Below are positions 1 through 64,000 of a stretch of DNA of 64,000 bases, piece after piece. Made by a program: the position numbers and the translations under genes. The stretch's first letter is position 1; every line of letters starts with the position of its first letter. Below the pieces are notes generated by a model, which saw nothing but the letters and a program-made list of their open reading frames with translations, made no database searches and had not been told where the DNA came from. This DNA comes from Nitrospirota bacterium (GTDB lineage: Bacteria > Nitrospirota > Thermodesulfovibrionia > Thermodesulfovibrionales > Magnetobacteriaceae), in the NCBI GenBank assembly GCA_015233895.1, contig JADFXG010000005.1, positions 62,001-126,000 on the forward strand, written 5' to 3'.

Positions 1-363
1 TGATATATTACCGGTTGGGTCAGAACCCATCGGGTATTTAACATTGGCCAGGGATTTTTCGTCTCTTTGCCACGCCAGATGCACAAATTTAGTGTCAGTG
101 CTGACAGTGATAACCTCTGCCCCCTCCTTTTTAAACTCTTCATAAAGGTCGGCAAGCGCCGCAAACTCGGTAGCGCATACAAAAGTGAAATCCGCAGGGT
201 AAAACACTATCACTGTCCACTTACCGGCAGCTTTGAGTTTTTCCAGAGATACCTCGCCAAAATCGCCCTTTGACGGCTCAAATGTCTCCACCGTAAAATC
301 CGGCACAAGCTGTCCTGTTTTTAATCCGCAACACACCGCATCCAATATATCCTCTTGCGTCAT
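1..363 (-). CDS. Peroxiredoxin (AhpC/2-Cys type), C-terminus cut by window edge
   Basis: Reading the minus strand from an ATG at 363 gives a thioredoxin-fold peroxiredoxin that runs off the left edge (121 residues seen). The peroxidatic region reads PADFTFVCATE, close to the FTFVCPTE motif of AhpC/Prx1 enzymes, with the usual Pro replaced by Ala. These enzymes reduce H2O2 and organic peroxides in the cytoplasm; the resolving cysteine would lie outside the window. A strong ribosome site (AAAAGGAGGG) sits just upstream. It follows rubredoxin and the flavodiiron protein on the same strand, separated by a repeat element, so it belongs to the peroxide/oxygen defence set. Family certain; exact subclass not, because the C-terminus is missing. 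Confidence 0.9.
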   Translation of the reverse strand, partial: MTQEDILDAVCCGLKTGQLVPDFTVETFEPSKGDFGEVSLEKLKAAGKWTVIVFYPADFTFVCATEFAALADLYEEFKKEGAEVITVSTDTKFVHLAWQRDEKSLANVKYPMGSDPTGNIS

Positions 364-475
364 AGTTAAACCCTCCTTTTGAAAAATGTTTTTAACCTAC
401 TTATCGGCTGAAAGCCAACGGCTTCCTGCCTTTACTATAATTGTTTCACCAAAAGATATTTTTCCCACACATATC

Positions 476-616
476 ATACCAAGTTGCGTTCAGATGCATA
501 ACGAGGCGGCGAGAAGCAAGCGACGTTTCCCCTTATAGGGGATTCCCCTTTAGGGGAGACGTTGAGGAGCTTGCGACAAAGCCAACAAAGTTAGGCGATT
601 GAAGGCAGCTTGGTAT
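476..616. repeat. MITE-like intergenic repeat, copy A
   Basis: A 141-bp element is bounded by near-perfect terminal inverted repeats: ATACCAAGTTGC at 476-487 and GCAGCTTGGTAT at 605-616 (11 of 12 pair). Inside are arms containing AGCAAGCGACG and CGTTGAGGAGCTTGC around a G/C-rich centre with its own CCCCT/AGGGG hairpins. The right-hand end abuts the stop codon of the rubredoxin gene. A second copy with the same arms but a different centre lies at about 62.1 kb in the opposite orientation. There is no coding capacity. Confidence 0.75.
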
Positions 617-744
617 CAGACCTCTTCAAAAGCCTCCTTCGGTGCATTACACACCGGACAGGTATAGTCATCCGGCTGCTTGTCAAAAGGGGTGCCCTCT
701 TTTTCATCATCATAAATCCAACCGCACACCGTGCATCTGTGCAT
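616..744 (-). CDS. Rubredoxin
   Basis: A 42-residue protein with the rubredoxin iron-binding pattern: C4-x2-C7-G and C29-x2-C32, with [16 protein letters not shown] and a NAPKEAFE end. Rubredoxin carries one electron on a single Fe(Cys)4 centre. It lies 26 bp downstream of the flavodiiron protein gene and is its likely electron donor, since that protein has no fused rubredoxin domain. A ribosome site (AAAGGAGGA) precedes the ATG at 744. It is slightly shorter than typical rubredoxins (about 52 residues) at the N-terminus. Confidence 0.92.
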
Positions 745-770
745 AAACGTTCCTCCTTTGTTTATTTATA

Positions 771-2015
771 CTACTTCATGCAAGCCGAATTAGCTGCACT
801 GTAGTTTTTTTCGTGAAACTCTCTGACTGCTTTGGCAAAAGTACGGCCATATTCGTAACATTTTTCATGTTCTTCATTTTTTAGCCGGTACTGAATCTGT
901 ATGCCTGGCTCTATTACAGGAAGTTTCATGCTCTTAAAGGTATCATAGAGCCATTTAACGGCACCGCCTCCCCATCCGTAACTGCCAAAAGCGCCCATTA
1001 ATCTGTCCGATGGCCTTAATCCCTTAAGGTGCACCATAAACTCCGCCACAGAGGGAAACACCTCGTTATTTAACGTGGGGGAGCCTACCAGACAAGCCCT
1101 CGATTTCCAAAACTCCTTAATGGCCACACTCATAGGGGTTGCCCGCAGCTTTATTACCTTACACTGCACTCCCTCATCTATTATTCCGCGCATGATGGGA
1201 AGCGTCATGTGCTCAGTGCTGTGCCACATGGTATCATATATTATAGCAATCTGAAGCCTTGCCTTACCCTCTGCCATATCTAAGTACATGTCGAGGACTT
1301 TGCCGGGGTCTTTACGCCATATAATTCCGTGGTCGGGAGCTATCATGTCAATATCCAGCCCCATGTCCTTTACTTCAGATATCTTGGATTTTATTAATTT
1401 GCCAAAGGGCATTAGAATATTGGCATAGTAGTCAACCACTGAGTCCTCAAGTTCGGTTTGCGAAGCTGAGGCTATAAACTCATCGTCAAACCGCGTTGTA
1501 GAGGCAAGGTGCTGGCCAAATGCGTCCTGCGAAATCAGCAGTTTTGCTCCGTCAACGTAAGTCATCATGGAATCAGGCCAGTGTATCATTGGAGTTTCAA
1601 CAAACCTCAGGGTATATTTACCGGTCTTTAGGGTATCACCGGTTTTGACCTCTTTAATGTTCCATGAGGCAATATCGAAAAACCTGTCCATACCCTGCTT
1701 GCCCCTTTTTGTAGTATAAATTGTGGCAGAAGGGGCAAGCTCCATGATTCTGTCCAAAGAGCCGAGGTGATCATTTTCGATGTGGTTAATCACGATATTT
1801 TTTATCCTGGACGGATCAACAAGGCTTCTGATGTTTGATACCCCAACCTCTACAAAATCGTGCTTAACAGTGTCAACAAGTGTCAGTTCGTCATCCATAA
1901 TGAGATAGTTATTATAGGTTGTTCCGCTTGGGGTAACGTAACCGTGAAAATCTCTGACTGCCCAGTCAACGGCACCAGTCCAGAATATGCGGGGCTTTAT
2001 TTCAATAACATTCAT
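771..2015 (-). CDS. Flavodiiron protein (FprA-type O2/NO reductase)
   Basis: The 414 residues match a class A flavodiiron protein. The N-terminal beta-lactamase-like domain carries the diiron ligands H78-x-E80-x-D82-H83, with H145, D164 and H229 in the expected places. The C-terminal flavodoxin domain starts near residue 252 and has the FMN-loop motif TMWHSTE. Such proteins reduce O2 to water or NO to N2O in the cytoplasm, using rubredoxin; the rubredoxin gene is immediately downstream. In this setting, beside peroxiredoxin and a PerR-type regulator, oxygen scavenging is the likely main job. An NO role is possible given the nos locus nearby. Full length, no oddities seen. Confidence 0.95.
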   Translation of the reverse strand: MNVIEIKPRIFWTGAVDWAVRDFHGYVTPSGTTYNNYLIMDDELTLVDTVKHDFVEVGVSNIRSLVDPSRIKNIVINHIENDHLGSLDRIMELAPSATIYTTKRGKQGMDRFFDIASWNIKEVKTGDTLKTGKYTLRFVETPMIHWPDSMMTYVDGAKLLISQDAFGQHLASTTRFDDEFIASASQTELEDSVVDYYANILMPFGKLIKSKISEVKDMGLDIDMIAPDHGIIWRKDPGKVLDMYLDMAEGKARLQIAIIYDTMWHSTEHMTLPIMRGIIDEGVQCKVIKLRATPMSVAIKEFWKSRACLVGSPTLNNEVFPSVAEFMVHLKGLRPSDRLMGAFGSYGWGGGAVKWLYDTFKSMKLPVIEPGIQIQYRLKNEEHEKCYEYGRTFAKAVREFHEKNYSAANSACMK

Positions 2016-2060
2016 TGTGCAATATCCTCGTGTAGGTTATTTTTACAGAACGCCTCCATT

Positions 2061-2222
2061 TTATTGTGCGCTCCTTAGAGGTTTTCCGCACTTCATGCAG
2101 ACAGGGCCATCCTCATCGCTCCACACCTCGTTTTCATAGCTGCAACCAGCACACACGACAGTGTGAGGCACTACAGTTTTTATGCTGCAAGCCGGTTTTT
2201 CCTTAAACCGAGACTCTGTCAT
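2061..2222 (-). CDS. Small zinc-ribbon protein, 53 aa
   Basis: A 53-residue ORF starts at 2222 inside the end of the upstream gene (20-bp overlap, typical of translational coupling) and ends 45 bp before the flavodiiron gene. It has two CxxC pairs (CAGC at 24-27 and CMKC at 42-45) separated by acidic residues, the pattern of a zinc ribbon or rubredoxin-like knuckle. Function is unknown. Its position in the oxidative-stress set suggests a metal-binding or redox accessory role, which is inference. Confidence 0.7.
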   Translation of the reverse strand: MTESRFKEKPACSIKTVVPHTVVCAGCSYENEVWSDEDGPVCMKCGKPLRSAQ

Positions 2223-2655
2223 TGGCCTTTCTCCATCCCTGTTGCCTTAGTTTTTCCATTCTGCTGTTAGCCCAGGTTTTCATCTCAGAGAGGTATTTTT
2301 TGGGGTCAACTTTGGCAAGAGCCAGAATCTGCTCCCGCTCTTTAATGCTGTCTATATGGTCTCCCGGATACACTCCGCGCCATGAGCAGTAGTCCTCGTC
2401 AAAAATCAGCTCCGGAGATAGATTTCTCTTATGTTCTGTGGGCATGCCGGCAGCAAGCAAAGATGCCACCTCCATTTCATACTCAAGTATCCAGCCATTG
2501 TCTCTGACCATAGTGGCAGGATTAAAGTCAACGCCTTTTGAGCACTTAGGGCAATAAACGGCAAGCAGTGTCTCAGGGGGCAGGATTTCATTTTTAAGAG
2601 TTATACTAACCTCCTCTGAGCCGCAGTTACATTTAAATGAGTGGTCCATACACAT
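2203..2655 (-). CDS. Conserved-looking hypothetical protein, 150 aa, Cys-rich N-terminus
   Basis: 150 residues with an N-terminal metal-knuckle arrangement (C8NCG and C35PKC), then a charged helical region. I do not recognise the family. The start at 2655 has a good ribosome site (AGGGAGG, 8 bases away); an internal ATG two codons later (MDHSF) is the alternative. It sits between the rubredoxin-like gene and the 53-aa zinc-ribbon gene, which it overlaps, so all are probably on one transcript behind the PerR-type regulator. Confidence 0.75.
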   Translation of the reverse strand: MCMDHSFKCNCGSEEVSITLKNEILPPETLLAVYCPKCSKGVDFNPATMVRDNGWILEYEMEVASLLAAGMPTEHKRNLSPELIFDEDYCSWRGVYPGDHIDSIKEREQILALAKVDPKKYLSEMKTWANSRMEKLRQQGWRKANDRVSV

Positions 2656-2672
2656 GTTATTTCCCTCCCTTA

Positions 2673-2780
2673 TTACTCTTGTTTTTTCATTGTGCCCTTA
2701 TCGCCGCAGGCTGGGCATTTTTGTGGCTTACATTTGCCGTCTTTTTCGGCACCGCATTTTTCGCATTTAAACACCGCCAT
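2673..2780 (-). CDS. Small rubredoxin-like protein (RCKP type), 35 aa
   Basis: A 35-residue protein, MAVFKCEKCG..., with C6-x2-C9, the GKCKPQKCP signature and C22-x2-C25. This is the pattern of the small 'RCKP' rubredoxin-like domain related to the rubredoxin end of rubrerythrins. The four cysteines would hold one iron or zinc. A strong ribosome site (AAAAAGGAGGGAC) precedes the ATG at 2780. It lies directly downstream of the PerR-type regulator and upstream of the unknown 150-aa gene. Confidence 0.8.
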   Translation of the reverse strand: MAVFKCEKCGAEKDGKCKPQKCPACGDKGTMKKQE

Positions 2781-2815
2781 TTTTCAGAAGTCCCTCCTTT
2801 TTATTATTCTAACTG

Positions 2816-3232
2816 TTAAGTATCCGCTGCATTGTCTTTACACTGAGGGCAAAGACCATAAAACTCTATCCGATTACCGAAGATTTTAAATCCTAACCGT
2901 TCGTCCTCCGGTATTTCAAGCTCATAATCTCTTTCTAAGTCGGCAATCTTTTTGCAGCTTGTGCAAAACAGATGGTGATGAGGGGCCGTGACCGTGTCAT
3001 AGCGTTTTCTGTTTGGGTCTATTATCAGTACCATCAGAGAACCCTGGCGCTCAAGAGTTTCAAGGGTGTTATAAACCGTAGCAAAAGACATAGTAGGAAA
3101 CTTCCGTGAAACGTATTTAAAAATCTCCTCAGCCGACGGATGCTGCCTGTTTTCTTTCAGATAATCCAGAATCGCCATCCGCTGAGGCGTCAGCTTTAAT
3201 CCTGCTTGTCTGTACTTAGCAATGCTCATCAT
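2816..3232 (-). CDS. Fur-family regulator, PerR-like
   Basis: 138 residues with the Fur-family winged helix (KLTPQRMAILDYL, then HPSAEEIF and FATVYNTLETL), the HHHLFC metal region, and two structural zinc pairs, CTSC and CPQC. Fur-family proteins repress with bound metal; PerR members sense peroxide by oxidation of iron-bound His. The downstream peroxiredoxin, rubredoxin and flavodiiron genes favour PerR over Fur or Zur, but the sensing residues cannot be proven by eye. The start could be M1 or M2. A Fur-type palindrome lies 35 bp upstream, which suggests autoregulation. Confidence 0.88.
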   Translation of the reverse strand: MMSIAKYRQAGLKLTPQRMAILDYLKENRQHPSAEEIFKYVSRKFPTMSFATVYNTLETLERQGSLMVLIIDPNRKRYDTVTAPHHHLFCTSCKKIADLERDYELEIPEDERLGFKIFGNRIEFYGLCPQCKDNAADT

Positions 3233-3266
3233 TGTAATTGTTATATTCCCCCTGCGAAATACTAAT

Positions 3267-3281
3267 ATGTAATGATTACAA
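3267..3281. promoter_or_regulatory. Fur/PerR-type operator (7-1-7 palindrome)
   Basis: ATGTAATGATTACAA is a 7-1-7 inverted repeat (6 of 7 positions pair) with the AT-rich half-site pattern of Fur/PerR boxes. It lies 35 bp upstream of the PerR-type gene start, where an autorepression operator is expected. Binding is inferred, not shown. Confidence 0.6.
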
Positions 3282-3604
3282 GATAGTAAATATTATCACA
3301 TTAGAATTGTTTTGTCAAGAGAATTTTTTTGTATATTGTTGTATTGATTGTGCTGGTTATTGCCTGGTAGAATACCTATAAAAAAACAACAGAATTGTTG
3401 CTGTATTCAAAATTCAAAAAGATGGGTGGGGGGTAGCATGTTCATAGATAAGGACTGTTGGCAGGTTGTTGGGGAAAATATGCCTGTTATATAACTAAAA
3501 CTAGTTAAGAGCAAGTGGTTACCAGCCGTTGGAGGGTGGTTATTGCTTGCTGTCATTGCGTGGTTATTAGAACGAAATAACCGAATTTGTGCTAAAATTA
3601 TATT
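3282..3604. other. Intergenic stretch between perR and the MNT/HEPN pair
   Basis: No ORF with coding character on either strand. AT-rich near the perR side, with a G-rich patch around 3425-3435. The only clear signal is the extended -10 box next to the 3605 start, listed separately. Confidence 0.5.
3590..3598 (+). promoter_or_regulatory. Extended -10 promoter of the MNT/HEPN pair
   Basis: TGCTAAAAT (an extended -10, TGn-TAAAAT) ends 6 bases before the ATG at 3605, so transcription would start at or next to the A of the start codon. No Shine-Dalgarno sequence is present. The same 9-mer occurs upstream of glgP. Confidence 0.5.
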
Positions 3605-3919
3605 ATGAAGGTATATGATCCTGTTCTTGCGCGATTTCGTGCGGCGCTTGATGAAATTTACGGCGACCGTATTGACCGTGTAGTGTTGTTCGGTTCGCGA
3701 GCCCGCGGCGATGGGCGGGAGGATTCTGATTATGACATTGCCGTGTTTCTGAAATCACTTTCCGACAGGTGGGCTGAGCTGGATAAGTTGGCAGTGCTTC
3801 GTGTCAGTTTCATTGATGACACGGGTGCTTTTTTTGATGCATGGCCCTATTCAGCCACTGATTATCAAAAGCGCTCGCCTCTCATGCACGAGATCAGAGA
3901 GGATGGGCTTGACCTGTGA
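3605..3919 (+). CDS. MNT-type nucleotidyltransferase (antitoxin partner of HEPN)
   Basis: 104 residues of the minimal nucleotidyltransferase fold: G30-S-R-A-R-G and S41-D-Y-D44, the GSxARG...SDxD pattern that binds NTP and two metals. In MNT/HEPN modules this protein AMPylates and silences its HEPN partner. Its gene overlaps the HEPN gene by 4 bp, the usual arrangement. The message may be leaderless. GC content is visibly higher here than in the flanks (for example TTCGCGAGCCCGCGGCGA), which hints at acquisition by transfer. Confidence 0.88.
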   Translation: MKVYDPVLARFRAALDEIYGDRIDRVVLFGSRARGDGREDSDYDIAVFLKSLSDRWAELDKLAVLRVSFIDDTGAFFDAWPYSATDYQKRSPLMHEIREDGLDL

Positions 3920-4314
3920 CGCCGGAGGCAGAGCGCTTTCTCGAAAAAGCCCGGCAGCTTCTTGTGCGTGCCGACACAATGCTCAACGTTGGACTCAACG
4001 ATGATGCCGGGCGTACTGCTTATCTTGCCGGATTTCATGCAGCTCAGGCTTTTATCTTTGAGCGTTTGGGAAAGACATTCAAAACTCATAAAGGTGTTCA
4101 AATGGAGTTTTTACGTCTGACCAAAGATTATCCGCATGTTCCGGCTGAACTTCGGATTTTTTTGTCTCAGGCTTACAATCTTAAGGCCATAGCCGATTAT
4201 GAAACCGGTCCCAGCTCCGGGATTTCTTTGGAACGTGCGTCAGCAGCCGTTGAAACCGGTAAGCAGTTTGTGGCGCACATTACCGTTTTGATAATAAATA
4301 TTCCCCTCATATAA
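3916..4314 (+). CDS. HEPN-domain protein (HepT-like toxin candidate)
   Basis: 132 residues, mostly helical, starting at a GTG that overlaps the MNT stop. It carries the Rx(7)H-like stretch RTAYLAGFHAAQAFI typical of HEPN proteins linked to nucleotidyltransferases; the R and H would form the RNase centre. It ends in a hydrophobic tail (VLIINIPLI). In toxin-antitoxin pairs of this type the HEPN protein cuts RNA. Biological role here (stress, phage defence or stability) is not shown by the sequence. Confidence 0.82.
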   Translation: MTPEAERFLEKARQLLVRADTMLNVGLNDDAGRTAYLAGFHAAQAFIFERLGKTFKTHKGVQMEFLRLTKDYPHVPAELRIFLSQAYNLKAIADYETGPSSGISLERASAAVETGKQFVAHITVLIINIPLI

Positions 4315-4688
4315 CACCACAATTTAACCCCTATATTATGATTGTACACACAGCAATTGCAAGACATGCGATCTTGTGACTTAAGCGTACAGTGACTTTA
4401 GTTATTGTTGAGAGGTATTTAGACGTGTTTAAATGTCTTATCATTTCATGGCAGCGTGTATAAAGATTTTGTTGGGACAAAAGGGTTCTGCATTGCGGGC
4501 TCTTGTAACGTCCATTTTTTTATTTTATATAAAAAAGGAGGTTGACGTACTAAAAGATTGTGGAATTTTAAAGAGTATCATTTTAACAAATGTCTCCATT
4601 TGGTAGTGCTGACACTATGAGCTTTACACTACAGTTATTTTCAAACCGCTACAAGGAGACATCAGGACAGGAATTGGGAGGGTAAAAA
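4315..4688. other. Intergenic stretch upstream of the cytochrome/nosZ genes
   Basis: 374 bp without a convincing gene. It must hold the promoter of the respiratory locus. I see no clean FNR or CRP palindrome (TTGAT-N4-ATCAA). A GGAGGTTGACG stretch near 4535 and GGGAGGG at 4676-4682 (the ribosome site of the cytochrome gene) are the only notable signals. Confidence 0.4.
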
Positions 4689-5477
4689 ATGGTAAAAAAT
4701 GCCGTAATAGTGAGTAAGCTGCTTGTGTTTTTGCCGGTTTTTCTAAGTACAGGATTAATATCAGTCTGGCTAAGTGTTAATCAAGCCAGTGCTGCCGACG
4801 ATGCTGTCCATGGTAAAAAGGTGTTTGAAAGCCGCTGTGTAATTTGCCATGGTCCCAAAGGTGACGGCAAAGGATTAATGGACGTTGTGCACCGTAACGA
4901 AAAGAAGGGTATGGTGTGGACTGTGTTTCCACGGGATTTCACGTCGGGAGTGTTTAAGTTCAGGACAACTCCGACCGGTTGTCTGCCCACAGATGCAGAC
5001 CTTGCCAGAGTGATAACCGGCGGCATACCCAGAGCGTATATGCCATCGAGTGCTGATTTATCCAGGGAGGACGTAAAGGGTGTCATTGCGTATATAAAGA
5101 CTTTTTCCAAGCGTTGGCAAGAGGAACAGGCTTGCAGCAGTATCACTATAAAGAAACCTGCCTTTGTCGGCACACCTGAGTCGGTGGCAAAGGGTGAGAA
5201 AATATGGGAAAACATGAAATGCTGGGAATGCCACGGCAAAGAGGGCAAAGGAGACGGTACGAAGGCGGACAGTTTAAAGGACGACTGGGGCGACAAAGTG
5301 CTGCCATTTGACTTTACATCTGGTGCTACAAAGATGGGTTTTGCTCCGGAAAACGTTTATGCCGCTTACACCACAGGGCTTGACGGCACAGGTATGCCCT
5401 CGTATGCAGATTCTATAAAAGAAGAGGACAGATGGCATTTGGTTTCCTATACATTAAAACTAATGGGAAGGCTTTAG
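4689..5477 (+). CDS. Exported dihaem cytochrome c
   Basis: 262 residues with an N-terminal signal segment (about 1-36, cleavage near ASA-ADDA) and two c-type haem sites, C50VICH and C178WECH, each in its own cytochrome c domain. Distal Met candidates are in the GIPRAYMPSS and GTGMPSYAD segments. It lies 21 bp before nosZ. In clade II nos clusters c-type cytochromes next to nosZ are thought to deliver electrons to its CuA centre, and that is the likely job. It is clearly paralogous to the N-terminal half of the 17324 protein (shared PRDF...KFR.TP.G..PTDAD.. pattern). Confidence 0.92.
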   Translation: MVKNAVIVSKLLVFLPVFLSTGLISVWLSVNQASAADDAVHGKKVFESRCVICHGPKGDGKGLMDVVHRNEKKGMVWTVFPRDFTSGVFKFRTTPTGCLPTDADLARVITGGIPRAYMPSSADLSREDVKGVIAYIKTFSKRWQEEQACSSITIKKPAFVGTPESVAKGEKIWENMKCWECHGKEGKGDGTKADSLKDDWGDKVLPFDFTSGATKMGFAPENVYAAYTTGLDGTGMPSYADSIKEEDRWHLVSYTLKLMGRL

Positions 5478-5498
5478 CAGAAAAGAGGAGGTAGAGAT

Positions 5499-7343
5499 AT
5501 GTCTTTTGATAGAAGAAGCTTTCTTAAGTATTTGGGAGTGGCAGGCGCAAGCGTTGGTGCAGGCATCGTTGCTCTTGAAAACATAACGAAAGATAGTGTC
5601 CAAAATACACTTTTAAGTACAACTGAGGCACATGCTGAGACTAAAAATGTAGGCACTCAGAGTAATGAGGTAAAACCCGGTGAGTTGGATTCATACTATG
5701 GTTTCTGGAGCGGCGGCCATTCCGGCGAGGTTAGAATCCTTGGTCTGCCCTCAATGAGAGAACTAAAAAGAATACCCGTGTTTAATGTAGATGTAGGCTC
5801 AGGCTATGGTATAACCAACGAAAGTAAGGCACTCCTGCGCGGACGGTTCTGCGGAGATACCCACCATGTCCACGGGACATATAAAGATGGCACATACGTT
5901 GCCAAGTATCTCTTTGTGAACGACAAACTCAACAACCGTGTGGCACGTATCAGGATGGACTACATGGAGGTGGATAAGATTGTGGATGTTCCCAATATTC
6001 AGGGAATGCACGGTCTTTTCACACAGAGGGCTCCAAAAACCGAGTGGGTGGTGTGTAACGGCGAGTTTCAGGTGCCGGTGCCTAACGCTTCATCCACTGA
6101 CCCCAATAACTACTACGGTATTCATGCAATAATAGACGCTGAGAAAATGGAGGTCGTATGCCAGATTATGACAGAGGAAAACATGGATTTGGCAGCCACC
6201 GACTATGCCGGAAAGTACTCACTGGCTACATCCTATAACGTGGAAAGAGGCGTTACAATCTCTGAAATGCTCTCTGCCGACAATGACGCTCTTTTAGTCT
6301 TTAACTGGGACAGAATCCGTAAAGCACTGAGTGCCGGCAAGTACAAGACTATTAACGGAGTGAAGGTAATAGACGGCAGAAGGGGCAAGTCCGACATAGT
6401 GCTACGCATTCCGATTCCTAAGAATCCTCACGGCGTAAATGTCACCCCTGACGGTAAGTATGCCATATGCTCTGGAAAAGTATCGCCCACGTGTTCGGTT
6501 ATAGACATAGCTAAGCTGGATGATGCGTTTAACGGTAAAATCAAACCGGAGGAGTGTGTCGTTGCTCAGCCCTACATTGGGCTTGGGCCGCTTCACACCA
6601 CATTTGACGGCAGAGGGAATGCCATCACCTCCGTGTTTATAGACAGCACAAACGTCAAGTGGAACATCCAGAAGGCAATTGAGGCAGAGAAGAAGGGCGC
6701 TGAGGAAAAAAAGAAAAACGCACACATCGTTGACGTCCTTGACGTGCACTACCAGGTGGGACACATAGAGGCCTCGATGGCTGAAACAAAAGAGGCTGAC
6801 GGTAAATGGCTCGTGTCTTTGAATAAGTTTTCAAAAGACAGATTCCTAAACGTAGGGCCTGCTAAAAACGAGTGTGAACAGCTTGTTGATATATCAGGTG
6901 AAAAGCTGAGACTTGTCCATGACTCTTCAGCCTACATAGAGCCCCATGACTGTATAATCGTAAGAAGAGACATAGTGGAAAAAGCCGTAAAAGACAGATA
7001 CAACATGTCTGAGCATCCGCTTGCTGTAACAAAAAGCGGTGTGGAAAGAAAAGGAAACAAGGTCACTGTAAAGGTTACGGCAAATGCGCCTGTGTATGGT
7101 CTGCAGGAGGTTAAACTCAAAAAGGGTGACGAGGTGACAGTCATTGTTACAAACAATGACGAAATTGCCGACCTTGGACATGGGTTTGCACTGTCTGACC
7201 ACAACATCAACTTTAGCGTGGCTCCGTTTCAGACCAAATCAGTAACATTTAAAGCTGATAAGCCGGGCGTCTATTGGGCATACTGTACGAATTTCTGCCA
7301 TGCACTTCACCTTGAGATGAGAATGAGGTTTATAATTACTTAG
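5499..7343 (+). CDS. nosZ: Nitrous oxide reductase NosZ
   Basis: 614 residues with all expected copper ligands. CuZ: H122, H123, H171, H311, H366, H422 and H483. CuA: H561 plus C596-x3-C600-x3-H604-x2-M607 in the C-terminal cupredoxin domain (CTNFCHALHLEM). It reduces N2O to N2 in the periplasm. The N-terminus reads DRRSFLKYLGVAGASVG, a twin-arginine (Tat) signal. Gene neighbours (cytochrome c, nosD, nosF, nosY, nosL, no nosX) look like the clade II layout, where Sec signals are more usual. A ribosome site (AGAGGAGG) precedes the ATG. A 13-bp-stem hairpin follows the gene. Confidence 0.97.
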   Translation: MSFDRRSFLKYLGVAGASVGAGIVALENITKDSVQNTLLSTTEAHAETKNVGTQSNEVKPGELDSYYGFWSGGHSGEVRILGLPSMRELKRIPVFNVDVGSGYGITNESKALLRGRFCGDTHHVHGTYKDGTYVAKYLFVNDKLNNRVARIRMDYMEVDKIVDVPNIQGMHGLFTQRAPKTEWVVCNGEFQVPVPNASSTDPNNYYGIHAIIDAEKMEVVCQIMTEENMDLAATDYAGKYSLATSYNVERGVTISEMLSADNDALLVFNWDRIRKALSAGKYKTINGVKVIDGRRGKSDIVLRIPIPKNPHGVNVTPDGKYAICSGKVSPTCSVIDIAKLDDAFNGKIKPEECVVAQPYIGLGPLHTTFDGRGNAITSVFIDSTNVKWNIQKAIEAEKKGAEEKKKNAHIVDVLDVHYQVGHIEASMAETKEADGKWLVSLNKFSKDRFLNVGPAKNECEQLVDISGEKLRLVHDSSAYIEPHDCIIVRRDIVEKAVKDRYNMSEHPLAVTKSGVERKGNKVTVKVTANAPVYGLQEVKLKKGDEVTVIVTNNDEIADLGHGFALSDHNINFSVAPFQTKSVTFKADKPGVYWAYCTNFCHALHLEMRMRFIIT

Positions 7344-7366
7344 AAACATATAACCTATAACAAGAG

Positions 7367-7398
7367 TAATCTCAGGCGGCATATACCGCCTGAGATTA
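7367..7398. terminator. Hairpin between nosZ and the NosR-like gene
   Basis: A perfect 13-bp inverted repeat (TAATCTCAGGCGG / CCGCCTGAGATTA) with loop CATATA, 23 bp after the nosZ stop. No T-run follows, so it is more likely a 3' stabiliser or partial terminator that raises nosZ message over the downstream genes than a full stop. Confidence 0.65.
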
Positions 7399-7417
7399 TA
7401 AATAAAGGGGTTTAACA

Positions 7418-8509
7418 GTGAAAGTCAAACAAGTTAGAAAAAAAGCGGCAGCAATGGCAGTGTTTATAATGGTTTTTTCATATTCGGTGGCGTATCCAGG
7501 GAGTTGGTCATATTTAGAGCACAGGTATGAATCTAAGCCCGGCGATGTATTAAAGGCAGATAGATTTGTACAAAAAGACCGCTACCTTGAAGGATTTTTG
7601 AGCGGTAAACTTGTGGGTTATGTGATTAACTCAAAGGACTGGGCTTCTAACCACGTTGGGTACTCCGGCAAGCACATTGAAACCCTGGTAGGAATGGATA
7701 CGGCGGGAAATCTGACTGGTGTTAAGGTGCTTTATCACTCTGAGCCTATAGTGCTGATAGGGCTGAAAGAGGATAACTTAAATAATTTTATAGCCCAGTA
7801 TGCCGGTAAGAGCGTTATAAAGGGCTTATCTCTTGGCAACGATATAAAGATGGATGCGCTAACCGGAGCCACCGTTACCGCTGAGGTAGAAAACGCAATA
7901 ATATTGGAATCGGCAAAGAAGGTTGCCGCGGCAGCCGGTTTGATTAAATATAGTGACAAAAAAGGTAAGAAGATTAGCCAAAAATTTGAGGCTATGGGCT
8001 TTAGTGAGCTTGTGGCATCAGGCGGCGTTAAAAACCTTATCATAACCTCTAAGGATATGGGTATTGAGAGTAAAGAAGCGTATCTGGATTTATATTTCGG
8101 AGTCGTGTCGGCCCCCACAATTGGTAAAAATATACTGGGTGAGAAGACGTTTAATGAGGTAATGTCAACGTTAAAGGAGGGTGAGACACCCATATTTATA
8201 GTGTCCCGTGGACAGGGATCGTTTAAGGGCTCCGGTTTTGTACGTGGTGGAGTGTTTGAGAGATTCAGCATAGAGCAAGGAAGCAGAACCTATGTGTTTA
8301 CCGACAAGGATTATAGTATTCTTACTGAGCTATCGGCCAAAGGAGCTCCGGCCATTAAAGAGGGCGGAGTGTTTATCATAAGAGCCAAAGATTTTGACCC
8401 AACCGTTCCTTTTAAACTTAAACTCATGGTGTCTTTAAGAGAGGGAGCAACAAAGAAGTTCCATGCAACAGCGGCAGATTATGCCCTTGCCGACAGGTTC
8501 ACAGAGTAA
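7418..8509 (+). CDS. NosR-like FMN-binding protein (N-terminal half of NosR)
   Basis: 363 residues with a signal or anchor segment (about 9-27) and an FMN_bind domain. The flavinylation motif D146ALTGAT152 marks Thr152 as the likely site of covalent FMN. The rest, about residues 185-345, resembles the periplasmic region of NosR that follows FMN_bind. It ends 3 bp before a separate membrane 4Fe-4S gene; together they cover what NosR does in one about 720-residue chain: pass electrons from quinol toward NosZ or its maturation. Start is GTG with AAAGGGG upstream. ApbE, which would load FMN, is encoded at 42.9 kb. Confidence 0.85.
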   Translation: MKVKQVRKKAAAMAVFIMVFSYSVAYPGSWSYLEHRYESKPGDVLKADRFVQKDRYLEGFLSGKLVGYVINSKDWASNHVGYSGKHIETLVGMDTAGNLTGVKVLYHSEPIVLIGLKEDNLNNFIAQYAGKSVIKGLSLGNDIKMDALTGATVTAEVENAIILESAKKVAAAAGLIKYSDKKGKKISQKFEAMGFSELVASGGVKNLIITSKDMGIESKEAYLDLYFGVVSAPTIGKNILGEKTFNEVMSTLKEGETPIFIVSRGQGSFKGSGFVRGGVFERFSIEQGSRTYVFTDKDYSILTELSAKGAPAIKEGGVFIIRAKDFDPTVPFKLKLMVSLREGATKKFHATAADYALADRFTE

Positions 8510-8512
8510 CGG

Positions 8513-9403
8513 ATGGAAACCGCATTGTGGAAAATCATATGGACTCAAAAGATAGTGCACATCGTTCTTTTTGCTGCCTTGATTGTTGCCATAGCTGTGG
8601 TGTTTCTTTTTAGAGACCGTTTGTCAAAGCGGCCATTAGTTTTTAAGGTAATCCGCTACGGCATTTTAGTGGTTTCTTTTTTCTATGCAGGGTTGTATTT
8701 AAAAGCCCAGCCAACCACCACAAACATTGCCATAGCTATAAGTGCCGCTAAAGACGGCAATTTCCCTATGGAATTGTTTCTTATGGAGCCGTTTATTTTT
8801 CTGTCTTTTGCCTTTATTGCTATAAGTGCGGTTATATGGGGCAGGGGGGCTTATTGCGGATGGTTGTGCCCTTACGGTGCGATGCTTGAGTTATTAAACT
8901 CAATTGCCGGTAAGATAAAATCTCCATGGATAAATCTCAGAGTTCCTCAGGGGGCACACAGAGTATTGTTGAAACTAAAATACATAGCCCTTGCCGCAAT
9001 TGTTGGCCTTGCATGGTATAACTTCATGCTTTCGGAGTTTTTGACGGAGGTTGAGCCATTTAAAACCTTTGTGCTAAAACTTAACAGGCAATGGTATTTT
9101 GTAGCGTACTTTATTGTGCTGACACTTCTGTCGGTGGTTGTTTACCGTGCCTTTTGCCGCTTCCTCTGTCCTTTGGGGGCAGCAATATCAATTCCTTCAA
9201 TTTTAAAAAACTTTCTGCCTATGAGCACACTTAAAAGAAGAGCGCTCTGCGCCAGTTGCAAAGTATGCGCCAAATCCTGTAACAGCGCTGCAATCAGTAC
9301 TACTGGCGACATTAATTACGCCGAGTGTATGCAGTGCCTTGACTGCCAGATGATTTACCATGACACACACAGATGTACAGGGCTATTAGGCAAAAACAAG
9401 TGA
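8513..9403 (+). CDS. Membrane 4Fe-4S protein (C-terminal half of NosR / NapH-like)
   Basis: 296 residues with about five membrane helices, two conserved CxxxCP segments (CGWLCPYGA and CRFLCPLGA) and two ferredoxin-type clusters on the C-terminal cytoplasmic part (CASCKVCAKSC and CMQCLDC). This is the architecture of the C-terminal half of NosR and of NapH. It begins 3 bp after the FMN-binding gene, so the two are surely co-translated and probably form one complex in the inner membrane that moves electrons from the cytoplasm or quinone pool to the periplasmic flavin. Confidence 0.88.
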   Translation: METALWKIIWTQKIVHIVLFAALIVAIAVVFLFRDRLSKRPLVFKVIRYGILVVSFFYAGLYLKAQPTTTNIAIAISAAKDGNFPMELFLMEPFIFLSFAFIAISAVIWGRGAYCGWLCPYGAMLELLNSIAGKIKSPWINLRVPQGAHRVLLKLKYIALAAIVGLAWYNFMLSEFLTEVEPFKTFVLKLNRQWYFVAYFIVLTLLSVVVYRAFCRFLCPLGAAISIPSILKNFLPMSTLKRRALCASCKVCAKSCNSAAISTTGDINYAECMQCLDCQMIYHDTHRCTGLLGKNK

Positions 9404-10719
9404 ATAGTTGCCGTTTGATTTCATTGTTTTTTGCCATTTTTATGGTATCAGCAACAACCGGAGCTGCAGCCGTATTAAAAGTCGGCGATGGCGGCGTTAA
9501 GACTATTAATGAGGCTCTCAGTAAGGCAAAACCCGGCGACACGATAGAGGTTGTTGGCGGCACGTATTCTGAGACTCTTAAATTAAATAAAAAAATACAC
9601 ATTAAAGGAATCAACAATCCCGTTATAACCTCAAAAGGCGGCTATGTTATTGATATAACAAGTTCCGGCGTAACAGTCGAGGGCTTTACTATAAAATACG
9701 AGGGGAAACACGCTGCAGACGATGTCGCAATTCTTGTCCACAATGGATCGCAAGGGGTACTGATAAAAAAGAATGTTTTAAAAAACGTTATGTTTGGGAT
9801 AAAGGTTGTAGAGAGTCTGGATACCGCTATTGTTGACAATACGGTAGAGGGCATAGAGGATAAAGATGAGAACACAAGGGGAACGTGTATAACTGCAGTT
9901 GGCACCCTAAACCTTGAGGTTAGCGGCAATAAGATTACAAGCTGCCGGGATGGCATCTATATGGAGGTCTCCCACTACGCAACAGTGACAGATAACGAGG
10001 TAACAAATTCCCGTTATGCAATACACACGATGTGGGTTGATTCGGGTAACTTCTGCGACAATATTGTAATTGACAATCTTGTAGGGATGGCCATCATGTA
10101 CACCAAACACACCGTTGCAAACAGAAACATCGCCGTTGGAAATAAAACACACGGGCTTTTAATAAATCAAACTATAAGAAGTGAAATAAATGAAAATATA
10201 TCTATCGGCAACACAAAGGGAATCTTTCTGTATAATTCCATAGAAAATGAGGTTAAATCTAATCTCGTAATGAACAACAACATTGGGATTCACAGCTGGG
10301 GGGGCTCTGAGGAAAACAAGATAACAGGCAATTCGCTGATTGATAACGAGGTGCAGGTAAAGTATGTGGCGGCTAAAGATCAGGAGTGGAACGGAAACTA
10401 CTGGAGCGACTATCTGGGCTGGGACATGACCGGAAAGGGTAGTGGGGATATGCCCTATGAGTCAAACACGGTGGTCGACCATATTTTCTGGCGTTACCCT
10501 CTGGCTAAGCTTCTCTACAGCAGCCCGGCAATTCATGTTTTAAAAATAATAGAAAAACAGTTCCCTATACTGAAAGTCCCCAAGGTGACAGACAGAACTC
10601 CCTCTATGGCGCCTCTTCATAAAAACTGGAGGCTGCTTAAGGCTAAATACGCAAACTACCAGCCAGCCCGTTATCATGTGGACATACAGAAACTCTCCAA
10701 CACAGGAGGCATCTATTGA
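9373..10719 (+). CDS. nosD: NosD, copper-site maturation protein of N2O reductase
   Basis: About 448 residues with a signal peptide and a right-handed beta-helix of repeated parallel-strand turns (pattern N.V..N.YGI, NEISENI..GN..GI). NosD is periplasmic and works with the NosFY ABC transporter to assemble the CuZ sulfide-copper centre. The ATG at 9373 overlaps the upstream gene by 31 bp; a GTG at 9400 overlaps it by only 4 bp (GTGA) and would still leave a full signal peptide, so it is the better biological start. The stop overlaps the TTG start of nosF. Confidence 0.93.
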   Translation: MYRAIRQKQVNSCRLISLFFAIFMVSATTGAAAVLKVGDGGVKTINEALSKAKPGDTIEVVGGTYSETLKLNKKIHIKGINNPVITSKGGYVIDITSSGVTVEGFTIKYEGKHAADDVAILVHNGSQGVLIKKNVLKNVMFGIKVVESLDTAIVDNTVEGIEDKDENTRGTCITAVGTLNLEVSGNKITSCRDGIYMEVSHYATVTDNEVTNSRYAIHTMWVDSGNFCDNIVIDNLVGMAIMYTKHTVANRNIAVGNKTHGLLINQTIRSEINENISIGNTKGIFLYNSIENEVKSNLVMNNNIGIHSWGGSEENKITGNSLIDNEVQVKYVAAKDQEWNGNYWSDYLGWDMTGKGSGDMPYESNTVVDHIFWRYPLAKLLYSSPAIHVLKIIEKQFPILKVPKVTDRTPSMAPLHKNWRLLKAKYANYQPARYHVDIQKLSNTGGIY

Positions 10720-11618
10720 AAATTACCTTTAATGAAGTGACAAAACGTTACGGAGACGTTGTTGCTCTTGAGAAAGTGACTCTTGAGATAGCGCATGGCG
10801 AGACGTTTGGACTTGTGGGGCCAAATGGCTCCGGTAAGTCAACTCTGATGAGGCTGCTGCTTGGCATAATTAAGCCAACTGAGGGCAGTGTGCTTTTTGA
10901 CGGTGTATCGTTGGATGAAAAAGGCTGGATAGAGATAAGACGGCAGATTGGGTATATGCCTGAGCGGGTGTCGTTTTATGACAACCTGACGGGGTTTGAG
11001 ACACTGCAGCACTTTGCCCGGATAAAGGGCGGAGGCGTCAGTAACATTAAAGACGTGCTCGGAAAGATTCTCGCCGATGAGGCACTTAGAAGAAGGGTTG
11101 GAGGGTATTCAAAGGGGATGAGGCAGCGGATTAACCTTGCTCAGGCACTTCTTAATAATCCCGCTCTGCTTGTGCTGGATGAGCCAACGTCGGGGCTTGA
11201 CCCTGTGGGTGTGCGGGAACTTTACGGGATACTGGATGAGTTAAAGAGTGTCAGGAATATGACCATAGTGCTGTCTTCTCATATTCTGGCTGAGATAGAG
11301 GAAAAAGTGCAGAGAGTGGGAATTATGAAAGAGGGAAATATTAAAGCAACAGGCTCACTTGAGGAGCTTTATCGAGGGTTTAATCTTCCCCTTAGGTTGG
11401 TTGTGATGCTCAGGGAGGATGGTGACAAGCGGATTGTGGAACTTCTGAAGGCAGAGGGTTTGGACAATATTGCTGTCAAAGACGGCTCCCTTGTTACAGA
11501 CTTACCGAGGGATAAAAAAATGAGAGTACTTAGCTGCATCTTAGAGCATAAGGATTCGTTTTCAGATTTCACGGTGCGGGAGCCAAGTCTTGAGGAGGTG
11601 TTCTTTGGTATTCACTGA
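10716..11618 (+). CDS. nosF: NosF, ABC-transporter ATPase
   Basis: 300 residues with Walker A G35PNGSGKST, the signature stretch YSKGMRQRIN, Walker B LLVLDEPTSGLDP and the switch His in SSHI. It hydrolyses ATP on the cytoplasmic face for the NosFY exporter, which is thought to supply sulfur (or a related component) for CuZ assembly. The TTG start overlaps the nosD stop by 4 bp (TTGA), and a ribosome site (ACAGGAGG) lies inside the nosD end. The C-terminus overlaps nosY. Confidence 0.93.
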   Translation: MKITFNEVTKRYGDVVALEKVTLEIAHGETFGLVGPNGSGKSTLMRLLLGIIKPTEGSVLFDGVSLDEKGWIEIRRQIGYMPERVSFYDNLTGFETLQHFARIKGGGVSNIKDVLGKILADEALRRRVGGYSKGMRQRINLAQALLNNPALLVLDEPTSGLDPVGVRELYGILDELKSVRNMTIVLSSHILAEIEEKVQRVGIMKEGNIKATGSLEELYRGFNLPLRLVVMLREDGDKRIVELLKAEGLDNIAVKDGSLVTDLPRDKKMRVLSCILEHKDSFSDFTVREPSLEEVFFGIH

Positions 11619-12435
11619 TGCGCTTAGAGCGATGGCTGTTAAGGAGTTATCGGATAAACTAAAAAGCAAATGGGTCATTGTAATTACGATTGTGTTTGCG
11701 GTTTTTACTTTGATAATCGCCTATTTTGGCTCAGTATCTTCAGGGGTGGTATCTTTTACAAACATGAGTGCCACCATAGCAAGTCTGACAAGCCTTGCAG
11801 TTTATTTTATTCCGATTCTTGCTCTAACCCTTGGAGGAGGAATCATTGCCGATGAAAGAGACAGACAAACGCTTGATTTATATTTAGCGTCGCCAATTTC
11901 TGTGTTTGAATTTTTAGCAGGGAAATTTATAGGGCTTGCCGCCTCACTGACTATTCCAATCATTGCCGGGTTTTGTCTTCCGGGATTTGTGCTTATCTTT
12001 AAGGCAGGCTCAGGGTCACTTGCCGGATTTTTGATGTTTGTTGTTAATTCCATTTTTTTAGGAATCATGTTTTTAAGCATTTCCTTTCTGGTATCCGTAC
12101 TCATAGTGGAAAGAAGCAAGTCTATAGCGTTTACGGTGTTTTTGTGGCTTTTGTTTACAATCCTTTATGATTTGGCTCTGGTAGGGGTGCTGATTATCAC
12201 AAAAGGGGTGCTTAGCCCTAAAATATTTTCTCTCCTTCTGATGCTTAACCCTGTGGATGTCTATAGGATACTTAATTTTATCACAATAGGGCAGTTTTCG
12301 GTAATTTTAGGGCTTGCCTCTGTGGAGCTTCCCGGCTTTATGAACAGGTATGTCCTGTGGGTGGTTAATCTGTTTTGGATTGTTTCTCCGCTTTTGATTA
12401 GCTACTTTGTGTTTAAAAGAAAATATCTAAAATAA
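11605..12435 (+). CDS. nosY: NosY, ABC-transporter permease
   Basis: About 276 residues with six predicted membrane helices and the ABC-2 permease stretch GGGIIADERDRQTLDLYLASP near the first third. It is the membrane partner of NosF. The TTG at 11605 is chosen because GAGGAGG lies 6 bases upstream; a TTG at 11590 gives five more residues, but then the ribosome site would be inside the coding region. It overlaps nosF by 14 bp. Confidence 0.9.
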   Translation: MVFTDALRAMAVKELSDKLKSKWVIVITIVFAVFTLIIAYFGSVSSGVVSFTNMSATIASLTSLAVYFIPILALTLGGGIIADERDRQTLDLYLASPISVFEFLAGKFIGLAASLTIPIIAGFCLPGFVLIFKAGSGSLAGFLMFVVNSIFLGIMFLSISFLVSVLIVERSKSIAFTVFLWLLFTILYDLALVGVLIITKGVLSPKIFSLLLMLNPVDVYRILNFITIGQFSVILGLASVELPGFMNRYVLWVVNLFWIVSPLLISYFVFKRKYLK

Positions 12436-12457
12436 AATGTATCGGAGGATTACTAAA

Positions 12458-13243
12458 ATGCGTTTAAAAACATGGGGTTTCTTAACGGTTTTTGTGTTTA
12501 TAGTGTTAGGCGGGAGTGCTTACGGCTACGACACTGTTGATGTTAAAAACGGTGCTACAATTAAAGGGGTCATTAAAAACAGTGGTGCAGTCCCCGCCGA
12601 TGAGGTCATCAATGTGACAGAGGATCAATCAGTCTGTGGTAAAACAATCAATGCCGGCAAATATTTGATTTCTGATTCAAAGGTAAAAAATGTTGTTGTA
12701 TTTGTCACAGATGTTAAAAAAGGAATGGCGCTGCCTAAAAAAAATGTGGAAATTACGATAGATAAATGCAGGGTGCTGCCGCATGTTTCTTTGGGCTTTA
12801 CGGGCAGCGAATATGTAATTAAAAATAATGATCCAATTTTACACACTGTTCAGCTAAAACTTGGGCTTGACTACCAAAAGGAGATCTCAAAGCGGCCACT
12901 TGAGGACGGTTCCACTATCTTAAATCTTGCCTTTCCCACACAGGGGATGGAACTTAGAAAACCAATACGGGATTTCCACAGATTTACTAAAGACACAGGC
13001 TACATTCGCGTTAAGTCAAACGCCCATCCGTGGCTAAGAGGCATTGTGTTTGTCTTTGATCACCCGTACGCCGCAGTTTCTAACGAAAAAGGAGAGTATG
13101 AGATAACAGGGCTTATGTCCGGCAAATACACTCTGAGGTTTTGGCATGAGGGATTTGGCGAGGTGGAAAAAACAGTCGTTGTATCAGAAGGGGAAACCAA
13201 AACCCTTGATGTTGACTTAAGCAACAAATCTGACACCAGGTAA
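12458..13243 (+). CDS. Exported protein with carboxypeptidase-regulatory-like domain, paralogue 1
   Basis: 261 residues from the ATG at 12458, which has CGGAGG upstream; an ATG at 12437 would place that site inside the gene. A signal peptide (to about GSAYG) is followed by a cupredoxin-like region with single conserved C, H and M residues (SVCGK, DKCRVLPHVS, DPILHT, NAHPWLRG) and a C-terminal prealbumin-like fold (GEYEITGLMSGKYTLRFWHEGFG). It shares this layout with the gene at 13406. Exact function unknown; conserved H and C suggest copper or haem contact in the periplasm, and the location 22 bp after nosY suggests a role in the nos or oxidase system. Confidence 0.8.
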   Translation: MRLKTWGFLTVFVFIVLGGSAYGYDTVDVKNGATIKGVIKNSGAVPADEVINVTEDQSVCGKTINAGKYLISDSKVKNVVVFVTDVKKGMALPKKNVEITIDKCRVLPHVSLGFTGSEYVIKNNDPILHTVQLKLGLDYQKEISKRPLEDGSTILNLAFPTQGMELRKPIRDFHRFTKDTGYIRVKSNAHPWLRGIVFVFDHPYAAVSNEKGEYEITGLMSGKYTLRFWHEGFGEVEKTVVVSEGETKTLDVDLSNKSDTR

Positions 13244-13405
13244 AGAACGTTTGGCATAACACAGTAACGATTCTAAAGTTACTTTAGTTACTGAAAGAAC
13301 TGTAACAGATAAAGGATAATTCATTGGAATAAAACATATTTGGCAGAATCTTGATTTTCAAGATAATTGAAAAACTTTAAAGCGGTTTAAGTGGAGGTAA
13401 AGTAG

Positions 13406-14137
13406 ATGAAGAAGTTAGTTGCTCTGATGTGTATGGTTATGTTTCTTTGTGTGAGTGCTGTGGCGTTTGCAGCCGATAAGTATGAGGTGGTGGATGTAAA
13501 AGATGGTGGGAGTATAAAGGGAATAGTGAAAACCTCAGGTGCGCCTGCTGATCCGGTTCTTGACATCAATAAGGACACAGAGTACTGCGGTAAGTCTCAC
13601 CCTGCCGGAATGTATGTGGTAGGAGCCGGCGGTGGAGTAAAGAACGTTATCGTAGCAGTAGAGGATATAACCAAGGGTAAGGCCGCACCAAAAACAGACA
13701 CGGTTATAGATAACCACAAGTGTGCCTTTGAGCCGTTGGTAAGCATTGCTTACATGGGGCAGAAGTATATCATGAAAAACAGCGACCCGATATTTCACAA
13801 CACATCAATTGGTTTAATACTGGCACCGGGCAAAAAAAGAACCGTGTATAATTTAGCTCTTCCCAACAAAGACCAGACAATAGAAAAACCCGTAAAAGTA
13901 GCCGGACTTGAGAGTGTCTCCTGTGATGCCCACTCATGGATGCGTGCATTTGTTTATGCAACTCCAAACCCTTATGCAGCAATCACAGACGACAAGGGCT
14001 CCTTCGAGATAAAAGATATTCCTGCCGGCAAGTACAAAGTGAAGTTTTGGCATGAGGGCTTTGGCGAGGCGGTAGTGGATGTAGAGGTAAAGGCTGGCGC
14101 AACAGCTACACTTGACCACACATTTGCTAAGAAATAG
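13406..14137 (+). CDS. Exported protein with carboxypeptidase-regulatory-like domain, paralogue 2
   Basis: 243 residues with a signal peptide (cleavage near AFA-ADKY). Same plan as the 12458 protein: VVDVKDGGSIKGIVKTSG, EYCGKSHPAG, HKCAFEPLVSI, DPIFHNT, DAHSWMRAF, then the repeat GKYKVKFWHEGFGE. Conserved C, H and W positions match between the two, so the metal or cofactor contact is probably shared. It has its own ribosome site (GTGGAGGT) and is followed by a strong terminator, so nosZ-to-here may form one transcription block. Function not established. Confidence 0.82.
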   Translation: MKKLVALMCMVMFLCVSAVAFAADKYEVVDVKDGGSIKGIVKTSGAPADPVLDINKDTEYCGKSHPAGMYVVGAGGGVKNVIVAVEDITKGKAAPKTDTVIDNHKCAFEPLVSIAYMGQKYIMKNSDPIFHNTSIGLILAPGKKRTVYNLALPNKDQTIEKPVKVAGLESVSCDAHSWMRAFVYATPNPYAAITDDKGSFEIKDIPAGKYKVKFWHEGFGEAVVDVEVKAGATATLDHTFAKK

Positions 14138-14148
14138 ATTTGGTATGA

Positions 14149-14190
14149 AACAGGTTCATCGCTGAGATGTGATGAACCTGTTGGTTTTTT
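14149..14190 (+). terminator. Rho-independent terminator
   Basis: A perfect 12-bp stem, AACAGGTTCATC / GATGAACCTGTT, with a 10-base loop, followed by GGTTTTTT. It separates the nosZ-to-paralogue block from the bd-like oxidase block. Confidence 0.88.
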
Positions 14191-14216
14191 AATATAAACT
14201 ACATAGGGAGATTAAT

Positions 14217-15974
14217 ATGGCAGACGTTAGCCCATCTAAAAGCCTGATAAAAGGGGTTATAAAGTTAACCTTGTTTTTGGGCGTTGGTTTTGCTGTGCTT
14301 TTTATCCTAAACAAAGTTTTGTCAGCGCCTACGGAGGATGGTTACAGGTTTTTCCCTGTAATCGGGAGCCGCGTGTGGGTTTGGATAATAGCGCAGCTTC
14401 ACCTTAATTTTGCCGCTTTTGTCCTGGGGGTTCCGATTTTTGCCGTTTCAATGGAGTTTATGAGCTGGAGGCGTAATGATGAGAGGCTTGACAGGATTGC
14501 CTACGATTTTACTAAACTCTTTACTTTGGCTTATACGCTTACGGCGGCTGTTGGAACGATACTAATGATAAGTTTACCAGTATTGTATCCAAAGTTTATA
14601 GACCATTTGATGAAAATCCTTGGGCCCACATGGTGGGTCTATGTGTTGGTGATGTACATTGAAACGCTTGTCTGCTACTACTACTTCTATTCATGGAAGC
14701 AGATGAAGGGCAGTAAAAAGGGAACGCATGTAGCCATTGGCGGTCTTCTTAATATCATGGGCATAACCATGCTTCTGATAACCAGCTCATGGGTTGGGTA
14801 TATGACAACTCCCAATCCGCACGGAGTAAGTGAAACAGGCGAGCTAATTAACAGATGGCAAGCCATTAAGTCATACATGTGGATACCTCTTTCACTTCAC
14901 AGGCTTTTTGCTAACGTGGTTTTTGGCGCAGGTATTGCCGCAGCTTATGCAGCTTACAGGTTTATAACCGCTGAGACTGACGAACAGCGCGCCTACTACG
15001 ACTGGATGGGTTACACATCAGCTATGATTTCTATCGGGTTTTCACTGATTCTGCCCGGAATCGGATATCTGCTTGGTGTGGAAATTTACTCTTTTAACGA
15101 ACAGATGGGAATTCAGCTTATGGGCGGGTTTTTTGCATGGCTCTGGGTTATGCAGGCAATTCTTATCGGAGCTATTCTTATGTTTGTTAACTATTACCTG
15201 TGGATTTCCCTGAATAAGATGCCAGGGGGCGAAAGGTATTTTAAATACGTTAAATATCTGTTTATCGTAAACCTGCTGGGGTATGCCGTGTGGCTTACTC
15301 CGCACAGCATAGCGCTTAGCCTTGAGGAGGCAAGACGGATGGGAGCGTATCACCCTGTGTTGGGAAGTCTTGGCGTTATGGCCTCTAAAAACACTGCCGT
15401 TGTTGTGTCATATATGGCCACATTTTTAAGTTTTACCATATTTAAAATAAGTAACAAAGAGCCGATAGTGAGCTGGGCTAAGCTTGGGCATACCATCAGA
15501 GCTGCCGTAATAGTGCTTTCTACTGCCGCTGCCATCGCCATAGGTATTTACAGTTATATGGTGACATCTGCGGTGAGAGTGAAAGTGCTGTCTCCGATTC
15601 AGTTTGGGATATTTTTCCTCTCAATTATAATTCTCTTTGTGCTTGACACTATGATGTACAAAGGGGCGATAGTTATAGGGGAGCCCAGATGGGGCAAAAT
15701 GCCGGAGCGGTCGCAGTACGCACTCATAGGGATAACGGTGACATTTACGTGGCTCATGGCAATGATGGGCTATATGAGAAGCGGCGGACGGCAGTTTTGG
15801 CACGTGTATGGAATCGTTAAAGACACAAGTCCGGATGCTTACTTACCGACTCATGGTTATGCAGCGGTTGTTTCCTCCATTGTTACGGTGATATTCTTTG
15901 CGCTGATAGGGCTTTTGTTTTGGAGCATTATGAAACTTGAAAAGGTAGCGGACAAGGGAGGGGCTCAAACATGA
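14217..15974 (+). CDS. Cytochrome bd-like oxidase subunit I (CydA homologue, no CydB)
   Basis: 585 residues, mostly membrane helices. CydA landmarks: H62 in AQLHLNFAAF (equivalent of the high-spin haem ligand), E149 in MYIETL (second of the CydA Glu pair; the first Glu position is Val), H228 in LSLHRLFANVVFG (haem b558 ligand) and GGRQFW near the end (CydA GRQPW). The long periplasmic quinol loop is short or absent. No subunit II gene follows; three cytochrome c genes do. This matches the 'bd-like oxidases' noted in Nitrospira-type bacteria. Substrate could be O2 or NO, and the donor may be cytochrome c rather than quinol; both are inference. Confidence 0.85.
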   Translation: MADVSPSKSLIKGVIKLTLFLGVGFAVLFILNKVLSAPTEDGYRFFPVIGSRVWVWIIAQLHLNFAAFVLGVPIFAVSMEFMSWRRNDERLDRIAYDFTKLFTLAYTLTAAVGTILMISLPVLYPKFIDHLMKILGPTWWVYVLVMYIETLVCYYYFYSWKQMKGSKKGTHVAIGGLLNIMGITMLLITSSWVGYMTTPNPHGVSETGELINRWQAIKSYMWIPLSLHRLFANVVFGAGIAAAYAAYRFITAETDEQRAYYDWMGYTSAMISIGFSLILPGIGYLLGVEIYSFNEQMGIQLMGGFFAWLWVMQAILIGAILMFVNYYLWISLNKMPGGERYFKYVKYLFIVNLLGYAVWLTPHSIALSLEEARRMGAYHPVLGSLGVMASKNTAVVVSYMATFLSFTIFKISNKEPIVSWAKLGHTIRAAVIVLSTAAAIAIGIYSYMVTSAVRVKVLSPIQFGIFFLSIIILFVLDTMMYKGAIVIGEPRWGKMPERSQYALIGITVTFTWLMAMMGYMRSGGRQFWHVYGIVKDTSPDAYLPTHGYAAVVSSIVTVIFFALIGLLFWSIMKLEKVADKGGAQT

Positions 15975-16495
15975 AAGGCGGTGTGTTGAAGTTATTGACA
16001 GTAGTGGTAGGGCTTAACATATTCTTTGCCTACATAGGACTATATTTCCTCCCTCAGTCTGAGTCACGCCCTCCTAAGGAGACAAAGATAGAAAAGGGGA
16101 TTTCTCAGGACGATCTGATAGCAGTCGGTGAACAGATAGTCTTTAGCAAAGGACAGTGTATGGTGTGCCATCCGGTTAAAACAGAGGTTGGGATGCGGGC
16201 CCCTGCAATATCAACAATCGGTGTTGAGATGGAAAAAAGCGCTAAAGAGAGAAATATGAAATTTGAGTCCTACGTCTTTGAAGCGCTGGTTAATCCCTCA
16301 GCATACATTCAAAAGGGATTTGAAAACATGATGCCTCCCATCCACAAGCCTCCAACATCGCTTAACGATGGAGAGTTGATAGCGGTTGCTGCATATTTAC
16401 AAAGCAGAGGCGCAAAGGTATCTGTCTCCTATCCTGAGTCAGTCCCTGTGTTGAAAGAACAAATAGATATAGAAGCCAAAAAAGGAGGTAAATAA
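15971..16495 (+). CDS. Membrane-anchored monohaem cytochrome c
   Basis: 174 residues with an N-terminal membrane anchor (about 7-27) and one c-type haem site, CMVCH, with a likely distal Met in ENMMPP. It overlaps the bd-like oxidase gene by 4 bp (ATGA), so stoichiometric production and a shared complex are likely. The haem domain would face the periplasm and could donate electrons to the oxidase. Resembles small anchored cytochromes of oxidase and alternative-complex systems. Confidence 0.88.
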   Translation: MKGGVLKLLTVVVGLNIFFAYIGLYFLPQSESRPPKETKIEKGISQDDLIAVGEQIVFSKGQCMVCHPVKTEVGMRAPAISTIGVEMEKSAKERNMKFESYVFEALVNPSAYIQKGFENMMPPIHKPPTSLNDGELIAVAAYLQSRGAKVSVSYPESVPVLKEQIDIEAKKGGK

Positions 16496-16500
16496 TAGGA

Positions 16501-17301
16501 ATGATGAAAATATATCCTATAATTGCTGCCATTGGGCTTTTAATAACAGTGGTTTCAGTCTTAAAGAAATCCCCCTTTTTTAATTTCCTTGGTTTGCTTA
16601 CACTGATATACGGACTTTTGAAAAGCGTGGGACTTATTACAGCTCCCTTCCCGGCTCAGGTTATGACAATGTACATGGCTATGTCGGTGTTTTCGCTGTT
16701 TATTTACTTTTCGATTCAGGAGTCAACATTTGAAGCTTTACTTGAACCGGTAAGAGCGGTCTTAGCCGATGACAACAAACGGATTTTAAGAGTGCTGATA
16801 GTGTTTATAGCCTTGCCGCTGTTTGCCGGGTATTTGACTTTTGATAAGGTAAAACCTAACTATGAACCGCCCGTATCGGCAAGAATAGTGCATCCTGAGC
16901 CGGTTTCCTCAATTGAATTCAGAGGAAAACCAATTACCATCATTGGGCTTGAAAATCCTCTCAGAAAAGATGCGGCCAACATGGCTGGCAATCTTGAGGC
17001 TGGAAAGAAAATCTACTATCAGAATTGTTTTTATTGCCACGGAGACGACCTTGACGGCAGAGGGCATCTGGCGCTGGGCTTTAATCCGGTTCCGCCCCCG
17101 TTTCGGGGAACTGACACTATAGCACAGTTACCGGAGTCCTTTGTCTTTTGGCGTATAGCTAAGGGCTGGAGAGGGCTGCCTGCAGGTAGCACTCCATGGA
17201 ATTCTGCTATGCCGTCTTTTGAGGATTTACTGACAGAGGATGAAATCTGGAAAGTGACACTGTTTATCTATGAAGCCACGGGCAATAAGCCGAGAAGTTA
17301 A
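16501..17301 (+). CDS. Membrane protein with C-terminal cytochrome c domain
   Basis: 266 residues. The first 125 hold about four hydrophobic helices; the C-terminal part is a cytochrome c domain with CFYCH and a probable distal Met in NSAMPSF. The domain order (several helices, then haem c) differs from the simple anchored cytochromes beside it and suggests an integral part of the oxidase complex, perhaps replacing the missing subunit II. It follows the upstream gene by 5 bp, with AAAGGAGG upstream of two tandem ATGs. Confidence 0.85.
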   Translation: MMKIYPIIAAIGLLITVVSVLKKSPFFNFLGLLTLIYGLLKSVGLITAPFPAQVMTMYMAMSVFSLFIYFSIQESTFEALLEPVRAVLADDNKRILRVLIVFIALPLFAGYLTFDKVKPNYEPPVSARIVHPEPVSSIEFRGKPITIIGLENPLRKDAANMAGNLEAGKKIYYQNCFYCHGDDLDGRGHLALGFNPVPPPFRGTDTIAQLPESFVFWRIAKGWRGLPAGSTPWNSAMPSFEDLLTEDEIWKVTLFIYEATGNKPRS

Positions 17302-17323
17302 CTAACACAGAAGGAGTGGGAAA

Positions 17324-18769
17324 ATGAAGAAAATTCTTTTAACGATACTACTGACTGTGGTTTTATGCTCGGCGTGGTATTTATCAGCAAGCGCTGAGGA
17401 CAGTCAGGGCAAGAAACTCTATAACGGGTGGTGCGCACAGTGCCACGGTTATGACGGCGATGCCAAGTCCTACACGGATAAGTTTTCTGTACCAAAACCC
17501 AGGGATTTCACCATGGGTACATATAAATTCAGATCAACACCGTCTGGGGATCCACCAACTGATGCAGATATTACAAAGATTGTCAGAAATGGTAACCCTG
17601 GCACATCGATGCCTCCCTGGACTAGATTTACCGATGATGAGGTAAAGGCGATTGTTGCTCACGTTAAGACGTTTGCTCCGGACATATTTAAAGATGCCGG
17701 TAAGCCCATAACCATAGGAACGCCTCCAAAGGCCAGTGCTGCGCTAATAGCAAAGGGCAAGGAGCTCTTTAACAAGGCCAAGTGTGTGGAGTGCCACGGC
17801 AAGGCCGGGCGTGGTAACGGAGAGAAGGGCTGGCAGGAAAACTTTAAAAACGACTGGGGAGACCCTATAACCCCTGCCAATTACACTCATCCGTGGGAGT
17901 TAAGAAACGGCTCAACCGTTGAAGATATTTACAGGACAATATCGGTAGGATTGGGCGGAACCCCTATGACCTCTTATATGGATTCACTTAAGGATGAGGA
18001 CAGGTGGGCCCTGGCTGTGTTTATAAAGTCGCTGCAGGAGCAGAGAAAACTGGGAGTTGCCATAAAGATCAAAAAAACTGCTGCAATTCCTGCAAAAGTG
18101 GATGATCCGGCGTGGGATGGCACAGAGTATATGGATTTGCCTATGGGCGGGCAGCTCATGTTTGAGCCACGTGATTTTACGCCTCTTATCACTAACGTCA
18201 GAGTCAGAGGATTGTATTCGGATAAGGAATTTGCAATTATGGTGGAGTGGAGTGACAAAAGGCCCAACACCGGTGCTGATGGTAAGCCTGCTGACGGTGT
18301 GTGGATTCAATTTCCGGAAAAAGTAACAGAGGAGGCGGAAAAGCCCTATTTCTTCATGGGTGATAAAAAGCATCCCGTGCATCTCTGGAACTGGAAAGCC
18401 TCTGATACTGGTAAGGTGACAGAACAGATAGCTAAGGGATATGACAATGTAGCGGATTTACCAAAACAGGACGTAACTGTAATAGCAGGTTATAACGACG
18501 GCCTGTACAGGGTGGTCTATAAAAGAGCACTGAAAACAAGCACTAAGGATGATTTCGAAGTACTGCCTGGCAAGTTTGTACCGTTTTCAATAGCGGCATT
18601 TGACGGACAAAATGGCGAAAGCGGCATAAAGGGCGCTGTGTCAGCATGGTATTACCTGATGCTTGAGCCAGCAACACCACTAAGAGTATATGTGTTTCCA
18701 CCTCTTGTAGCGCTCTGCGTGTTTGTTGGCGGGTTGTCGCTTAGCAGGAGTTTAAGGTCTAAAAAATAG
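17324..18769 (+). CDS. Dihaem cytochrome c fused to ethylbenzene-dehydrogenase-type haem-b domain
   Basis: 481 residues: a signal peptide (cleavage near ASA-EDSQ), two cytochrome c domains (CAQCH and CVECH), then from about residue 250 a DOMON-like domain of the ethylbenzene dehydrogenase gamma-subunit type (DDPAWDGTEY...), and a C-terminal membrane anchor ending SRSLRSKK. The c-type half is paralogous to the 4689 cytochrome. Such fusions bind a haem b as well and act as periplasmic electron carriers. Located last before nosL, it could link the bd-like oxidase module to NosZ or to quinol-oxidising partners. Confidence 0.85.
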   Translation: MKKILLTILLTVVLCSAWYLSASAEDSQGKKLYNGWCAQCHGYDGDAKSYTDKFSVPKPRDFTMGTYKFRSTPSGDPPTDADITKIVRNGNPGTSMPPWTRFTDDEVKAIVAHVKTFAPDIFKDAGKPITIGTPPKASAALIAKGKELFNKAKCVECHGKAGRGNGEKGWQENFKNDWGDPITPANYTHPWELRNGSTVEDIYRTISVGLGGTPMTSYMDSLKDEDRWALAVFIKSLQEQRKLGVAIKIKKTAAIPAKVDDPAWDGTEYMDLPMGGQLMFEPRDFTPLITNVRVRGLYSDKEFAIMVEWSDKRPNTGADGKPADGVWIQFPEKVTEEAEKPYFFMGDKKHPVHLWNWKASDTGKVTEQIAKGYDNVADLPKQDVTVIAGYNDGLYRVVYKRALKTSTKDDFEVLPGKFVPFSIAAFDGQNGESGIKGAVSAWYYLMLEPATPLRVYVFPPLVALCVFVGGLSLSRSLRSKK

Positions 18770-19281
18770 TGAAGGGTTTAACATTAAATAGTTGGTTGTT
18801 AACCGTGTCACTGTTGTTTATAGTTGGTTGTTCCAAAGGGGAGGATACTAAAAAATATCCTCCCCTTCCATTAGACAAAAACAGTGTGTGCAGTGTCTGT
18901 GCAATGCCACTTTTGGAATTTCCCGGCCCCAAGGCACAAATAATTTACACAGACGGCCGACATGACTTCTTTTGTGGCACACTGGATCTGTTTACATTTT
19001 ATCTGCAGCCTGACAGCCCCAAAAACATTGCTGCCATCTACGTAAACGATATGGGGAAAGAGGACTGGAGCAATCCAACAGGGCACTGGATAGATGCAAA
19101 GACGGCAATTTTGGTTTATGGAGCTGAGGTCAGGGGCGCTATGGGAGACATACTGGTTCCATTTTCCTCTCAATTGCAAGCGAATGACTATATAGCAAAA
19201 TACCGCGGCAGGCTGGTTGGTTTTAATGAAATTAACATGGAGATGTTGCGGCCTTTTATGACAGATCACCACAAAAAATAG
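18769..19281 (+). CDS. nosL: NosL, copper-chaperone lipoprotein
   Basis: 170 residues with a lipoprotein signal (LFIVGC) and the Cu(I)-binding motif CSVCAMPL, the NosL form of CxxCGM. NosL delivers copper to NosZ in the periplasm. Later NosL features are seen: YTDGRHDFFC, ARHWVDA-like GHWIDAKTA and the MGDILVPF segment. The GTG start overlaps the preceding TAG by one base. Being last in the run ties the bd-like oxidase and cytochromes to the nos locus. Confidence 0.93.
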   Translation: MKGLTLNSWLLTVSLLFIVGCSKGEDTKKYPPLPLDKNSVCSVCAMPLLEFPGPKAQIIYTDGRHDFFCGTLDLFTFYLQPDSPKNIAAIYVNDMGKEDWSNPTGHWIDAKTAILVYGAEVRGAMGDILVPFSSQLQANDYIAKYRGRLVGFNEINMEMLRPFMTDHHKK

Positions 19282-19468
19282 TAGAATACCGGGTAGCCTT
19301 CACTCGTCCAACTTTGAAGGCACACGTCGCAAGCTCATCGCCACCTGCCTTTGTAAGCATACCAGAAAATTGACTTTACTTTGGATTTAATCGTATTATT
19401 TAACCATAGGGCAGGGACAATGTTGATATTTCACTATGAAAGGTAAATGCTTTTAAGAGGTGGGGTTT

Positions 19469-20914
19469 TTGGGAGCTGATAGTTTTGCAAATAAAACAAA
19501 TACATCCATCAGCAAGCTTATAGGGGAATCCGAACAACAGCGCTCGGTCTTAGCGGAGCTGCAAGCTATACTGGACAATCTGCCAATCGGCATTGCCTAC
19601 ATAGATAAGGATTACAACATAATAAAGGTTAATAAATTCGTTTGCAAGCATGTTGGATTCTCCGAGGAAGAGCTCTCTGGCCATAAATGCTTCGACATGA
19701 TTGGCGAATATGCACGCGATAACTCACGGACGGGAACAGATAAAATATGCAGTTATTGCATGCTGGCACAGAGCGCCAAAGAAAAAAGGCTGCTGAATTA
19801 CGAATTTAGATATAAAGACTTTTATATGAGAAAGACAGTAGTGCCTGAGTATGACGAAAATGGCGAATTATATCGTTTTCTTGAAATAGTCGAGGATATA
19901 ACCAATGACCAATCCAGACAATTACTGGAAAGCATAGCCCATGGCATTACCGATGAGATTATGCTTTTAAGCAATGATTTTAAAATCTTATGGGCTAATA
20001 ATGCCACATTGAACAAACATGCCTGTCAAATGAGCGAGATAGTTGGAAAGTCATGTTTTGAGATGACAAGACATCATGGATGTTCATGCCGCACCACAAA
20101 GTATCCTTGCCCTATAATTGAATGGAACAAGACGGGAACGCTGATGACTGCGACACACATTCATACCAATTCAGACGGCACACAACTCTATGCTGAGGTC
20201 ACGGTTTATCCCATTTTAGACTTATACGGTAGAGTTTCAAAATTTGTACATTTAGCTAAAGACATTACGACTCGAATCAATATGGAGGATCAGCTAAGGG
20301 AATCTATTGCGGAAAAGGAGATATTGCTTAGGGAATTACACCATCGCTCAAAAAACAACATGACGATGATATCGAGCATCTTAGGTTTGCAGGCCATGAC
20401 CATCGAAGACGAAAAGGCAAAACGCAAATTGCTGGAATGCCAGGACAGGATTAAGGCAATGTCTCTCGTTCACGAAATCCTGTACAAATCGGAAAGTTTG
20501 CAAAGCGTTAATCTCAGTGAATACCTGAAAAAGATTATACCAGCGTTGAAAGATTCTTACGATACTAAACCCGTCGATATAATAACAGAAATAGAGGATA
20601 GTATATTGCTCGATATTGATACGGCAATACCCCTGGGTATCGTCATTAACGAACTGATTACCAACGCGTACAAATATGCCTTTACCGATTGTGATGTCAG
20701 GGAGATAGGCGTGACGGCACATAAAGCAGATGATATTATTCACATAACCGTAAGAGATAACGGCGTTGGAATGCAAACCAAGATAGATTTCGATAAAGTC
20801 AAAACAATGGGGCTTAAGCTCATAAATATCCTTATAAAACAGATGCACGGCAGCATAGAGACAAATGTCAGCAATGGGACGGATTTTCACATAAAAATCA
20901 AACCGAGGATTTAA
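19469..20914 (+). CDS. PAS-PAS sensor histidine kinase (HisKA_2 type)
   Basis: About 481 residues, no membrane segment. Two PAS domains (about 25-145 and 150-275), each with Cys and His that could bind a cofactor (SYCMLAQ; HHGCSCRTTKYPCPI), then a HisKA_2 phosphorylation box (LLRELHHRSKNN) and an HATPase domain with NELITNAYKYAF and DNGVGM. Cytoplasmic sensor kinase, possibly redox or metal sensing through the Cys-rich second PAS; that is inference. TTG at 19469 is preferred over GTG at 19460 because GAGGT lies 7 bases upstream of it. No partner receiver directly follows. Confidence 0.9.
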   Translation: MGADSFANKTNTSISKLIGESEQQRSVLAELQAILDNLPIGIAYIDKDYNIIKVNKFVCKHVGFSEEELSGHKCFDMIGEYARDNSRTGTDKICSYCMLAQSAKEKRLLNYEFRYKDFYMRKTVVPEYDENGELYRFLEIVEDITNDQSRQLLESIAHGITDEIMLLSNDFKILWANNATLNKHACQMSEIVGKSCFEMTRHHGCSCRTTKYPCPIIEWNKTGTLMTATHIHTNSDGTQLYAEVTVYPILDLYGRVSKFVHLAKDITTRINMEDQLRESIAEKEILLRELHHRSKNNMTMISSILGLQAMTIEDEKAKRKLLECQDRIKAMSLVHEILYKSESLQSVNLSEYLKKIIPALKDSYDTKPVDIITEIEDSILLDIDTAIPLGIVINELITNAYKYAFTDCDVREIGVTAHKADDIIHITVRDNGVGMQTKIDFDKVKTMGLKLINILIKQMHGSIETNVSNGTDFHIKIKPRI

Positions 20915-20930
20915 ACAGGAGTTATAAACT

Positions 20931-21314
20931 ATGACTGTTGACGAAAGAGTAAAGCAACTGACAGAAACTCTCATACATAACGATAATTTCGGCGATATTA
21001 ACAACGCGTTTCTTGATTTAACCGAAGACCCTGAGTTCCGGCTGCTTGGAAAGCCGGAGATAAACGATAAAATTAAGGAAACCGTTACAGCCGTATCAAA
21101 GGTAGTAGTAAAAGACGCAAAAATAGATGAATTTATGTCTTTACGTGTCAGTAAATATCAACTATGGCACGGTTGTTTTTTTGTAAATAACCGGCTGGCA
21201 ACGTTTTTTTATTTTGAAGAGTTCAACATGGGACTCCTTGCAATCACCAAAACAAGAAATCATACGGATCTTATAAGGATTACTCTGTCCAAACATTCAC
21301 ACCGTTTTCATTAA
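20931..21314 (+). CDS. Hypothetical protein, 127 aa
   Basis: 127 residues, starting 16 bp after the kinase stop, with ACAGGAG upstream. No signal peptide and no motif I recognise. The middle has conserved-looking hydrophobic strands (FFVNNRLATFFYFEEFNMGLLAI). Its tight spacing suggests it is made with the histidine kinase and may modulate it or be its output; no evidence beyond position. Confidence 0.65.
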   Translation: MTVDERVKQLTETLIHNDNFGDINNAFLDLTEDPEFRLLGKPEINDKIKETVTAVSKVVVKDAKIDEFMSLRVSKYQLWHGCFFVNNRLATFFYFEEFNMGLLAITKTRNHTDLIRITLSKHSHRFH

Positions 21315-21428
21315 ACGAAACAGATAAGAAATAATCTGCTGCTTTCTTTCCCGGTTTCGATACGTTTAATGGATAGATATTGAGTGGGGTTTCAAGATCA
21401 TTTCTCAAAAATATTTGAAGCATTTGTC

Positions 21429-21457
21429 ATGACATATTGCTATACTACATATATAAT
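21429..21457 (+). promoter_or_regulatory. Sigma-70-type promoter of the TolB-like gene
   Basis: ATGACA (5 of 6 to the -35 consensus), a 17-bp spacer and a perfect TATAAT, 47 bp before the ATG at 21505. Confidence 0.6.
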
Positions 21458-21504
21458 AAGGTCTGCTTTTTAACAAATCACTTTAAAAGGAGTAATAATG
21501 CAAT

Positions 21505-22365
21505 ATGAAAAAACATATATTATTAATCTTATTGCTGATAAGCCTCGTTAGTTGTTCTAAAAACGGTGAGCTTATAGTGTTTTCATCTAATATGCATGGC
21601 AATTACGATATATATGCAATCACCCCTGACGGGGAAAAACTAACACAATTGACCAAAAGCGATTGGGACAATAATTACCCCTCCATTTACAAAAACGGCG
21701 ACGTTGCTTATATATCAAGGGAAAGCGGTAAAGACGACATATATAAACTAAATATCCGTGATAAGAAATCAGTGCGCCTCACTTTTTTACGGGGATTTAA
21801 CAGATACCCAACTTTTAGCCCTGATGGCAAAAATATTCTTTTCATCTCCAACAGAGACGGTACTAACTTTCAGATATATCTAATGGACTCCGATGGACAA
21901 AAACAGGTACGGTTAACAAAAAATAGTTACGACGACCGTTCTCCTTCATATTCTCCCGATGGTAAAAAGATTGTTTTCTGTTCAAAACGGCAAGACGAAT
22001 ACTATAACATATATGTAATGGACAGTGAAGGCAAAAACGAAACTCACCTCACTGATAATCATTCCGACAACTTTGCGCCGAGATTCTCCCGTGACGGTGC
22101 TAAAATAGCTTTTTATTCCGACATGGACGGCAATTATGGTATTTACATAATGAATGCCGATGGCACGGATTTGCATAAGATATCAGGCGCTCAAGCCTCA
22201 GTGTATCCTTATTGGTCCCCCGACGGTAATCGTCTGGTATATATAGTGTTTGGAGACAATGACAGTAATTTGGTTATATCTGATGCGGATGGTAAAAACA
22301 TAAAACAGCTTACCCACTTTAAATCCATGAACCTTACGGCAAGATGGGAAAAACTGGAGCGGTAA
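21505..22365 (+). CDS. TolB-like beta-propeller lipoprotein
   Basis: 286 residues with a lipoprotein signal (SLVSC) and about six WD40-like/PD40 repeats of the TolB type (F.PDGK.I.F.S.RDG..IY.MD.DG). These form a beta-propeller anchored to a membrane, usually for protein contact in the envelope. Not the genuine tolB: it is too short, lacks the N-terminal TolB domain and has no pal or tolA neighbour. An 18-codon ORF at 21498-21551 has a better-spaced ribosome site (GGAG) and overlaps the start, so translation may be coupled to it. Confidence 0.82.
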   Translation: MKKHILLILLLISLVSCSKNGELIVFSSNMHGNYDIYAITPDGEKLTQLTKSDWDNNYPSIYKNGDVAYISRESGKDDIYKLNIRDKKSVRLTFLRGFNRYPTFSPDGKNILFISNRDGTNFQIYLMDSDGQKQVRLTKNSYDDRSPSYSPDGKKIVFCSKRQDEYYNIYVMDSEGKNETHLTDNHSDNFAPRFSRDGAKIAFYSDMDGNYGIYIMNADGTDLHKISGAQASVYPYWSPDGNRLVYIVFGDNDSNLVISDADGKNIKQLTHFKSMNLTARWEKLER

Positions 22366-22416
22366 TTTTTTAGTTAACTCATTTAAGCATAAGAATTATA
22401 ACATCTGTTAAATACT

Positions 22417-24000
22417 ATGAAAAAAAATAAATACATATCGTTAAATATCAAACTTGTGGTTTTCATTTTGGTAGTAATAATAATTTTGAGCCTGAGTTTT
22501 CTCTATGATTTTAAGACTATCAGTTATATAAACGGCGAATCCGAAAGAGTGCATATAGCCAGTGAACTGAGATGGAAGGCGCTGGAATTAATGTGGTCTA
22601 TAATGGAAAGCAGCGAGTCGAGAGACCTTCTTTTGGGCGAATATACCGAGAAAAACATAGAAAACTACTTAAAACGGCTGGATAAGATAATTCACGCCAT
22701 AAAAGAAGGAGACGACACTATGGGACTGCCGCCTCTTAAAAATAAGGATACCCTGCTTCTTTACGAGGATGTCTTTGTCAAATGGGAGGCTATGAAATCT
22801 GTCATCCATAAAATGGTCGGCTCCTCCGCAACAATAGCAATAAAAACAATAAAACAAAATGACGGCACCATGCGGGATTTCGTTCAAACTCTGGATAAAT
22901 TCGTTAATCACATCCAAATGGATTATAGAAACAGGTTGAAGCATCTATATATAGTCAAGTATAACATGCTTGCGTTTTTTCTTCTTATGACATTTCTGTC
23001 ATTTATTGTTATGAGAACAATTGTACTACGTCCCGTCTTAAAGTTGATAGAGGGAGTCAGGCGGGTATCAGAAGGTAATTTCGATACTGAAATCGTATTA
23101 AAAAATAACGACGAAATAGGGGAACTTGGCATACATTTTAATAATATGGCAGCTGCTCTAAAGGTGTCATTTACTGAACTGGAAAACTTTGCCTCCAATC
23201 TTGAGCAAAAGGTCAAAGAACGGACTTACGAACTTGAATACGCTAAAATACAGGCAGAACAGGCCAATAAGATTAAGTCCAGTTTTCTTGCCAATATGAG
23301 CCATGAACTGCGCACGCCACTTAACTCCATTATTGGTTTTTCACAGGTGCTTATCGACGGATTGTACGGAGCTCTTAATGACAATCAGAGGCTGTATACT
23401 GAAAATATTTTAAAAAGCGGCGACCATCTGTTGAAACTTATTAATGAGATACTGGATTTGGCTAAAGTCGAATCAGGCAAGGTCGAACTCGAAAAGAACC
23501 TTTGCCGGGTCAGGGATATAATAGAAATGTCTGTGATAATGTTAAAAGAAAAGGCATTAAAGCAAAGCATACGCTTAACCACGGAAATAGCTCCCGATGC
23601 GGATATGGAAATATTAGCAGATGATGGAAGGCTAAAACAAGTACTTTTCAATCTGCTCAGCAATGCCGTTAAGTTTACCCCGGCAGGGGGCAGCGTTAAA
23701 ATAACCGCTATAGTTAAATCTCCGCCGGGTTCCGGTAATTTCATAGAGATATCCGTAAATGATACAGGCATAGGCATTAAAGAAGAGGATTTAACAAAAC
23801 TATTTACCGAATTTACCCAGTTAGACTCCTCGTATAAGAAGAGATACGAGGGATCCGGACTTGGTCTGGCTTTTTCAAAAAAACTGGTAGAGCTTCATGG
23901 TGGAACTATCGGAGTGGAAAGCGTGTTTGGTAAGGGTAGCAGGTTTTATTTTACTATACCCGCTGTAACGATGTATAATACTAAAAGCGAATCCCAATGA
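22417..24000 (+). CDS. Membrane sensor histidine kinase (HAMP-HisKA-HATPase)
   Basis: 527 residues: membrane helix (about 9-29), a periplasmic helical sensor region, a second helix (about 182-205), HAMP, a coiled linker, HisKA box ([19 protein letters not shown]) and HATPase with N box [15 protein letters not shown] and GSGLGLAFS. Signals through phosphotransfer, most likely to the single receiver encoded 45 bp downstream. It lies in a run with a receiver and an HD-GYP regulator. No obvious Shine-Dalgarno sequence before the ATG. Confidence 0.93.
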
Positions 24001-24045
24001 TTTTTAAATGTTGTGTGTTTAGTAATGTTTTACGGGGGGTACAGC

Positions 24046-24417
24046 ATGGGGGCAAAGATTATCGTAATCGAGGACAACGAGACTAATATGTTGCTTCTTA
24101 AGTCCGTCCTGACTTATTATGGTTACGAGGTAATAGAGGCTGTGGATGGTTACGAGGGCGTGAGAATGGCTAAGGAAATAGTGCCGGATCTGATTCTTAT
24201 GGACATACAGATGCCGGTTCTGGATGGCATGGATGCATTAAAAATGTTGAAAGACGACATTATTACGAAAAACATTAAGATAATAGCGGTGACCTCAAAT
24301 GCAATGAAAGGAGACAAGGAAAATTTACTTAGTTTAGGGTTCGACGGCTATGTGCCAAAGCCCATAGATACCAGACAGCTGCCCAGTATTATAGAAGAGT
24401 TTATAAGTAAAAAATGA
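24046..24417 (+). CDS. Single-domain response regulator
   Basis: 123 residues, CheY/DivK-like receiver: acidic pair in EDNETN, phospho-acceptor Asp in LILMDIQMPVLDG, conserved Thr/Ser in AVTSNA and Lys in VPKPID. No output domain, so it acts by protein contact or in a phosphorelay between the upstream kinase and the downstream HD-GYP protein. The ATG at 24046 is used because GGGGGGT precedes it; an upstream ATG (24013) would add 11 residues with no ribosome site. Confidence 0.9.
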   Translation: MGAKIIVIEDNETNMLLLKSVLTYYGYEVIEAVDGYEGVRMAKEIVPDLILMDIQMPVLDGMDALKMLKDDIITKNIKIIAVTSNAMKGDKENLLSLGFDGYVPKPIDTRQLPSIIEEFISKK

Positions 24418-24430
24418 GGGGATTCAGCTT

Positions 24431-25951
24431 ATGATAAATAAAAAAAAGAAAGTACTATGCGTAGATGACGAGGTTATGAATCTGCAGTTGCTGGAGGCGA
24501 TTCTAAAGCCTGCCGGGTACGAGACTATTCTTTCCGCAAGCGGCATAGATGCGCTTAATATAATACAAAAAGAACGGATAGACATTGTACTTTTAGACGT
24601 CATGATGCCTGGGATGGATGGTTATGAGGTATGTAAGACACTTAAAAACAGCGTAAACAGATACATCCCAGTTATAATGATAACCTCCCTGACCCAGAAA
24701 GACGAACGAATAAAAGGAATAGAGGCCGGGGCAGAAGAGTTCCTGACAAAACCGTTTAATTTTGCAGAGGTGCTTGCCAGGGTCAAGATGCTACTTAAGA
24801 TGAAAGACCTTAACGACAGGCTTGACTCGGCTTACAATAATATCGTAAATATGACACTCTACGGTGAATCCTCAATCCAGATTTTCAATCCCCTGGTCTT
24901 TGACCTGCAAGGCTCTATAGACAACATGGCGGCACGTGCTATAAGACAGAAGCACGAGAAGGATGAACGTCCGGAGATATTCGTAGTCGGTATTTTTAAC
25001 GAAAAGGAACATAAATGGACATGGACTATATACAGATTTATGGAAAATGGAACAAAAAAAGAATATGTTGGAAATGCCCTTGAACATTTTATAATTATTC
25101 CCGGAAAAGGGCAATCCGGTACGATGTATTTAAATTCAGTTGACTTTGAAAAATCCGGCATGTCCACATTTTTAAGCGAGATAAATAAATATAATCCCGT
25201 AATTGATAACATGGTTTCATATACCAGCAGTATGCTTTGCGTTTTTGCCTTCAACTATGGTTATGAAGTCTCCGCATACGATGCCTCGGTACTGAATAAC
25301 TTCGTTGTGCAAAGCCTGTTCTTTAAACAATTATCCTCGCAGATTAAAGAAACTGAGGACGCCTTCGATTACCTGGTGTACGCACTGGCAAGGGCCTCCG
25401 AGGCAAACGACGAGGACACGGGTAATCATATCCTGAGGGTGGGCAGTTATTGCGGTGTCATTTCAAAACAAATGGGGCTTGACGATAAATTTACACGGGC
25501 GATTAAACTCCAGGCAACGCTCCACGACGTGGGTAAAATACACACCCCTGCGGCAATCCTCAAAAAACCGGGCACACTTACCCCTGAGGAATGGAAGGAG
25601 ATGCAAAAACATACCATTTATGGCGCTAAGATTATAGGAGACCACTTCAGGCTTACAATAGCAGCCAACATAACCATAACACACCATGAGCGATGGGACG
25701 GCAGCGGTTATCCTTACGGGCTGAAAGGAGAGCAGATCCCATTAGAAGGAAGAATCATAAGCATAGCAGACATCTATGACGCCCTGAGAAATCCGCGCGT
25801 TTACAAACCGGCTTTCGACAGCGACACTACCAACAGGATAATTACAGAGGGTGACGGACGGGTGATGCCAGGTCATTTCGATCCCAAAGTATTGGATGCC
25901 TTTAAACACAGCACCTCGATGTTCGAGCAGATTTATGAGGAATTAAAGTGA
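24431..25951 (+). CDS. Response regulator with HD-GYP c-di-GMP phosphodiesterase domain
   Basis: 506 residues: receiver at the N-terminus (DDEVMN, Asp in IVLLDVMMPGMDG, Lys in LTKPFN), a middle domain (about 140-310) of unknown fold, and an HD-GYP domain (HDVGKIHTPAAIL, HHERWDGSGYPYGL). HD-GYP enzymes cleave c-di-GMP. In an operon with a kinase and a receiver, so phosphorylation likely controls c-di-GMP breakdown. The middle domain (residues about 150-300) with NIVNMTLYGES is the part I cannot name. Confidence 0.93.
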   Translation: MINKKKKVLCVDDEVMNLQLLEAILKPAGYETILSASGIDALNIIQKERIDIVLLDVMMPGMDGYEVCKTLKNSVNRYIPVIMITSLTQKDERIKGIEAGAEEFLTKPFNFAEVLARVKMLLKMKDLNDRLDSAYNNIVNMTLYGESSIQIFNPLVFDLQGSIDNMAARAIRQKHEKDERPEIFVVGIFNEKEHKWTWTIYRFMENGTKKEYVGNALEHFIIIPGKGQSGTMYLNSVDFEKSGMSTFLSEINKYNPVIDNMVSYTSSMLCVFAFNYGYEVSAYDASVLNNFVVQSLFFKQLSSQIKETEDAFDYLVYALARASEANDEDTGNHILRVGSYCGVISKQMGLDDKFTRAIKLQATLHDVGKIHTPAAILKKPGTLTPEEWKEMQKHTIYGAKIIGDHFRLTIAANITITHHERWDGSGYPYGLKGEQIPLEGRIISIADIYDALRNPRVYKPAFDSDTTNRIITEGDGRVMPGHFDPKVLDAFKHSTSMFEQIYEELK

Positions 25952-25998
25952 TTACATTGAATTTGCCTGTGTGATGAATAACCTCGATCTATCTGTTA

Positions 25999-27648
25999 CT
26001 AAGCAACAAGTCTGAAGTATAAATCATCAATGTTTTTATCCAGAGATTCTGTATCTACAGGCATATCTGAGGAGGCGGCATCATCCTCAAGGCCAAACCG
26101 CTTTGATATTAATTGCGTAAGCTGTAGCAGCTCTGGTGTAAGACTGCCGGTTTTGGAGATTTCCTCAAGAGATTTTTTTGCCTCTTCTTTTCTGTCACGT
26201 CCTGCAAGGCAGTGGGCACGCATGACAATGCATTGCTCCTTTTTATATTTGGATAAATCCACTACGTTACAATCAAGGATTTCTTCTGCGCTTTCAAAAT
26301 CCCTTGCCCTTATTTTGGCAACAGCAAGAGCATTTGCAAAGTATTCTTTGTTACTTTTTGATGGTGAATTCTCAAATCCATATTCCAGTCGTCTTATAGC
26401 TTCTTGTATATTACCAGTTCTCAGATAATACATAGCTGAGACATGATATTCTATAAAATCATCACTCGTTATCGGATAATCATTTCTGAGATTAGGAAAC
26501 ACATCGTCAAATTTGCCCATTAACATGTATATGACATTGCGTCCGTTTCTTGCTACTACATTTTCAGGAAACTTCACAATAGTTTCTTCATATATTCTAC
26601 GAGCCTCATCAAAATCTCCCTTGTGCTTTAAAACCTCGGCGTGTTGATTATAAACAACAGGATCGTTGACATTAAACATAATGGCATATTGAACAAGTTC
26701 ATCGGCAATATCAAGCTGATTACATTCTAATGCAAAAGTTGAAAGAGAACAGAGTGTTTTTGCTATATGTTCTTTTTTCCCCGTAGCCCTGTGAAAGACC
26801 TCAAGGCCATGAAGAAAACGAAGCACTTCTATTTTATTTCCTTGTTTGATATTTTCTTTTATCGCAGCTATTTGTTTATCAGCAGCAGTTTTTGTCTCAA
26901 ACGCCAATAGTTTTTTTGAACGATCTCTTTTATGTTCTTTTTTATATTCATCAACTGATACTAATAATTCATCTATCATTTCAGGATATGACTTTTGTTT
27001 AACACGCGATTTGGCAGCTGTTTTGAGTTCTTTCCCTTCAACAATAGTTTCAGTTTTCTGTAGTGGTTTAACTTCTGAGTTTTTTAGAATTTTTGCTTTA
27101 AAATCGTTAAGGAGTTTTGGCATGCCATGATAAGTTTTTGTTAACGCAGGTAACATCCCAAAATTAACAACGGCCATATTGATTGCTTTTTTTACGTCAT
27201 CACTTGCAAAGGCGGAAACCATTGAGGTAAAAACGCTGTGGTCAATTAAAAACTTCTCAACCTCATTTTTGTCGCCATAATTTCTGTATTCGCTCCAGTT
27301 TATCTCATTCCATGACTTCAGGACAACCTCGATATTTGGTTGAGAGTTCAGCACCTCTTTGTATAGTTTCACTAAGTTAAAAGCTGAAATTTCCTCTGCC
27401 AGAGTGATTGCTGAATGTATGTCGGCATCCTTAGGTAACAGGCGGCTTAATAGCCTCCCTCTGACAAAATTTAAAGTTTCATTATCAAGTATATCCTCTT
27501 GCACATTTTCCAGTACCGACTTACGGGTTTCATCCTGCAAGTCTGTGTCCATACCGCTTATTACAAAGGAGAGCGTTAAGTGTAAGTTGTTTTTGGTTTG
27601 CAGGGTCTTTTTTAATGATTCAGGTGTTAAATCCGCATCATTTATCAC
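25999..27648 (-). CDS. TPR-repeat protein, unknown function
   Basis: 549 residues from a GTG at 27648. The C-terminal half (about 290-500) is built of TPR-like helical pairs (for example AEVLKHKGDFDEARRIYEE). No signal peptide or catalytic motif. The reading frame stays open for another 37 codons upstream and its translation looks like real protein, but it has no ATG, GTG or TTG; an ATT at 27759 is the only candidate start. Lies downstream of an unknown gene (27798) on the same strand, with which it probably works. TPR proteins act as scaffolds. Confidence 0.75.
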   Translation of the reverse strand: MINDADLTPESLKKTLQTKNNLHLTLSFVISGMDTDLQDETRKSVLENVQEDILDNETLNFVRGRLLSRLLPKDADIHSAITLAEEISAFNLVKLYKEVLNSQPNIEVVLKSWNEINWSEYRNYGDKNEVEKFLIDHSVFTSMVSAFASDDVKKAINMAVVNFGMLPALTKTYHGMPKLLNDFKAKILKNSEVKPLQKTETIVEGKELKTAAKSRVKQKSYPEMIDELLVSVDEYKKEHKRDRSKKLLAFETKTAADKQIAAIKENIKQGNKIEVLRFLHGLEVFHRATGKKEHIAKTLCSLSTFALECNQLDIADELVQYAIMFNVNDPVVYNQHAEVLKHKGDFDEARRIYEETIVKFPENVVARNGRNVIYMLMGKFDDVFPNLRNDYPITSDDFIEYHVSAMYYLRTGNIQEAIRRLEYGFENSPSKSNKEYFANALAVAKIRARDFESAEEILDCNVVDLSKYKKEQCIVMRAHCLAGRDRKEEAKKSLEEISKTGSLTPELLQLTQLISKRFGLEDDAASSDMPVDTESLDKNIDDLYFRLVA

Positions 27649-27797
27649 ATCGTAATCGTGTGAAAAATTAAAAAATAACGAAAAATAATGATTTGTACAC
27701 TCTACAGGTTTATAGTCATCATCAGCCTTTATAAGAAAGTACGTATCGCTGTCCTTAATAGATGGCCATCCCTATTTGAGCTGACAGATACGCCTCT

Positions 27798-28298
27798 TCA
27801 ATCATCTCTTTCCACCCACTCTCTGCCTGTCTTCTTTAACTTATCCTTAATCACCAAAAACTGGCTCTTCTCATGCCTTTTCCCACGCTTAGAACAGCCT
27901 GAAACCGAGTCTATGGCCATATTAGTAAACCCACCGTAAATGTGAACCTCTATAAAATCATCGGTATTTCTGTCACTATCTCCAGATAGTAGTATTTTAC
28001 CATACTCATCTTCAGAAGTGTTTTTTATTTTTTCAGACAATTTGGATACGGCAAGTTTATGTCTGTTTTCCCATGTCGAACGATACCCATGCGGTATGTC
28101 AGACTCATAGACAGTCAAACCTCTTTTTGCAAAAAAGAAATACGAATTGTCCTCTAAAAGAGATGCCCTTTGAGAAATAGCAGCGTCTTTTAATTTCATT
28201 GTAAAATTGCCGTAAGATTTTAAACCTCGTCCATCAACAGACAAAGCGGCATAGACAATACTTTTACCCTCATGTGCAAAAAACTTTGCTTCTATCAT
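27798..28298 (-). CDS. Hypothetical protein, 166 aa
   Basis: 166 residues, no recognised domain and no signal peptide. The first 90 residues read as alternating strands with aromatic residues (SYFFFAKRGLTVYESDIPHGY), the end is basic. No clear ribosome site at the ATG; a 5-codon ORF (ATG AGT CAA AAA GAC TAA) overlaps the start as TAATG and may couple translation. It lies between a PduL-type gene and the TPR gene, all on the minus strand, with a hairpin separating it from PduL. Confidence 0.6.
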   Translation of the reverse strand: MIEAKFFAHEGKSIVYAALSVDGRGLKSYGNFTMKLKDAAISQRASLLEDNSYFFFAKRGLTVYESDIPHGYRSTWENRHKLAVSKLSEKIKNTSEDEYGKILLSGDSDRNTDDFIEVHIYGGFTNMAIDSVSGCSKRGKRHEKSQFLVIKDKLKKTGREWVERDD

Positions 28299-28412
28299 TA
28301 GTCTTTTTGACTCATCTTCAAATGTGGCCGGTCTCCTTATGAGTTAAAAACAAACCTGAACCTCTGACAGCAATCCTCGTACACAAAATAAAATAATTGA
28401 TTATTATAGTTG

Positions 28413-28445
28413 TCAGCAGGGATGTGACACTCACATCCCTGCTGA
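28413..28445. terminator. Terminator hairpin behind the PduL-type gene
   Basis: A perfect 15-bp inverted repeat, TCAGCAGGGATGTGA / TCACATCCCTGCTGA, loop CAC, starting 8 bp beyond the PduL-type stop on the minus strand. It has no long T-run on that side, but the stem strength suggests termination or message protection. Confidence 0.7.
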
Positions 28446-28452
28446 TTGGTAT

Positions 28453-29496
28453 TCAGTTCTGTACAGCTCTGAGAGCGTTTCGCTCTGTAATATCCTCAAG
28501 AAAACCAATGGCGCCGCTTTCTATTTCTGCAGCATTTGCCTCGTCTGTATCAATGTGCATATCAAGATTAAAATCCCTGTGCACTCTGACCACCACGTTT
28601 CCAAAAATCAGCTCACGCCCGGTCTTTACCTTTACCATTACAACGTCTGTGTCTGTAACGTTGTAGGTGGTTGCCTGTTGAGGGGACATATGGATATGGC
28701 GTCTGGCGCAAATTACACCCTTATTTAGTTTAAGCTCACCACTGTCGCCCTGAAGCACTATCCCAGGAGTTCCCTCAATATTGCCTGAGTCTCTGACAGG
28801 CGCGTTCACGCCAAGTTTAAACTCCTCGGTTCTTGAAATCTCTACTTGCGAGTGGCTTCTGAAGGGCCCGAGAATTCGCACTCTCTCAACAACCCCCTTA
28901 GGCCCTATCAGATTGACACACTCGTTAGCGGCAAATTGCCCGGGCTGGCTAAGCATAACCTTTGGGGTAAGATCCTCTTTGCCGTTAAATAACACGTGAA
29001 AGTCCTCCCTGCTTAAATGCACATGGTGCGCTGATACGTTTATTGGGAAAGGATTTTTCCATGGCTCAGGTTTGCCCTCCTCAGGGAGCAGCTCTTCTAT
29101 TGCCCTGATAACTCCTTCACCCTGTACATCGCTAAAACCGTTAAGCACGGTCTCCTCTATGTTTGTGCTGCCAAACAGGCTGAAATACGATTTTATGTAC
29201 TGCTTTGCCATATCGCAGTAGCCGGATAATGCCGCTTTTGCAGCCTCATCTTTGCCCTCAGCCGCCTTGATTGCAAACGCTATATCCTCTGCGGTTTTGT
29301 TTTCCATCACACACTTTTCGTTACCATTTAAGACGTCCTCAATTTCACTTATTACGCAGCCCATCCTCATTAAAAATATAACGTTATAGATGTATAAAAT
29401 ACTCTCCAGACGATCCTTAAGAGGAAATGTACGGTCATTTTCAAAACAAACTTTAAGTGACCTTTTCAGCTTGCCTATGTTTAACCCTCCGTTCAT
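28453..29496 (-). CDS. PduL-type phosphotransacylase with extra N-terminal domain
   Basis: 347 residues. From about 150 on it is a PduL/PTAC domain: NVSAHHVHLSREDF, LSQPGQFAANECV, VRILGPFRSHSQVEISRTE, and RHIHMSPQQA, which include the His residues that bind its zinc. It swaps phosphate for CoA on acetyl- or propanoyl-CoA. The about 150-residue helical N-terminal part is not in the usual about 210-residue PduL. No bacterial microcompartment genes are nearby, so it is probably a housekeeping cytoplasmic acetate enzyme. Ribosome site GGAGGTGGC lies just upstream of the ATG. Confidence 0.88.
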   Translation of the reverse strand: MNGGLNIGKLKRSLKVCFENDRTFPLKDRLESILYIYNVIFLMRMGCVISEIEDVLNGNEKCVMENKTAEDIAFAIKAAEGKDEAAKAALSGYCDMAKQYIKSYFSLFGSTNIEETVLNGFSDVQGEGVIRAIEELLPEEGKPEPWKNPFPINVSAHHVHLSREDFHVLFNGKEDLTPKVMLSQPGQFAANECVNLIGPKGVVERVRILGPFRSHSQVEISRTEEFKLGVNAPVRDSGNIEGTPGIVLQGDSGELKLNKGVICARRHIHMSPQQATTYNVTDTDVVMVKVKTGRELIFGNVVVRVHRDFNLDMHIDTDEANAAEIESGAIGFLEDITERNALRAVQN

Positions 29497-29798
29497 CTTG
29501 CCACCTCCTTAATCTGTTAATTACTTAATCGTCAGATAAATTATCTTCTTAAGCGGCCTTTAAAACTTTAGCCCTCCTGTAAACTTTAATTATAGTCTCC
29601 AGATGTTCATATAATTACAATTGCAAGGACTGTGCCAAATTAAATTCCTTTAATTACAGGGAGTTAGAAAATATTAACGGGAAAAATCTACCTTTTAAGT
29701 CAAATTTTGCCGATAAATGTAACTTTTGCTATGTGGTATATACGACATATATTGTGTACTAATTGCCTTATTTGTAGTGCTATTATTATTATATTGTC
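29497..29798. promoter_or_regulatory. Intergenic region with divergent promoters; extended -10 for the NACHT gene
   Basis: AT-rich, no gene. TGCTATTAT (extended -10) at 29778-29786 lies 12 bases before the ATG at 29799, so the message would have a leader of only about 5 bases or less. No Shine-Dalgarno sequence is present. Confidence 0.45.
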
Positions 29799-32700
29799 AT
29801 GTTTCAAATATATAAACGTTTTTCAAAGAATGTCCGGTCGCTCTTATTAGCGCTTGTAATTTGCCTTTCTTCTGTTTTACTGATTTGTTATGCGTCTGAT
29901 AAATTTCTTCATAAGTTATGTTTCATTCTTTCTCTTTCAGTAATTTTGTTTATGACAAGAAAGATATGGTTTTTTGATGAACTGTGGAATGTTTTTATCA
30001 AAAATCTTAAGCTAGAATTATCCATAAACGCAATTGCAACGATCACGTCTGTTTCTCTTTCGTACGGTGTGTTTAAGGCATCTGTCGAATTAGTGCTATT
30101 GTGGTCAAAAAACACAGCACTGGCAAATCACTACCCATATCTGAGTAAATATGCAGCGACAGAGCAGTTAATGTTTATTCTCATTTTAATCTCACTTTTT
30201 ATCTTGTTGACGGTAATTGCCTTTATAAGAGGCGATACGACAACTATGAGAAAACATCCCAGGCCGATAGAAAAAAAAATACCCGTTATTGAATTTAAAC
30301 AAAAATTACTGTCTTTTTGCAAAACTTTGAAAAATAACCTAATTAAAATTGATGAAGAGACCAATTGGAGTATGGAGGTTTTCACTCCGCTTGATGCTGA
30401 GGTGGAAATAAGAGAGACAAAGAGAAGCACCAGAAAAATAACCGATCTTTTAAATGCCATTAAGCGGGACAAGAAAAGCAGGACATTTTTAGTTCTTGGC
30501 GATCCGGGTTCAGGTAAAAGCGTAGCATTGAGAAAACTAAGCATAGATCTCATTGATGAGGTGGCAGAGACTGACCGCATTCCGATATACGTAAACCTCA
30601 GGGAGTGGACTGTAGAGAAGGCGTGGAGCGATTATAACCCCCCTACCGTATCTGATCTGCACAATTTCATCATTGAACACATCAAAAGCAGCGGCAATGT
30701 ATTTTCCAGCGATTTTGTAGATTACTACTTTGATAAATTGTTTGAAGGCGGCTATCTTTTTTTTATTTTAGATTCATTTGACGAAATCCCACAGGTTCTT
30801 GATGTTAATGAGTCGTCGTGGCTTATAGATAAACTATCCGAGGTAATTTATGATTTTCTTCACAGCGGTATTTACACACGGGGAATTCTGTCTTCAAGAT
30901 TTTATAGAAGGCCGGCAGAGAAGTATCAAGCAGAGACAATACTTGAGATCAGACCTTTTACAGAAGTTAAAATCATTGAAAACATGAAAAAGAGTCTTTA
31001 TTTCGATAAAAAGTTGATTGATAAATTATTTAAAGAAAGAAGAGAACTGATACCGGTAGCCAGAAACCCGTTTACAGCCGCCCTGATCTTAAATTATGCA
31101 AAAGACCACAATAACGATCTACCAGCTAATCAAGCGGATCTCTACTCAACGTATATAAATAAACGGCTTATGCTTAAATCTTGTCAGGAAAGAATAACAA
31201 AGAAAAAACTTTCAATTGAGCAAATTATAAAATGTGCATCAGAGATTTCGCTCCTGATGTTTGAAGTACCAACGTATGGCCTTGAAGCACCAATGGAAAA
31301 GCTTAAAGAATCTCTGCAGAGCTATCCGGTTGGAGAAATACTGGACGTGTTAACCTTTGGACGGTTGGGACGGGTTGGACAGGGAAATGACAGAAACTTT
31401 AGCTTTGCCCATAGAAGATTTAATGAATATTTCTTAATAAGCAATTTCTTAGATAATCCCAGCCATGTGCCGGAGGATGCAATTCCCACAGATTCCAGAT
31501 GGCGTGATGCGCTTGCTCTTTATTGTGAAGTTGGTGATGAAAAAGAAGTTCAAAAAATAGCGGATTTCTGTTGGTTAGAGATAAAGACGGTTATAGAAAA
31601 TAAAATAAAGAGAAATCAACCGCAGTATATGCGGGCAATACACTGCCTTCGGTTTTTAAATGATGCTTTCCATGTACGGAAACACCTAGTGTCGTCTTTC
31701 AGAGGCAGACTTTCAGATTTTATTTTGTTACAACTGTCAACACACACAGACCTTCTGTCAAAAAAATTAGCCGTTGAATTAGCAGGACTTCTTGATGACA
31801 CTGAAATTGATGCAATTGTTATAAGAGCCTTTGAGGTTGAAAACAGGTGGATTAGTGAAACTGCGCTCAGAGCTTGCAGACACCTACCGAATTTAAGCAA
31901 AAACCTGGAAAACAGATTATTGGATTATATTAAAAATTTTAGTTTTCAAGATCTTATACCATTAAAAAAAGAACTCCTTTTTTCGCTAAGCCTTTCTGTG
32001 GGCTTTGCAAAAATCAAAAAACTTTTTGTACTAAGAATTGCTGAATACTACGCAGGTATTGGTATTATTATTTTGTTAGCAGCCGGTTATTTCCCGTTGT
32101 CGCTGATGATAATTGCAATTGCTTTAGTTGCGGTTTTTGTGATTACTCTATATAGGATTATAAAATCCTCTCAATTAACGTTCCATGAAAATTTTAGAGA
32201 AGCTTTTGGCCTTCTTTCAATCTGTACATCTATTCAGTTGCTGCTATCTCATATTTTTGGGAAATATGGCACAAAGAACTTAATTTCCGAAAAACTTAAC
32301 GATTATTTCAGCACCATACATTTTGCCGGTTTGATAGAGCCTGCTGGTATCTTTAATAAAATATCATTGCTAAATAATATCAATTTTACTGTTCTAAGTT
32401 TTGTCCTTTCATATATAATTATCAGGCCAATATATTTTTGGAAACTGATAAAGGAAATTCCCAGGATTAGTTCAATAATTCTTTATACTGTTGGTTTAAC
32501 AGTATTGTATGTATATTTTACGAGATTGAATCTGTTTATCCCGTACGACACAGGCGTATATTACAGAATAACATCAATAACAATTATTGCAATATTATCT
32601 ATATTTTTTATGTTCAGACTCAATATAATAGAACTAATCAAGGATAGTTTAATATTAAGAAAGTCTATGTTTCATAACAATATTGCAAGAGAGGAGATTG

Positions 32701-32879
32701 CCGTATATCTTAAGAGGCTTAAGACAACAATAGGCAGAGCACAATTCGTAAAAACACTGAAAAACAGAAATATCGAATTTACCGGTGTTTGGCCTGATGG
32801 CATAATGCCCGATAAAAATGACGAGGCAAGTATTCTTTTGGCCCAACTTGAGGAAAAGCAACTTAAACTGGACAGATAG
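29799..32879 (+). CDS. Membrane-anchored NACHT/STAND NTPase
   Basis: 1026 residues: two or three membrane helices in the first 145, a NACHT NTPase with Walker A G234DPGSGKS and Walker B FFILDSFDE (322-329), a winged-helix-like stretch (AHRRFNEYF near 535), helical repeats to about 700, then about four more membrane helices (about 750-810 and 870-960) and a charged tail. NACHT proteins are STAND switches; bacterial ones often act in phage defence. Here both ends are in the membrane, so membrane permeabilisation or a membrane signal could be the output. No effector enzyme is visible. It is alone in its transcription unit. Clear family, unknown function. Confidence 0.88.
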   Translation: MFQIYKRFSKNVRSLLLALVICLSSVLLICYASDKFLHKLCFILSLSVILFMTRKIWFFDELWNVFIKNLKLELSINAIATITSVSLSYGVFKASVELVLLWSKNTALANHYPYLSKYAATEQLMFILILISLFILLTVIAFIRGDTTTMRKHPRPIEKKIPVIEFKQKLLSFCKTLKNNLIKIDEETNWSMEVFTPLDAEVEIRETKRSTRKITDLLNAIKRDKKSRTFLVLGDPGSGKSVALRKLSIDLIDEVAETDRIPIYVNLREWTVEKAWSDYNPPTVSDLHNFIIEHIKSSGNVFSSDFVDYYFDKLFEGGYLFFILDSFDEIPQVLDVNESSWLIDKLSEVIYDFLHSGIYTRGILSSRFYRRPAEKYQAETILEIRPFTEVKIIENMKKSLYFDKKLIDKLFKERRELIPVARNPFTAALILNYAKDHNNDLPANQADLYSTYINKRLMLKSCQERITKKKLSIEQIIKCASEISLLMFEVPTYGLEAPMEKLKESLQSYPVGEILDVLTFGRLGRVGQGNDRNFSFAHRRFNEYFLISNFLDNPSHVPEDAIPTDSRWRDALALYCEVGDEKEVQKIADFCWLEIKTVIENKIKRNQPQYMRAIHCLRFLNDAFHVRKHLVSSFRGRLSDFILLQLSTHTDLLSKKLAVELAGLLDDTEIDAIVIRAFEVENRWISETALRACRHLPNLSKNLENRLLDYIKNFSFQDLIPLKKELLFSLSLSVGFAKIKKLFVLRIAEYYAGIGIIILLAAGYFPLSLMIIAIALVAVFVITLYRIIKSSQLTFHENFREAFGLLSICTSIQLLLSHIFGKYGTKNLISEKLNDYFSTIHFAGLIEPAGIFNKISLLNNINFTVLSFVLSYIIIRPIYFWKLIKEIPRISSIILYTVGLTVLYVYFTRLNLFIPYDTGVYYRITSITIIAILSIFFMFRLNIIELIKDSLILRKSMFHNNIAREEIAVYLKRLKTTIGRAQFVKTLKNRNIEFTGVWPDGIMPDKNDEASILLAQLEEKQLKLDR

Positions 32880-32948
32880 GCCTATTGGTTATATTTTTAT
32901 TTAGCCAGCCTACACCCCCATTTTTATAAAAAAAACATAAAGTATCAC

Positions 32949-32978
32949 TTGATTTTACCGATAACATTACTATATTAT
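32949..32978 (+). promoter_or_regulatory. Sigma-70-type promoter of the actin-like gene
   Basis: TTGATT, 18 bp, TATTAT; 82 bp before the ATG at 33060, with AAAGGAGG at the proper distance from the start. Confidence 0.45.
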
Positions 32979-33059
32979 ATAGGCGTTGCGCCGTCATTAT
33001 AAATATAACGAGGGAAAACCTCAGAAAAACAACTGCTTAGTTGAAAAAGGAGGCACTTA

Positions 33060-34277
33060 ATGTCAGAAGAAAACGATCTTCAGTACGAGATAGAGAGGCT
33101 AAAATCAAGGCTGGGTGATATGGAATCACAAAATGCACAAACTCCCCCCCCTGCTCCTTCATTCAGTGCGCCGCCCCCGCCATCCTACGACAAACCTGTT
33201 TCAGATGCACGGATAGAATCTGCCTACAGAACAACGGAAAAAACTACGGTTAACTCAGACAGAGAGCCCGGTGCCTCCTCCGAAAGTCCATTTGGTCCCA
33301 TAGGAATGGATATCGGCACAAGTAATATCGTTTTGGCGCAGAACAAGGGAAACAGTATCCATATTGTTAAACAGGTAAATGCTTTCTTTACAATACCGCA
33401 GTCAAGATTTACAAAGTCAATTCTTAATAAAAATGATGTAACGTTTATTGAATTTGACAAGCAATACTATATAATCGGTTACTCTGCAGAAAATTTCGCA
33501 AATATGTTTAATTCCAATACAAGAAGGCCTATGGAAAGAGGGTTTCTTAGCTCCCGTGAGAATGAGGGCATAATCCTCATGCAGTCAATAATAAAAACTG
33601 TTGTGCAAAAACCGAAAAAGTTTGGCGAGATTTTGTGTTACAGCGTGCCCGGCGATCCCGTCGGCAGCACTGTGCTTTCGATAGGCCATCAATCAATTTT
33701 AAAGATGTTTTTTGAATCTCTCGGATTTACGCCAGTGCCAATAAACGAGGGGCTTGCAGTGGTCATGTCTGAGCTTGCCGACAATAATTTCACAGGAATC
33801 GGTATAAGCATGGGTGGCGGCATGTGTAACGTTTGCTTGTCATATCTGTCCGTACCGGTAATCACATACAGTATCCAAAAAGGCGGAGATTACATTGATG
33901 AGATGGTTAGCAGAGATGTAAATGAATCGGCAACCAAAATAAAAGTAATAAAAGAGGAGGCGTTAGACCTCTCATCCCTTCCCACAAACAAGGTAGAAAT
34001 GTCCCTTCACATTTACTATATGGATGTGATAAACTCGCTTGTACAAAGCCTGCAGCACGTGATATCCTCCTCGGATAAGGTACCCAAAATCACATCCCCC
34101 ATTCCAATAGTGCTAAGCGGCGGAACGTGTATGCCTAAGGGGTTAAGGGAAAGAGTGGAAAAGGCACTGAGCGCTATACGAATGCCTGTGGATGTTGCAG
34201 AGGTAAGAATGGCGAAGGATCCTTTAAATGCCACATCTAAGGGAGCCCTTGTCATGGCCATGAGTGAGGAGCGGTAG
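33060..34277 (+). CDS. Actin/Hsp70-fold ATPase with Pro-rich N-terminus
   Basis: 405 residues. The N-terminal 80 are a short coiled segment plus Pro-rich linker; from about 82 an actin/Hsp70-like fold follows: phosphate-1 GPIGMDIGTSN, phosphate-2 GIGISMGGGMCNVC and adenosine motif PIVLSGGTCMPKG. It lacks the DnaK substrate domain and is shorter than typical DnaK, nearer to MreB/ParM/FtsA-like filament formers. First of three tightly spaced genes (receiver-like, MinD-like), which suggests a cytoskeletal or positioning system. Not safely MamK: no magnetosome gene accompanies it. Confidence 0.82.
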   Translation: MSEENDLQYEIERLKSRLGDMESQNAQTPPPAPSFSAPPPPSYDKPVSDARIESAYRTTEKTTVNSDREPGASSESPFGPIGMDIGTSNIVLAQNKGNSIHIVKQVNAFFTIPQSRFTKSILNKNDVTFIEFDKQYYIIGYSAENFANMFNSNTRRPMERGFLSSRENEGIILMQSIIKTVVQKPKKFGEILCYSVPGDPVGSTVLSIGHQSILKMFFESLGFTPVPINEGLAVVMSELADNNFTGIGISMGGGMCNVCLSYLSVPVITYSIQKGGDYIDEMVSRDVNESATKIKVIKEEALDLSSLPTNKVEMSLHIYYMDVINSLVQSLQHVISSSDKVPKITSPIPIVLSGGTCMPKGLRERVEKALSAIRMPVDVAEVRMAKDPLNATSKGALVMAMSEER

Positions 34278-34285
34278 CTTTTTGA

Positions 34286-34708
34286 ATGCCGGCTACGGTC
34301 ATAATTTTCTCATCTGATGAGATACGTGGAAATGTTTTAACAAAGATATTTAGGAAAGGTGGCTGTGAAAGTCTGTTATATAAGGCAATAGCAGACGTTA
34401 ATGCTTTGGCAGGTCAATTAAACCCTGACGTAATCGTGTTAGATACAAGCAGTTTTTTCCCCACCGAGCTTGAGAGTTTAGCGGGCAAATTAGTGCCTGA
34501 TTTAAAAGCGCACATCGTGTTGTTGTCTGAACCTGATGACAGTGTTTTAAGTACCCTTGCCTCTGCTTACTGTCCGTTAAATCCCTTTGACCCTGAAGGG
34601 ATATTTGCTGAGGCTATAAAACTTATCGGCTCAGAAAAGAAAAAGGAACCTTTAGGCCAATCAAAATCGTTAATTGATACGTTAAAAAGGTATCTTAGAC
34701 TGGATTAA
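34286..34708 (+). CDS. Receiver-like protein, 140 aa
   Basis: 140 residues with a CheY-like alpha/beta layout: MPATVIIFSSDE at the start, VIVLDTSSF with Asp where the phospho-acceptor sits, and IVLLSEPDD. The first acidic pair (DD) is replaced by SSDE, and the conserved Lys is not evident, so it may be an atypical or non-phosphorylated receiver. The tail (about 118-140) is a short amphipathic helix. It follows the actin-like gene by 8 bp and precedes the MinD-like gene by 29 bp. Confidence 0.7.
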   Translation: MPATVIIFSSDEIRGNVLTKIFRKGGCESLLYKAIADVNALAGQLNPDVIVLDTSSFFPTELESLAGKLVPDLKAHIVLLSEPDDSVLSTLASAYCPLNPFDPEGIFAEAIKLIGSEKKKEPLGQSKSLIDTLKRYLRLD

Positions 34709-34737
34709 AAAGTAACAGCGTAACTCTAATATAACAG

Positions 34738-35640
34738 ATGGATAAAAAAACAATATGCTCAATTTTGGGGCCAAAGGGCGGCGTTGGAAAGTCCAATGTA
34801 TCGGCAAATCTGGCCATCTCACTTGCTCAGATGGGCAAGCGGGTGATAGCCGTTGACCTTGACCTGGGCGGAGCAAATCTTCATGCGATTTTAGGAGTAA
34901 AAGAGGTTCGTTATACGCTTGAGGATTTAATTTTACGGAAAGTTAAGACACTTCAGGAGACAGCGATAGATTCCGGTTTTAAGAATCTCAGAGTCATATG
35001 CGGAGGCACTGATGTTCATAATATAGCAAACATATCGTTCCAACAAAAAGTAAAGCTAATAAACCACATAGCGCGCCTTGATTGTGACGTTGTAATTTTA
35101 GACCTTGCTGCTGGCTCATCATACAATGTTGTGGATTTTGCATTTATAGCCAATCGCAATCTTCTTGTGACAACTCCGGAGGTCACATCGCTGATGAAAG
35201 TTTATACGTTTATAAAGTCAGCAGTTTTCAGATTATTGACGGTAATATTTAGGGATGCAAAGGTGGTTGACCTGCTTGATATTGTGGAGAGAGCAAAAGA
35301 TGTTTCGGCTAATCCTCATTTAAAGTCAATTGAAAACGTGCTCAATGAGGCTGAAAAGATAAGCCCAGCAGCTGTGGTTTTAGCCCGTAAGAAACTTGGC
35401 AGTTTCATTCCTGATATAGTCATAAACCGCGTACAGAGTAAAAATGACGCTCAGGTAGGAACTGTGGTTGCAAAACTTCTTAAAGACTATGTTGGAATTG
35501 AGAGCAATGTTTTAGCATACATACCTGAGGATGAGGCCGTAAAAAAAGCAATACTGACACTTAAACCTGTTATGGCAGCAAGCCCTCAGTCGGAGTTCTC
35601 AAAATCTATCCTTAAAATCGCTGCGGCTTTAACCACATAA
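34738..35640 (+). CDS. MinD/ParA-family ATPase (FlhG-like)
   Basis: 300 residues with the deviant Walker A GPKGGVGKSNVSANLA (residues about 11-26), switch I region VDLDLGGAN and switch II VILDLAAGSS. Such ATPases dimerise on ATP and place other structures (division site, flagella, chromosome, chemoreceptors). No ParB partner or parS-like site and no flagellar genes nearby. In this operon it would position the actin-like or receiver protein. The C-terminal membrane-binding helix of MinD is not obvious. Confidence 0.88.
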   Translation: MDKKTICSILGPKGGVGKSNVSANLAISLAQMGKRVIAVDLDLGGANLHAILGVKEVRYTLEDLILRKVKTLQETAIDSGFKNLRVICGGTDVHNIANISFQQKVKLINHIARLDCDVVILDLAAGSSYNVVDFAFIANRNLLVTTPEVTSLMKVYTFIKSAVFRLLTVIFRDAKVVDLLDIVERAKDVSANPHLKSIENVLNEAEKISPAAVVLARKKLGSFIPDIVINRVQSKNDAQVGTVVAKLLKDYVGIESNVLAYIPEDEAVKKAILTLKPVMAASPQSEFSKSILKIAAALTT

Positions 35641-35693
35641 TACCAATCAGTGAACATTAAGGGACGGAATATTTGATGCGATGAGGATTAAAA

Positions 35694-36641
35694 TTACTCT
35701 CCGGTAAATATGGTAAGTCTGTTGCGACCCTCTTTTTTTGACCTGTAAAGGGCAATGTCGGCCTCGTTAACCAATTGTAAGTAATCACCCAACGAGTCTT
35801 TGTAGCAGGATAGTCCAAGACTTATAGTAACTTTTATAGTGTTTTCGTTAAACACCACCGAACTTGCCTCCACCTTCTGCCTTATTCTGTCGCAAACCAG
35901 ACCGGCTGTTTGCAGATCTGTTTCAGTTAATACTATCAGGAACTCCTCCCCTCCGTACCTTGCCAGTACGTCTGACAACCGCAGCTCAGCAGTGACGATT
36001 TTTGTTACCTGCCGCAGCACTTCATCACCAGCCTGATGTCCATAGTTATCGTTTACTTTTTTGAAGAAATCTATGTCAAGCATTGCCACGGTAAACATAT
36101 TTCCGTATCTTTTAGACTTATTGAATTCCTGCTCCAATTGTTTTTCCATATACCTGCGGTTAAACGCTGAGGTAAGCACATCATATTGACTTAACTGCTC
36201 GAGAGTGGAATTTATCTCTTTTAATTCCTCAAGCTGTTTTTCATAAAGAGCAACGTTGGTCATGTCCTGAATTACGATGGTCGCATAGTCTTTTTCACAG
36301 GATGCGTCCAGCACAGGTAAAAACACACAGTCCTGAAACATAAACTCTGCAGAACCGGTAATAGGGTGGGTTTGAGTAAACTTAAACAAGTATGGCCGCT
36401 GCCGCCAGGATGTGAAGGAGAAATTCTTTAGCAGAAAAACACTTCTTAATTTTAAATCCAGCCACTCCTTAGGCAAATACGGAAAAGCATCAAATATGTT
36501 ACGTCCTATTATCTCCTCAGAACTCAGCCTGCTGTGTTTTTCCATAAACTTATTCCAGACAACTACCGTGTATGCCTGATCAAGCACAACAACCCCAACA
36601 CTGATATCCTGCACAATGATTCGTAAAACATTATTGTCCAT
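35694..36641 (-). CDS. PAS-GGDEF diguanylate cyclase
   Basis: 315 residues: PAS domain (about 5-130), short coiled linker (YEKQLEELKEIN), GGDEF domain with active GGEEF motif (ARYGGEEFLIVL). Makes c-di-GMP from GTP. Last gene of a minus-strand run after CheY and CheC-like genes, 24 bp from CheC. No membrane segment, so a cytoplasmic input via PAS is likely. Confidence 0.93.
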   Translation of the reverse strand: MDNNVLRIIVQDISVGVVVLDQAYTVVVWNKFMEKHSRLSSEEIIGRNIFDAFPYLPKEWLDLKLRSVFLLKNFSFTSWRQRPYLFKFTQTHPITGSAEFMFQDCVFLPVLDASCEKDYATIVIQDMTNVALYEKQLEELKEINSTLEQLSQYDVLTSAFNRRYMEKQLEQEFNKSKRYGNMFTVAMLDIDFFKKVNDNYGHQAGDEVLRQVTKIVTAELRLSDVLARYGGEEFLIVLTETDLQTAGLVCDRIRQKVEASSVVFNENTIKVTISLGLSCYKDSLGDYLQLVNEADIALYRSKKEGRNRLTIFTGE

Positions 36642-36665
36642 ACCTTGAGTGCATACCTCCGGAAA

Positions 36666-37307
36666 TTACATCAATTCAAGTTTTTTGTCTAAAAAGGTTT
36701 TTATGGTCTCAATGGACTTCTCTGACATAAAGGCAAGCAGGTCACTTTTAAAACCATCAGTTTGAAGCTTAAAATTAATTTTCACAAAAAGAGTATAATC
36801 CCAGTGCAATTGCCGCCTCATAAAAATGCTGTATAAGAGTTTGTTCATTTCCATCTTCTCATTTAAAACAGAAGGTTGTGAAAAAGTCATTTCACTTTTA
36901 AATAATTGTTTTGAAAATCCGTTAATGCTTGCTCCGCTTACTATATTGGAGACTTCAAGAAGCAATTCGTTTTGTTGATCTATGTTTAGAGTGCTGCTGT
37001 ATCCAAGAATGTCAGCTATTGTGGAATAAGAGTTTTCGGCAAAAAAAACAATAGTTTCGCCCTCAATTAGGTTATCATTGTAAAAACTCTGCCTGATGGC
37101 AGTCACCACCTCGTCTTTATTGTAGGTGGAACTTTCGGTGATTGCCTCTATGATTTTTTCAGCAGGTACAATCTTTATATCCGGTATGGATAGCTCTACA
37201 AAGGAATTCAGGAGGACAGCAAGTCCCCGTCCAGCTTGTCCCATTGCCACATTGAACAATTCTTTTAAGAGGTCGTATTCATCCTCGTTATATTCAAGCT
37301 GTTTCAT
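36666..37307 (-). CDS. CheC/CheX-like phosphatase
   Basis: 213 residues. Two copies of the CheC motif pattern (E/D-L-x2-x-x-N): LLKELFNVAMGQAGRGLAVLL near the start and LLLEVSNIVSGASINGFSKQL near 130, each with the conserved N. CheC proteins remove phosphate from CheY. It overlaps the CheY gene by 4 bp, so the pair is a matched receiver/phosphatase. Confidence 0.85.
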   Translation of the reverse strand: MKQLEYNEDEYDLLKELFNVAMGQAGRGLAVLLNSFVELSIPDIKIVPAEKIIEAITESSTYNKDEVVTAIRQSFYNDNLIEGETIVFFAENSYSTIADILGYSSTLNIDQQNELLLEVSNIVSGASINGFSKQLFKSEMTFSQPSVLNEKMEMNKLLYSIFMRRQLHWDYTLFVKINFKLQTDGFKSDLLAFMSEKSIETIKTFLDKKLELM

Positions 37308-37678
37308 ATAAAATTGTTCTTACGGAGGACCTCTAAAACGGCATCACAATCAAGTGGCTTGCACATAAACTCTAAAGCACCCAGTTCCCTGACCAGCGTT
37401 TGAGCCTTTGGTTGAATATCAGCAGAGAGCACGATGACTTTTATCTTTATCCCTTCTGCTTTTATCGTTCTTAATACATCAAACCCATCCATCACAGGCA
37501 TAGTCAAATCCAAAAACATAAGATCATACTTACCGCTGCGGGCACACTGAAGTGCTTCTAAACCGTTTACTGCCTCATCAATTGTAATATCCTCTATGGG
37601 AAACAATTCCTGTAGTTCTCTGCACAGAACTCTCCTTGCACTTCTTGAATCATCCACAACAATTATAGACATTCCCAC
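37304..37678 (-). CDS. CheY-like response regulator
   Basis: 124 residues, receiver only: acidic pair VDDSRS, phospho-acceptor Asp in LMFLDLTMPVMDG, Ser in VLSAD, Lys in CKPLD. First gene of the CheY-CheC-cyclase operon. No histidine kinase is adjacent, so it must be phosphorylated by a kinase encoded elsewhere, perhaps one at 19.5-24 kb (speculative). Confidence 0.93.
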   Translation of the reverse strand: MGMSIIVVDDSRSARRVLCRELQELFPIEDITIDEAVNGLEALQCARSGKYDLMFLDLTMPVMDGFDVLRTIKAEGIKIKVIVLSADIQPKAQTLVRELGALEFMCKPLDCDAVLEVLRKNNFI

Positions 37679-37868
37679 TTGCGTCCCTCACTCATCGTGT
37701 TTATTAACACTCTTGTGGATTATGTTAACATAAAACCATCACAAAAAATCAGTACCACTGCTTGTTAAAGAAATAATTTTAGCCGCTTTTATCAGATTTA
37801 TCACAAAAATACCAGCAAAATATCGGATAATTAATTAAGAGTAAAAGACTTTATAAGAGGAGTAAACA

Positions 37869-38672
37869 TTGGGCACAAACGGAAATAATACAAAATCAAC
37901 AGAGAAAACAGCATCACATTCGGTAGATTTTAAAGTTGGAGGTACCACCGGTAGCCATGAATTCACGTTTAAATCGGACACTACTAAAAACGGCACAAAG
38001 GTATCATTTGTTCCCGTTGATGATACCGCATATTACAAACTCTATCCGGGTGGAAAGAGTCCGTCTCTTTGGGTCAACGAGGGTTCTGTCTCAAATCAGG
38101 GAACAGTGAATGAGGATATTGAGGAGTATGTGTCTGTAGTTAAAAGTAAGACTGCCTCATTAAGCTCAGAACCATCAGGCACGGTAAGTGCAGAGTGGTC
38201 GGGAAACCATGAGGGCTCTGACACCTTTACAGTAAGCGGTAAAACCATCACTTTTTCAAAAGTGACAACCGGAGTGCTTAAATGCTCCTTTACGGCTACG
38301 TACGATTCCCTTGAAATCACGTGTAAAGAGACAGTGAAAGTTCTGGTTATCGCCTCAACAGATGACCGCAAAGGCAGCAAAACAATAGATTTCACAGGTT
38401 CAGGCACGCAGCGGGCAACGTATCTGACTATAAAAGATGCCTGCAGTAAAGAAATCCTTGAAAGCGTCAGCGTATATATTGATAAAAACGACGGTGACGG
38501 TTATCAATTCATCGGAACAACCAACTCAAGCGGACAGCTATATCTCGGAGACCTCATAACTAAGAAAAAATACAAATTGAAAATGAAAAAGACTGGTTAT
38601 CAGGACTCAGAGAGCGATACCATTAAAAACGATGAGTTCACAGTGCCGGAGGAAAGCACCACCAGTGGTTAA
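37869..38672 (+). CDS. Unknown beta-rich protein, 267 aa
   Basis: 267 residues from a TTG with AGAGGAG 7 bases upstream. Rich in Thr, Ser and Lys, no signal peptide, mostly beta-strand by composition; an Ig-like or bacterial-surface-like region is followed by a short prealbumin-like unit (about 190-267: ESVSVYIDKNDGDGYQFIGTTNSSGQLYLGDL). It heads an island of three unrecognised plus-strand genes. Similar composition to phage tail or adhesin proteins, but I cannot assign it. Confidence 0.7.
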   Translation: MGTNGNNTKSTEKTASHSVDFKVGGTTGSHEFTFKSDTTKNGTKVSFVPVDDTAYYKLYPGGKSPSLWVNEGSVSNQGTVNEDIEEYVSVVKSKTASLSSEPSGTVSAEWSGNHEGSDTFTVSGKTITFSKVTTGVLKCSFTATYDSLEITCKETVKVLVIASTDDRKGSKTIDFTGSGTQRATYLTIKDACSKEILESVSVYIDKNDGDGYQFIGTTNSSGQLYLGDLITKKKYKLKMKKTGYQDSESDTIKNDEFTVPEESTTSG

Positions 38673-38675
38673 AAA

Positions 38676-39107
38676 CTATGATACTCTTGTTAGTTTAAAA
38701 GGACGGTCAACTGAAAAAGAGGAGTTATCAAGTTCCTCACGTACTATATGGCGCACTCTACCTTCAAAAGCCTCAAACTTGGCATCTACTTTTTTATCAA
38801 AAACCTCAAACTTGGCATCAACTTTTTCCTCAAAAGCGTCAAACTTAGCATCAACTTTTTCCTCAAAAGCGTCAAACTTAGCATCAACTTTTTCCTCAAA
38901 AGCGTCAAACTTATTATCAACTTTTTCCTCAAAAGCCTCGAACTTAGCATCAACTTTTTTATCAAAAGCCTCAAACTTAGCATCTACTTTTTCCTCAAAA
39001 GCCTCAAACTTAATAGCAACTCTCTTATCAATGGCTTCTACCAACTGTGGTATAACCTGCTCCAGAGCCTCAATAACAACTTCTTTTATCACTTTTTTGT
39101 CGTCCAT
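38676..39107 (-). CDS. Coiled-coil protein of 11-residue repeats
   Basis: 143 residues from an ATG at 39107 (MDDKKVIKE). A helical head (about 1-28) is followed by eight copies of an 11-residue unit such as KFEAFEEKVDA, encoded by 33-bp tandem repeats, and a short tail. The 3-4-4 spacing of F, F and V positions gives a hendecad (11-mer) coiled coil. Codons upstream to 39173 give a hydrophobic stretch without a ribosome site, so the longer form is unlikely. It runs against the neighbouring genes and overlaps neither by coding. Function unknown. Confidence 0.75.
   Translation of the reverse strand: MDDKKVIKEVVIEALEQVIPQLVEAIDKRVAIKFEAFEEKVDAKFEAFDKKVDAKFEAFEEKVDNKFDAFEEKVDAKFDAFEEKVDAKFDAFEEKVDAKFEVFDKKVDAKFEAFEGRVRHIVREELDNSSFSVDRPFKLTRVS
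38761..39024. repeat. 33-bp tandem repeats, eight units
   Basis: Eight consecutive 33-bp units (core CTCAAAAGCGTCAAACTTAG on the plus strand) differing at a few positions; they are in frame with the minus-strand coiled-coil gene. Unit number is likely to vary between strains by slippage. The units abut directly with no unique spacers, so this is not a CRISPR array. Confidence 0.85.
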
Positions 39108-39146
39108 ATTTTTAATATACCAAAAAAATAAAAAAAAGGCAAACCT

Positions 39147-40718
39147 ATGAGCAAATTTAAACTTACAGCACACATCGAAAAGAAAAAGTTTGAATACGTT
39201 GGTATTTGTAATCCCCCATCGTGTCTTAAAAGTGTTACCGCCACAGACATAGTAAACACCTCAACTGATAACGTTGACGGGGTAACGTTGACAGCCTCAA
39301 TGTGTGAAAGCGGTAACACCGACTGTACCACGGCTAATGTTGTGGCTTATCTGTTACCAGTTGGCAAGGAGCCTATAGACTGCCTGTACTGTTGTGACGC
39401 TTGTGATGAGATTAAAGACCAGGACGATGGCTCTGTCTCTATAACACGGTTGCCAGAGTCATTTAATGATTACGAGTGCATATCGGAATGTATTAAGCAA
39501 ATTAAATGGTCTCAGGACTATTACACAAGCCAATCTATGAAGTATGACTCTAAAAAAGGCACATATAAAACTCAAAAAAAGAGAAACTACCTTGACAGCA
39601 TAACGTTAAATGTAACAATACCATCGCTGTGCGGTCTAACGAGCGTATATATAAATTCTGAGATATCGGGCTGTTACTCTTCAGTCAACTATGCAGGCGT
39701 GACAGGTGAAATTCCAACTGACTCATCTGCGGGGTTCTGGGTACATAACGGAAAGTGGAGTATCACATTTGATTACAAGAGCACGTCTTTCTGTTTTTTC
39801 CCAGGTGAATACATAGTGGCATATGCTAATCTGCTGGATTACTCCGGCAGATGCAATCCGCTTCTGATTGGCTGGACATATTTTGAAACAAAGTGTTTGA
39901 CCTCAGGGGTCGTGAGAGGATGCGGATTGATAAATGATGAGACAAAAAGCGTGTCAAAGGAGCGTATATATTTACAGAGCGGGGTATATACGGCACTATC
40001 CAACAACAATGTAAAATCTGTTACGGTTTACGATAGCTCCGGTAAAAAAGTAGCTCCAAACTACAGCTACTCTGCCACTGAGACTGTACAGGTAAAATCC
40101 AAACAAACCCTGAAACACAAAGACATCGTAAGCGCTATCGTGTATGTTCAGAGCGATTCAAACTCATTTTCAGCAAGCGATTACAGTATTGACACAACCT
40201 CAGGGACGATAACAGTCCCGGCAAAGAGCTCCATGTGGAAATATGATTTCGTAACAGTGTGGTATAAATATGTAAAAAGAAACTATGATTTTGACGCCGC
40301 AACAGGACTGATAAGGGTATCACAGAATTCTGTGGATTTAAAAAGCGGAGAAGCTGTGTATGTGGACTATAAGTATGTAAAGTCCACAGTTGATGCCGGA
40401 GGTGACGGCTTTGAGTTTCAAAATGAATGGCAAGGCAGCAACAAGCTCCACTGGTATGTTACTTATAAGGGGAAAAGACTCTGGTTAAAATGCTCTGATT
40501 TTGTTAAATGGAAAAACGGCGACAGGGTGTTGATTCATAAAGGGGGCCCAAGTAAGCTGAAAGCCGAGGACACTGAGGCCTACATCACGATGCACAAATG
40601 CAGGATAGTGGATGAGAGCAATCAGGAGCCAGAAGACGATACGCTTTCTGACAGTGCTGTAGCGTACTCATTGGACAGAGGGGTTGACTTCATTCTTCCT
40701 ATTAAGGTAACACTTTAA
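39147..40718 (+). CDS. Unknown cysteine-rich beta protein, 523 aa
   Basis: 523 residues, no signal peptide, very rich in Tyr, Ser, Lys and Cys; Cys clusters at CNPPSC, CLYCCDACDE and CISEC. Mostly beta character, with a repeated phrase of the 'YKYVKRNYDFDAATGLIRVSQ' kind seen in virion or adhesin beta-sandwich proteins. I do not recognise the family. It follows the 38676 gene's start region head-on (40 bp apart) and is followed 23 bp later by the 667-aa protein. Structural or surface role is a guess. Confidence 0.7.
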   Translation: MSKFKLTAHIEKKKFEYVGICNPPSCLKSVTATDIVNTSTDNVDGVTLTASMCESGNTDCTTANVVAYLLPVGKEPIDCLYCCDACDEIKDQDDGSVSITRLPESFNDYECISECIKQIKWSQDYYTSQSMKYDSKKGTYKTQKKRNYLDSITLNVTIPSLCGLTSVYINSEISGCYSSVNYAGVTGEIPTDSSAGFWVHNGKWSITFDYKSTSFCFFPGEYIVAYANLLDYSGRCNPLLIGWTYFETKCLTSGVVRGCGLINDETKSVSKERIYLQSGVYTALSNNNVKSVTVYDSSGKKVAPNYSYSATETVQVKSKQTLKHKDIVSAIVYVQSDSNSFSASDYSIDTTSGTITVPAKSSMWKYDFVTVWYKYVKRNYDFDAATGLIRVSQNSVDLKSGEAVYVDYKYVKSTVDAGGDGFEFQNEWQGSNKLHWYVTYKGKRLWLKCSDFVKWKNGDRVLIHKGGPSKLKAEDTEAYITMHKCRIVDESNQEPEDDTLSDSAVAYSLDRGVDFILPIKVTL

Positions 40719-40741
40719 AATAATTCGAGGCACTGAGCAAT

Positions 40742-42745
40742 ATGAAATTAGAAACCTACACCGGCTCAAGCAACTGGGGCAACCTCCGCATTCTTTGGGC
40801 TCAAATTGACTCTATAGACAGCGATAACGACACCGCTAATATAACCATCCTCGATGAGGACAAGAACAAAACCGATGAAACATTTGAAAATATAATCTTT
40901 TATTACAACTGTCAGGACGATATGACTAAGCGCTCTAATGGCGCTCTTGAGGGATCTTCTATGGCATTTGAAAAGAACGACCAGGTATATGTCAGCTATG
41001 ACCTTAGTGATGAGGATAAAACGAATTTAAAGATAATTGGCCGGTTGGACGGCCTTAAGAGCTGTGGGGAGTCTGTAATTTTACTTATAATTGATGACAG
41101 CACACAATACCAAGAGGGTAGCTCTGTGTTTTATGTTGTTAAACAATATACCATAAGAAGTGATTTTACACTGCTTGAGCTTGAGGCTCCTGGCGCTAAG
41201 GTAAGTAAATATCATAACGGAACGGCTCTTGTAATTCAGGGCAGCGAAGATAAAAACAACAGTATAGCTACTGTAGCGGATAAGTTTGGATTTTCCGAGC
41301 GTTGGGATGATATAGACGGCATGGAAAAAGGCTGGGGCGGCACGTATTCAAGCGGCGAAGGACAGACTTATATAATCGGAGCTAACAACGCATGGAATCC
41401 TGATGAAGGAATGAGCAGCACACGTAAGGCACGGCGAAACTATATCGTTAATGATGATAACGAAATAACAAGCTGCTATTATGCAATCAAAACAGATGTG
41501 CTGGGCACGTGTATGTGTTATATCGGAGCATATCCCACTAACCGCAGTTTCCAAACACAGTGGATAAAGTACAGGGAAAGTGTCACCGGAGCAGATATAA
41601 TCAGTTCAACATATTGGACAGACTACGAAACTGGCAACCCTGAACAGGACGGCTACACATGGAAATACCACAGGGTTATAGCAGTTGTTTCACCAACAAA
41701 TGCACTACTGTTAACAAAAAGGAAAGTGCAAACCAAAAGCGGGTTTATCTCAAGGCTTGTGACACTGACAGTGGCAAGCTCTGAAAACCTGAGCATTTAT
41801 GGCCCCTGTTATGCAATTGGCCAGTGTTTTGTAGGCGGGCAGTTTTGGTATGGCATACATACAACGCATACAATAGATCGGTATAGCTCACAGCAAATCG
41901 GCGTAAGAGTAGAAAATACAACATATTATGAGACTCTTGAAATTGGAGATATTACAATTGAGAACTTATCATATAACATCAAAGTTGAGGAGTCATTTGA
42001 CGATTTAAGCATTTATCCTTTCAACACACCGATAGTATCAGATACGGAAACCGACCTTTGCCATGGCTCCTGTACAGGTTGGGATGGGCAATGTACGGAC
42101 AGTTTTAGCGGTGGGGTAAAGTGTGAGGATTTTGGAAAATGGAATGCGGATTTTACAGTACGCAAGGGGAATTACTGTAGTGGCGGGCGTCCCGGTGTAC
42201 AAGTAGATGTCTTAACAATTCCAGCCGGAGCAACCCGTACGGAGAGCGGCAGCAATGAGCTACACATTTTAGGCTTTGATAATTATCAGGGCAGCAAATA
42301 TATCGTCTTGTTTTATGAGTTGACCGAGGTAACGCTCTCAGAAGAGGTTAACGAGGTTGGATATGACACGGCTTACTCTAAGGTCAGCAGCACTAAGTAT
42401 TATTTGTATATTAAATCGGACAACTCAGAAACAAAGACATTGCTTGCAACGAAAACAGCGACAATTACATTGACAAGCACTAACCCTGCTGTTTTTACAA
42501 CCACAAACACGGGCAACAACATAAGCAAGGTGTCATGCCAGATAAACCGTGGTATAGCGGTTTACACATACTGCGTAGTAAATGTGGAAAGCGGAGCTCA
42601 GGAAAAGCGTGTGGTTGGTTATAAAAACCTTACAAACAGTAAATACGGAACCAATCAATCAAAAGAGTATGAAAGCAGCAGCGATTTAAACGTGAGCGGC
42701 ACGTACTGGCAGTCTAAGATAGCAGTCGGCATAACGAAAGGGTAA
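40742..42745 (+). CDS. Unknown large beta protein, 667 aa
   Basis: 667 residues, no signal peptide or membrane helix. An N-terminal acidic, beta-rich region with YNCQDDMTKRSNG, a middle Tyr- and Gly-rich region, and a Cys-rich patch (CHGSCTGWDGQCTDSF) near 445 that could bind metal or form disulfides. No known domain identified. Composition matches the 523-aa protein, and spacing implies one operon with it. A phage tail or contractile-particle component is possible, but no baseplate, sheath or tube gene is present in the window. Confidence 0.68.
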   Translation: MKLETYTGSSNWGNLRILWAQIDSIDSDNDTANITILDEDKNKTDETFENIIFYYNCQDDMTKRSNGALEGSSMAFEKNDQVYVSYDLSDEDKTNLKIIGRLDGLKSCGESVILLIIDDSTQYQEGSSVFYVVKQYTIRSDFTLLELEAPGAKVSKYHNGTALVIQGSEDKNNSIATVADKFGFSERWDDIDGMEKGWGGTYSSGEGQTYIIGANNAWNPDEGMSSTRKARRNYIVNDDNEITSCYYAIKTDVLGTCMCYIGAYPTNRSFQTQWIKYRESVTGADIISSTYWTDYETGNPEQDGYTWKYHRVIAVVSPTNALLLTKRKVQTKSGFISRLVTLTVASSENLSIYGPCYAIGQCFVGGQFWYGIHTTHTIDRYSSQQIGVRVENTTYYETLEIGDITIENLSYNIKVEESFDDLSIYPFNTPIVSDTETDLCHGSCTGWDGQCTDSFSGGVKCEDFGKWNADFTVRKGNYCSGGRPGVQVDVLTIPAGATRTESGSNELHILGFDNYQGSKYIVLFYELTEVTLSEEVNEVGYDTAYSKVSSTKYYLYIKSDNSETKTLLATKTATITLTSTNPAVFTTTNTGNNISKVSCQINRGIAVYTYCVVNVESGAQEKRVVGYKNLTNSKYGTNQSKEYESSSDLNVSGTYWQSKIAVGITKG

Positions 42746-42862
42746 TTTAATCTGAGAATTTACATTTGTAATCTTTTTGTTTTTACTTTATGAATCTTTT
42801 TATAATACCAAAAAACCGTGGTTTCTTCATATCACACTATACAACAACACAAGCTGATAATG

Positions 42863-42868
42863 TATAAT
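42863..42868 (+). promoter_or_regulatory. -10 box of the apbE operon
   Basis: A perfect TATAAT 17 bases before the TTG start of apbE, with AGAGGAGA between. The -35 region (TACAAC, 17-bp spacing) is weak. Confidence 0.4.
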
Positions 42869-42885
42869 TCAAAGAGGAGACCTGT

Positions 42886-43908
42886 TTGAAACTTATATTA
42901 AAAATTGTGTTTGCGCTTTTAGTTACGACGGCTTTGGCTGGTTTGTTTGTTTTTGTCAGTCATACGCATCACGGTAAGGGCGGTACGCAGATATATAAGA
43001 AAACGAAAATCGCTATGGATACCGCCATTACGATTACTGTTGTTTCAGAGAGTCAGGAAAAGGCTGAGAAAGCCATAGATGTGGCGTTTAAGAAAATTGA
43101 GTATTATGACCATATTTTTAGTTTCTTTTCGCCAGATAGCGAGGTCTCACTTATTAATAAAAATGCCGGCATTAAACCCGTGCAGGTGTCAAAGGATACT
43201 TTTGAATTAGTGAAAAAAACTGTGGAAATCTCAGAGTTAACCGGAGGAGCTTTTGATCCAACAGTTGGAGCATTTATGGTGCTTTGGGATTTTAAGAGGG
43301 CAGTTAAACCCTCTGATGATGAATTAAAAAAACGGATTCCACTGGTTAATTATAAAAACATTATGATAAATGAGGCAAACTCCTCAGTTATGCTTAAACT
43401 AAAGGGAATGATGCTTGATTTTGGGGGCAATGCCAAAGGATATACTGCAAATAAGATTGCAGAGGTGCTTAAAGTGGAGGGAATAACCTCAGGGATAGTT
43501 GCAATAGCCGGAGATATTAAAACCTTCGGCACAAAGCCCGATGGCAGCCCGTGGTATATTGGTATACGTAACCCCCGCGGGACTCCCTCAGATCTTGTGG
43601 GAATTATAAAACTCAAAGACCTGGCTGTATCAACAGCAGGCGACTATGAACGCTTTTTTATTGAGGGAAACCACCGCTACCACCATATATTAGTGCCTCA
43701 ATCCGGCTATCCGGCAACGGAGTTCCAAAGCGTAACAATCGTTAACCCAGAGGGGTTTATTACCGACTCCCTTGACAATGCAGTCTTTGTGATGGGAAAA
43801 GAAAAGGGTCTTGAATTTATAAAAAAACATAATCTTAAGGCATTTCTGATATACAGCGATAACACGACCTATATAACGGACAACCTGAAAGAGGAATTTG
43901 AGCGCTAA
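42886..43908 (+). CDS. apbE: ApbE, FAD:protein FMN transferase
   Basis: 340 residues with an N-terminal membrane/signal segment. ApbE landmarks: MDTAITITV near the start of the mature part, FDPTVGAF, LDFGGNAKGYTANKIAEVL, AGDIKTFGTKPDGSPW and AVSTAGDYERFF. It transfers FMN from FAD to a Thr of FMN_bind domains in the periplasm. The likely target in this window is the NosR-like protein at 7418. First gene of a run with the NusG-II protein and the Gx transporter, a set often linked to extracytosolic flavinylation. TTG start with AGAGGAGA upstream. Confidence 0.95.
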   Translation: MKLILKIVFALLVTTALAGLFVFVSHTHHGKGGTQIYKKTKIAMDTAITITVVSESQEKAEKAIDVAFKKIEYYDHIFSFFSPDSEVSLINKNAGIKPVQVSKDTFELVKKTVEISELTGGAFDPTVGAFMVLWDFKRAVKPSDDELKKRIPLVNYKNIMINEANSSVMLKLKGMMLDFGGNAKGYTANKIAEVLKVEGITSGIVAIAGDIKTFGTKPDGSPWYIGIRNPRGTPSDLVGIIKLKDLAVSTAGDYERFFIEGNHRYHHILVPQSGYPATEFQSVTIVNPEGFITDSLDNAVFVMGKEKGLEFIKKHNLKAFLIYSDNTTYITDNLKEEFER

Positions 43909-44275
43909 AACTCTCATTAAGCCACTGACTTACGCGGATGTGGCACTGTTTTTACTCCTTATAATCGCCTCGGTTTCAGCTCTCTTTTATGTTTCTGCCG
44001 GGGTATCCAAAGGAGCGGTAGTAAAAATAGAGGTAAACAACAAACTCCTCTACCGGTATCCGCTTAATGAAGACAGGCGAATTCACCTTGAGTTTATGGA
44101 TATAGAGATAAAAGGCGGGCGGGTTGCCGTAACAGATGCCGACTGCCCAAATAAGTTATGTGTCAAACAGGGGTTTATAGACAGAGGAGCTATAATTTGT
44201 CTTCCTAACAGAACCGTTATAACTGTTGAGGAAAACGGCCAAAACAAGCGGGGTGTTGTTGATGCAACAACGTGA
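43898..44275 (+). CDS. NusG domain II-containing exported protein
   Basis: 125 residues, one N-terminal membrane helix (about 14-34) and a NusG domain II-like fold carrying DADCPNKLCVKQGFI and ICLPNRTVITV. This small family is regularly found next to ApbE and Gx transporters. TTG start inside the apbE end (11-bp overlap) with AGAGGA 4 bases upstream. Its exact role in the flavin or quinone system is not known. Confidence 0.88.
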   Translation: MSAKTLIKPLTYADVALFLLLIIASVSALFYVSAGVSKGAVVKIEVNNKLLYRYPLNEDRRIHLEFMDIEIKGGRVAVTDADCPNKLCVKQGFIDRGAIICLPNRTVITVEENGQNKRGVVDATT

Positions 44276-44783
44276 TAAGTTAACACTTGCTATGCTAAGT
44301 GCGTTTGCCGTTGCGATTACCGGTTTTGAGAGGTTTATACCTACTCCTGTGCCGTGGTTACGGTTTGGACTTGCCAATATCATCATACTGATAACGCTGA
44401 TTCTGTATGGATTTAAGGCGGCCTTTACGGTTTCACTGATAAGAGTGATAGGGGGCTCAATCATAACAGGCACATTTTTAGGACCGGCTTTTGTGCTGAG
44501 TTTTAGCGGCAGCGTGTTAAGTGTGCTCTCTATGGGAGCCCTATATAAGGTTATGCCAGGAGTATTTAGCCCGATAGGACTTAGCCTTATTGGAGCGCTC
44601 TTTCATAATTTAGGACAAATAATATCTGCGTATTTTTTATTTATTCAAAATTTGAGGGCAATGCTTATAATAACGCCGATTATACTCTTTTTAGGGACAC
44701 TTACGGGAGCGGCTAACGGAATAGTTACAGCAGTTGTACTTGAGCGCTTGAAAAAAAGTCAGAATAACGTACACAATACCTGA
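44262..44783 (+). CDS. Gx transporter family membrane protein
   Basis: About 173 residues from the ATG at 44262, with five membrane helices and the G-rich stretches [21 protein letters not shown] and [21 protein letters not shown] typical of the Gx (heptaprenyl-diphosphate-synthase component I) family. Probably an ECF-like substrate-binding membrane protein; in ApbE operons it may bring a flavin-related substrate across the membrane (inference). A TTG at 44226 would add 12 residues. Confidence 0.85.
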
Positions 44784-44968
44784 TGAGGGTAAAGTGTCCG
44801 ATGTGTAGTAAAGATGTTGAATGGAATGGTAATCCATTCAGGCCATTTTGTTCAGAGAGGTGTAAATTAACTGATCTGGGCAAGTGGGCAGCAGATGAGT
44901 ACAGGATTGCCGGTAGCCCGCTCAATGACGATAACGCTGATTATAACAAAGATATAGAGGAGGAATAA
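44783..44968 (+). CDS. yacG: DNA gyrase inhibitor YacG
   Basis: 61 residues, zinc knuckle with C-x2-C...C-x3-C: CPMCSK and [15 protein letters not shown], then an acidic tail. YacG binds gyrase B and blocks its activity. Start overlaps the Gx stop (TGATG). Length and motif match the family. Confidence 0.93.
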
Positions 44969-44972
44969 AAAA

Positions 44973-45773
44973 ATGATAAAAGTCGTGGTAGCCGGAGCAT
45001 CCGGCAAGATGGGACAACGGATAGGCGTTTTGGCAACAGAACACCCTGAAATAACCCTTAGCGGAGCGTCTGAAAGGTCAGGGCACAGTGCAATTGGCAA
45101 AGACTTTGCCGACGTGGCAGGAGGCGCTAAAACCGGAGTTTTTATAAATAATTCTTCAGATGCTCTACGCGGAGCTGATGTGGTCATTGAGTTTACTGTG
45201 GCTGAGGCAACCCTTGAAAACTTAAAAACCTACGCCTCCCTCAAAATCCCAGCGGTCATTGGTACAACAGGTCTTAGTGCCGCACAAATCGAGGAGCTTA
45301 AACAGTTTGCTAAGACAATTCCAATCGTGTTTGCTCCTAACATGTCGGTAGGTGTCAATCTTCTTCTGAGAGTGCTTAAAGATGTGGCCTCAACGCTAGG
45401 TGATGACTATGACATAGAGATAGTGGAGGCGCATCACAGGCTGAAAAAAGACGCACCAAGCGGAACTGCGATTAAAATGGCTCAGGTGATAGCAGAGTCA
45501 CTGGGCAGGGATTTAAACGAGGTTGGAGTATATGAGCGTAAGGGAATAATTGGAGAGCGTACTAAAAAAGAAATTGGAATCCAGACTGTAAGAGCCGGTG
45601 ACATCGTCGGTGAGCACACGGTGATGTTTGGAGGAATGGGTGAAAGGATAGAGATAACCCATAAGGCATCAAGCCGTGATACCTTTGCTCGTGGTGCGCT
45701 AAGGGCAGCTCTATGGCTCAAAAACAAACCGGCAGGGCTTTATGATATGCAGGATGTACTGGGACTAAAATAG
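44973..45773 (+). CDS. dapB: 4-hydroxy-tetrahydrodipicolinate reductase DapB
   Basis: 266 residues: nucleotide-binding GASGKMGQR at the N-terminus and the catalytic signature EAHHRLKKDAPSGTA. Reduces the dapA product to tetrahydrodipicolinate with NAD(P)H, in lysine and diaminopimelate synthesis. Ribosome site AGAGGAGG. Follows yacG by 4 bp. Confidence 0.97.
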   Translation: MIKVVVAGASGKMGQRIGVLATEHPEITLSGASERSGHSAIGKDFADVAGGAKTGVFINNSSDALRGADVVIEFTVAEATLENLKTYASLKIPAVIGTTGLSAAQIEELKQFAKTIPIVFAPNMSVGVNLLLRVLKDVASTLGDDYDIEIVEAHHRLKKDAPSGTAIKMAQVIAESLGRDLNEVGVYERKGIIGERTKKEIGIQTVRAGDIVGEHTVMFGGMGERIEITHKASSRDTFARGALRAALWLKNKPAGLYDMQDVLGLK

Positions 45774-45795
45774 AAATAGGTAGAAGGAGAACACT

Positions 45796-46350
45796 TTGAA
45801 AGAACATCACGTATGTCCGTGGTATTTGGCTTATACGTTTGACAATCCGCTTAGAAATCTGGTGCATAAGCCGGAAAGACTCTTGATGCCGTACGTGAAA
45901 GCCGGCATGAGAGTGTTGGACATTGGTTGCGGCATGGGGTATTTCTCAATTGGTATGGCAAAACTTGTCGGAGGCAGCGGACACGTCACATCGGTTGATC
46001 TTCAGCAGAAAATGCTTGAAGTGCTAATGAAAAGGGCAAAACGCAACGGAGTCGCTAACCGTATAACACCGGTGAGATGCAAGGAGGACAGTCTTGAGGT
46101 TAGTGAAAAGGTGGATTTTGTACTTGCCTTTTGGATGGTTCATGAAATCCCTGATCAAAGCGGGTTATTCAGGCAAGTCAGCTCTATGTTAAATCCCGGA
46201 GCTAAAATGTTTATAGCTGAACCTAAAATGCACGTTAAAGAGCGAGATTTTGAAGCGTCAATTGAAACGGCCGAAGAACACGGGTTTTCTTTGGTGGAAA
46301 CTCCAAGAGTATTTTTGAGCCAAAGTGCAGTGCTCGTGTTAAATAAATAG
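45796..46350 (+). CDS. SAM-dependent methyltransferase
   Basis: 184 residues, class I fold with SAM-binding loop VLDIGCGMGYFS and acidic VDLQ. The N-terminus (HHVCPWYLAYTFDNPLR) is typical of a small uncharacterised methyltransferase family. Substrate unknown. TTG start with AGAAGGAG upstream. Confidence 0.88.
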   Translation: MKEHHVCPWYLAYTFDNPLRNLVHKPERLLMPYVKAGMRVLDIGCGMGYFSIGMAKLVGGSGHVTSVDLQQKMLEVLMKRAKRNGVANRITPVRCKEDSLEVSEKVDFVLAFWMVHEIPDQSGLFRQVSSMLNPGAKMFIAEPKMHVKERDFEASIETAEEHGFSLVETPRVFLSQSAVLVLNK

Positions 46351-46356
46351 CGGCAG

Positions 46357-46731
46357 ATGAAAGCAGTTTTTTTTATATTCATATTTTTTATGTTTGCTGT
46401 AAATCAAGCGGCATCCGCAGAGATAACCGGCACATATGTACGGGGAGAACATGGCTTAAACGGGGAAATTATATCTAAATCTGTCTATTTAAGCGCACCG
46501 CATGTGGTCTTAAAAGTAGAAGGAGCTCCGAATGGTTTTTGTCTGACTCGGGAGTCAGAGGACTCAGAAGAGGTTCTCTGCACAGGGGGTCAAATCATCG
46601 GTAAGACTTTGCAGCCAGGAACATACACAGTTTTCCCGGCCCCGCCTGCAAACAAACACAAAGAGTCGGTGTCCGTTTATACACAACCAGTTGCCCCTGC
46701 TAATAAAAGCAATTTGCCGTCAAAAAAGTAA
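46357..46731 (+). CDS. Hypothetical exported protein, 124 aa
   Basis: 124 residues with a signal peptide (cleavage near ASA-EITG), then a short beta-rich domain with two Cys (FCLTRE, VLCTGG) and a Pro-rich tail. It follows the methyltransferase by 6 bp. Function unknown. Confidence 0.7.
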   Translation: MKAVFFIFIFFMFAVNQAASAEITGTYVRGEHGLNGEIISKSVYLSAPHVVLKVEGAPNGFCLTRESEDSEEVLCTGGQIIGKTLQPGTYTVFPAPPANKHKESVSVYTQPVAPANKSNLPSKK

Positions 46732-46803
46732 AATCCGCAGCTCGCACAGATTTTCACAGATTTGTACTTTTTTATCTGCGTTTATCTGCGTCATCTGCGG
46801 ATT
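46732..46803. repeat. Dispersed hairpin repeat, copy 1
   Basis: An inverted repeat built on AATCCGCAG / CTGCGGATT with internal reiterated ATCTGCGTTT units. A related copy lies at 61818-61893. It lies between convergent genes (46357 plus, ilvD minus), so it could also act as a bidirectional terminator. Confidence 0.6.
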
Positions 46804-46828
46804 AAATACTTTTTTATAATCCCTTACC

Positions 46829-48502
46829 TTATTTCCGCTTGTGTTTAACGCCCTCCATAACGGCTCCAGTGCCGGCTGATGTTACCATCTGGGCGTATCT
46901 GACCAGGTAGCCGGTTGTGATTTTAGGCTCTGGTGCTTTCCATTTTTTCAGTCTCTGCTTTATCTCAGCTGTATCAACAAGGAGTTCTATACTGCGCTCC
47001 GGAATATTAATTTTTATTTTATCGCCGTTTTCCACAATTGCAATAGTGCCTCCCTCCATGGCCTCAGGCGAAATGTGGCCAATACAGGGGCCGCGTGTGC
47101 CGCCGGAAAATCTCCCGTCTGTTATAAGCGCTACGGATTCACTTAGTCCCATGCCGGCTATTGTTGCGGTTGAGGAGAGCATCTCACGCATCCCAGGGCC
47201 TCCTTTTGGGCCTTCATACCGAATCACCACAACATCACCGGGTGTGATTTCCCCATTCATAATGGAGCACATTGCAGACTCCTCAGAGTCATACACTCGA
47301 GCTGTGCCCTCAAAAACCATCATATTTTCGATGATTGCCGATTGCTTCACAACTGCGCCGCCTGGAGCAAGGTTGCCTTTTAAAATCGCTATTCCGCCCT
47401 CTTTGTGATGGGCTTTTTCAACTGGCCTTATAACCTCCTCATCCTCGATCGAGGCCGTACGGATTATATCGCTTATGCGTTTACCGGAGACTGTCGGAAG
47501 ATCGTGTATCAGGTGGCTAAGGCGCTTAAACACCGCCGGTATTCCTCCTGCGTAGTGAAGATCCTCAAGGTAGTTGGTTCCGCCGGGGAGCATATTAGCT
47601 ATGTGCGGGGTTGTCTTGCTTATTGCGTTAAAAATCTCAAGCGGGAGCTTTACACCGGCTTCGTAAGCAATGGCCGGTATGTGAAGCACCGTGTTAGTTG
47701 AACCGCCTAAAGCAGTGTCCACTCTGATGGCGTTTTCAAAAGCCTTCATAGTCATTATCTTTCTGGGGGTAATGTTTTTCTTAACAAGTTCGGTTATGCG
47801 GGCGCCGCTTTCAAATGCGATACGCCGTTTCTCTGCCGATATGGCTAATGCTGTGGCCGAAAAGGGTAAACTCATCCCCAGAGCCTCTGTCACACAGGCC
47901 ATCGTATTAGCCGTGTACATGCCCTGGCAGGAGCCTGTGCCCGGACAGGCACACATCTCAAGCGATTGTAAGTCTGAATCGTTTAACAATCCTCTTTTAT
48001 ATTTTCCAACGGCTTCAAAAGTGTCATTAACCATTGACAGGCGTTTGCCTTTAAGGTAACCGGAGTGCATAGGGCCTGCTGTTACCACTATGGATGGAAT
48101 ATTAATCCGGGCTGCTGCCATAATCATTCCAGGAGTTATCTTATCACAGTTGGTTAAAAGCACAAGACCGTCCAGTTGATGAGCGTTAGCAATAGCCTCT
48201 ACCATATCCGCTATCAGTTCCCGCGATGGCAGCGAGTAGTGCATCCCTCTGTGTCCCATCGCTATCCCGTCACATATTCCCGGAACTCCAAAGAAAAACG
48301 GATAACTGCCACCTGTGTGTACACCCTTTTCTATAAAACGCTCCATGTCTCTCATGCCGGTATGTCCGGGTATTATGTCTGTAAAACTCGTAGCTACTCC
48401 AATGAACGGCTTATCCATCTCTGAGCGCGGTATTCCTGTAGCGTATAAAAGGCTCCTGTGAGGCACTCGCTCAAGCCCCTTTTTTATCTGATCGCTTCTC
48501 AC
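46829..48502 (-). CDS. ilvD: Dihydroxy-acid dehydratase IlvD
   Basis: 557 residues with NCDKITPGM and [18 protein letters not shown], the Fe-S cysteine motifs of the family, and the C-terminal [11 protein letters not shown]. Makes the 2-oxoacids of valine and isoleucine synthesis. Full length. The YdcH-like gene follows upstream by 18 bp on the same strand. Confidence 0.97.
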
Positions 48503-48520
48503 TCTAACCCCCTTCAGTTA

Positions 48521-48745
48521 CTAATTTGCAAACTTTTTGAACTCCCGAATCATTTCTGCTAATTTGTCCTTTCTCTGTAGCTTTTCCTTTTGCAGCATCT
48601 TCCTGTGCATGTCCTCATCCAGAGTAAGATAGACCTTTGAGTCGTATTCATAAATCTGTTTGTCCAATGTCCTGTGTTCATCCTCGATTTTTTTGAACAC
48701 CTCATTACCTGTCCTTAGCTTATCTACTATCTCCTGCTCAGTCAT
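48521..48745 (-). CDS. YdcH/DUF465-family small protein
   Basis: 74 residues, an all-helical hairpin with the DEHRTLDKQIYEYD and LQRKDKLAEMIRE pattern of DUF465 (YdcH/SlyX-like). Function unknown. Strong ribosome site (AAAGGAGG) upstream of the ATG. Confidence 0.82.
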   Translation of the reverse strand: MTEQEIVDKLRTGNEVFKKIEDEHRTLDKQIYEYDSKVYLTLDEDMHRKMLQKEKLQRKDKLAEMIREFKKFAN

Positions 48746-48785
48746 TAATAAATACCTCCTTTTATGCTGTTAATAATTCTAACTG

Positions 48786-50144
48786 TTACATGGAATTCAG
48801 TATTTCGCCTGATAACTTAAAGGAGCTTTCTATGCAGTCGTTTACCCCTATTCCTTTGTACGAATTACCGTGCAAGTAAAGCCCCGAATGCTTTCGCTGC
48901 AATTGTTGAAGCCGCTCTAAAATTGTTGCGTGTCCTACATTGTACTGGGGAATGGCGCGCTGGTGCCGGTATATTCTTGCCAACTCAGGCTCTCCCTGAA
49001 TACCCATTACGCTGGAAATTTCCTCCATTACCAGAGTCGTTAACTCTGCGTCACTCTTATTGGCTGACTCAGATGCCCTTGCGCCCCCTATCATGGTACG
49101 TAGCAAAATAAAACCCTCAGGCGCTCTGCCTGGAAATATACACGAGTCACACAACGTGCCCAATATCCTCTTGTTTGCTACCGATGGGACCAAAAAACCA
49201 AATCCGTCAAATACTTGCGTGAAACTCTCCACCTTAAATCCCATACACACTACGGCCACGCTGGGATACGGTATTTGAGCAAGTTCGCGTGTCATAGAGG
49301 CATCAAAATCTCTGAGTATCTCAGCAGAAGCATATGCCGGAGTTGATAAAACAACTCTGCCGGCTGTTACTGTCTCGCCGTTGTCAAGCGTAACCACGTA
49401 GCCGCTTTCTGCTTTGTCTATTGAGACAACTTTGGTGCTGGTTTTAACCCTCTGGCCAAGGTTTTCTTTAAGTGCGGCGATAAGAGAGCCCATACCGCCT
49501 TCAAATGATGTTAATTTACCGCCCGGACCTGCTGAGACCTCACGCTTGCTTTTCCTTGCATCCCACTTCATCCTGACCATGCCGCGTATGAGCCCGCCGT
49601 ATGTTTGCTCAAGGTTATTGATTTTAGGAAAACACGATTTCAGAGATAGTTTAGAGGCATCACCGGCATAAATGCCTGAGGCCATAGGCTCAATGAGTGT
49701 CTCAAACGCTTCTCGTCCCAGACGTCTGACGGCGAAATCCCGCAGAGTCTCATCGTCCTGGCAGTTACGTGGAGCAACGGCCTCATAAAGCAGCCGGAGT
49801 TTACCTGAGAGGCTTAATAAATCAGAGGTCATAAATCCAAGCGGAGATTCCATCACTTGCCGCAGCTTGCCGTCTTTATAGATGTAACGTTTTCTGGCTT
49901 TGTCGCTGCTGCTTAGCGGCTGGAGGTTTAGCATATCGGCAAGCTCAAGGGTATTAGGCCTGTTATCCAAAAAGCCGTTAACCCCTCCCTCTAACGTGTA
50001 GCCATCATGTTTTTCAGTCCAAATTTTACCGCCTGTTTTTGTCTCTGACTCATAAACGGCAACGTCAAGCTCCGGTCTGCTCCTTAGCAACAAATAAGCA
50101 AGACTCAACCCCGAAATTCCACCACCCGCTATCAATACATCCAT
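48786..50144 (-). CDS. hemG: Protoporphyrinogen oxidase (HemY/HemG type)
   Basis: 452 residues, FAD enzyme: GGGISGLSLAYLL at the N-terminus, ESETKTGGKIWTE next, and a C-terminal GNSYKGIGVNDCI that is the typical FAD-contact end. It oxidises protoporphyrinogen IX in haem synthesis using O2 or another acceptor. The abundance of haem proteins here makes haem synthesis relevant. Full length. Confidence 0.93.
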   Translation of the reverse strand: MDVLIAGGGISGLSLAYLLLRSRPELDVAVYESETKTGGKIWTEKHDGYTLEGGVNGFLDNRPNTLELADMLNLQPLSSSDKARKRYIYKDGKLRQVMESPLGFMTSDLLSLSGKLRLLYEAVAPRNCQDDETLRDFAVRRLGREAFETLIEPMASGIYAGDASKLSLKSCFPKINNLEQTYGGLIRGMVRMKWDARKSKREVSAGPGGKLTSFEGGMGSLIAALKENLGQRVKTSTKVVSIDKAESGYVVTLDNGETVTAGRVVLSTPAYASAEILRDFDASMTRELAQIPYPSVAVVCMGFKVESFTQVFDGFGFLVPSVANKRILGTLCDSCIFPGRAPEGFILLRTMIGGARASESANKSDAELTTLVMEEISSVMGIQGEPELARIYRHQRAIPQYNVGHATILERLQQLQRKHSGLYLHGNSYKGIGVNDCIESSFKLSGEILNSM

Positions 50145-50472
50145 CTTATTTCATAACCCTTTACAAATCCTCTCTTAAGACTCCACCGCATCACACCGTC
50201 TAAAACCCTCACAGAGGGCTGCCTGATTAAAAAGTAATTTTGCTAAAGAGATCAACTAAAATGTATAAATTATTTGCACTTATCATGTTACATTATTATT
50301 ACATCTAAAAGAGTAAAAAGTCAAAGATGAGTACTAAAAACCGAAAAAAATATTTGCTTTACTTATGGACTTATGCTAAAATGGCAAAGCTATCATCAGA
50401 ATTATAGTTTTGGCCATTGTTTGAGATGGTTTTACAAATAATATTAAGGAGACTGTTAACTAAGGCGAAACT
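50145..50472. promoter_or_regulatory. Intergenic region with glgP promoter
   Basis: No gene. TTGCTT at 50354-50359, 17 bp, then TGCTAAAAT (extended -10, TAAAAT at 50377-50382), 90 bp before the glgP ATG. The rest is AT-rich and holds nothing I recognise. Confidence 0.5.
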
Positions 50473-52977
50473 ATGGCAGAAAAAAACTTAAAAAACGACA
50501 AATTAAACATACTCAGTGAATGTACAATAAGCACCGAGGTGGATGCTATAATGGCGTCCTTTTTGTACCACTTAAAATACACACTGGGAAAAGACGAGTA
50601 TACAGCCACTAAACGGGACTGCTATAAGTGCATAGCCTTTGTTGCAAGAGACCATCTGATAGATAAGTGGCTGAAAACTCAGCAAACATACTACGAAAAA
50701 GACGCAAAGAGAGTGTATTATCTCTCATTAGAATTTCTTGTTGGGCGCTCTTTGGGTAATACTCTGGTTAATCTGGATATAGAGGAGGCAGTAGGTGAGG
50801 CGTTGTCCAACATAGGTTATGACATTGAGGAAATAAAAACCTATGAGTGGGATCCGGGACTAGGTAACGGAGGATTGGGGAGGCTTGCAGCATGTTTTAT
50901 GGATTCGCTCGCCTCGCTTGAAATCCCGTCCTACGGTTACGGGATTCGTTATGAGTACGGGATTTTCTTCCAACGGATAAGAAACGGTTATCAGTTAGAA
51001 ACTCCGGACAATTGGCTAAGATACGGTAATCCGTGGGAGATAGAGCGGCCAGAGTACTTATATGTTGTTAAGTTTTATGGCAATGTGAAAAACTATATCG
51101 ATGGAGCAGGCAAATTACACCACGAGTGGGTAAACACTCAGGATGTTGTCTCAGTAGCGTATGACACTCCTATCCCCGGGTACAAAAACAACACGGTGTT
51201 AAATATGCGGCTTTGGTCAGCTAAATCCACACGTGAATTTGAGCTTGGGTATTTTCAGCATGGTGATTATGAAAGCGCAGTGGGCGATAAGGTTCAGACT
51301 GAGACAATCTCAAAGGTGCTTTATCCAAATGACAACATATTTGAAGGCAAGGAGCTGCGCCTTAAGCAGGAGTATTTCTTTGTTTCGGCAACACTGCAAG
51401 ACATCATAAGAAGGTATAAGAAAAACCATCCTGACCGTGCGGATTTTAATAATTTTTCCGATAAGGTGGCAATTCAGTTAAATGACACACATCCTGCTAT
51501 AGCAATAGCAGAGTTGATGCGGATTCTTATAGATGAGGAATGTCTTGGCTGGGATACTGCATGGAATATAACGACATCAACATTTTGTTATACAAACCAC
51601 ACAATAATGCCTGAGGCGCTTGAGCGCTGGACGGTGTCTCTTTTTGAAAAAGTGCTGCCGCGGCATCTTGAAATAATTTATGAGATAAACTCTCGTTTTC
51701 TGAATTTGGTGAGAGAGCATTTTCGAGGCGATGTCAATAAGTTAAGAACCATGTCGTTGATAGGCGAGGGTGGTGAAAAGCGCATAAGAATGGCAAATCT
51801 GGCCATAGTAGGAAGTCACTCGGTAAATGGAGTGAGCGCTCTTCATACGGAGATATTAAAGGAATCATTGTTTAATGATTTCTATGCTTTGTGGCCAAAG
51901 AAGTTTAATAACAAAACAAACGGCATAACCCAAAGGAGATGGCTGAGACTGTGTAATCCGGCTCTCTCTGCCCTTATCACTGAAAGTATCGGGGATAAGT
52001 GGGTGCGCGACCTGACAGAGCTTAAAAAACTCATACCGCTTGCTGAGGATTCTGCTTTTTTGGAAAAATGGCGTGAGGTTAAGTGGTCAAACAAGTTGTC
52101 TCTGGCAAAGTGTTTCGAGGCCCACAACCGAATCAGCGTTAATGTTGATTCCTTGTTTGACTGTCAGTTTAAGCGGATACATGAGTATAAACGCCAGTTG
52201 CTTAATGTTATTCATGCTGTGACACTCTATAACGCTCTGAAGGAAAATCCAGGAATGGATATGGTTCCGCGCAGTGTTATATTTGCTGGAAAAGCGGCGC
52301 CGGGCTATTTTATGGCAAAGCTAATAATTAAACTAATAAATTCCGTAGCACAGAAGATAAACTTTGACCCCGACGTTAGAGACAAGCTAAGGGTGATTTT
52401 TGTCGAGAACTATTCGGTTTCGATTGCCGAGACACTTCTTCCGGCAGCCGATCTATCCGAGCAGATTTCCACAGCAGGCACAGAGGCCTCAGGGACCGGC
52501 AACATGAAATTTGCACTTAACGGCGCACTGACAATCGGCACACTGGATGGAGCAAATATAGAAATTCAAAAAGAAGTCGGAAAGGAAAATTTCTTTGCGT
52601 TTGGTTTAACAGACAAACAGGCTGAAGCACTGAAAGCCGGCGGCTACAATCCACATGCCTACTATGAAAACAACCCTGTGCTTAAAAAAGCTCTTGATAT
52701 GATAGATTCAGGGTTTTTCTCACCGGAGGATCCTGATCTTTTTAAACCCATCGTGGATTCACTTCTTAAACACGGCGACAATTTTTTACTACTTGCCGAT
52801 TTTGCCTCTTATGAAAAAACTCAACAACAGGTGTCAGACGTGTATAAAAATCAGGCTCTTTGGAGCAAACGTTCCGTACTAAATGTTGCCAACACAGGGT
52901 TTTTCTCAAGTGACAGGACAATTATGGAATACGTAAAAGATATATGGGGCACAAAAGCCATCCATATTGAAATCTGA
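50473..52977 (+). CDS. glgP: Glycogen/maltodextrin phosphorylase
   Basis: 834 residues with the family landmarks: VYYLSLEFLVGRSLGN, LGNGGLGRLAACF, and the PLP-lysine region EASGTGNMKFALNG. Releases glucose 1-phosphate from storage glucan using phosphate. Full length. Its own promoter upstream; the next plus-strand gene is 75 bp away. Confidence 0.97.
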   Translation: MAEKNLKNDKLNILSECTISTEVDAIMASFLYHLKYTLGKDEYTATKRDCYKCIAFVARDHLIDKWLKTQQTYYEKDAKRVYYLSLEFLVGRSLGNTLVNLDIEEAVGEALSNIGYDIEEIKTYEWDPGLGNGGLGRLAACFMDSLASLEIPSYGYGIRYEYGIFFQRIRNGYQLETPDNWLRYGNPWEIERPEYLYVVKFYGNVKNYIDGAGKLHHEWVNTQDVVSVAYDTPIPGYKNNTVLNMRLWSAKSTREFELGYFQHGDYESAVGDKVQTETISKVLYPNDNIFEGKELRLKQEYFFVSATLQDIIRRYKKNHPDRADFNNFSDKVAIQLNDTHPAIAIAELMRILIDEECLGWDTAWNITTSTFCYTNHTIMPEALERWTVSLFEKVLPRHLEIIYEINSRFLNLVREHFRGDVNKLRTMSLIGEGGEKRIRMANLAIVGSHSVNGVSALHTEILKESLFNDFYALWPKKFNNKTNGITQRRWLRLCNPALSALITESIGDKWVRDLTELKKLIPLAEDSAFLEKWREVKWSNKLSLAKCFEAHNRISVNVDSLFDCQFKRIHEYKRQLLNVIHAVTLYNALKENPGMDMVPRSVIFAGKAAPGYFMAKLIIKLINSVAQKINFDPDVRDKLRVIFVENYSVSIAETLLPAADLSEQISTAGTEASGTGNMKFALNGALTIGTLDGANIEIQKEVGKENFFAFGLTDKQAEALKAGGYNPHAYYENNPVLKKALDMIDSGFFSPEDPDLFKPIVDSLLKHGDNFLLLADFASYEKTQQQVSDVYKNQALWSKRSVLNVANTGFFSSDRTIMEYVKDIWGTKAIHIEI

Positions 52978-53052
52978 AGCAGTATAAGACAAAGGATTGT
53001 TTACTAAATTCTGTGACTTTGAAATAAACTTTTGTATTGCGCAGTATAGACC

Positions 53053-55014
53053 TTGAAAAGGATAGTAACAATAACGCTGCTTTTTATTGTGCTATCACCA
53101 TTAAACTCGAAAGCTTCTGAAAATATCTTAAAAAACGGCGGGTTCGAGGAAATAAAAAATGTAAGGCCTGTCTCGTGGAATGCTCTTTTCTGGTATTACA
53201 GGCCAAATGCCGTGTATCCTGGGCTGTCTGACGTATCACCTTTTGAGAAAAAGTATTATCTAACCCTAAAAAATGTGGAACCTGGAGAGAGTCAGGTTAC
53301 TCAGGCTCTGACAGTTGTTCCCTCAACGATTTACAGGATTTCATGTATGGTAAAGGCCTCTTCAGTTAGTACCTCCGGGTCAGGCGCTTATGTTGGACTA
53401 AGGGAGCGCCATGTACCACCGAACGTTTTAGCCGGAACTTTTGGTGATATGTATGGAAATTACAGGTCTATGGGCGGATACTCCGGCTACCTGTATGACA
53501 CACGCGGAAAGTGGGTTCCACTTTCCGCAACAGTTAAAACCTCATACTTTCAGACCACTCTAATGGCTGTAGCAGGACTTGGCGCATATGGGAAATTCTC
53601 AACAGGTGAGGCATTTTTTGACAACTGCTCGGTAACCAAAAACATAATTAATGACGACACAGTATATCATTTTAAAAATAACAGAAGTATCTCTGATTAT
53701 TTATCTGTTTCAGGCCCTGAGGCAAAATTCGTCCTTTATAACACAACCTTAGGAGTCGTGTTTTTTCTTATATGCGTTTTTGGAATTAAAAACCGCTTCT
53801 TCATAGATACTGTCGGACGGGATTTAGCAGTGGTGTTTGCAACTGCTTTAACAGTACGCATTTTGGCTGCTTTTTATATCGAAGGGTATCCTTTTGATAT
53901 AGAGCTCTTTAAAAAATGGGCTGTTTATATTGGACAAAAAGGAATAGGGAATTATTATTCCGGTGAGATTTTTGCTGATTATCCGCCAGGGTATATTTAC
54001 ATTCTTTACGTTTTGCAACTGTTAGGGCGTATCTTTTCTATCGTACCGGATTCAAGTCTGTTTTTTGTAGTTTTAAAATTGCCGGCAATTACTACAGACC
54101 TTCTATGTGCCGTTATCATTTATAAAACCGCAAAGCAAAAGGGCTTAGACCAATCCATGTCACTTGTGCTTTCAGCGCTTTTTCTCTTTAACCCTGCAAT
54201 TGTAGTAAACTCAAGTGTATGGGGACAGGTAGACTCTGTTTTTACCTTAGCTTTGGCAATGGCGGCATGGTTTTTAGTCAACGGCAGGGTAGAAAAATCA
54301 ATTCTCTCCTTTACCTTAAGTATTTTAATTAAACCGCAAGGGCTCATATTCATACCCGTATATCTGTGGGCGTTTATACTTAGTACAGAAAAAAGACGGT
54401 ATTTTTATTCAATTTTCTTAGGCGCTGTTCTGTTTTATGCGGCCTTCATACCATTTTATGGCAAAATTGAACTTATTAGTCCTATTAAATTTTTTGTTGG
54501 AAAATTTAACCAATATCCGTTTGCAACAAACAGCGCTTTTAATCTGTATGCGCTATTTAATGGAATGAGTGTGCCGGTTGAAAATATATTCTTTCTTCTG
54601 AGTTATAAAACCGCAGGACTTTTAATGGTTTTGACAGGTATAGCCGTTTCATTATATGTTTATATTAAAAAGAAAGATATAAATTACGTTTACTTTACGG
54701 CATTTTTCTTATTTACATTTTTCTATGTATTTGCAACGCAGATGAGTTCCAGGTACATTTATCCGGCATTAATATTTTCATTTTTAGCATTCATAGCAAC
54801 AAGGGATTTTAGATTAATCCACCTGTATGCACTCTTTTCGTTGACTATGTTTCTCAATGATTCTCACATCCAGTACCTGTCTGTGCACAGCATTTACCAT
54901 GTTGAGTTTTTTACGATTTTTATGAAAAGTGTTTCAGTTTTAAATATAATTGCCGCTCTGTATCTTACAGCTCTGTATTATATGGAAAGCAGAGATTCTT
55001 ACACTCAAATTTAG
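53053..55014 (+). CDS. GT-C-type membrane glycosyltransferase with N-terminal carbohydrate-binding-like domain
   Basis: 653 residues. After a signal peptide, residues about 24-215 form a CBM-like beta-sandwich (ENILKNGGFEE, then W, Y, and AFFDNCSV). From about 225 there are about 11 membrane helices with GT-C features: an acidic loop motif (EGYPFDIELFKKWA) and ADYPPGYIYILY. GT-C enzymes use lipid-linked sugar donors and act outside the cytoplasm. The extra domain in front is unusual and may bind the glycan. TTG start. Confidence 0.82.
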   Translation: MKRIVTITLLFIVLSPLNSKASENILKNGGFEEIKNVRPVSWNALFWYYRPNAVYPGLSDVSPFEKKYYLTLKNVEPGESQVTQALTVVPSTIYRISCMVKASSVSTSGSGAYVGLRERHVPPNVLAGTFGDMYGNYRSMGGYSGYLYDTRGKWVPLSATVKTSYFQTTLMAVAGLGAYGKFSTGEAFFDNCSVTKNIINDDTVYHFKNNRSISDYLSVSGPEAKFVLYNTTLGVVFFLICVFGIKNRFFIDTVGRDLAVVFATALTVRILAAFYIEGYPFDIELFKKWAVYIGQKGIGNYYSGEIFADYPPGYIYILYVLQLLGRIFSIVPDSSLFFVVLKLPAITTDLLCAVIIYKTAKQKGLDQSMSLVLSALFLFNPAIVVNSSVWGQVDSVFTLALAMAAWFLVNGRVEKSILSFTLSILIKPQGLIFIPVYLWAFILSTEKRRYFYSIFLGAVLFYAAFIPFYGKIELISPIKFFVGKFNQYPFATNSAFNLYALFNGMSVPVENIFFLLSYKTAGLLMVLTGIAVSLYVYIKKKDINYVYFTAFFLFTFFYVFATQMSSRYIYPALIFSFLAFIATRDFRLIHLYALFSLTMFLNDSHIQYLSVHSIYHVEFFTIFMKSVSVLNIIAALYLTALYYMESRDSYTQI

Positions 55015-55153
55015 AGCAATTAATACAAATCAGTCCCATTTTTTTGTTATTAATAAATTTTTTTAAGTCTTTTTCAAGAGATATAAATGCCGGTAATATT
55101 CTTAATGGTGCAAAAGTTTTAATATTCTCAGTAACCAGGTAACCTTCTACATA

Positions 55154-55795
55154 GGAATGGCTGGCTTAAGATTGCACCGGACAAAAGAAATCCACAAGCA
55201 GACGTAAAGTCTCAGGAGGAGTGGGGAAAAAATTCCCAAAGATTATTGAAGAAATGAATAACCAATGGCCGGGGGAAAAGCCGCTTAAAATAATGTTTCA
55301 GTATGAAGCCCGTTTTGGTCTTATCTCTGATATAAGGCGCTGCTGGTGTCCAAAACCAACTCGCCCTCTCTGTAGCGCTACAGTAAGTCAAGAATATATT
55401 TATGCCGCTGTTTCTGTTGAAGACGGAAGCATTGATACACTCTACCACATGTTAACACTGATTGTATGCAGATTTTCATTGATGAGCTCGCATATAGGCA
55501 TCCCAACCACAGAGTAGTCATGATACTTGATAACGCAGGTTGGCACAAGACAAAATCTCTTAAGATTCCATCCAATATGAAATTTAAGTATCTCCCCCCA
55601 TATTCACCAGAACTTAATCCTGTTGAACATATATGGGATGATTTCCGTGAAAAATATTTCCATAGTCACTTTTTTGATTGTTTCGACTCTTTTGAAAATC
55701 ACCTGGAAAAATCATTGTTTGACTTAGAAAATAATAAAGAGCGGGTACTCTCTACTGTTGCCTGGCCCTGGATTATCAATGCTCTCATGAATTAG
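55154..55795 (+). pseudogene. Decayed IS630-family transposase
   Basis: Pieces of an IS630-type DDE transposase in at least three frames: KIAPDKRNPQADVKSQEEWGK (frame 1, from 55168), then KFPKIIEEMNNQWPG...EARFGL (frame at 55221), then DELAYRHPNHRVVMILDNAGW and LPPYSPELNPVEHIW (frame at 55466). Frame changes near 55165, 55225 and 55450. The DDE Asp is in LDNAGWHK and the Glu in LNPVEHIWDD. The N-terminal helix-turn-helix part is missing. No clear terminal inverted repeats seen, so the element is dead. Confidence 0.85.
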
Positions 55796-55929
55796 AATTG
55801 GAATTATTTAAGGCAGAAATTGAGTCAAAGATTGAAAGAGCGAGTAAAGAAAATATTAAATGGATGTTTTTGTTTTGGATTGGCCAGTTGGCTGCATTTA
55901 CTGTAATTTTGAAAATGTTCATTAAATAA
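55795..55929 (+). pseudogene. C-terminal fragment of a coiled-coil/TM protein
   Basis: An open frame of 44 residues reading ELELFKAEIESKIERASKENIKWMF then a hydrophobic helix (LFWIGQLAAFTVILKMFIK) and a stop. This is the tail of a DUF1640-like (coiled coil plus C-terminal membrane anchor) protein. No start codon or ribosome site is present; it begins at the transposase stop, so the insertion probably cut the gene. Confidence 0.55.
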
Positions 55930-55974
55930 CCAAAGACGCCTCTAACCCCCAAAGTCTTCATTTCAAATAACGGC

Positions 55975-56553
55975 TTATAGACGCGGCTTAGCAATAATTT
56001 CAAGGATTTTTAGATCGAAAAATCTTTTAGAAGCAGCGCTTCGGATAACCAAAACAGTATCTGCTCCTCTGCCGGTTCCAGCCACGGCTAAAACGTCAAC
56101 ACCCTCGGCAATAAGCCCGGCATCGGCTGCCATCATGACAATCTCACAGCATACCTTTGTGCCCTCTCCAAAACGCCTCAGCGACTGTGCCACTATCAAT
56201 GTTGGATACAGACCGTTAAACTTCTGCGCAAAGGCGGATTCAATTGAATGAGTCACCATGGTCCCTGTGTAGAGGATTGCGCCGTTTTGTTTTATCTTTG
56301 ATGCTATCTCGGGCTGAATTTCATCCGTATTAGCCTCCTTAAAACCATGACTGTGGGTAACTGCTATCAGATTTATACCTTTTCCCTTAAATGCCTCTGA
56401 ATAGATAAGCCCTGTATCGCCGCCAGTTGTAGCCACAACTACATCTTTTAAGCCCATCTCAGTCACGGCATTGAGAGAGAATTTTAGACAATCTTCAGCG
56501 TTTTCTTTTCCAGGCCTTTCAAAATAGTAAATTTTTTTTTCAATTGCCGCCAT
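55975..56553 (-). CDS. Pyruvate kinase alpha/beta domain protein
   Basis: 192 residues similar to the C-terminal regulatory domain of pyruvate kinase (NAVTEMGLKDVVVATTGGDTGLIY, TGTMVTHSIESAFAQ). No catalytic barrel. Stand-alone proteins of this family exist in many bacteria with no fixed role. Overlaps pth by 14 bp and is the last gene of the prs-rplY-pth run. Confidence 0.85.
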   Translation of the reverse strand: MAAIEKKIYYFERPGKENAEDCLKFSLNAVTEMGLKDVVVATTGGDTGLIYSEAFKGKGINLIAVTHSHGFKEANTDEIQPEIASKIKQNGAILYTGTMVTHSIESAFAQKFNGLYPTLIVAQSLRRFGEGTKVCCEIVMMAADAGLIAEGVDVLAVAGTGRGADTVLVIRSAASKRFFDLKILEIIAKPRL

Positions 56554-57112
56554 TTAACTCACCCCTCTTGTTATAAAGATTCATCGCTTTTTGCGGTCCC
56601 TCTGCTATGATACACTCTATGGCAGACATAGCCTCATTGATGGCATCCAATATCAACGGAAACTCATTAGGCGTAAACTTGCCAAGCACATAGTCCTCCA
56701 CAGCGATGTACGGGTCCCTTCCAACACCGATCTTCACTCTGTAAAAATCCTTAGTTGCAGCATGTTCTATGACAGAAGCCACCCCTCTGTGGCCGCCTGA
56801 ACTCCCTCCGTATTTTATCTTTAACCTGCCAGGGGGCATATCAACATCGTCCTGTACAATGACAGATCTCTCCGGATCCATTTTCACAAGCCGGCCAACC
56901 GCTGTGCCGGATAAATTCATAAAAGTAAGTGGTTTTAGCAGACAAACCTCTTCACCCGCAATCTGGCATTTACCGGTAACAGCCTGAGCTTTCCCTCCCT
57001 TCATATCAACATTAAAGCGCAGGGCAAGCTCGTCTAATACCATAAACCCAACGTTGTGCCGGGTTTTTTTGTACTTGCAACCCGGATTTCCTAATCCCAC
57101 AACCACCCACAA
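56540..57112 (-). CDS. pth: Peptidyl-tRNA hydrolase
   Basis: 190 residues: GLGNPGCKYKKTRHNVGF with the catalytic His, KPLTFMNLSG, VQDDVDMPPGRLKIKYGGSSGGHRG. Frees tRNA from stalled peptidyl-tRNA. Typically found next to rplY (L25), as here. Confidence 0.97.
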   Translation of the reverse strand: MWVVVGLGNPGCKYKKTRHNVGFMVLDELALRFNVDMKGGKAQAVTGKCQIAGEEVCLLKPLTFMNLSGTAVGRLVKMDPERSVIVQDDVDMPPGRLKIKYGGSSGGHRGVASVIEHAATKDFYRVKIGVGRDPYIAVEDYVLGKFTPNEFPLILDAINEAMSAIECIIAEGPQKAMNLYNKRGELNGGN

Positions 57113-57114
57113 AG

Positions 57115-57762
57115 TTACTTTTCCTTAATCTCCTGCTTCCCCTTTTTCACTACCTCAGGCTCCTTTGCTGTTACCGCCCCCTCCTCAGCCTGTGCAGACT
57201 CAAGCATTGCCGTTGCCGACACTGTACAGATTGACTCTCCCTGGTCAGTCAGAATTTTTATTTTCTCTTCTGTCTTAATATCAGAGACATGCAGGGAGCC
57301 CCCAAGCTCAAGCTTTGTAACGTCAAGCTCTATGTGGGCCGGTATATCATCGGGCAGACTCTCGATTTCTATTTCTCTTAATCCGGTTTGCAGAAGTCCC
57401 CCATCCCGTTTAACACCAATAGGAGTCCCTTTTAATATTATGGCAACATTTACCCGCACTGTTTCCTGAAGGGATATTTCCTGAAAATCCACGTGAAGCA
57501 ACTCACCTGTAACCGGTTCCACCTGATGGTCTTTCATCAGGGCAACAGCCGTAGTGCCGTCTGAAAAATTGAGGTTTACCAGGATCTGCTCATGTGCTGA
57601 GGCATTAACAAAAGGAACTAACTCTTTTCTGCTAAAGCGGATTGGCATTGACTGTCCCTTTTTATACATAACGGCCGGAATCATTCCGTCTCTGCGATTT
57701 GTCCGGGCAGCACCTTTGCCTATACTATCTCGTTTCTGTACAGCTAAATTAACTCTTTCCAT
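57115..57762 (-). CDS. rplY: 50S ribosomal protein L25 (Ctc form)
   Basis: 215 residues, the long (Ctc/TL5) L25 form: 5S-rRNA-binding N-terminal domain (GKGAARTNRRDGMIPAVMY) and a second beta domain, then an acidic/basic tail. Two bp upstream of pth. Ribosome site AGGAGGACG precedes the ATG. Confidence 0.96.
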   Translation of the reverse strand: MERVNLAVQKRDSIGKGAARTNRRDGMIPAVMYKKGQSMPIRFSRKELVPFVNASAHEQILVNLNFSDGTTAVALMKDHQVEPVTGELLHVDFQEISLQETVRVNVAIILKGTPIGVKRDGGLLQTGLREIEIESLPDDIPAHIELDVTKLELGGSLHVSDIKTEEKIKILTDQGESICTVSATAMLESAQAEEGAVTAKEPEVVKKGKQEIKEK

Positions 57763-57796
57763 ATTTTCTTACGTCCTCCTAAGTATTTAACCTTAA

Positions 57797-57818
57797 ACAA
57801 GGCCGTCTAAAGCCTTGT
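57797..57818. terminator. Possible terminator hairpin between prs and rplY
   Basis: ACAAGGC / GCCTTGT stem with an 8-base loop, starting 4 bp past the prs stop on the minus strand, with a weak T-run. Could be a terminator or attenuator. Confidence 0.35.
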
Positions 57819-57821
57819 AAT

Positions 57822-58766
57822 CTATACAAACAATGAACTTATTGACGACTCCTCATATATTCTTCTGATAGCCTCACCCATTAGCGCCGCCACTGAAAGA
57901 ACCACAAGCTTCGGACACTTATCACTCTTGTCGTAAACGGGAATAGTGTTTGTCGTTATGATCTGTTCAATCACCGAATTATTGATTCTGTCTATAGCCG
58001 GGCCTGAGAGAACCGGATGAGAGCAGGCAGCATATACCTTTAGCGCGCCATTATCTTTCAGTATGCTGGCTGCCTGTACTGTGGTTCCTGCGGTATCAAT
58101 CATATCGTCCAAAATCAGAACGTCTTTTCCCTGTACCTCTCCGATAACATTTTCAGCCGTACATTCGTTGGCGTTTTCCCGGCGTTTATCAATAATGGCA
58201 AGCGAACACTTAAGCCGCCTTGCAAAAGACCGTGCTCTTTCAACGCCTCCGGCATCAGGGGAGACAATCGTTAGATTCTTCACCGGAAGGTGTTCCCTTA
58301 TGTAAGTTAGCAGCACAGGTATTGCATAGAGATGGTCAACAGGAATATTAAAAAATCCCTGTATCTGACCGGCGTGTAAGTCAATAGTCAACACTCTGTG
58401 ACAGCCCGCCACGGTTATTAAATCGGCAACAAGCTTAGACGATATGGGCACACGAGGCTGAACTTTCCTGTCCTGGCGCGCATATCCAAAGTACGGAATA
58501 ACCGCAGTTATTCTGCCGGCTGAGGCCCTCTTTAAGGCATCAACGATAAGAAGCAATTCCATTAAATTATTATTAACAGGATTGCACATAGACTGGATAA
58601 CAAAAACGTCATGCCCGCGAACATTTTCATTAACCTGAACGGAAATCTCACCGTCTCCAAATGTTTTAACAATAGTGTCTGTAAGCCCTACTTTCAGAAA
58701 CTCTGCAACATCTGCTGATAACTGACGGTTAGAGTTGCCGGTAATTATCTTTATTTCTTTTAACAT
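57822..58766 (-). CDS. prs: Ribose-phosphate pyrophosphokinase
   Basis: 314 residues: FGDGEISVQVNENVRG, DLHAGQIQGFF and the PRPP loop VLILDDMIDTAGT. Makes PRPP from ribose 5-phosphate and ATP for nucleotides and some amino acids. Full length. tRNA-Gln lies 95 bp upstream on the same strand. Confidence 0.97.
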   Translation of the reverse strand: MLKEIKIITGNSNRQLSADVAEFLKVGLTDTIVKTFGDGEISVQVNENVRGHDVFVIQSMCNPVNNNLMELLLIVDALKRASAGRITAVIPYFGYARQDRKVQPRVPISSKLVADLITVAGCHRVLTIDLHAGQIQGFFNIPVDHLYAIPVLLTYIREHLPVKNLTIVSPDAGGVERARSFARRLKCSLAIIDKRRENANECTAENVIGEVQGKDVLILDDMIDTAGTTVQAASILKDNGALKVYAACSHPVLSGPAIDRINNSVIEQIITTNTIPVYDKSDKCPKLVVLSVAALMGEAIRRIYEESSISSLFV

Positions 58767-58861
58767 ACCGCTCTCCTCATATATTTAAGGTAATTCACTA
58801 ACACTCTCATCTTTGCTTGCCCACACCTTGTATGCCAGACGGCAAACACTTAAATACAAAA

Positions 58862-58933
58862 CTGGGGCGGGAGGATTCGAACCTCCAAATGGGAGATCCA
58901 AAATCTCCTGACTTGCCGTTTGTCGACGCCCCA
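58862..58933 (-). tRNA. tRNA-Gln (anticodon TTG)
   Basis: On the minus strand, acceptor stem TGGGGCG / CGCCCCA, T-arm GGAGG-TTCGAAT-CCTCC, anticodon stem GGAGA / TCTCC with loop TTTTGGA, giving anticodon TTG (reads CAA). Discriminator G; the 3' CCA is not encoded. 72 nt, no intron. Confidence 0.93.
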
Positions 58934-59071
58934 ACAACAGCATCCCACTATAACCCATAGAGCGGTATTGTATATAAATAACACTAAAATTGTCAAAATA
59001 AACTAAATGATGACAAAGTTAACTACAAATTCAGTTTTAATTTTCTATTTCGGATTTAACTTAAACTCATT

Positions 59072-59080
59072 TGGTATAAT
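59072..59080 (+). promoter_or_regulatory. Extended -10 promoter of asnB (leaderless message likely)
   Basis: TGGTATAAT (extended -10 with a perfect TATAAT) ends 8 bases before the ATG at 59089, so transcription should begin at or within a few bases of the start codon. No Shine-Dalgarno sequence; the -35 region is not recognisable. Confidence 0.6.
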
Positions 59081-59088
59081 CTCATATT

Positions 59089-61029
59089 ATGTGCGGGATT
59101 TTTGGAATCGTTACCAACGGCTCTGCTGTAAGCCCTGTGTTGGTTAGCCAAATTACTAACATACTTAAACACAGAGGCCCGGATGATGAGGGTTATCTTG
59201 CCGTAAATTCCAAAACCGGAGCAGTTTATAATCTGACAGGTGATGACAGTGTAATAGCAGGCAGGCACATAAATTCATTTAATGAACCGGTTAATATGTT
59301 TTTAGGGCACAGACGGCTTGCAATACTGGATCTGTCTCCTGCCGCACATCAGCCAATGAGTTATCAAAACCGGTACTACCTCATCTATAACGGTGAAATC
59401 TATAACTACGTGGAGTTACGTGATGAGCTACGGGCGGAGGGTTACAGCTTTACGTCAAACAGCGACAGCGAGGTTCTTCTTGCCTCATATGACAGATGGA
59501 AAGACGGCTGCGTTGACAAGTTTAATGGTATGTGGGCTTTTGCAATCTATGACAGGGTTGACAACAGGCTTTTTTGCTCACGTGACCGTTTTGGCGTTAA
59601 ACCTTTTTATTATGCAACGGGCAAGTTTGGAGTTGCCTTTGCCTCGGAAATTAAAGCGCTCCTTGCATTTCCTGATATTAAGCGAACTGTTAACGAGGCT
59701 GCTCTGTACGACTACCTTGCAACAGGGAACGAGGGGCAGTTTCTTACAGAAATCGATGAGCTTCCACCTTCTCACACTTTAACTATTGAGCTACATAGCG
59801 ATTTGAAGGTAAAAATAAAAAAATATTACACATTAAATATAAACCCTGCGTTAAATGCCTCAGATGGTGTTACAGCAGATGGCGCCGCACTTAGAGTCAG
59901 GGAGCTTATCCTTAGCTCGGTGTCCTTACGGCTACGCTCCGATGTAACTTGCGGCAGCTGCCTAAGCGGTGGCATTGACAGCACCTCTATAGTCTGCGCA
60001 ATAGATTCATTTATAAAAAAAGAACACATGTCTCAAGTTGGCGTAAGCCAAAAAACCTTTACGGCAAGCTATAAGGATGCGGCAATTGATGAAAGCCGCT
60101 GGGCTCAAATTGTGGCATCACAGACAAACACTCAATGGTATCAGACCTATCCAACCGCTCATGAGCTTCTAAATGATTTGGATGATCTCATCTACACTCA
60201 GGATATACCCTTCCGGTCAACCAGCATATACGCTCAGTACAGGGTAATGAAGCTTGCCCATGAGCACGGCGTGAAAGTCCTGCTTGACGGACAGGGGGCT
60301 GATGAGCTTTTTGCCGGGTACCCAATGTTTTACGGCGCTTTTTTTAGTAATTTACTCATTGAAGGAAACCTCAAAAGGTTTATCTCAGAACTTGCCCACA
60401 TGGGTAATGCTCCGCTTAGTGCCACATCTGTGCTTACATATATGCTAAAGTCCTCGCTAATGAAATCAATTCCGGATTCCCTTAAAAACATCTTTACCGG
60501 GGGACTTAACAATCATTTGTCTGAGCAGTTTAAAAATGCACATAAGGGACGGCTTTCGGCTATTCTTAACGAAAAATACTCAGGCAGCCTCAACACCATG
60601 CTTATGCAGTACATGCTTAAGGAAAACCTGCAGTGCCTTCTTAAGTATGAAGACAGAAACTCTATGCGTTTTTCAATAGAGTCCAGAGTTCCTTTTGCTG
60701 ACGACACACCGCTTATTGAGTATGCGTTTTCTCTTCCCGGAGCGTTTAAAATCCATAACGGCTGGAGTAAATATGTTTTCAGAAGGGCGGTATCAGGTCT
60801 TGTACCGGAGGCCATCCAGTGGCGGAAAGACAAGGTAGCTTTTAACACTCCGGAAAGACTATGGATTAAAGAAATATACCTTTACCTCATGCAGAGCATT
60901 AAAAGCGAAACAGCCGGTTATTTTAAGCCGGCTGTGTCTGAAAAGTTAATGAACTCCCCGGGGGGATGGAGAGCCATTAATTTATCGTTATGGCTAAAAG
61001 CTTTAAAAAAACCGTCCGTTTTCAGATAA
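59089..61029 (+). CDS. asnB: Asparagine synthase (glutamine-hydrolysing)
   Basis: 646 residues: glutaminase domain starting MCGIFGIV with catalytic Cys2, RHRG-like LKHRGPDDEG, and the synthetase domain with pyrophosphate loop CLSGGIDSTSI. Long form typical of AsnB variants used in cell-wall or surface sugar/peptide modification as well as asparagine synthesis. Its start is supported by Cys2 needing removal of Met1. Message probably leaderless. Confidence 0.95.
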   Translation: MCGIFGIVTNGSAVSPVLVSQITNILKHRGPDDEGYLAVNSKTGAVYNLTGDDSVIAGRHINSFNEPVNMFLGHRRLAILDLSPAAHQPMSYQNRYYLIYNGEIYNYVELRDELRAEGYSFTSNSDSEVLLASYDRWKDGCVDKFNGMWAFAIYDRVDNRLFCSRDRFGVKPFYYATGKFGVAFASEIKALLAFPDIKRTVNEAALYDYLATGNEGQFLTEIDELPPSHTLTIELHSDLKVKIKKYYTLNINPALNASDGVTADGAALRVRELILSSVSLRLRSDVTCGSCLSGGIDSTSIVCAIDSFIKKEHMSQVGVSQKTFTASYKDAAIDESRWAQIVASQTNTQWYQTYPTAHELLNDLDDLIYTQDIPFRSTSIYAQYRVMKLAHEHGVKVLLDGQGADELFAGYPMFYGAFFSNLLIEGNLKRFISELAHMGNAPLSATSVLTYMLKSSLMKSIPDSLKNIFTGGLNNHLSEQFKNAHKGRLSAILNEKYSGSLNTMLMQYMLKENLQCLLKYEDRNSMRFSIESRVPFADDTPLIEYAFSLPGAFKIHNGWSKYVFRRAVSGLVPEAIQWRKDKVAFNTPERLWIKEIYLYLMQSIKSETAGYFKPAVSEKLMNSPGGWRAINLSLWLKALKKPSVFR

Positions 61030-61034
61030 TTCCA

Positions 61035-61205
61035 TTATATGCTGCACACACCGGCTAAAGCGCTTGATCTTACCGTGTTGTGTACGGCCATTGCAATGTC
61101 AGGGAAAAAGTACAAGGTATCACAAGCTGGGCAACGGTATATAGAGCCGCTGACATAGTTGCCTCTTAAAGTAAGTTCACTATGGCAATCATCACATCTA
61201 AACAT
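61035..61205 (-). CDS. Small zinc-ribbon protein, 56 aa
   Basis: 56 residues with CxxC pairs CDDC (4-7) and CPAC (25-28). Ribosome site AAAAGGAGGT before the ATG at 61205. No match I can name; a transcription-factor-like or metal-handling zinc ribbon is likely. Shares a run with the 79-aa gene. Confidence 0.7.
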   Translation of the reverse strand: MFRCDDCHSELTLRGNYVSGSIYRCPACDTLYFFPDIAMAVHNTVRSSALAGVCSI

Positions 61206-61220
61206 GGCGTACCTCCTTTT

Positions 61221-61460
61221 TTATTGAAAAGCCATTGAATGTGCCGGGAAAGAAATCTCAAGGTCGAGCTTCTTTACCAGTATAAACAGGTATCTAAGCG
61301 CCTCGTCATGATCAGGAAACTCTCTCACAAGTGATTTAGTCTGAGGTAACCGTATGAAGGACGATACACTATCACTGTCTCTCTTTACTACCTCTACTGA
61401 GTAGATAGTACTACCTTCGATGAAATAATGATTTCTTCTTATCTCTTTCATTTTATTCAT
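61221..61460 (-). CDS. Hypothetical protein, 79 aa
   Basis: 79 residues, no known motif (DEALRYLFILVKKLDLEI helix at the end). The start is uncertain: the second ATG (61451, MKEIRR) is better spaced from AAGGAG than the first. Lies 15 bp upstream of the zinc-ribbon gene. Confidence 0.6.
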   Translation of the reverse strand: MNKMKEIRRNHYFIEGSTIYSVEVVKRDSDSVSSFIRLPQTKSLVREFPDHDEALRYLFILVKKLDLEISFPAHSMAFQ

Positions 61461-61934
61461 CTCCTTTTTTTAAGTTTCCTTCTTGTTTCTCTCATCCACT
61501 TAGTTATTTATCGGACATTCGACCTATAATAATTAGTAGTGCAAAAAGCATGCCAAAATATAACCGTCTGATTAACCATAAAACATCCGTAATTTAAGTG
61601 TTTCTTAATGACAGTAGATTCCTCAAATGGAAAGGTTTTCCCCAAAATGGCAATTTTTGCCACATTTTGTCAAACTTTTGTGGCAAAGTCAAATCTTATG
61701 ATTGTTATAATTAGCAAGTTTCTTCATGATTTCAATATTATTTGTCAATTTTCTGTCATTTAATACAAAATTGAGTTACTGCATGAGTCATACCGAGTCG
61801 CATTCAGAAAAAATCTTAACCACAGATGGACACAGATACACACAGATAAATTAAATATTCATAATCTGTGTTCATCCGTGTTTATCTGTGGTTTATCGTT
61901 TTTTGTAATCTACTTTTTTGACGGCTAATTGGTC
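61461..61934. other. Intergenic region with overlapping hairpins
   Basis: No gene. 61649-61663 can form TGGCAA/TTGCCA, while 61656-61664 and 61679-61687 form TTTGCCACA / TGTGGCAAA; the two stems exclude each other. A dispersed repeat copy (61818-61893, listed) and the border motif CATACCGAGTCGCATTCAGA near 61790, related to the left end of MITE-like copy A, follow. Confidence 0.45.
61818..61893. repeat. Dispersed hairpin repeat, copy 2
   Basis: Inverted repeat AACCACAG / CTGTGGTT with reiterated ACACAGAT and ATCTGTG units between. Same plan as the copy at 46732. Confidence 0.65.
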
Positions 61935-62081
61935 TCAATAGAGAAAAAAATACTCTCTCATCTCCTCTGTAATCTTAGTCTCTTCCTCGTTTAATCTGTT
62001 AAAAACACCACGGAGCTCTGAAATATCAGAAGAATCCACAGACATTCCCTCTGATGTATCCTCATACAACGCTATAGCCAT
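61935..62081 (-). CDS. Small acidic protein, 48 aa
   Basis: 48 residues (MAIALYEDTSEGMSVD...) ending in an aromatic FFLY. A strong ribosome site (GGAGGGTATA-ATG) makes translation likely. Acidic, one helix. No family recognised; it lies between two repeats. Confidence 0.5.
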   Translation of the reverse strand: MAIALYEDTSEGMSVDSSDISELRGVFNRLNEEETKITEEMREYFFLY

Positions 62082-62100
62082 TATACCCTCCTGTTATTCC

Positions 62101-62222
62101 AATTCTAATTCAATTGTCTAACTTTGTTGGCTTCGTTACAAGCTCCTCAACGTACTAAAAGTACGCCTGCGTCGCTTGCTCCTTGCCGCCGCGTTATACT
62201 TCTGAATTAAAATCAGAATTAT
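62101..62222. repeat. MITE-like intergenic repeat, copy B
   Basis: Reverse-strand copy of the 476-616 element: in reverse complement it reads ATAACGCGGCGGCAAGGAGC, GCGACG, a different centre (with GTACTTTTAGTAC), then GAGGAGCTTGTAACGAAGCC and AACAAAGTTAGACAATTGA. Arms are conserved, centre is not. No coding capacity. Confidence 0.7.
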
Positions 62223-62356
62223 TTATTATACGAAACAATTTATAAACAAACTTACTTTTTATAAGCAAATATCGTGCCAATTGGGTTTTTAAGCTGCGGA
62301 TGCTCTATAACTTAATATTTCTCTGCCCTGCTATTATACCGGTCGGCAATACAATA

Positions 62357-63859
<1,503 letters not shown>

Positions 63860-64000
63860 CTATGTCTCCTGACATATTTTATTACGTCCGGTACGTTTTG
63901 CTCTGTACAATGCCTCATCAGCACGGCTAAGCAGGGTTGCCTGCACATCACCTGTTTTGAGTTGGCTGACCCCTATGCTGACCGTTATAAAAAACTCCTC
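63860..64000 (-). CDS. GGDEF-domain protein, 3' end only
   Basis: The last 46 residues of a diguanylate-cyclase domain: ITVSIGVSQL and ADEALYRAKRTGRNKI, the conserved C-terminal GGDEF helices. The 5' part is outside the window, so the catalytic motif cannot be seen. Confidence 0.85.
   Translation of the reverse strand, partial: EEFFITVSIGVSQLKTGDVQATLLSRADEALYRAKRTGRNKICQET

Follow-up and report, generated by a model that had tools for sequence, protein, structure and literature searches.

A four-gene respiratory module, consisting of a CydA homologue and three cytochrome subunits, sits inside the nitrous oxide reduction (nos) operon of a relative of the magnetic bacterium Magnetobacterium (Table 1). 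We suggest that it may well be an O2 reductase driven by cytochrome c and cupredoxin. The four-gene set itself is an already known kind of system. Its presence as a cassette in a nos operon looks new, as does the nos-linked branch of CydA proteins, which has a long stem, intact catalytic residues and no CydA'; no description of a nos-linked module was found in the literature searched. By the window we mean the whole stretch of DNA analysed, 64,000 nucleotides in length.

Table 1. Module genes and neighbouring features, in window coordinates
Feature	Position	Strand	Basis
Dihaem cytochrome c upstream of nosZ, paralogue of the dihaem part of the dihaem-c/EB_dh protein, candidate shared donor	4689..5477	+	151-176 bits between both families in relatives
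nosZ, Tat-type (clade I)	5499..7343	+	TIGR04244, 807.9 bits
nosR-like FMN protein, nosH, nosD, nosF, nosY (remaining host operon)	7418..12435	+	ORFs; Pfam/NCBIfam for the first two; order kept in relatives
Cupredoxin-like paralogue without the Cys and Met copper ligands	12437..13243	+	Pfam and ligand comparison
Periplasmic cupredoxin-like protein containing a CarboxypepD_reg domain, probably an accessory electron carrier	13406..14137	+	H131, C173, H176, M179 fully conserved across 18 homologues
Terminator-like hairpin with T tail, between cupredoxin gene and cydA	14149..14182	+	14 pairs
CydA homologue, OR-N / bd-like group, catalytic core, 14 TM helices, 585 aa	14217..15974	+	PF01654
Monohaem cytochrome c, one N-terminal membrane anchor, 174 aa	15971..16495	+	CXXCH, PF00034
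4-TM protein with C-terminal monohaem cytochrome c domain, 266 aa	16501..17301	+	PF13442
Dihaem cytochrome c and EB_dh (NxrC-like, haem-b family) fusion, C-terminal TM, 481 aa	17324..18769	+	PF13442, PF00034, PF09459
nosL, copper chaperone of the nos operon, outside the proposed complex	18769..19281	+	PF05573, 146.5 bits

Organization and conservation of the module

The first-pass annotation of this DNA described four open reading frames, with H62, E149, H228 and the GRQ-W motif kept in CydA, and ORF, Pfam and alignment checks confirmed both. It also described a CydB-less, cytochrome-c-coupled bd-like module in a nos operon, in a run ending in nosL. This description stands: the genome, with a completeness rating of 100%, encodes no PF02322 match, and nosL overlaps the dihaem-c/EB_dh gene by 1 bp. 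The cydA and cytochrome c genes overlap by 4 bp (ATGA). The three cytochrome subunits contain one, one and two haem c motifs, with conserved Met partners M121, M237, M96 and M215.

Upstream of the module lies a cupredoxin gene encoding the full type-1 copper ligand set. The gap between this gene and cydA holds the hairpin (-24.7 kcal/mol), and strong hairpins occur in the same gap of several relatives.

We compared gene order in 80 named loci from about 15 phyla, picked by CydA alone. The order cydA, cytochrome c, 4-TM cytochrome c, dihaem-c/EB_dh is complete in 75 of these, with the three cytochrome genes in second, third and fourth position in nearly all relatives. The five exceptions are two gene fusions and three contig ends. 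In a Scalindua locus (L078) CydA is cleanly fused to cytochrome c as a protein of 844 aa; the joins in loci L068 and L042 are repeat-like linkers, and these were treated with caution as evidence of fusion. A relative of the cupredoxin is encoded near the module in 43 of the 80 loci, nearly all with CxxHxxM. The conserved order, the natural fusion of CydA to cytochrome c, and the presence or absence of the genes as a block (see below) support the view that the four genes form one functional unit.

The CydA homologue

The CydA homologue most likely belongs to the cytochrome-c-linked OR-N, or "bd-like oxidase", group of the cytochrome bd superfamily. It matches PF01654 with 55.6 bits (cut-off 26.2), and it has the traits of that group: haem-ligand His residues and an active-site Glu, no quinol-binding loop, extra TM helices to a total of 14, and no CydB. 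H62, E149 and H228 are invariant in all 96 CydA relatives aligned (12 from the nos clade and 84 others), and so are R525, W528 and H529 of the GRQ-W motif. In a tree from which labelled superfamily references are absent, the protein groups with bd-like proteins of Nitrospiraceae and Scalindua. It is approximately 38-48% identical to the bd-like proteins of its phylum outside the nos branch.

Of the active-site Glu pair (E99/E107 in E. coli), only the second is present, as E149. The first was annotated as replaced by Val. V141 is indeed found at that position, which is V, P, I, L or F among relatives, but the loss is general to the family and no peculiarity of this protein. An HMM alignment to 5doq, read by eye, matches the first Glu to Tyr142, a residue that does not vary within the core family.

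An AF2 model (pLDDT 86.7, pTM 0.87) shows 14 long TM helices with short loops, and aligns with solved CydA chains at VIA-align Z 31-34. The next fold matches are ActF (Z 21.1) and ActC (Z 18.6-19.1) of alternative complex III (ACIII). Helices 222-251 and 255-293 have no long loop between them, where canonical CydA carries its quinol loop. The nos-linked branch has a long stem; its catalytic-site residues are those of the rest of the family, while conserved residues are changed elsewhere in the protein. The stem and these changes indicate that the function of the branch may have shifted.

The cytochrome subunits

The 4-TM protein was modelled with a pLDDT of 89.2. Its c domain is similar to cytochromes c from ACIII and elsewhere, and its matches to solved structures are confined to that domain, the 4-TM part being barely compared. 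The dihaem-c/EB_dh protein matches TIGR03477 with 84 bits, under the cut-off of that model. A haem b in its EB_dh domain is putative and is proposed from membership in PF09459, the ethylbenzene dehydrogenase haem-b family; no Met or Lys in the domain reaches 90% conservation.

Comparison with known systems

The subunit make-up was first thought to be undescribed. This is not so: a cluster of a bd-like oxidase, two cytochromes c and an alternative NxrC has been published for Nitrospira, Nitrospina and anammox bacteria (PMC6606698, Mundinger et al. 2019; PMC3578206, Luecker et al. 2013; PMC8026999). Fourteen helices are stated for bd-like oxidases (PMC3578206). Most Nitrospira lack a haem-copper oxidase, and the bd-like oxidase is their proposed terminal oxidase; for one copy (bd-like_3 with alt_NxrC_2), a part in reverse electron flow was proposed instead of O2 reduction (PMC6606698). 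The window shares with this cluster the bd-like CydA, two membrane-linked cytochromes c and an NxrC-like membrane protein that contains two haem c motifs, and its gene order recurs in the Nitrospiraceae and Scalindua loci compared. The published cluster lies in NXR-related regions, whereas the module studied here lies in a nos operon, and an NXR-like operon of this genome is on another contig (C1:338915-342400). The Nitrospiraceae loci compared have a second CydA-like gene a few genes away, whereas the window has a single CydA. Further differences are that the second gene of the module encodes a monohaem protein and that a full cupredoxin gene precedes the four genes.

The OR-N family was named by Murali, Gennis and Hemp (2021), as cited in PMC10839748 and PMC12342949. 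OR-N enzymes are predicted to oxidise cytochrome c (PMC10839748), and a pairing of OR-N1 with OR-N2, as CydAA', has been proposed. The module has in common with this family a CydA core without quinol site, the lack of CydB and a predicted cytochrome c donor, but the genome encodes one CydA homologue and no CydA' paralogue. With canonical cytochrome bd (CydAB; 5doq, 6rko, 7ose) it shares the CydA fold and core His and Glu residues; it differs in lacking CydB, the quinol loop and the first Glu, and in having extra helices and cytochrome c subunits. ACIII (6btm, 6f0k, 8k9e) is alike in its helical-bundle fold and membrane-linked cytochrome c subunits. However, no ActA/ActB-type subunits are found among the module genes, and this CydA keeps residues of the haem-ligand type.

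Other oxidases and NO metabolism

A CydB co-evolving with this CydA, which would have spoken against the module as described, was sought in the genome and in 16 relatives and not found. Thirteen of the 16 gave no CydB match; the two over the cut-off (G234 and G235) carry the cassette without nos. Pfam gave no COX1-family match within the module. The COX1 proteins of the genome are encoded elsewhere and include a caa3-type oxidase, and all 16 relatives have at least one COX1-family protein each. The module is thus not the only O2 sink, and a role as sole terminal oxidase is ruled out.

We found no strong NorB-like match in the genome, only CtaD and one divergent COX1-like protein, for which a PDB sequence search gave no match. 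NirK is absent from the genome and a convincing NirS is lacking, PF02239 matches of 26-32 bits being too weak, so that no internal source of NO is obvious.

The cassette in the nos operon

In the nos-linked branch, the four genes behave as a cassette, with the cupredoxin gene on one side and nosL on the other. A matching nos operon minus exactly these genes occurs in related species, where nosL directly follows the cupredoxin gene (L140, L141 and L143). At this nos site, relatives thus have either the whole cassette or none of it; NosZ has no need of the cassette, which rules out an essential role. The sharing of donors with NosZ, suggested in the first-pass annotation, is plausible, yet in close relatives the same nos operon lacks the cassette.

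The position of the cassette could be an accident of insertion; the module would then be an OR-N oxidase of the usual sort, functionally unconnected with N2O reduction. Within the same taxonomic order, some nos operons lack the cassette and some cassettes occur without nos, and hardly any other phylum shows linkage to nos, but the linkage persists in both family f1 and family f8, and on a contig assigned by binning to Aquificaceae. Furthermore, cassette and NosZ occur together in 14 of 176 genomes, while 4 and 5 genomes have just one of the two (Fisher p 1.7e-13 ignoring kinship; 1.4e-7 by genus), and in the window nosL overlaps the last module gene. We regard an accident as doubtful. It should be noted that this explanation concerns location only and is compatible with O2 reductase chemistry.

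Proposed function

We suggest that the products of the four genes assemble into a single cytochrome-c-linked complex in the membrane, which belongs to the OR-N (bd-like) group. Its dihaem-c/EB_dh subunit would be reduced by carriers of high potential in the periplasm: the cupredoxin, dihaem cytochromes like the one encoded upstream of nosZ, or both. Electrons would then pass via the two membrane-linked cytochromes c to the CydA haems, entering on the H228 side and continuing to the H62/E149 site, where O2 would be reduced to water with protons from the inside. Encoded just before nosL, the cassette would provide a cytochrome-c-fed O2 sink, co-produced with the N2O reductase where oxic and anoxic conditions meet; this sink may share donors with NosZ or keep O2 off it. 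No purified OR-N enzyme with O2 activity was found in the literature searched. The occurrence of the cluster in anammox bacteria, which are anaerobes, counts against a reading as O2 reductase, and so do the other O2 sinks in this genome and its relatives, the reverse electron flow proposed for one Nitrospira copy, and the long stem and altered residues of the nos branch.

Two other chemistries have to be weighed. Electron exchange between the quinone pool and periplasmic cytochrome c, in the manner of ACIII, would either feed NosZ or drive reverse electron flow. It has been proposed for the same cluster in Nitrospina, anammox bacteria and Nitrospira (PMC3578206, PMC6606698), and agrees with the fold matches to ActF and ActC and with the ACIII-like cytochrome c subunit. 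We nevertheless consider it unlikely, as the CydA model has no quinol loop, CydA conserves haem-ligand type residues that the NrfD-like subunits of ACIII do not need, ActA/ActB-type genes are missing from the module, and the nos operon persists in close relatives that have no cassette. The first-pass annotation had offered NO reductase as an alternative to terminal oxidase. In that case cytochrome c would feed CydA, NO would be reduced to N2O and NosZ would remove the N2O. This fits the position of the module in a nos operon, the separate, long-stemmed branch to which it belongs and the lack of a strong NorB-like protein, and an NnrS gene adjoins the module in a Fibrobacterota MAG (L072). The proposal is weakened by the lack of NirK and of a convincing NirS, by catalytic-site residues identical to those of the rest of the family, by the distance between module and nos genes in many phyla, and by 200-bit COX1-family proteins in cassette-bearing congeners, which may be NORs. 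A functionally shifted nos branch, reducing NO or both O2 and NO with electrons from cytochrome c and cupredoxin, is likewise improbable in our view, less likely still than quinone exchange.

Implications

What bd-like oxidases do in Nitrospira, Nitrospina and anammox bacteria matters for the route that electrons take from nitrite to O2. Our comparison defines the minimal unit as one CydA with three cytochrome subunits, often with a cupredoxin nearby, and indicates that the CydA' partner is dispensable, at least in this lineage. If the module were an NO or dual O2/NO reductase, its N2O would go to the NosZ encoded in the same operon. Otherwise matching nos operons with and without the cassette provide natural pairs for comparison, and the vaguely defined "bd-like oxidase" becomes a concrete set of four subunits to express and to study structurally.

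The module and its gene set

The first-pass annotation described a bd-like module without CydB in the nos locus. Its four reading frames are real, and their positions are as given there. In brief, cydA overlaps the second gene (ATGA), the following gaps are 5 bp and 22 bp, and nosL overlaps the fourth gene by 1 bp. Pfam assigns CydA, cytochrome c domains, the fusion of a dihaem cytochrome c with an EB_dh domain, and NosL. Neither a CydB nor a second CydA homologue was found in the whole genome (3.7 Mb, rated 100% complete).

Features of the module, its surroundings and related loci
Feature	Location	Positions	Remark
NosZ region	window	5499-8509	NosZ Tat-type (clade I); NosR cut down to a 363-aa FMN-binding protein; NosH-like protein separate
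Interval before cupredoxin gene	window	13244-13405	transglutaminase-like and TlpA-like genes absent; in nearly all relatives they lie between two CarboxypepD_reg genes
Cupredoxin gene	window	13406-14137
Hairpin	window	14149-14182	terminator-like, T tail; between cupredoxin gene and cydA
Four-gene module	window	14217-18769	cydA, anchored cytochrome c, 4-TM cytochrome c, dihaem-c/EB_dh fusion
nosL	window	18769-19281
NXR-like operon	locus L155 of the same genome, on contig C1	6993-14210	A, B and EB_dh subunit; dihaem cytochrome c gene leads
COX1-family protein	locus L055 of the same genome, on contig C5	8852-10264	divergent, 470 aa; follows caa3 oxidase genes
Decaying CydA homologue	relative G233, contig C62	87023-88415	nos-type; stop codons and frame changes
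Joined subunits 3 and 4	L068	12588-14861	repeat-like linker
Joined subunits 3 and 4	L042	1021-3318	repeat-like linker

Named genomes were searched with a CydA alignment, and selection by CydA alone gave 80 loci. These come from Nitrospirota, Rokuibacteriota, Gemmatimonadota, Acidobacteriota, Bacteroidota, Rhodothermota, Calditrichota, Myxococcota, Chloroflexota, Planctomycetota (including Scalindua), Hydrogenedentota, Poribacteria, Fibrobacterota, Methylomirabilota and others. All four genes lie on one strand in constant order at 75 loci; the other five are two gene fusions and three contig ends. In Scalindua (L078) CydA and cytochrome c form a single 844-aa protein with an ordinary linker. 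From this conservation and fusion we conclude that the four genes make up a single functional unit and that their products very probably form one complex. The linkers in L068 and L042 are possibly in-frame repeat insertions.

The first-pass annotation took the module as its strongest candidate for an undescribed system, but the cluster has already been described, its function left open, from anammox bacteria and nitrite oxidisers.

The CydA core and the nos-linked branch

The AF2 model of CydA (pLDDT 86.7, pTM 0.87) has 14 long helices, and VIA-align matches about 350 of its residues to CydA chains from solved bd oxidases (Z 31-34). Helices 222-251 and 255-293 follow each other without a long loop, in agreement with the published absence of the quinol loop from bd-like oxidases (PMC3578206). 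Residues H62, E149, H171, H228, R229, E289, Q313, K391, R521, R525, W528 and H529 do not vary across 12 nos-branch and 84 other sequences. Of the canonical Glu pair, the first member is indeed missing; since it is absent throughout the family, this is no special feature of the locus. Three CydA homologues beside NXR-like genes (L043, L044, L045) carry Met at the otherwise invariant H62 and keep E149 and H228.

The nos-linked sequences and two cousins without nos form a single branch (SH-aLRT 100), with a long stem of 1.66 changes per column in a quick tree whose long branches elsewhere are unsure. The window comes from a member of the Nitrospirota; its closest named relative in this tree is a Nitrospirae MAG (MYbinv3), and the next is Candidatus Magnetobacterium casense (CydA identity 82%). 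In this branch, changes affect numerous hydrophobic positions, and a few polar ones, that are fixed elsewhere (N226, N396, Y409, R411); the invariant core is untouched. The second module gene is monohaem here, whereas it is dihaem in most other phyla. The Nitrospiraceae loci examined have a second CydA-like gene, CydA', 3.5-4 kb from the module CydA, degenerate at E149 (in part), E289 and Q500, whereas the nos-linked module lacks CydA'.

Predicted function and electron donors

We propose that the module is an O2 reductase, a prediction based on knowledge of the family. Haem-copper oxidases are missing from most Nitrospira genomes (PMC6606698), and enzymes of the bd-like OR-N branch are predicted to oxidise cytochrome c (PMC10839748). 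No source covered here reports a demonstrated activity for any member. For one cluster copy, bd-like_3 with alt_NxrC_2, reverse electron flow was proposed instead (PMC6606698). That the module reduces NO, an alternative reading, is weakened, not refuted, by a genome without NO-forming nitrite reductases. The COX1-family protein on contig C5 lacks the copper-site His-His pair by eye and had no PDB sequence match.

The predicted O2 reductase has candidate donors nearby. In the cupredoxin-like protein encoded just upstream of cydA, H131, C173, H176 and M179 are invariant among 18 homologues and make up a type-1 copper set. A cupredoxin relative lies near the module at 43 of the 80 loci, nearly all with a CxxHxxM motif. 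The dihaem cytochrome c encoded upstream of nosZ, the one that leads the NXR-like operon (contig C1) and the dihaem portion of subunit 4 are paralogues from one family. NXR, NosZ and the module likely draw on a shared pool of high-potential carriers. The strong hairpin before cydA suggests that cupredoxin is produced in excess over the membrane complex; several relatives have different, likewise strong, hairpins in this gap. Operons lacking the module also show hairpin-like sequence in the gap.

Presence and absence in nos operons

A survey of 176 genomes from the order found a nos-type CydA in 18 (one pseudogene, one partial), NosZ of the window type in 19 and both in 14. Three relatives (L140, L141, L143) have the nos operon in matching gene order, with small differences, and miss all four genes, leaving 2, 65 and 146 bp, respectively, between the cupredoxin gene and nosL. 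Three others (L146, L147, L148) have the cassette with no nos genes nearby. Some species thus retain the nos operon without the cassette, and others the cassette without nos.

In a Fibrobacterota MAG (L072), the 10 kb upstream of its own module contain nos genes and an NnrS gene, which may be a second nos linkage of independent origin. On the contig binned as Aquificaceae (L061), nos and the cassette occur together (CydA identity 69%) with nosL not nearby, reflecting transfer or misbinning.

Three features appear to be new relative to the literature searched: the location in a nos operon, the way the cassette behaves within it, and its independence from CydA'. Linkage is retained in two families and on the Aquificaceae-binned contig, which favours a benefit from expressing nos and the cassette together over a mutual need.
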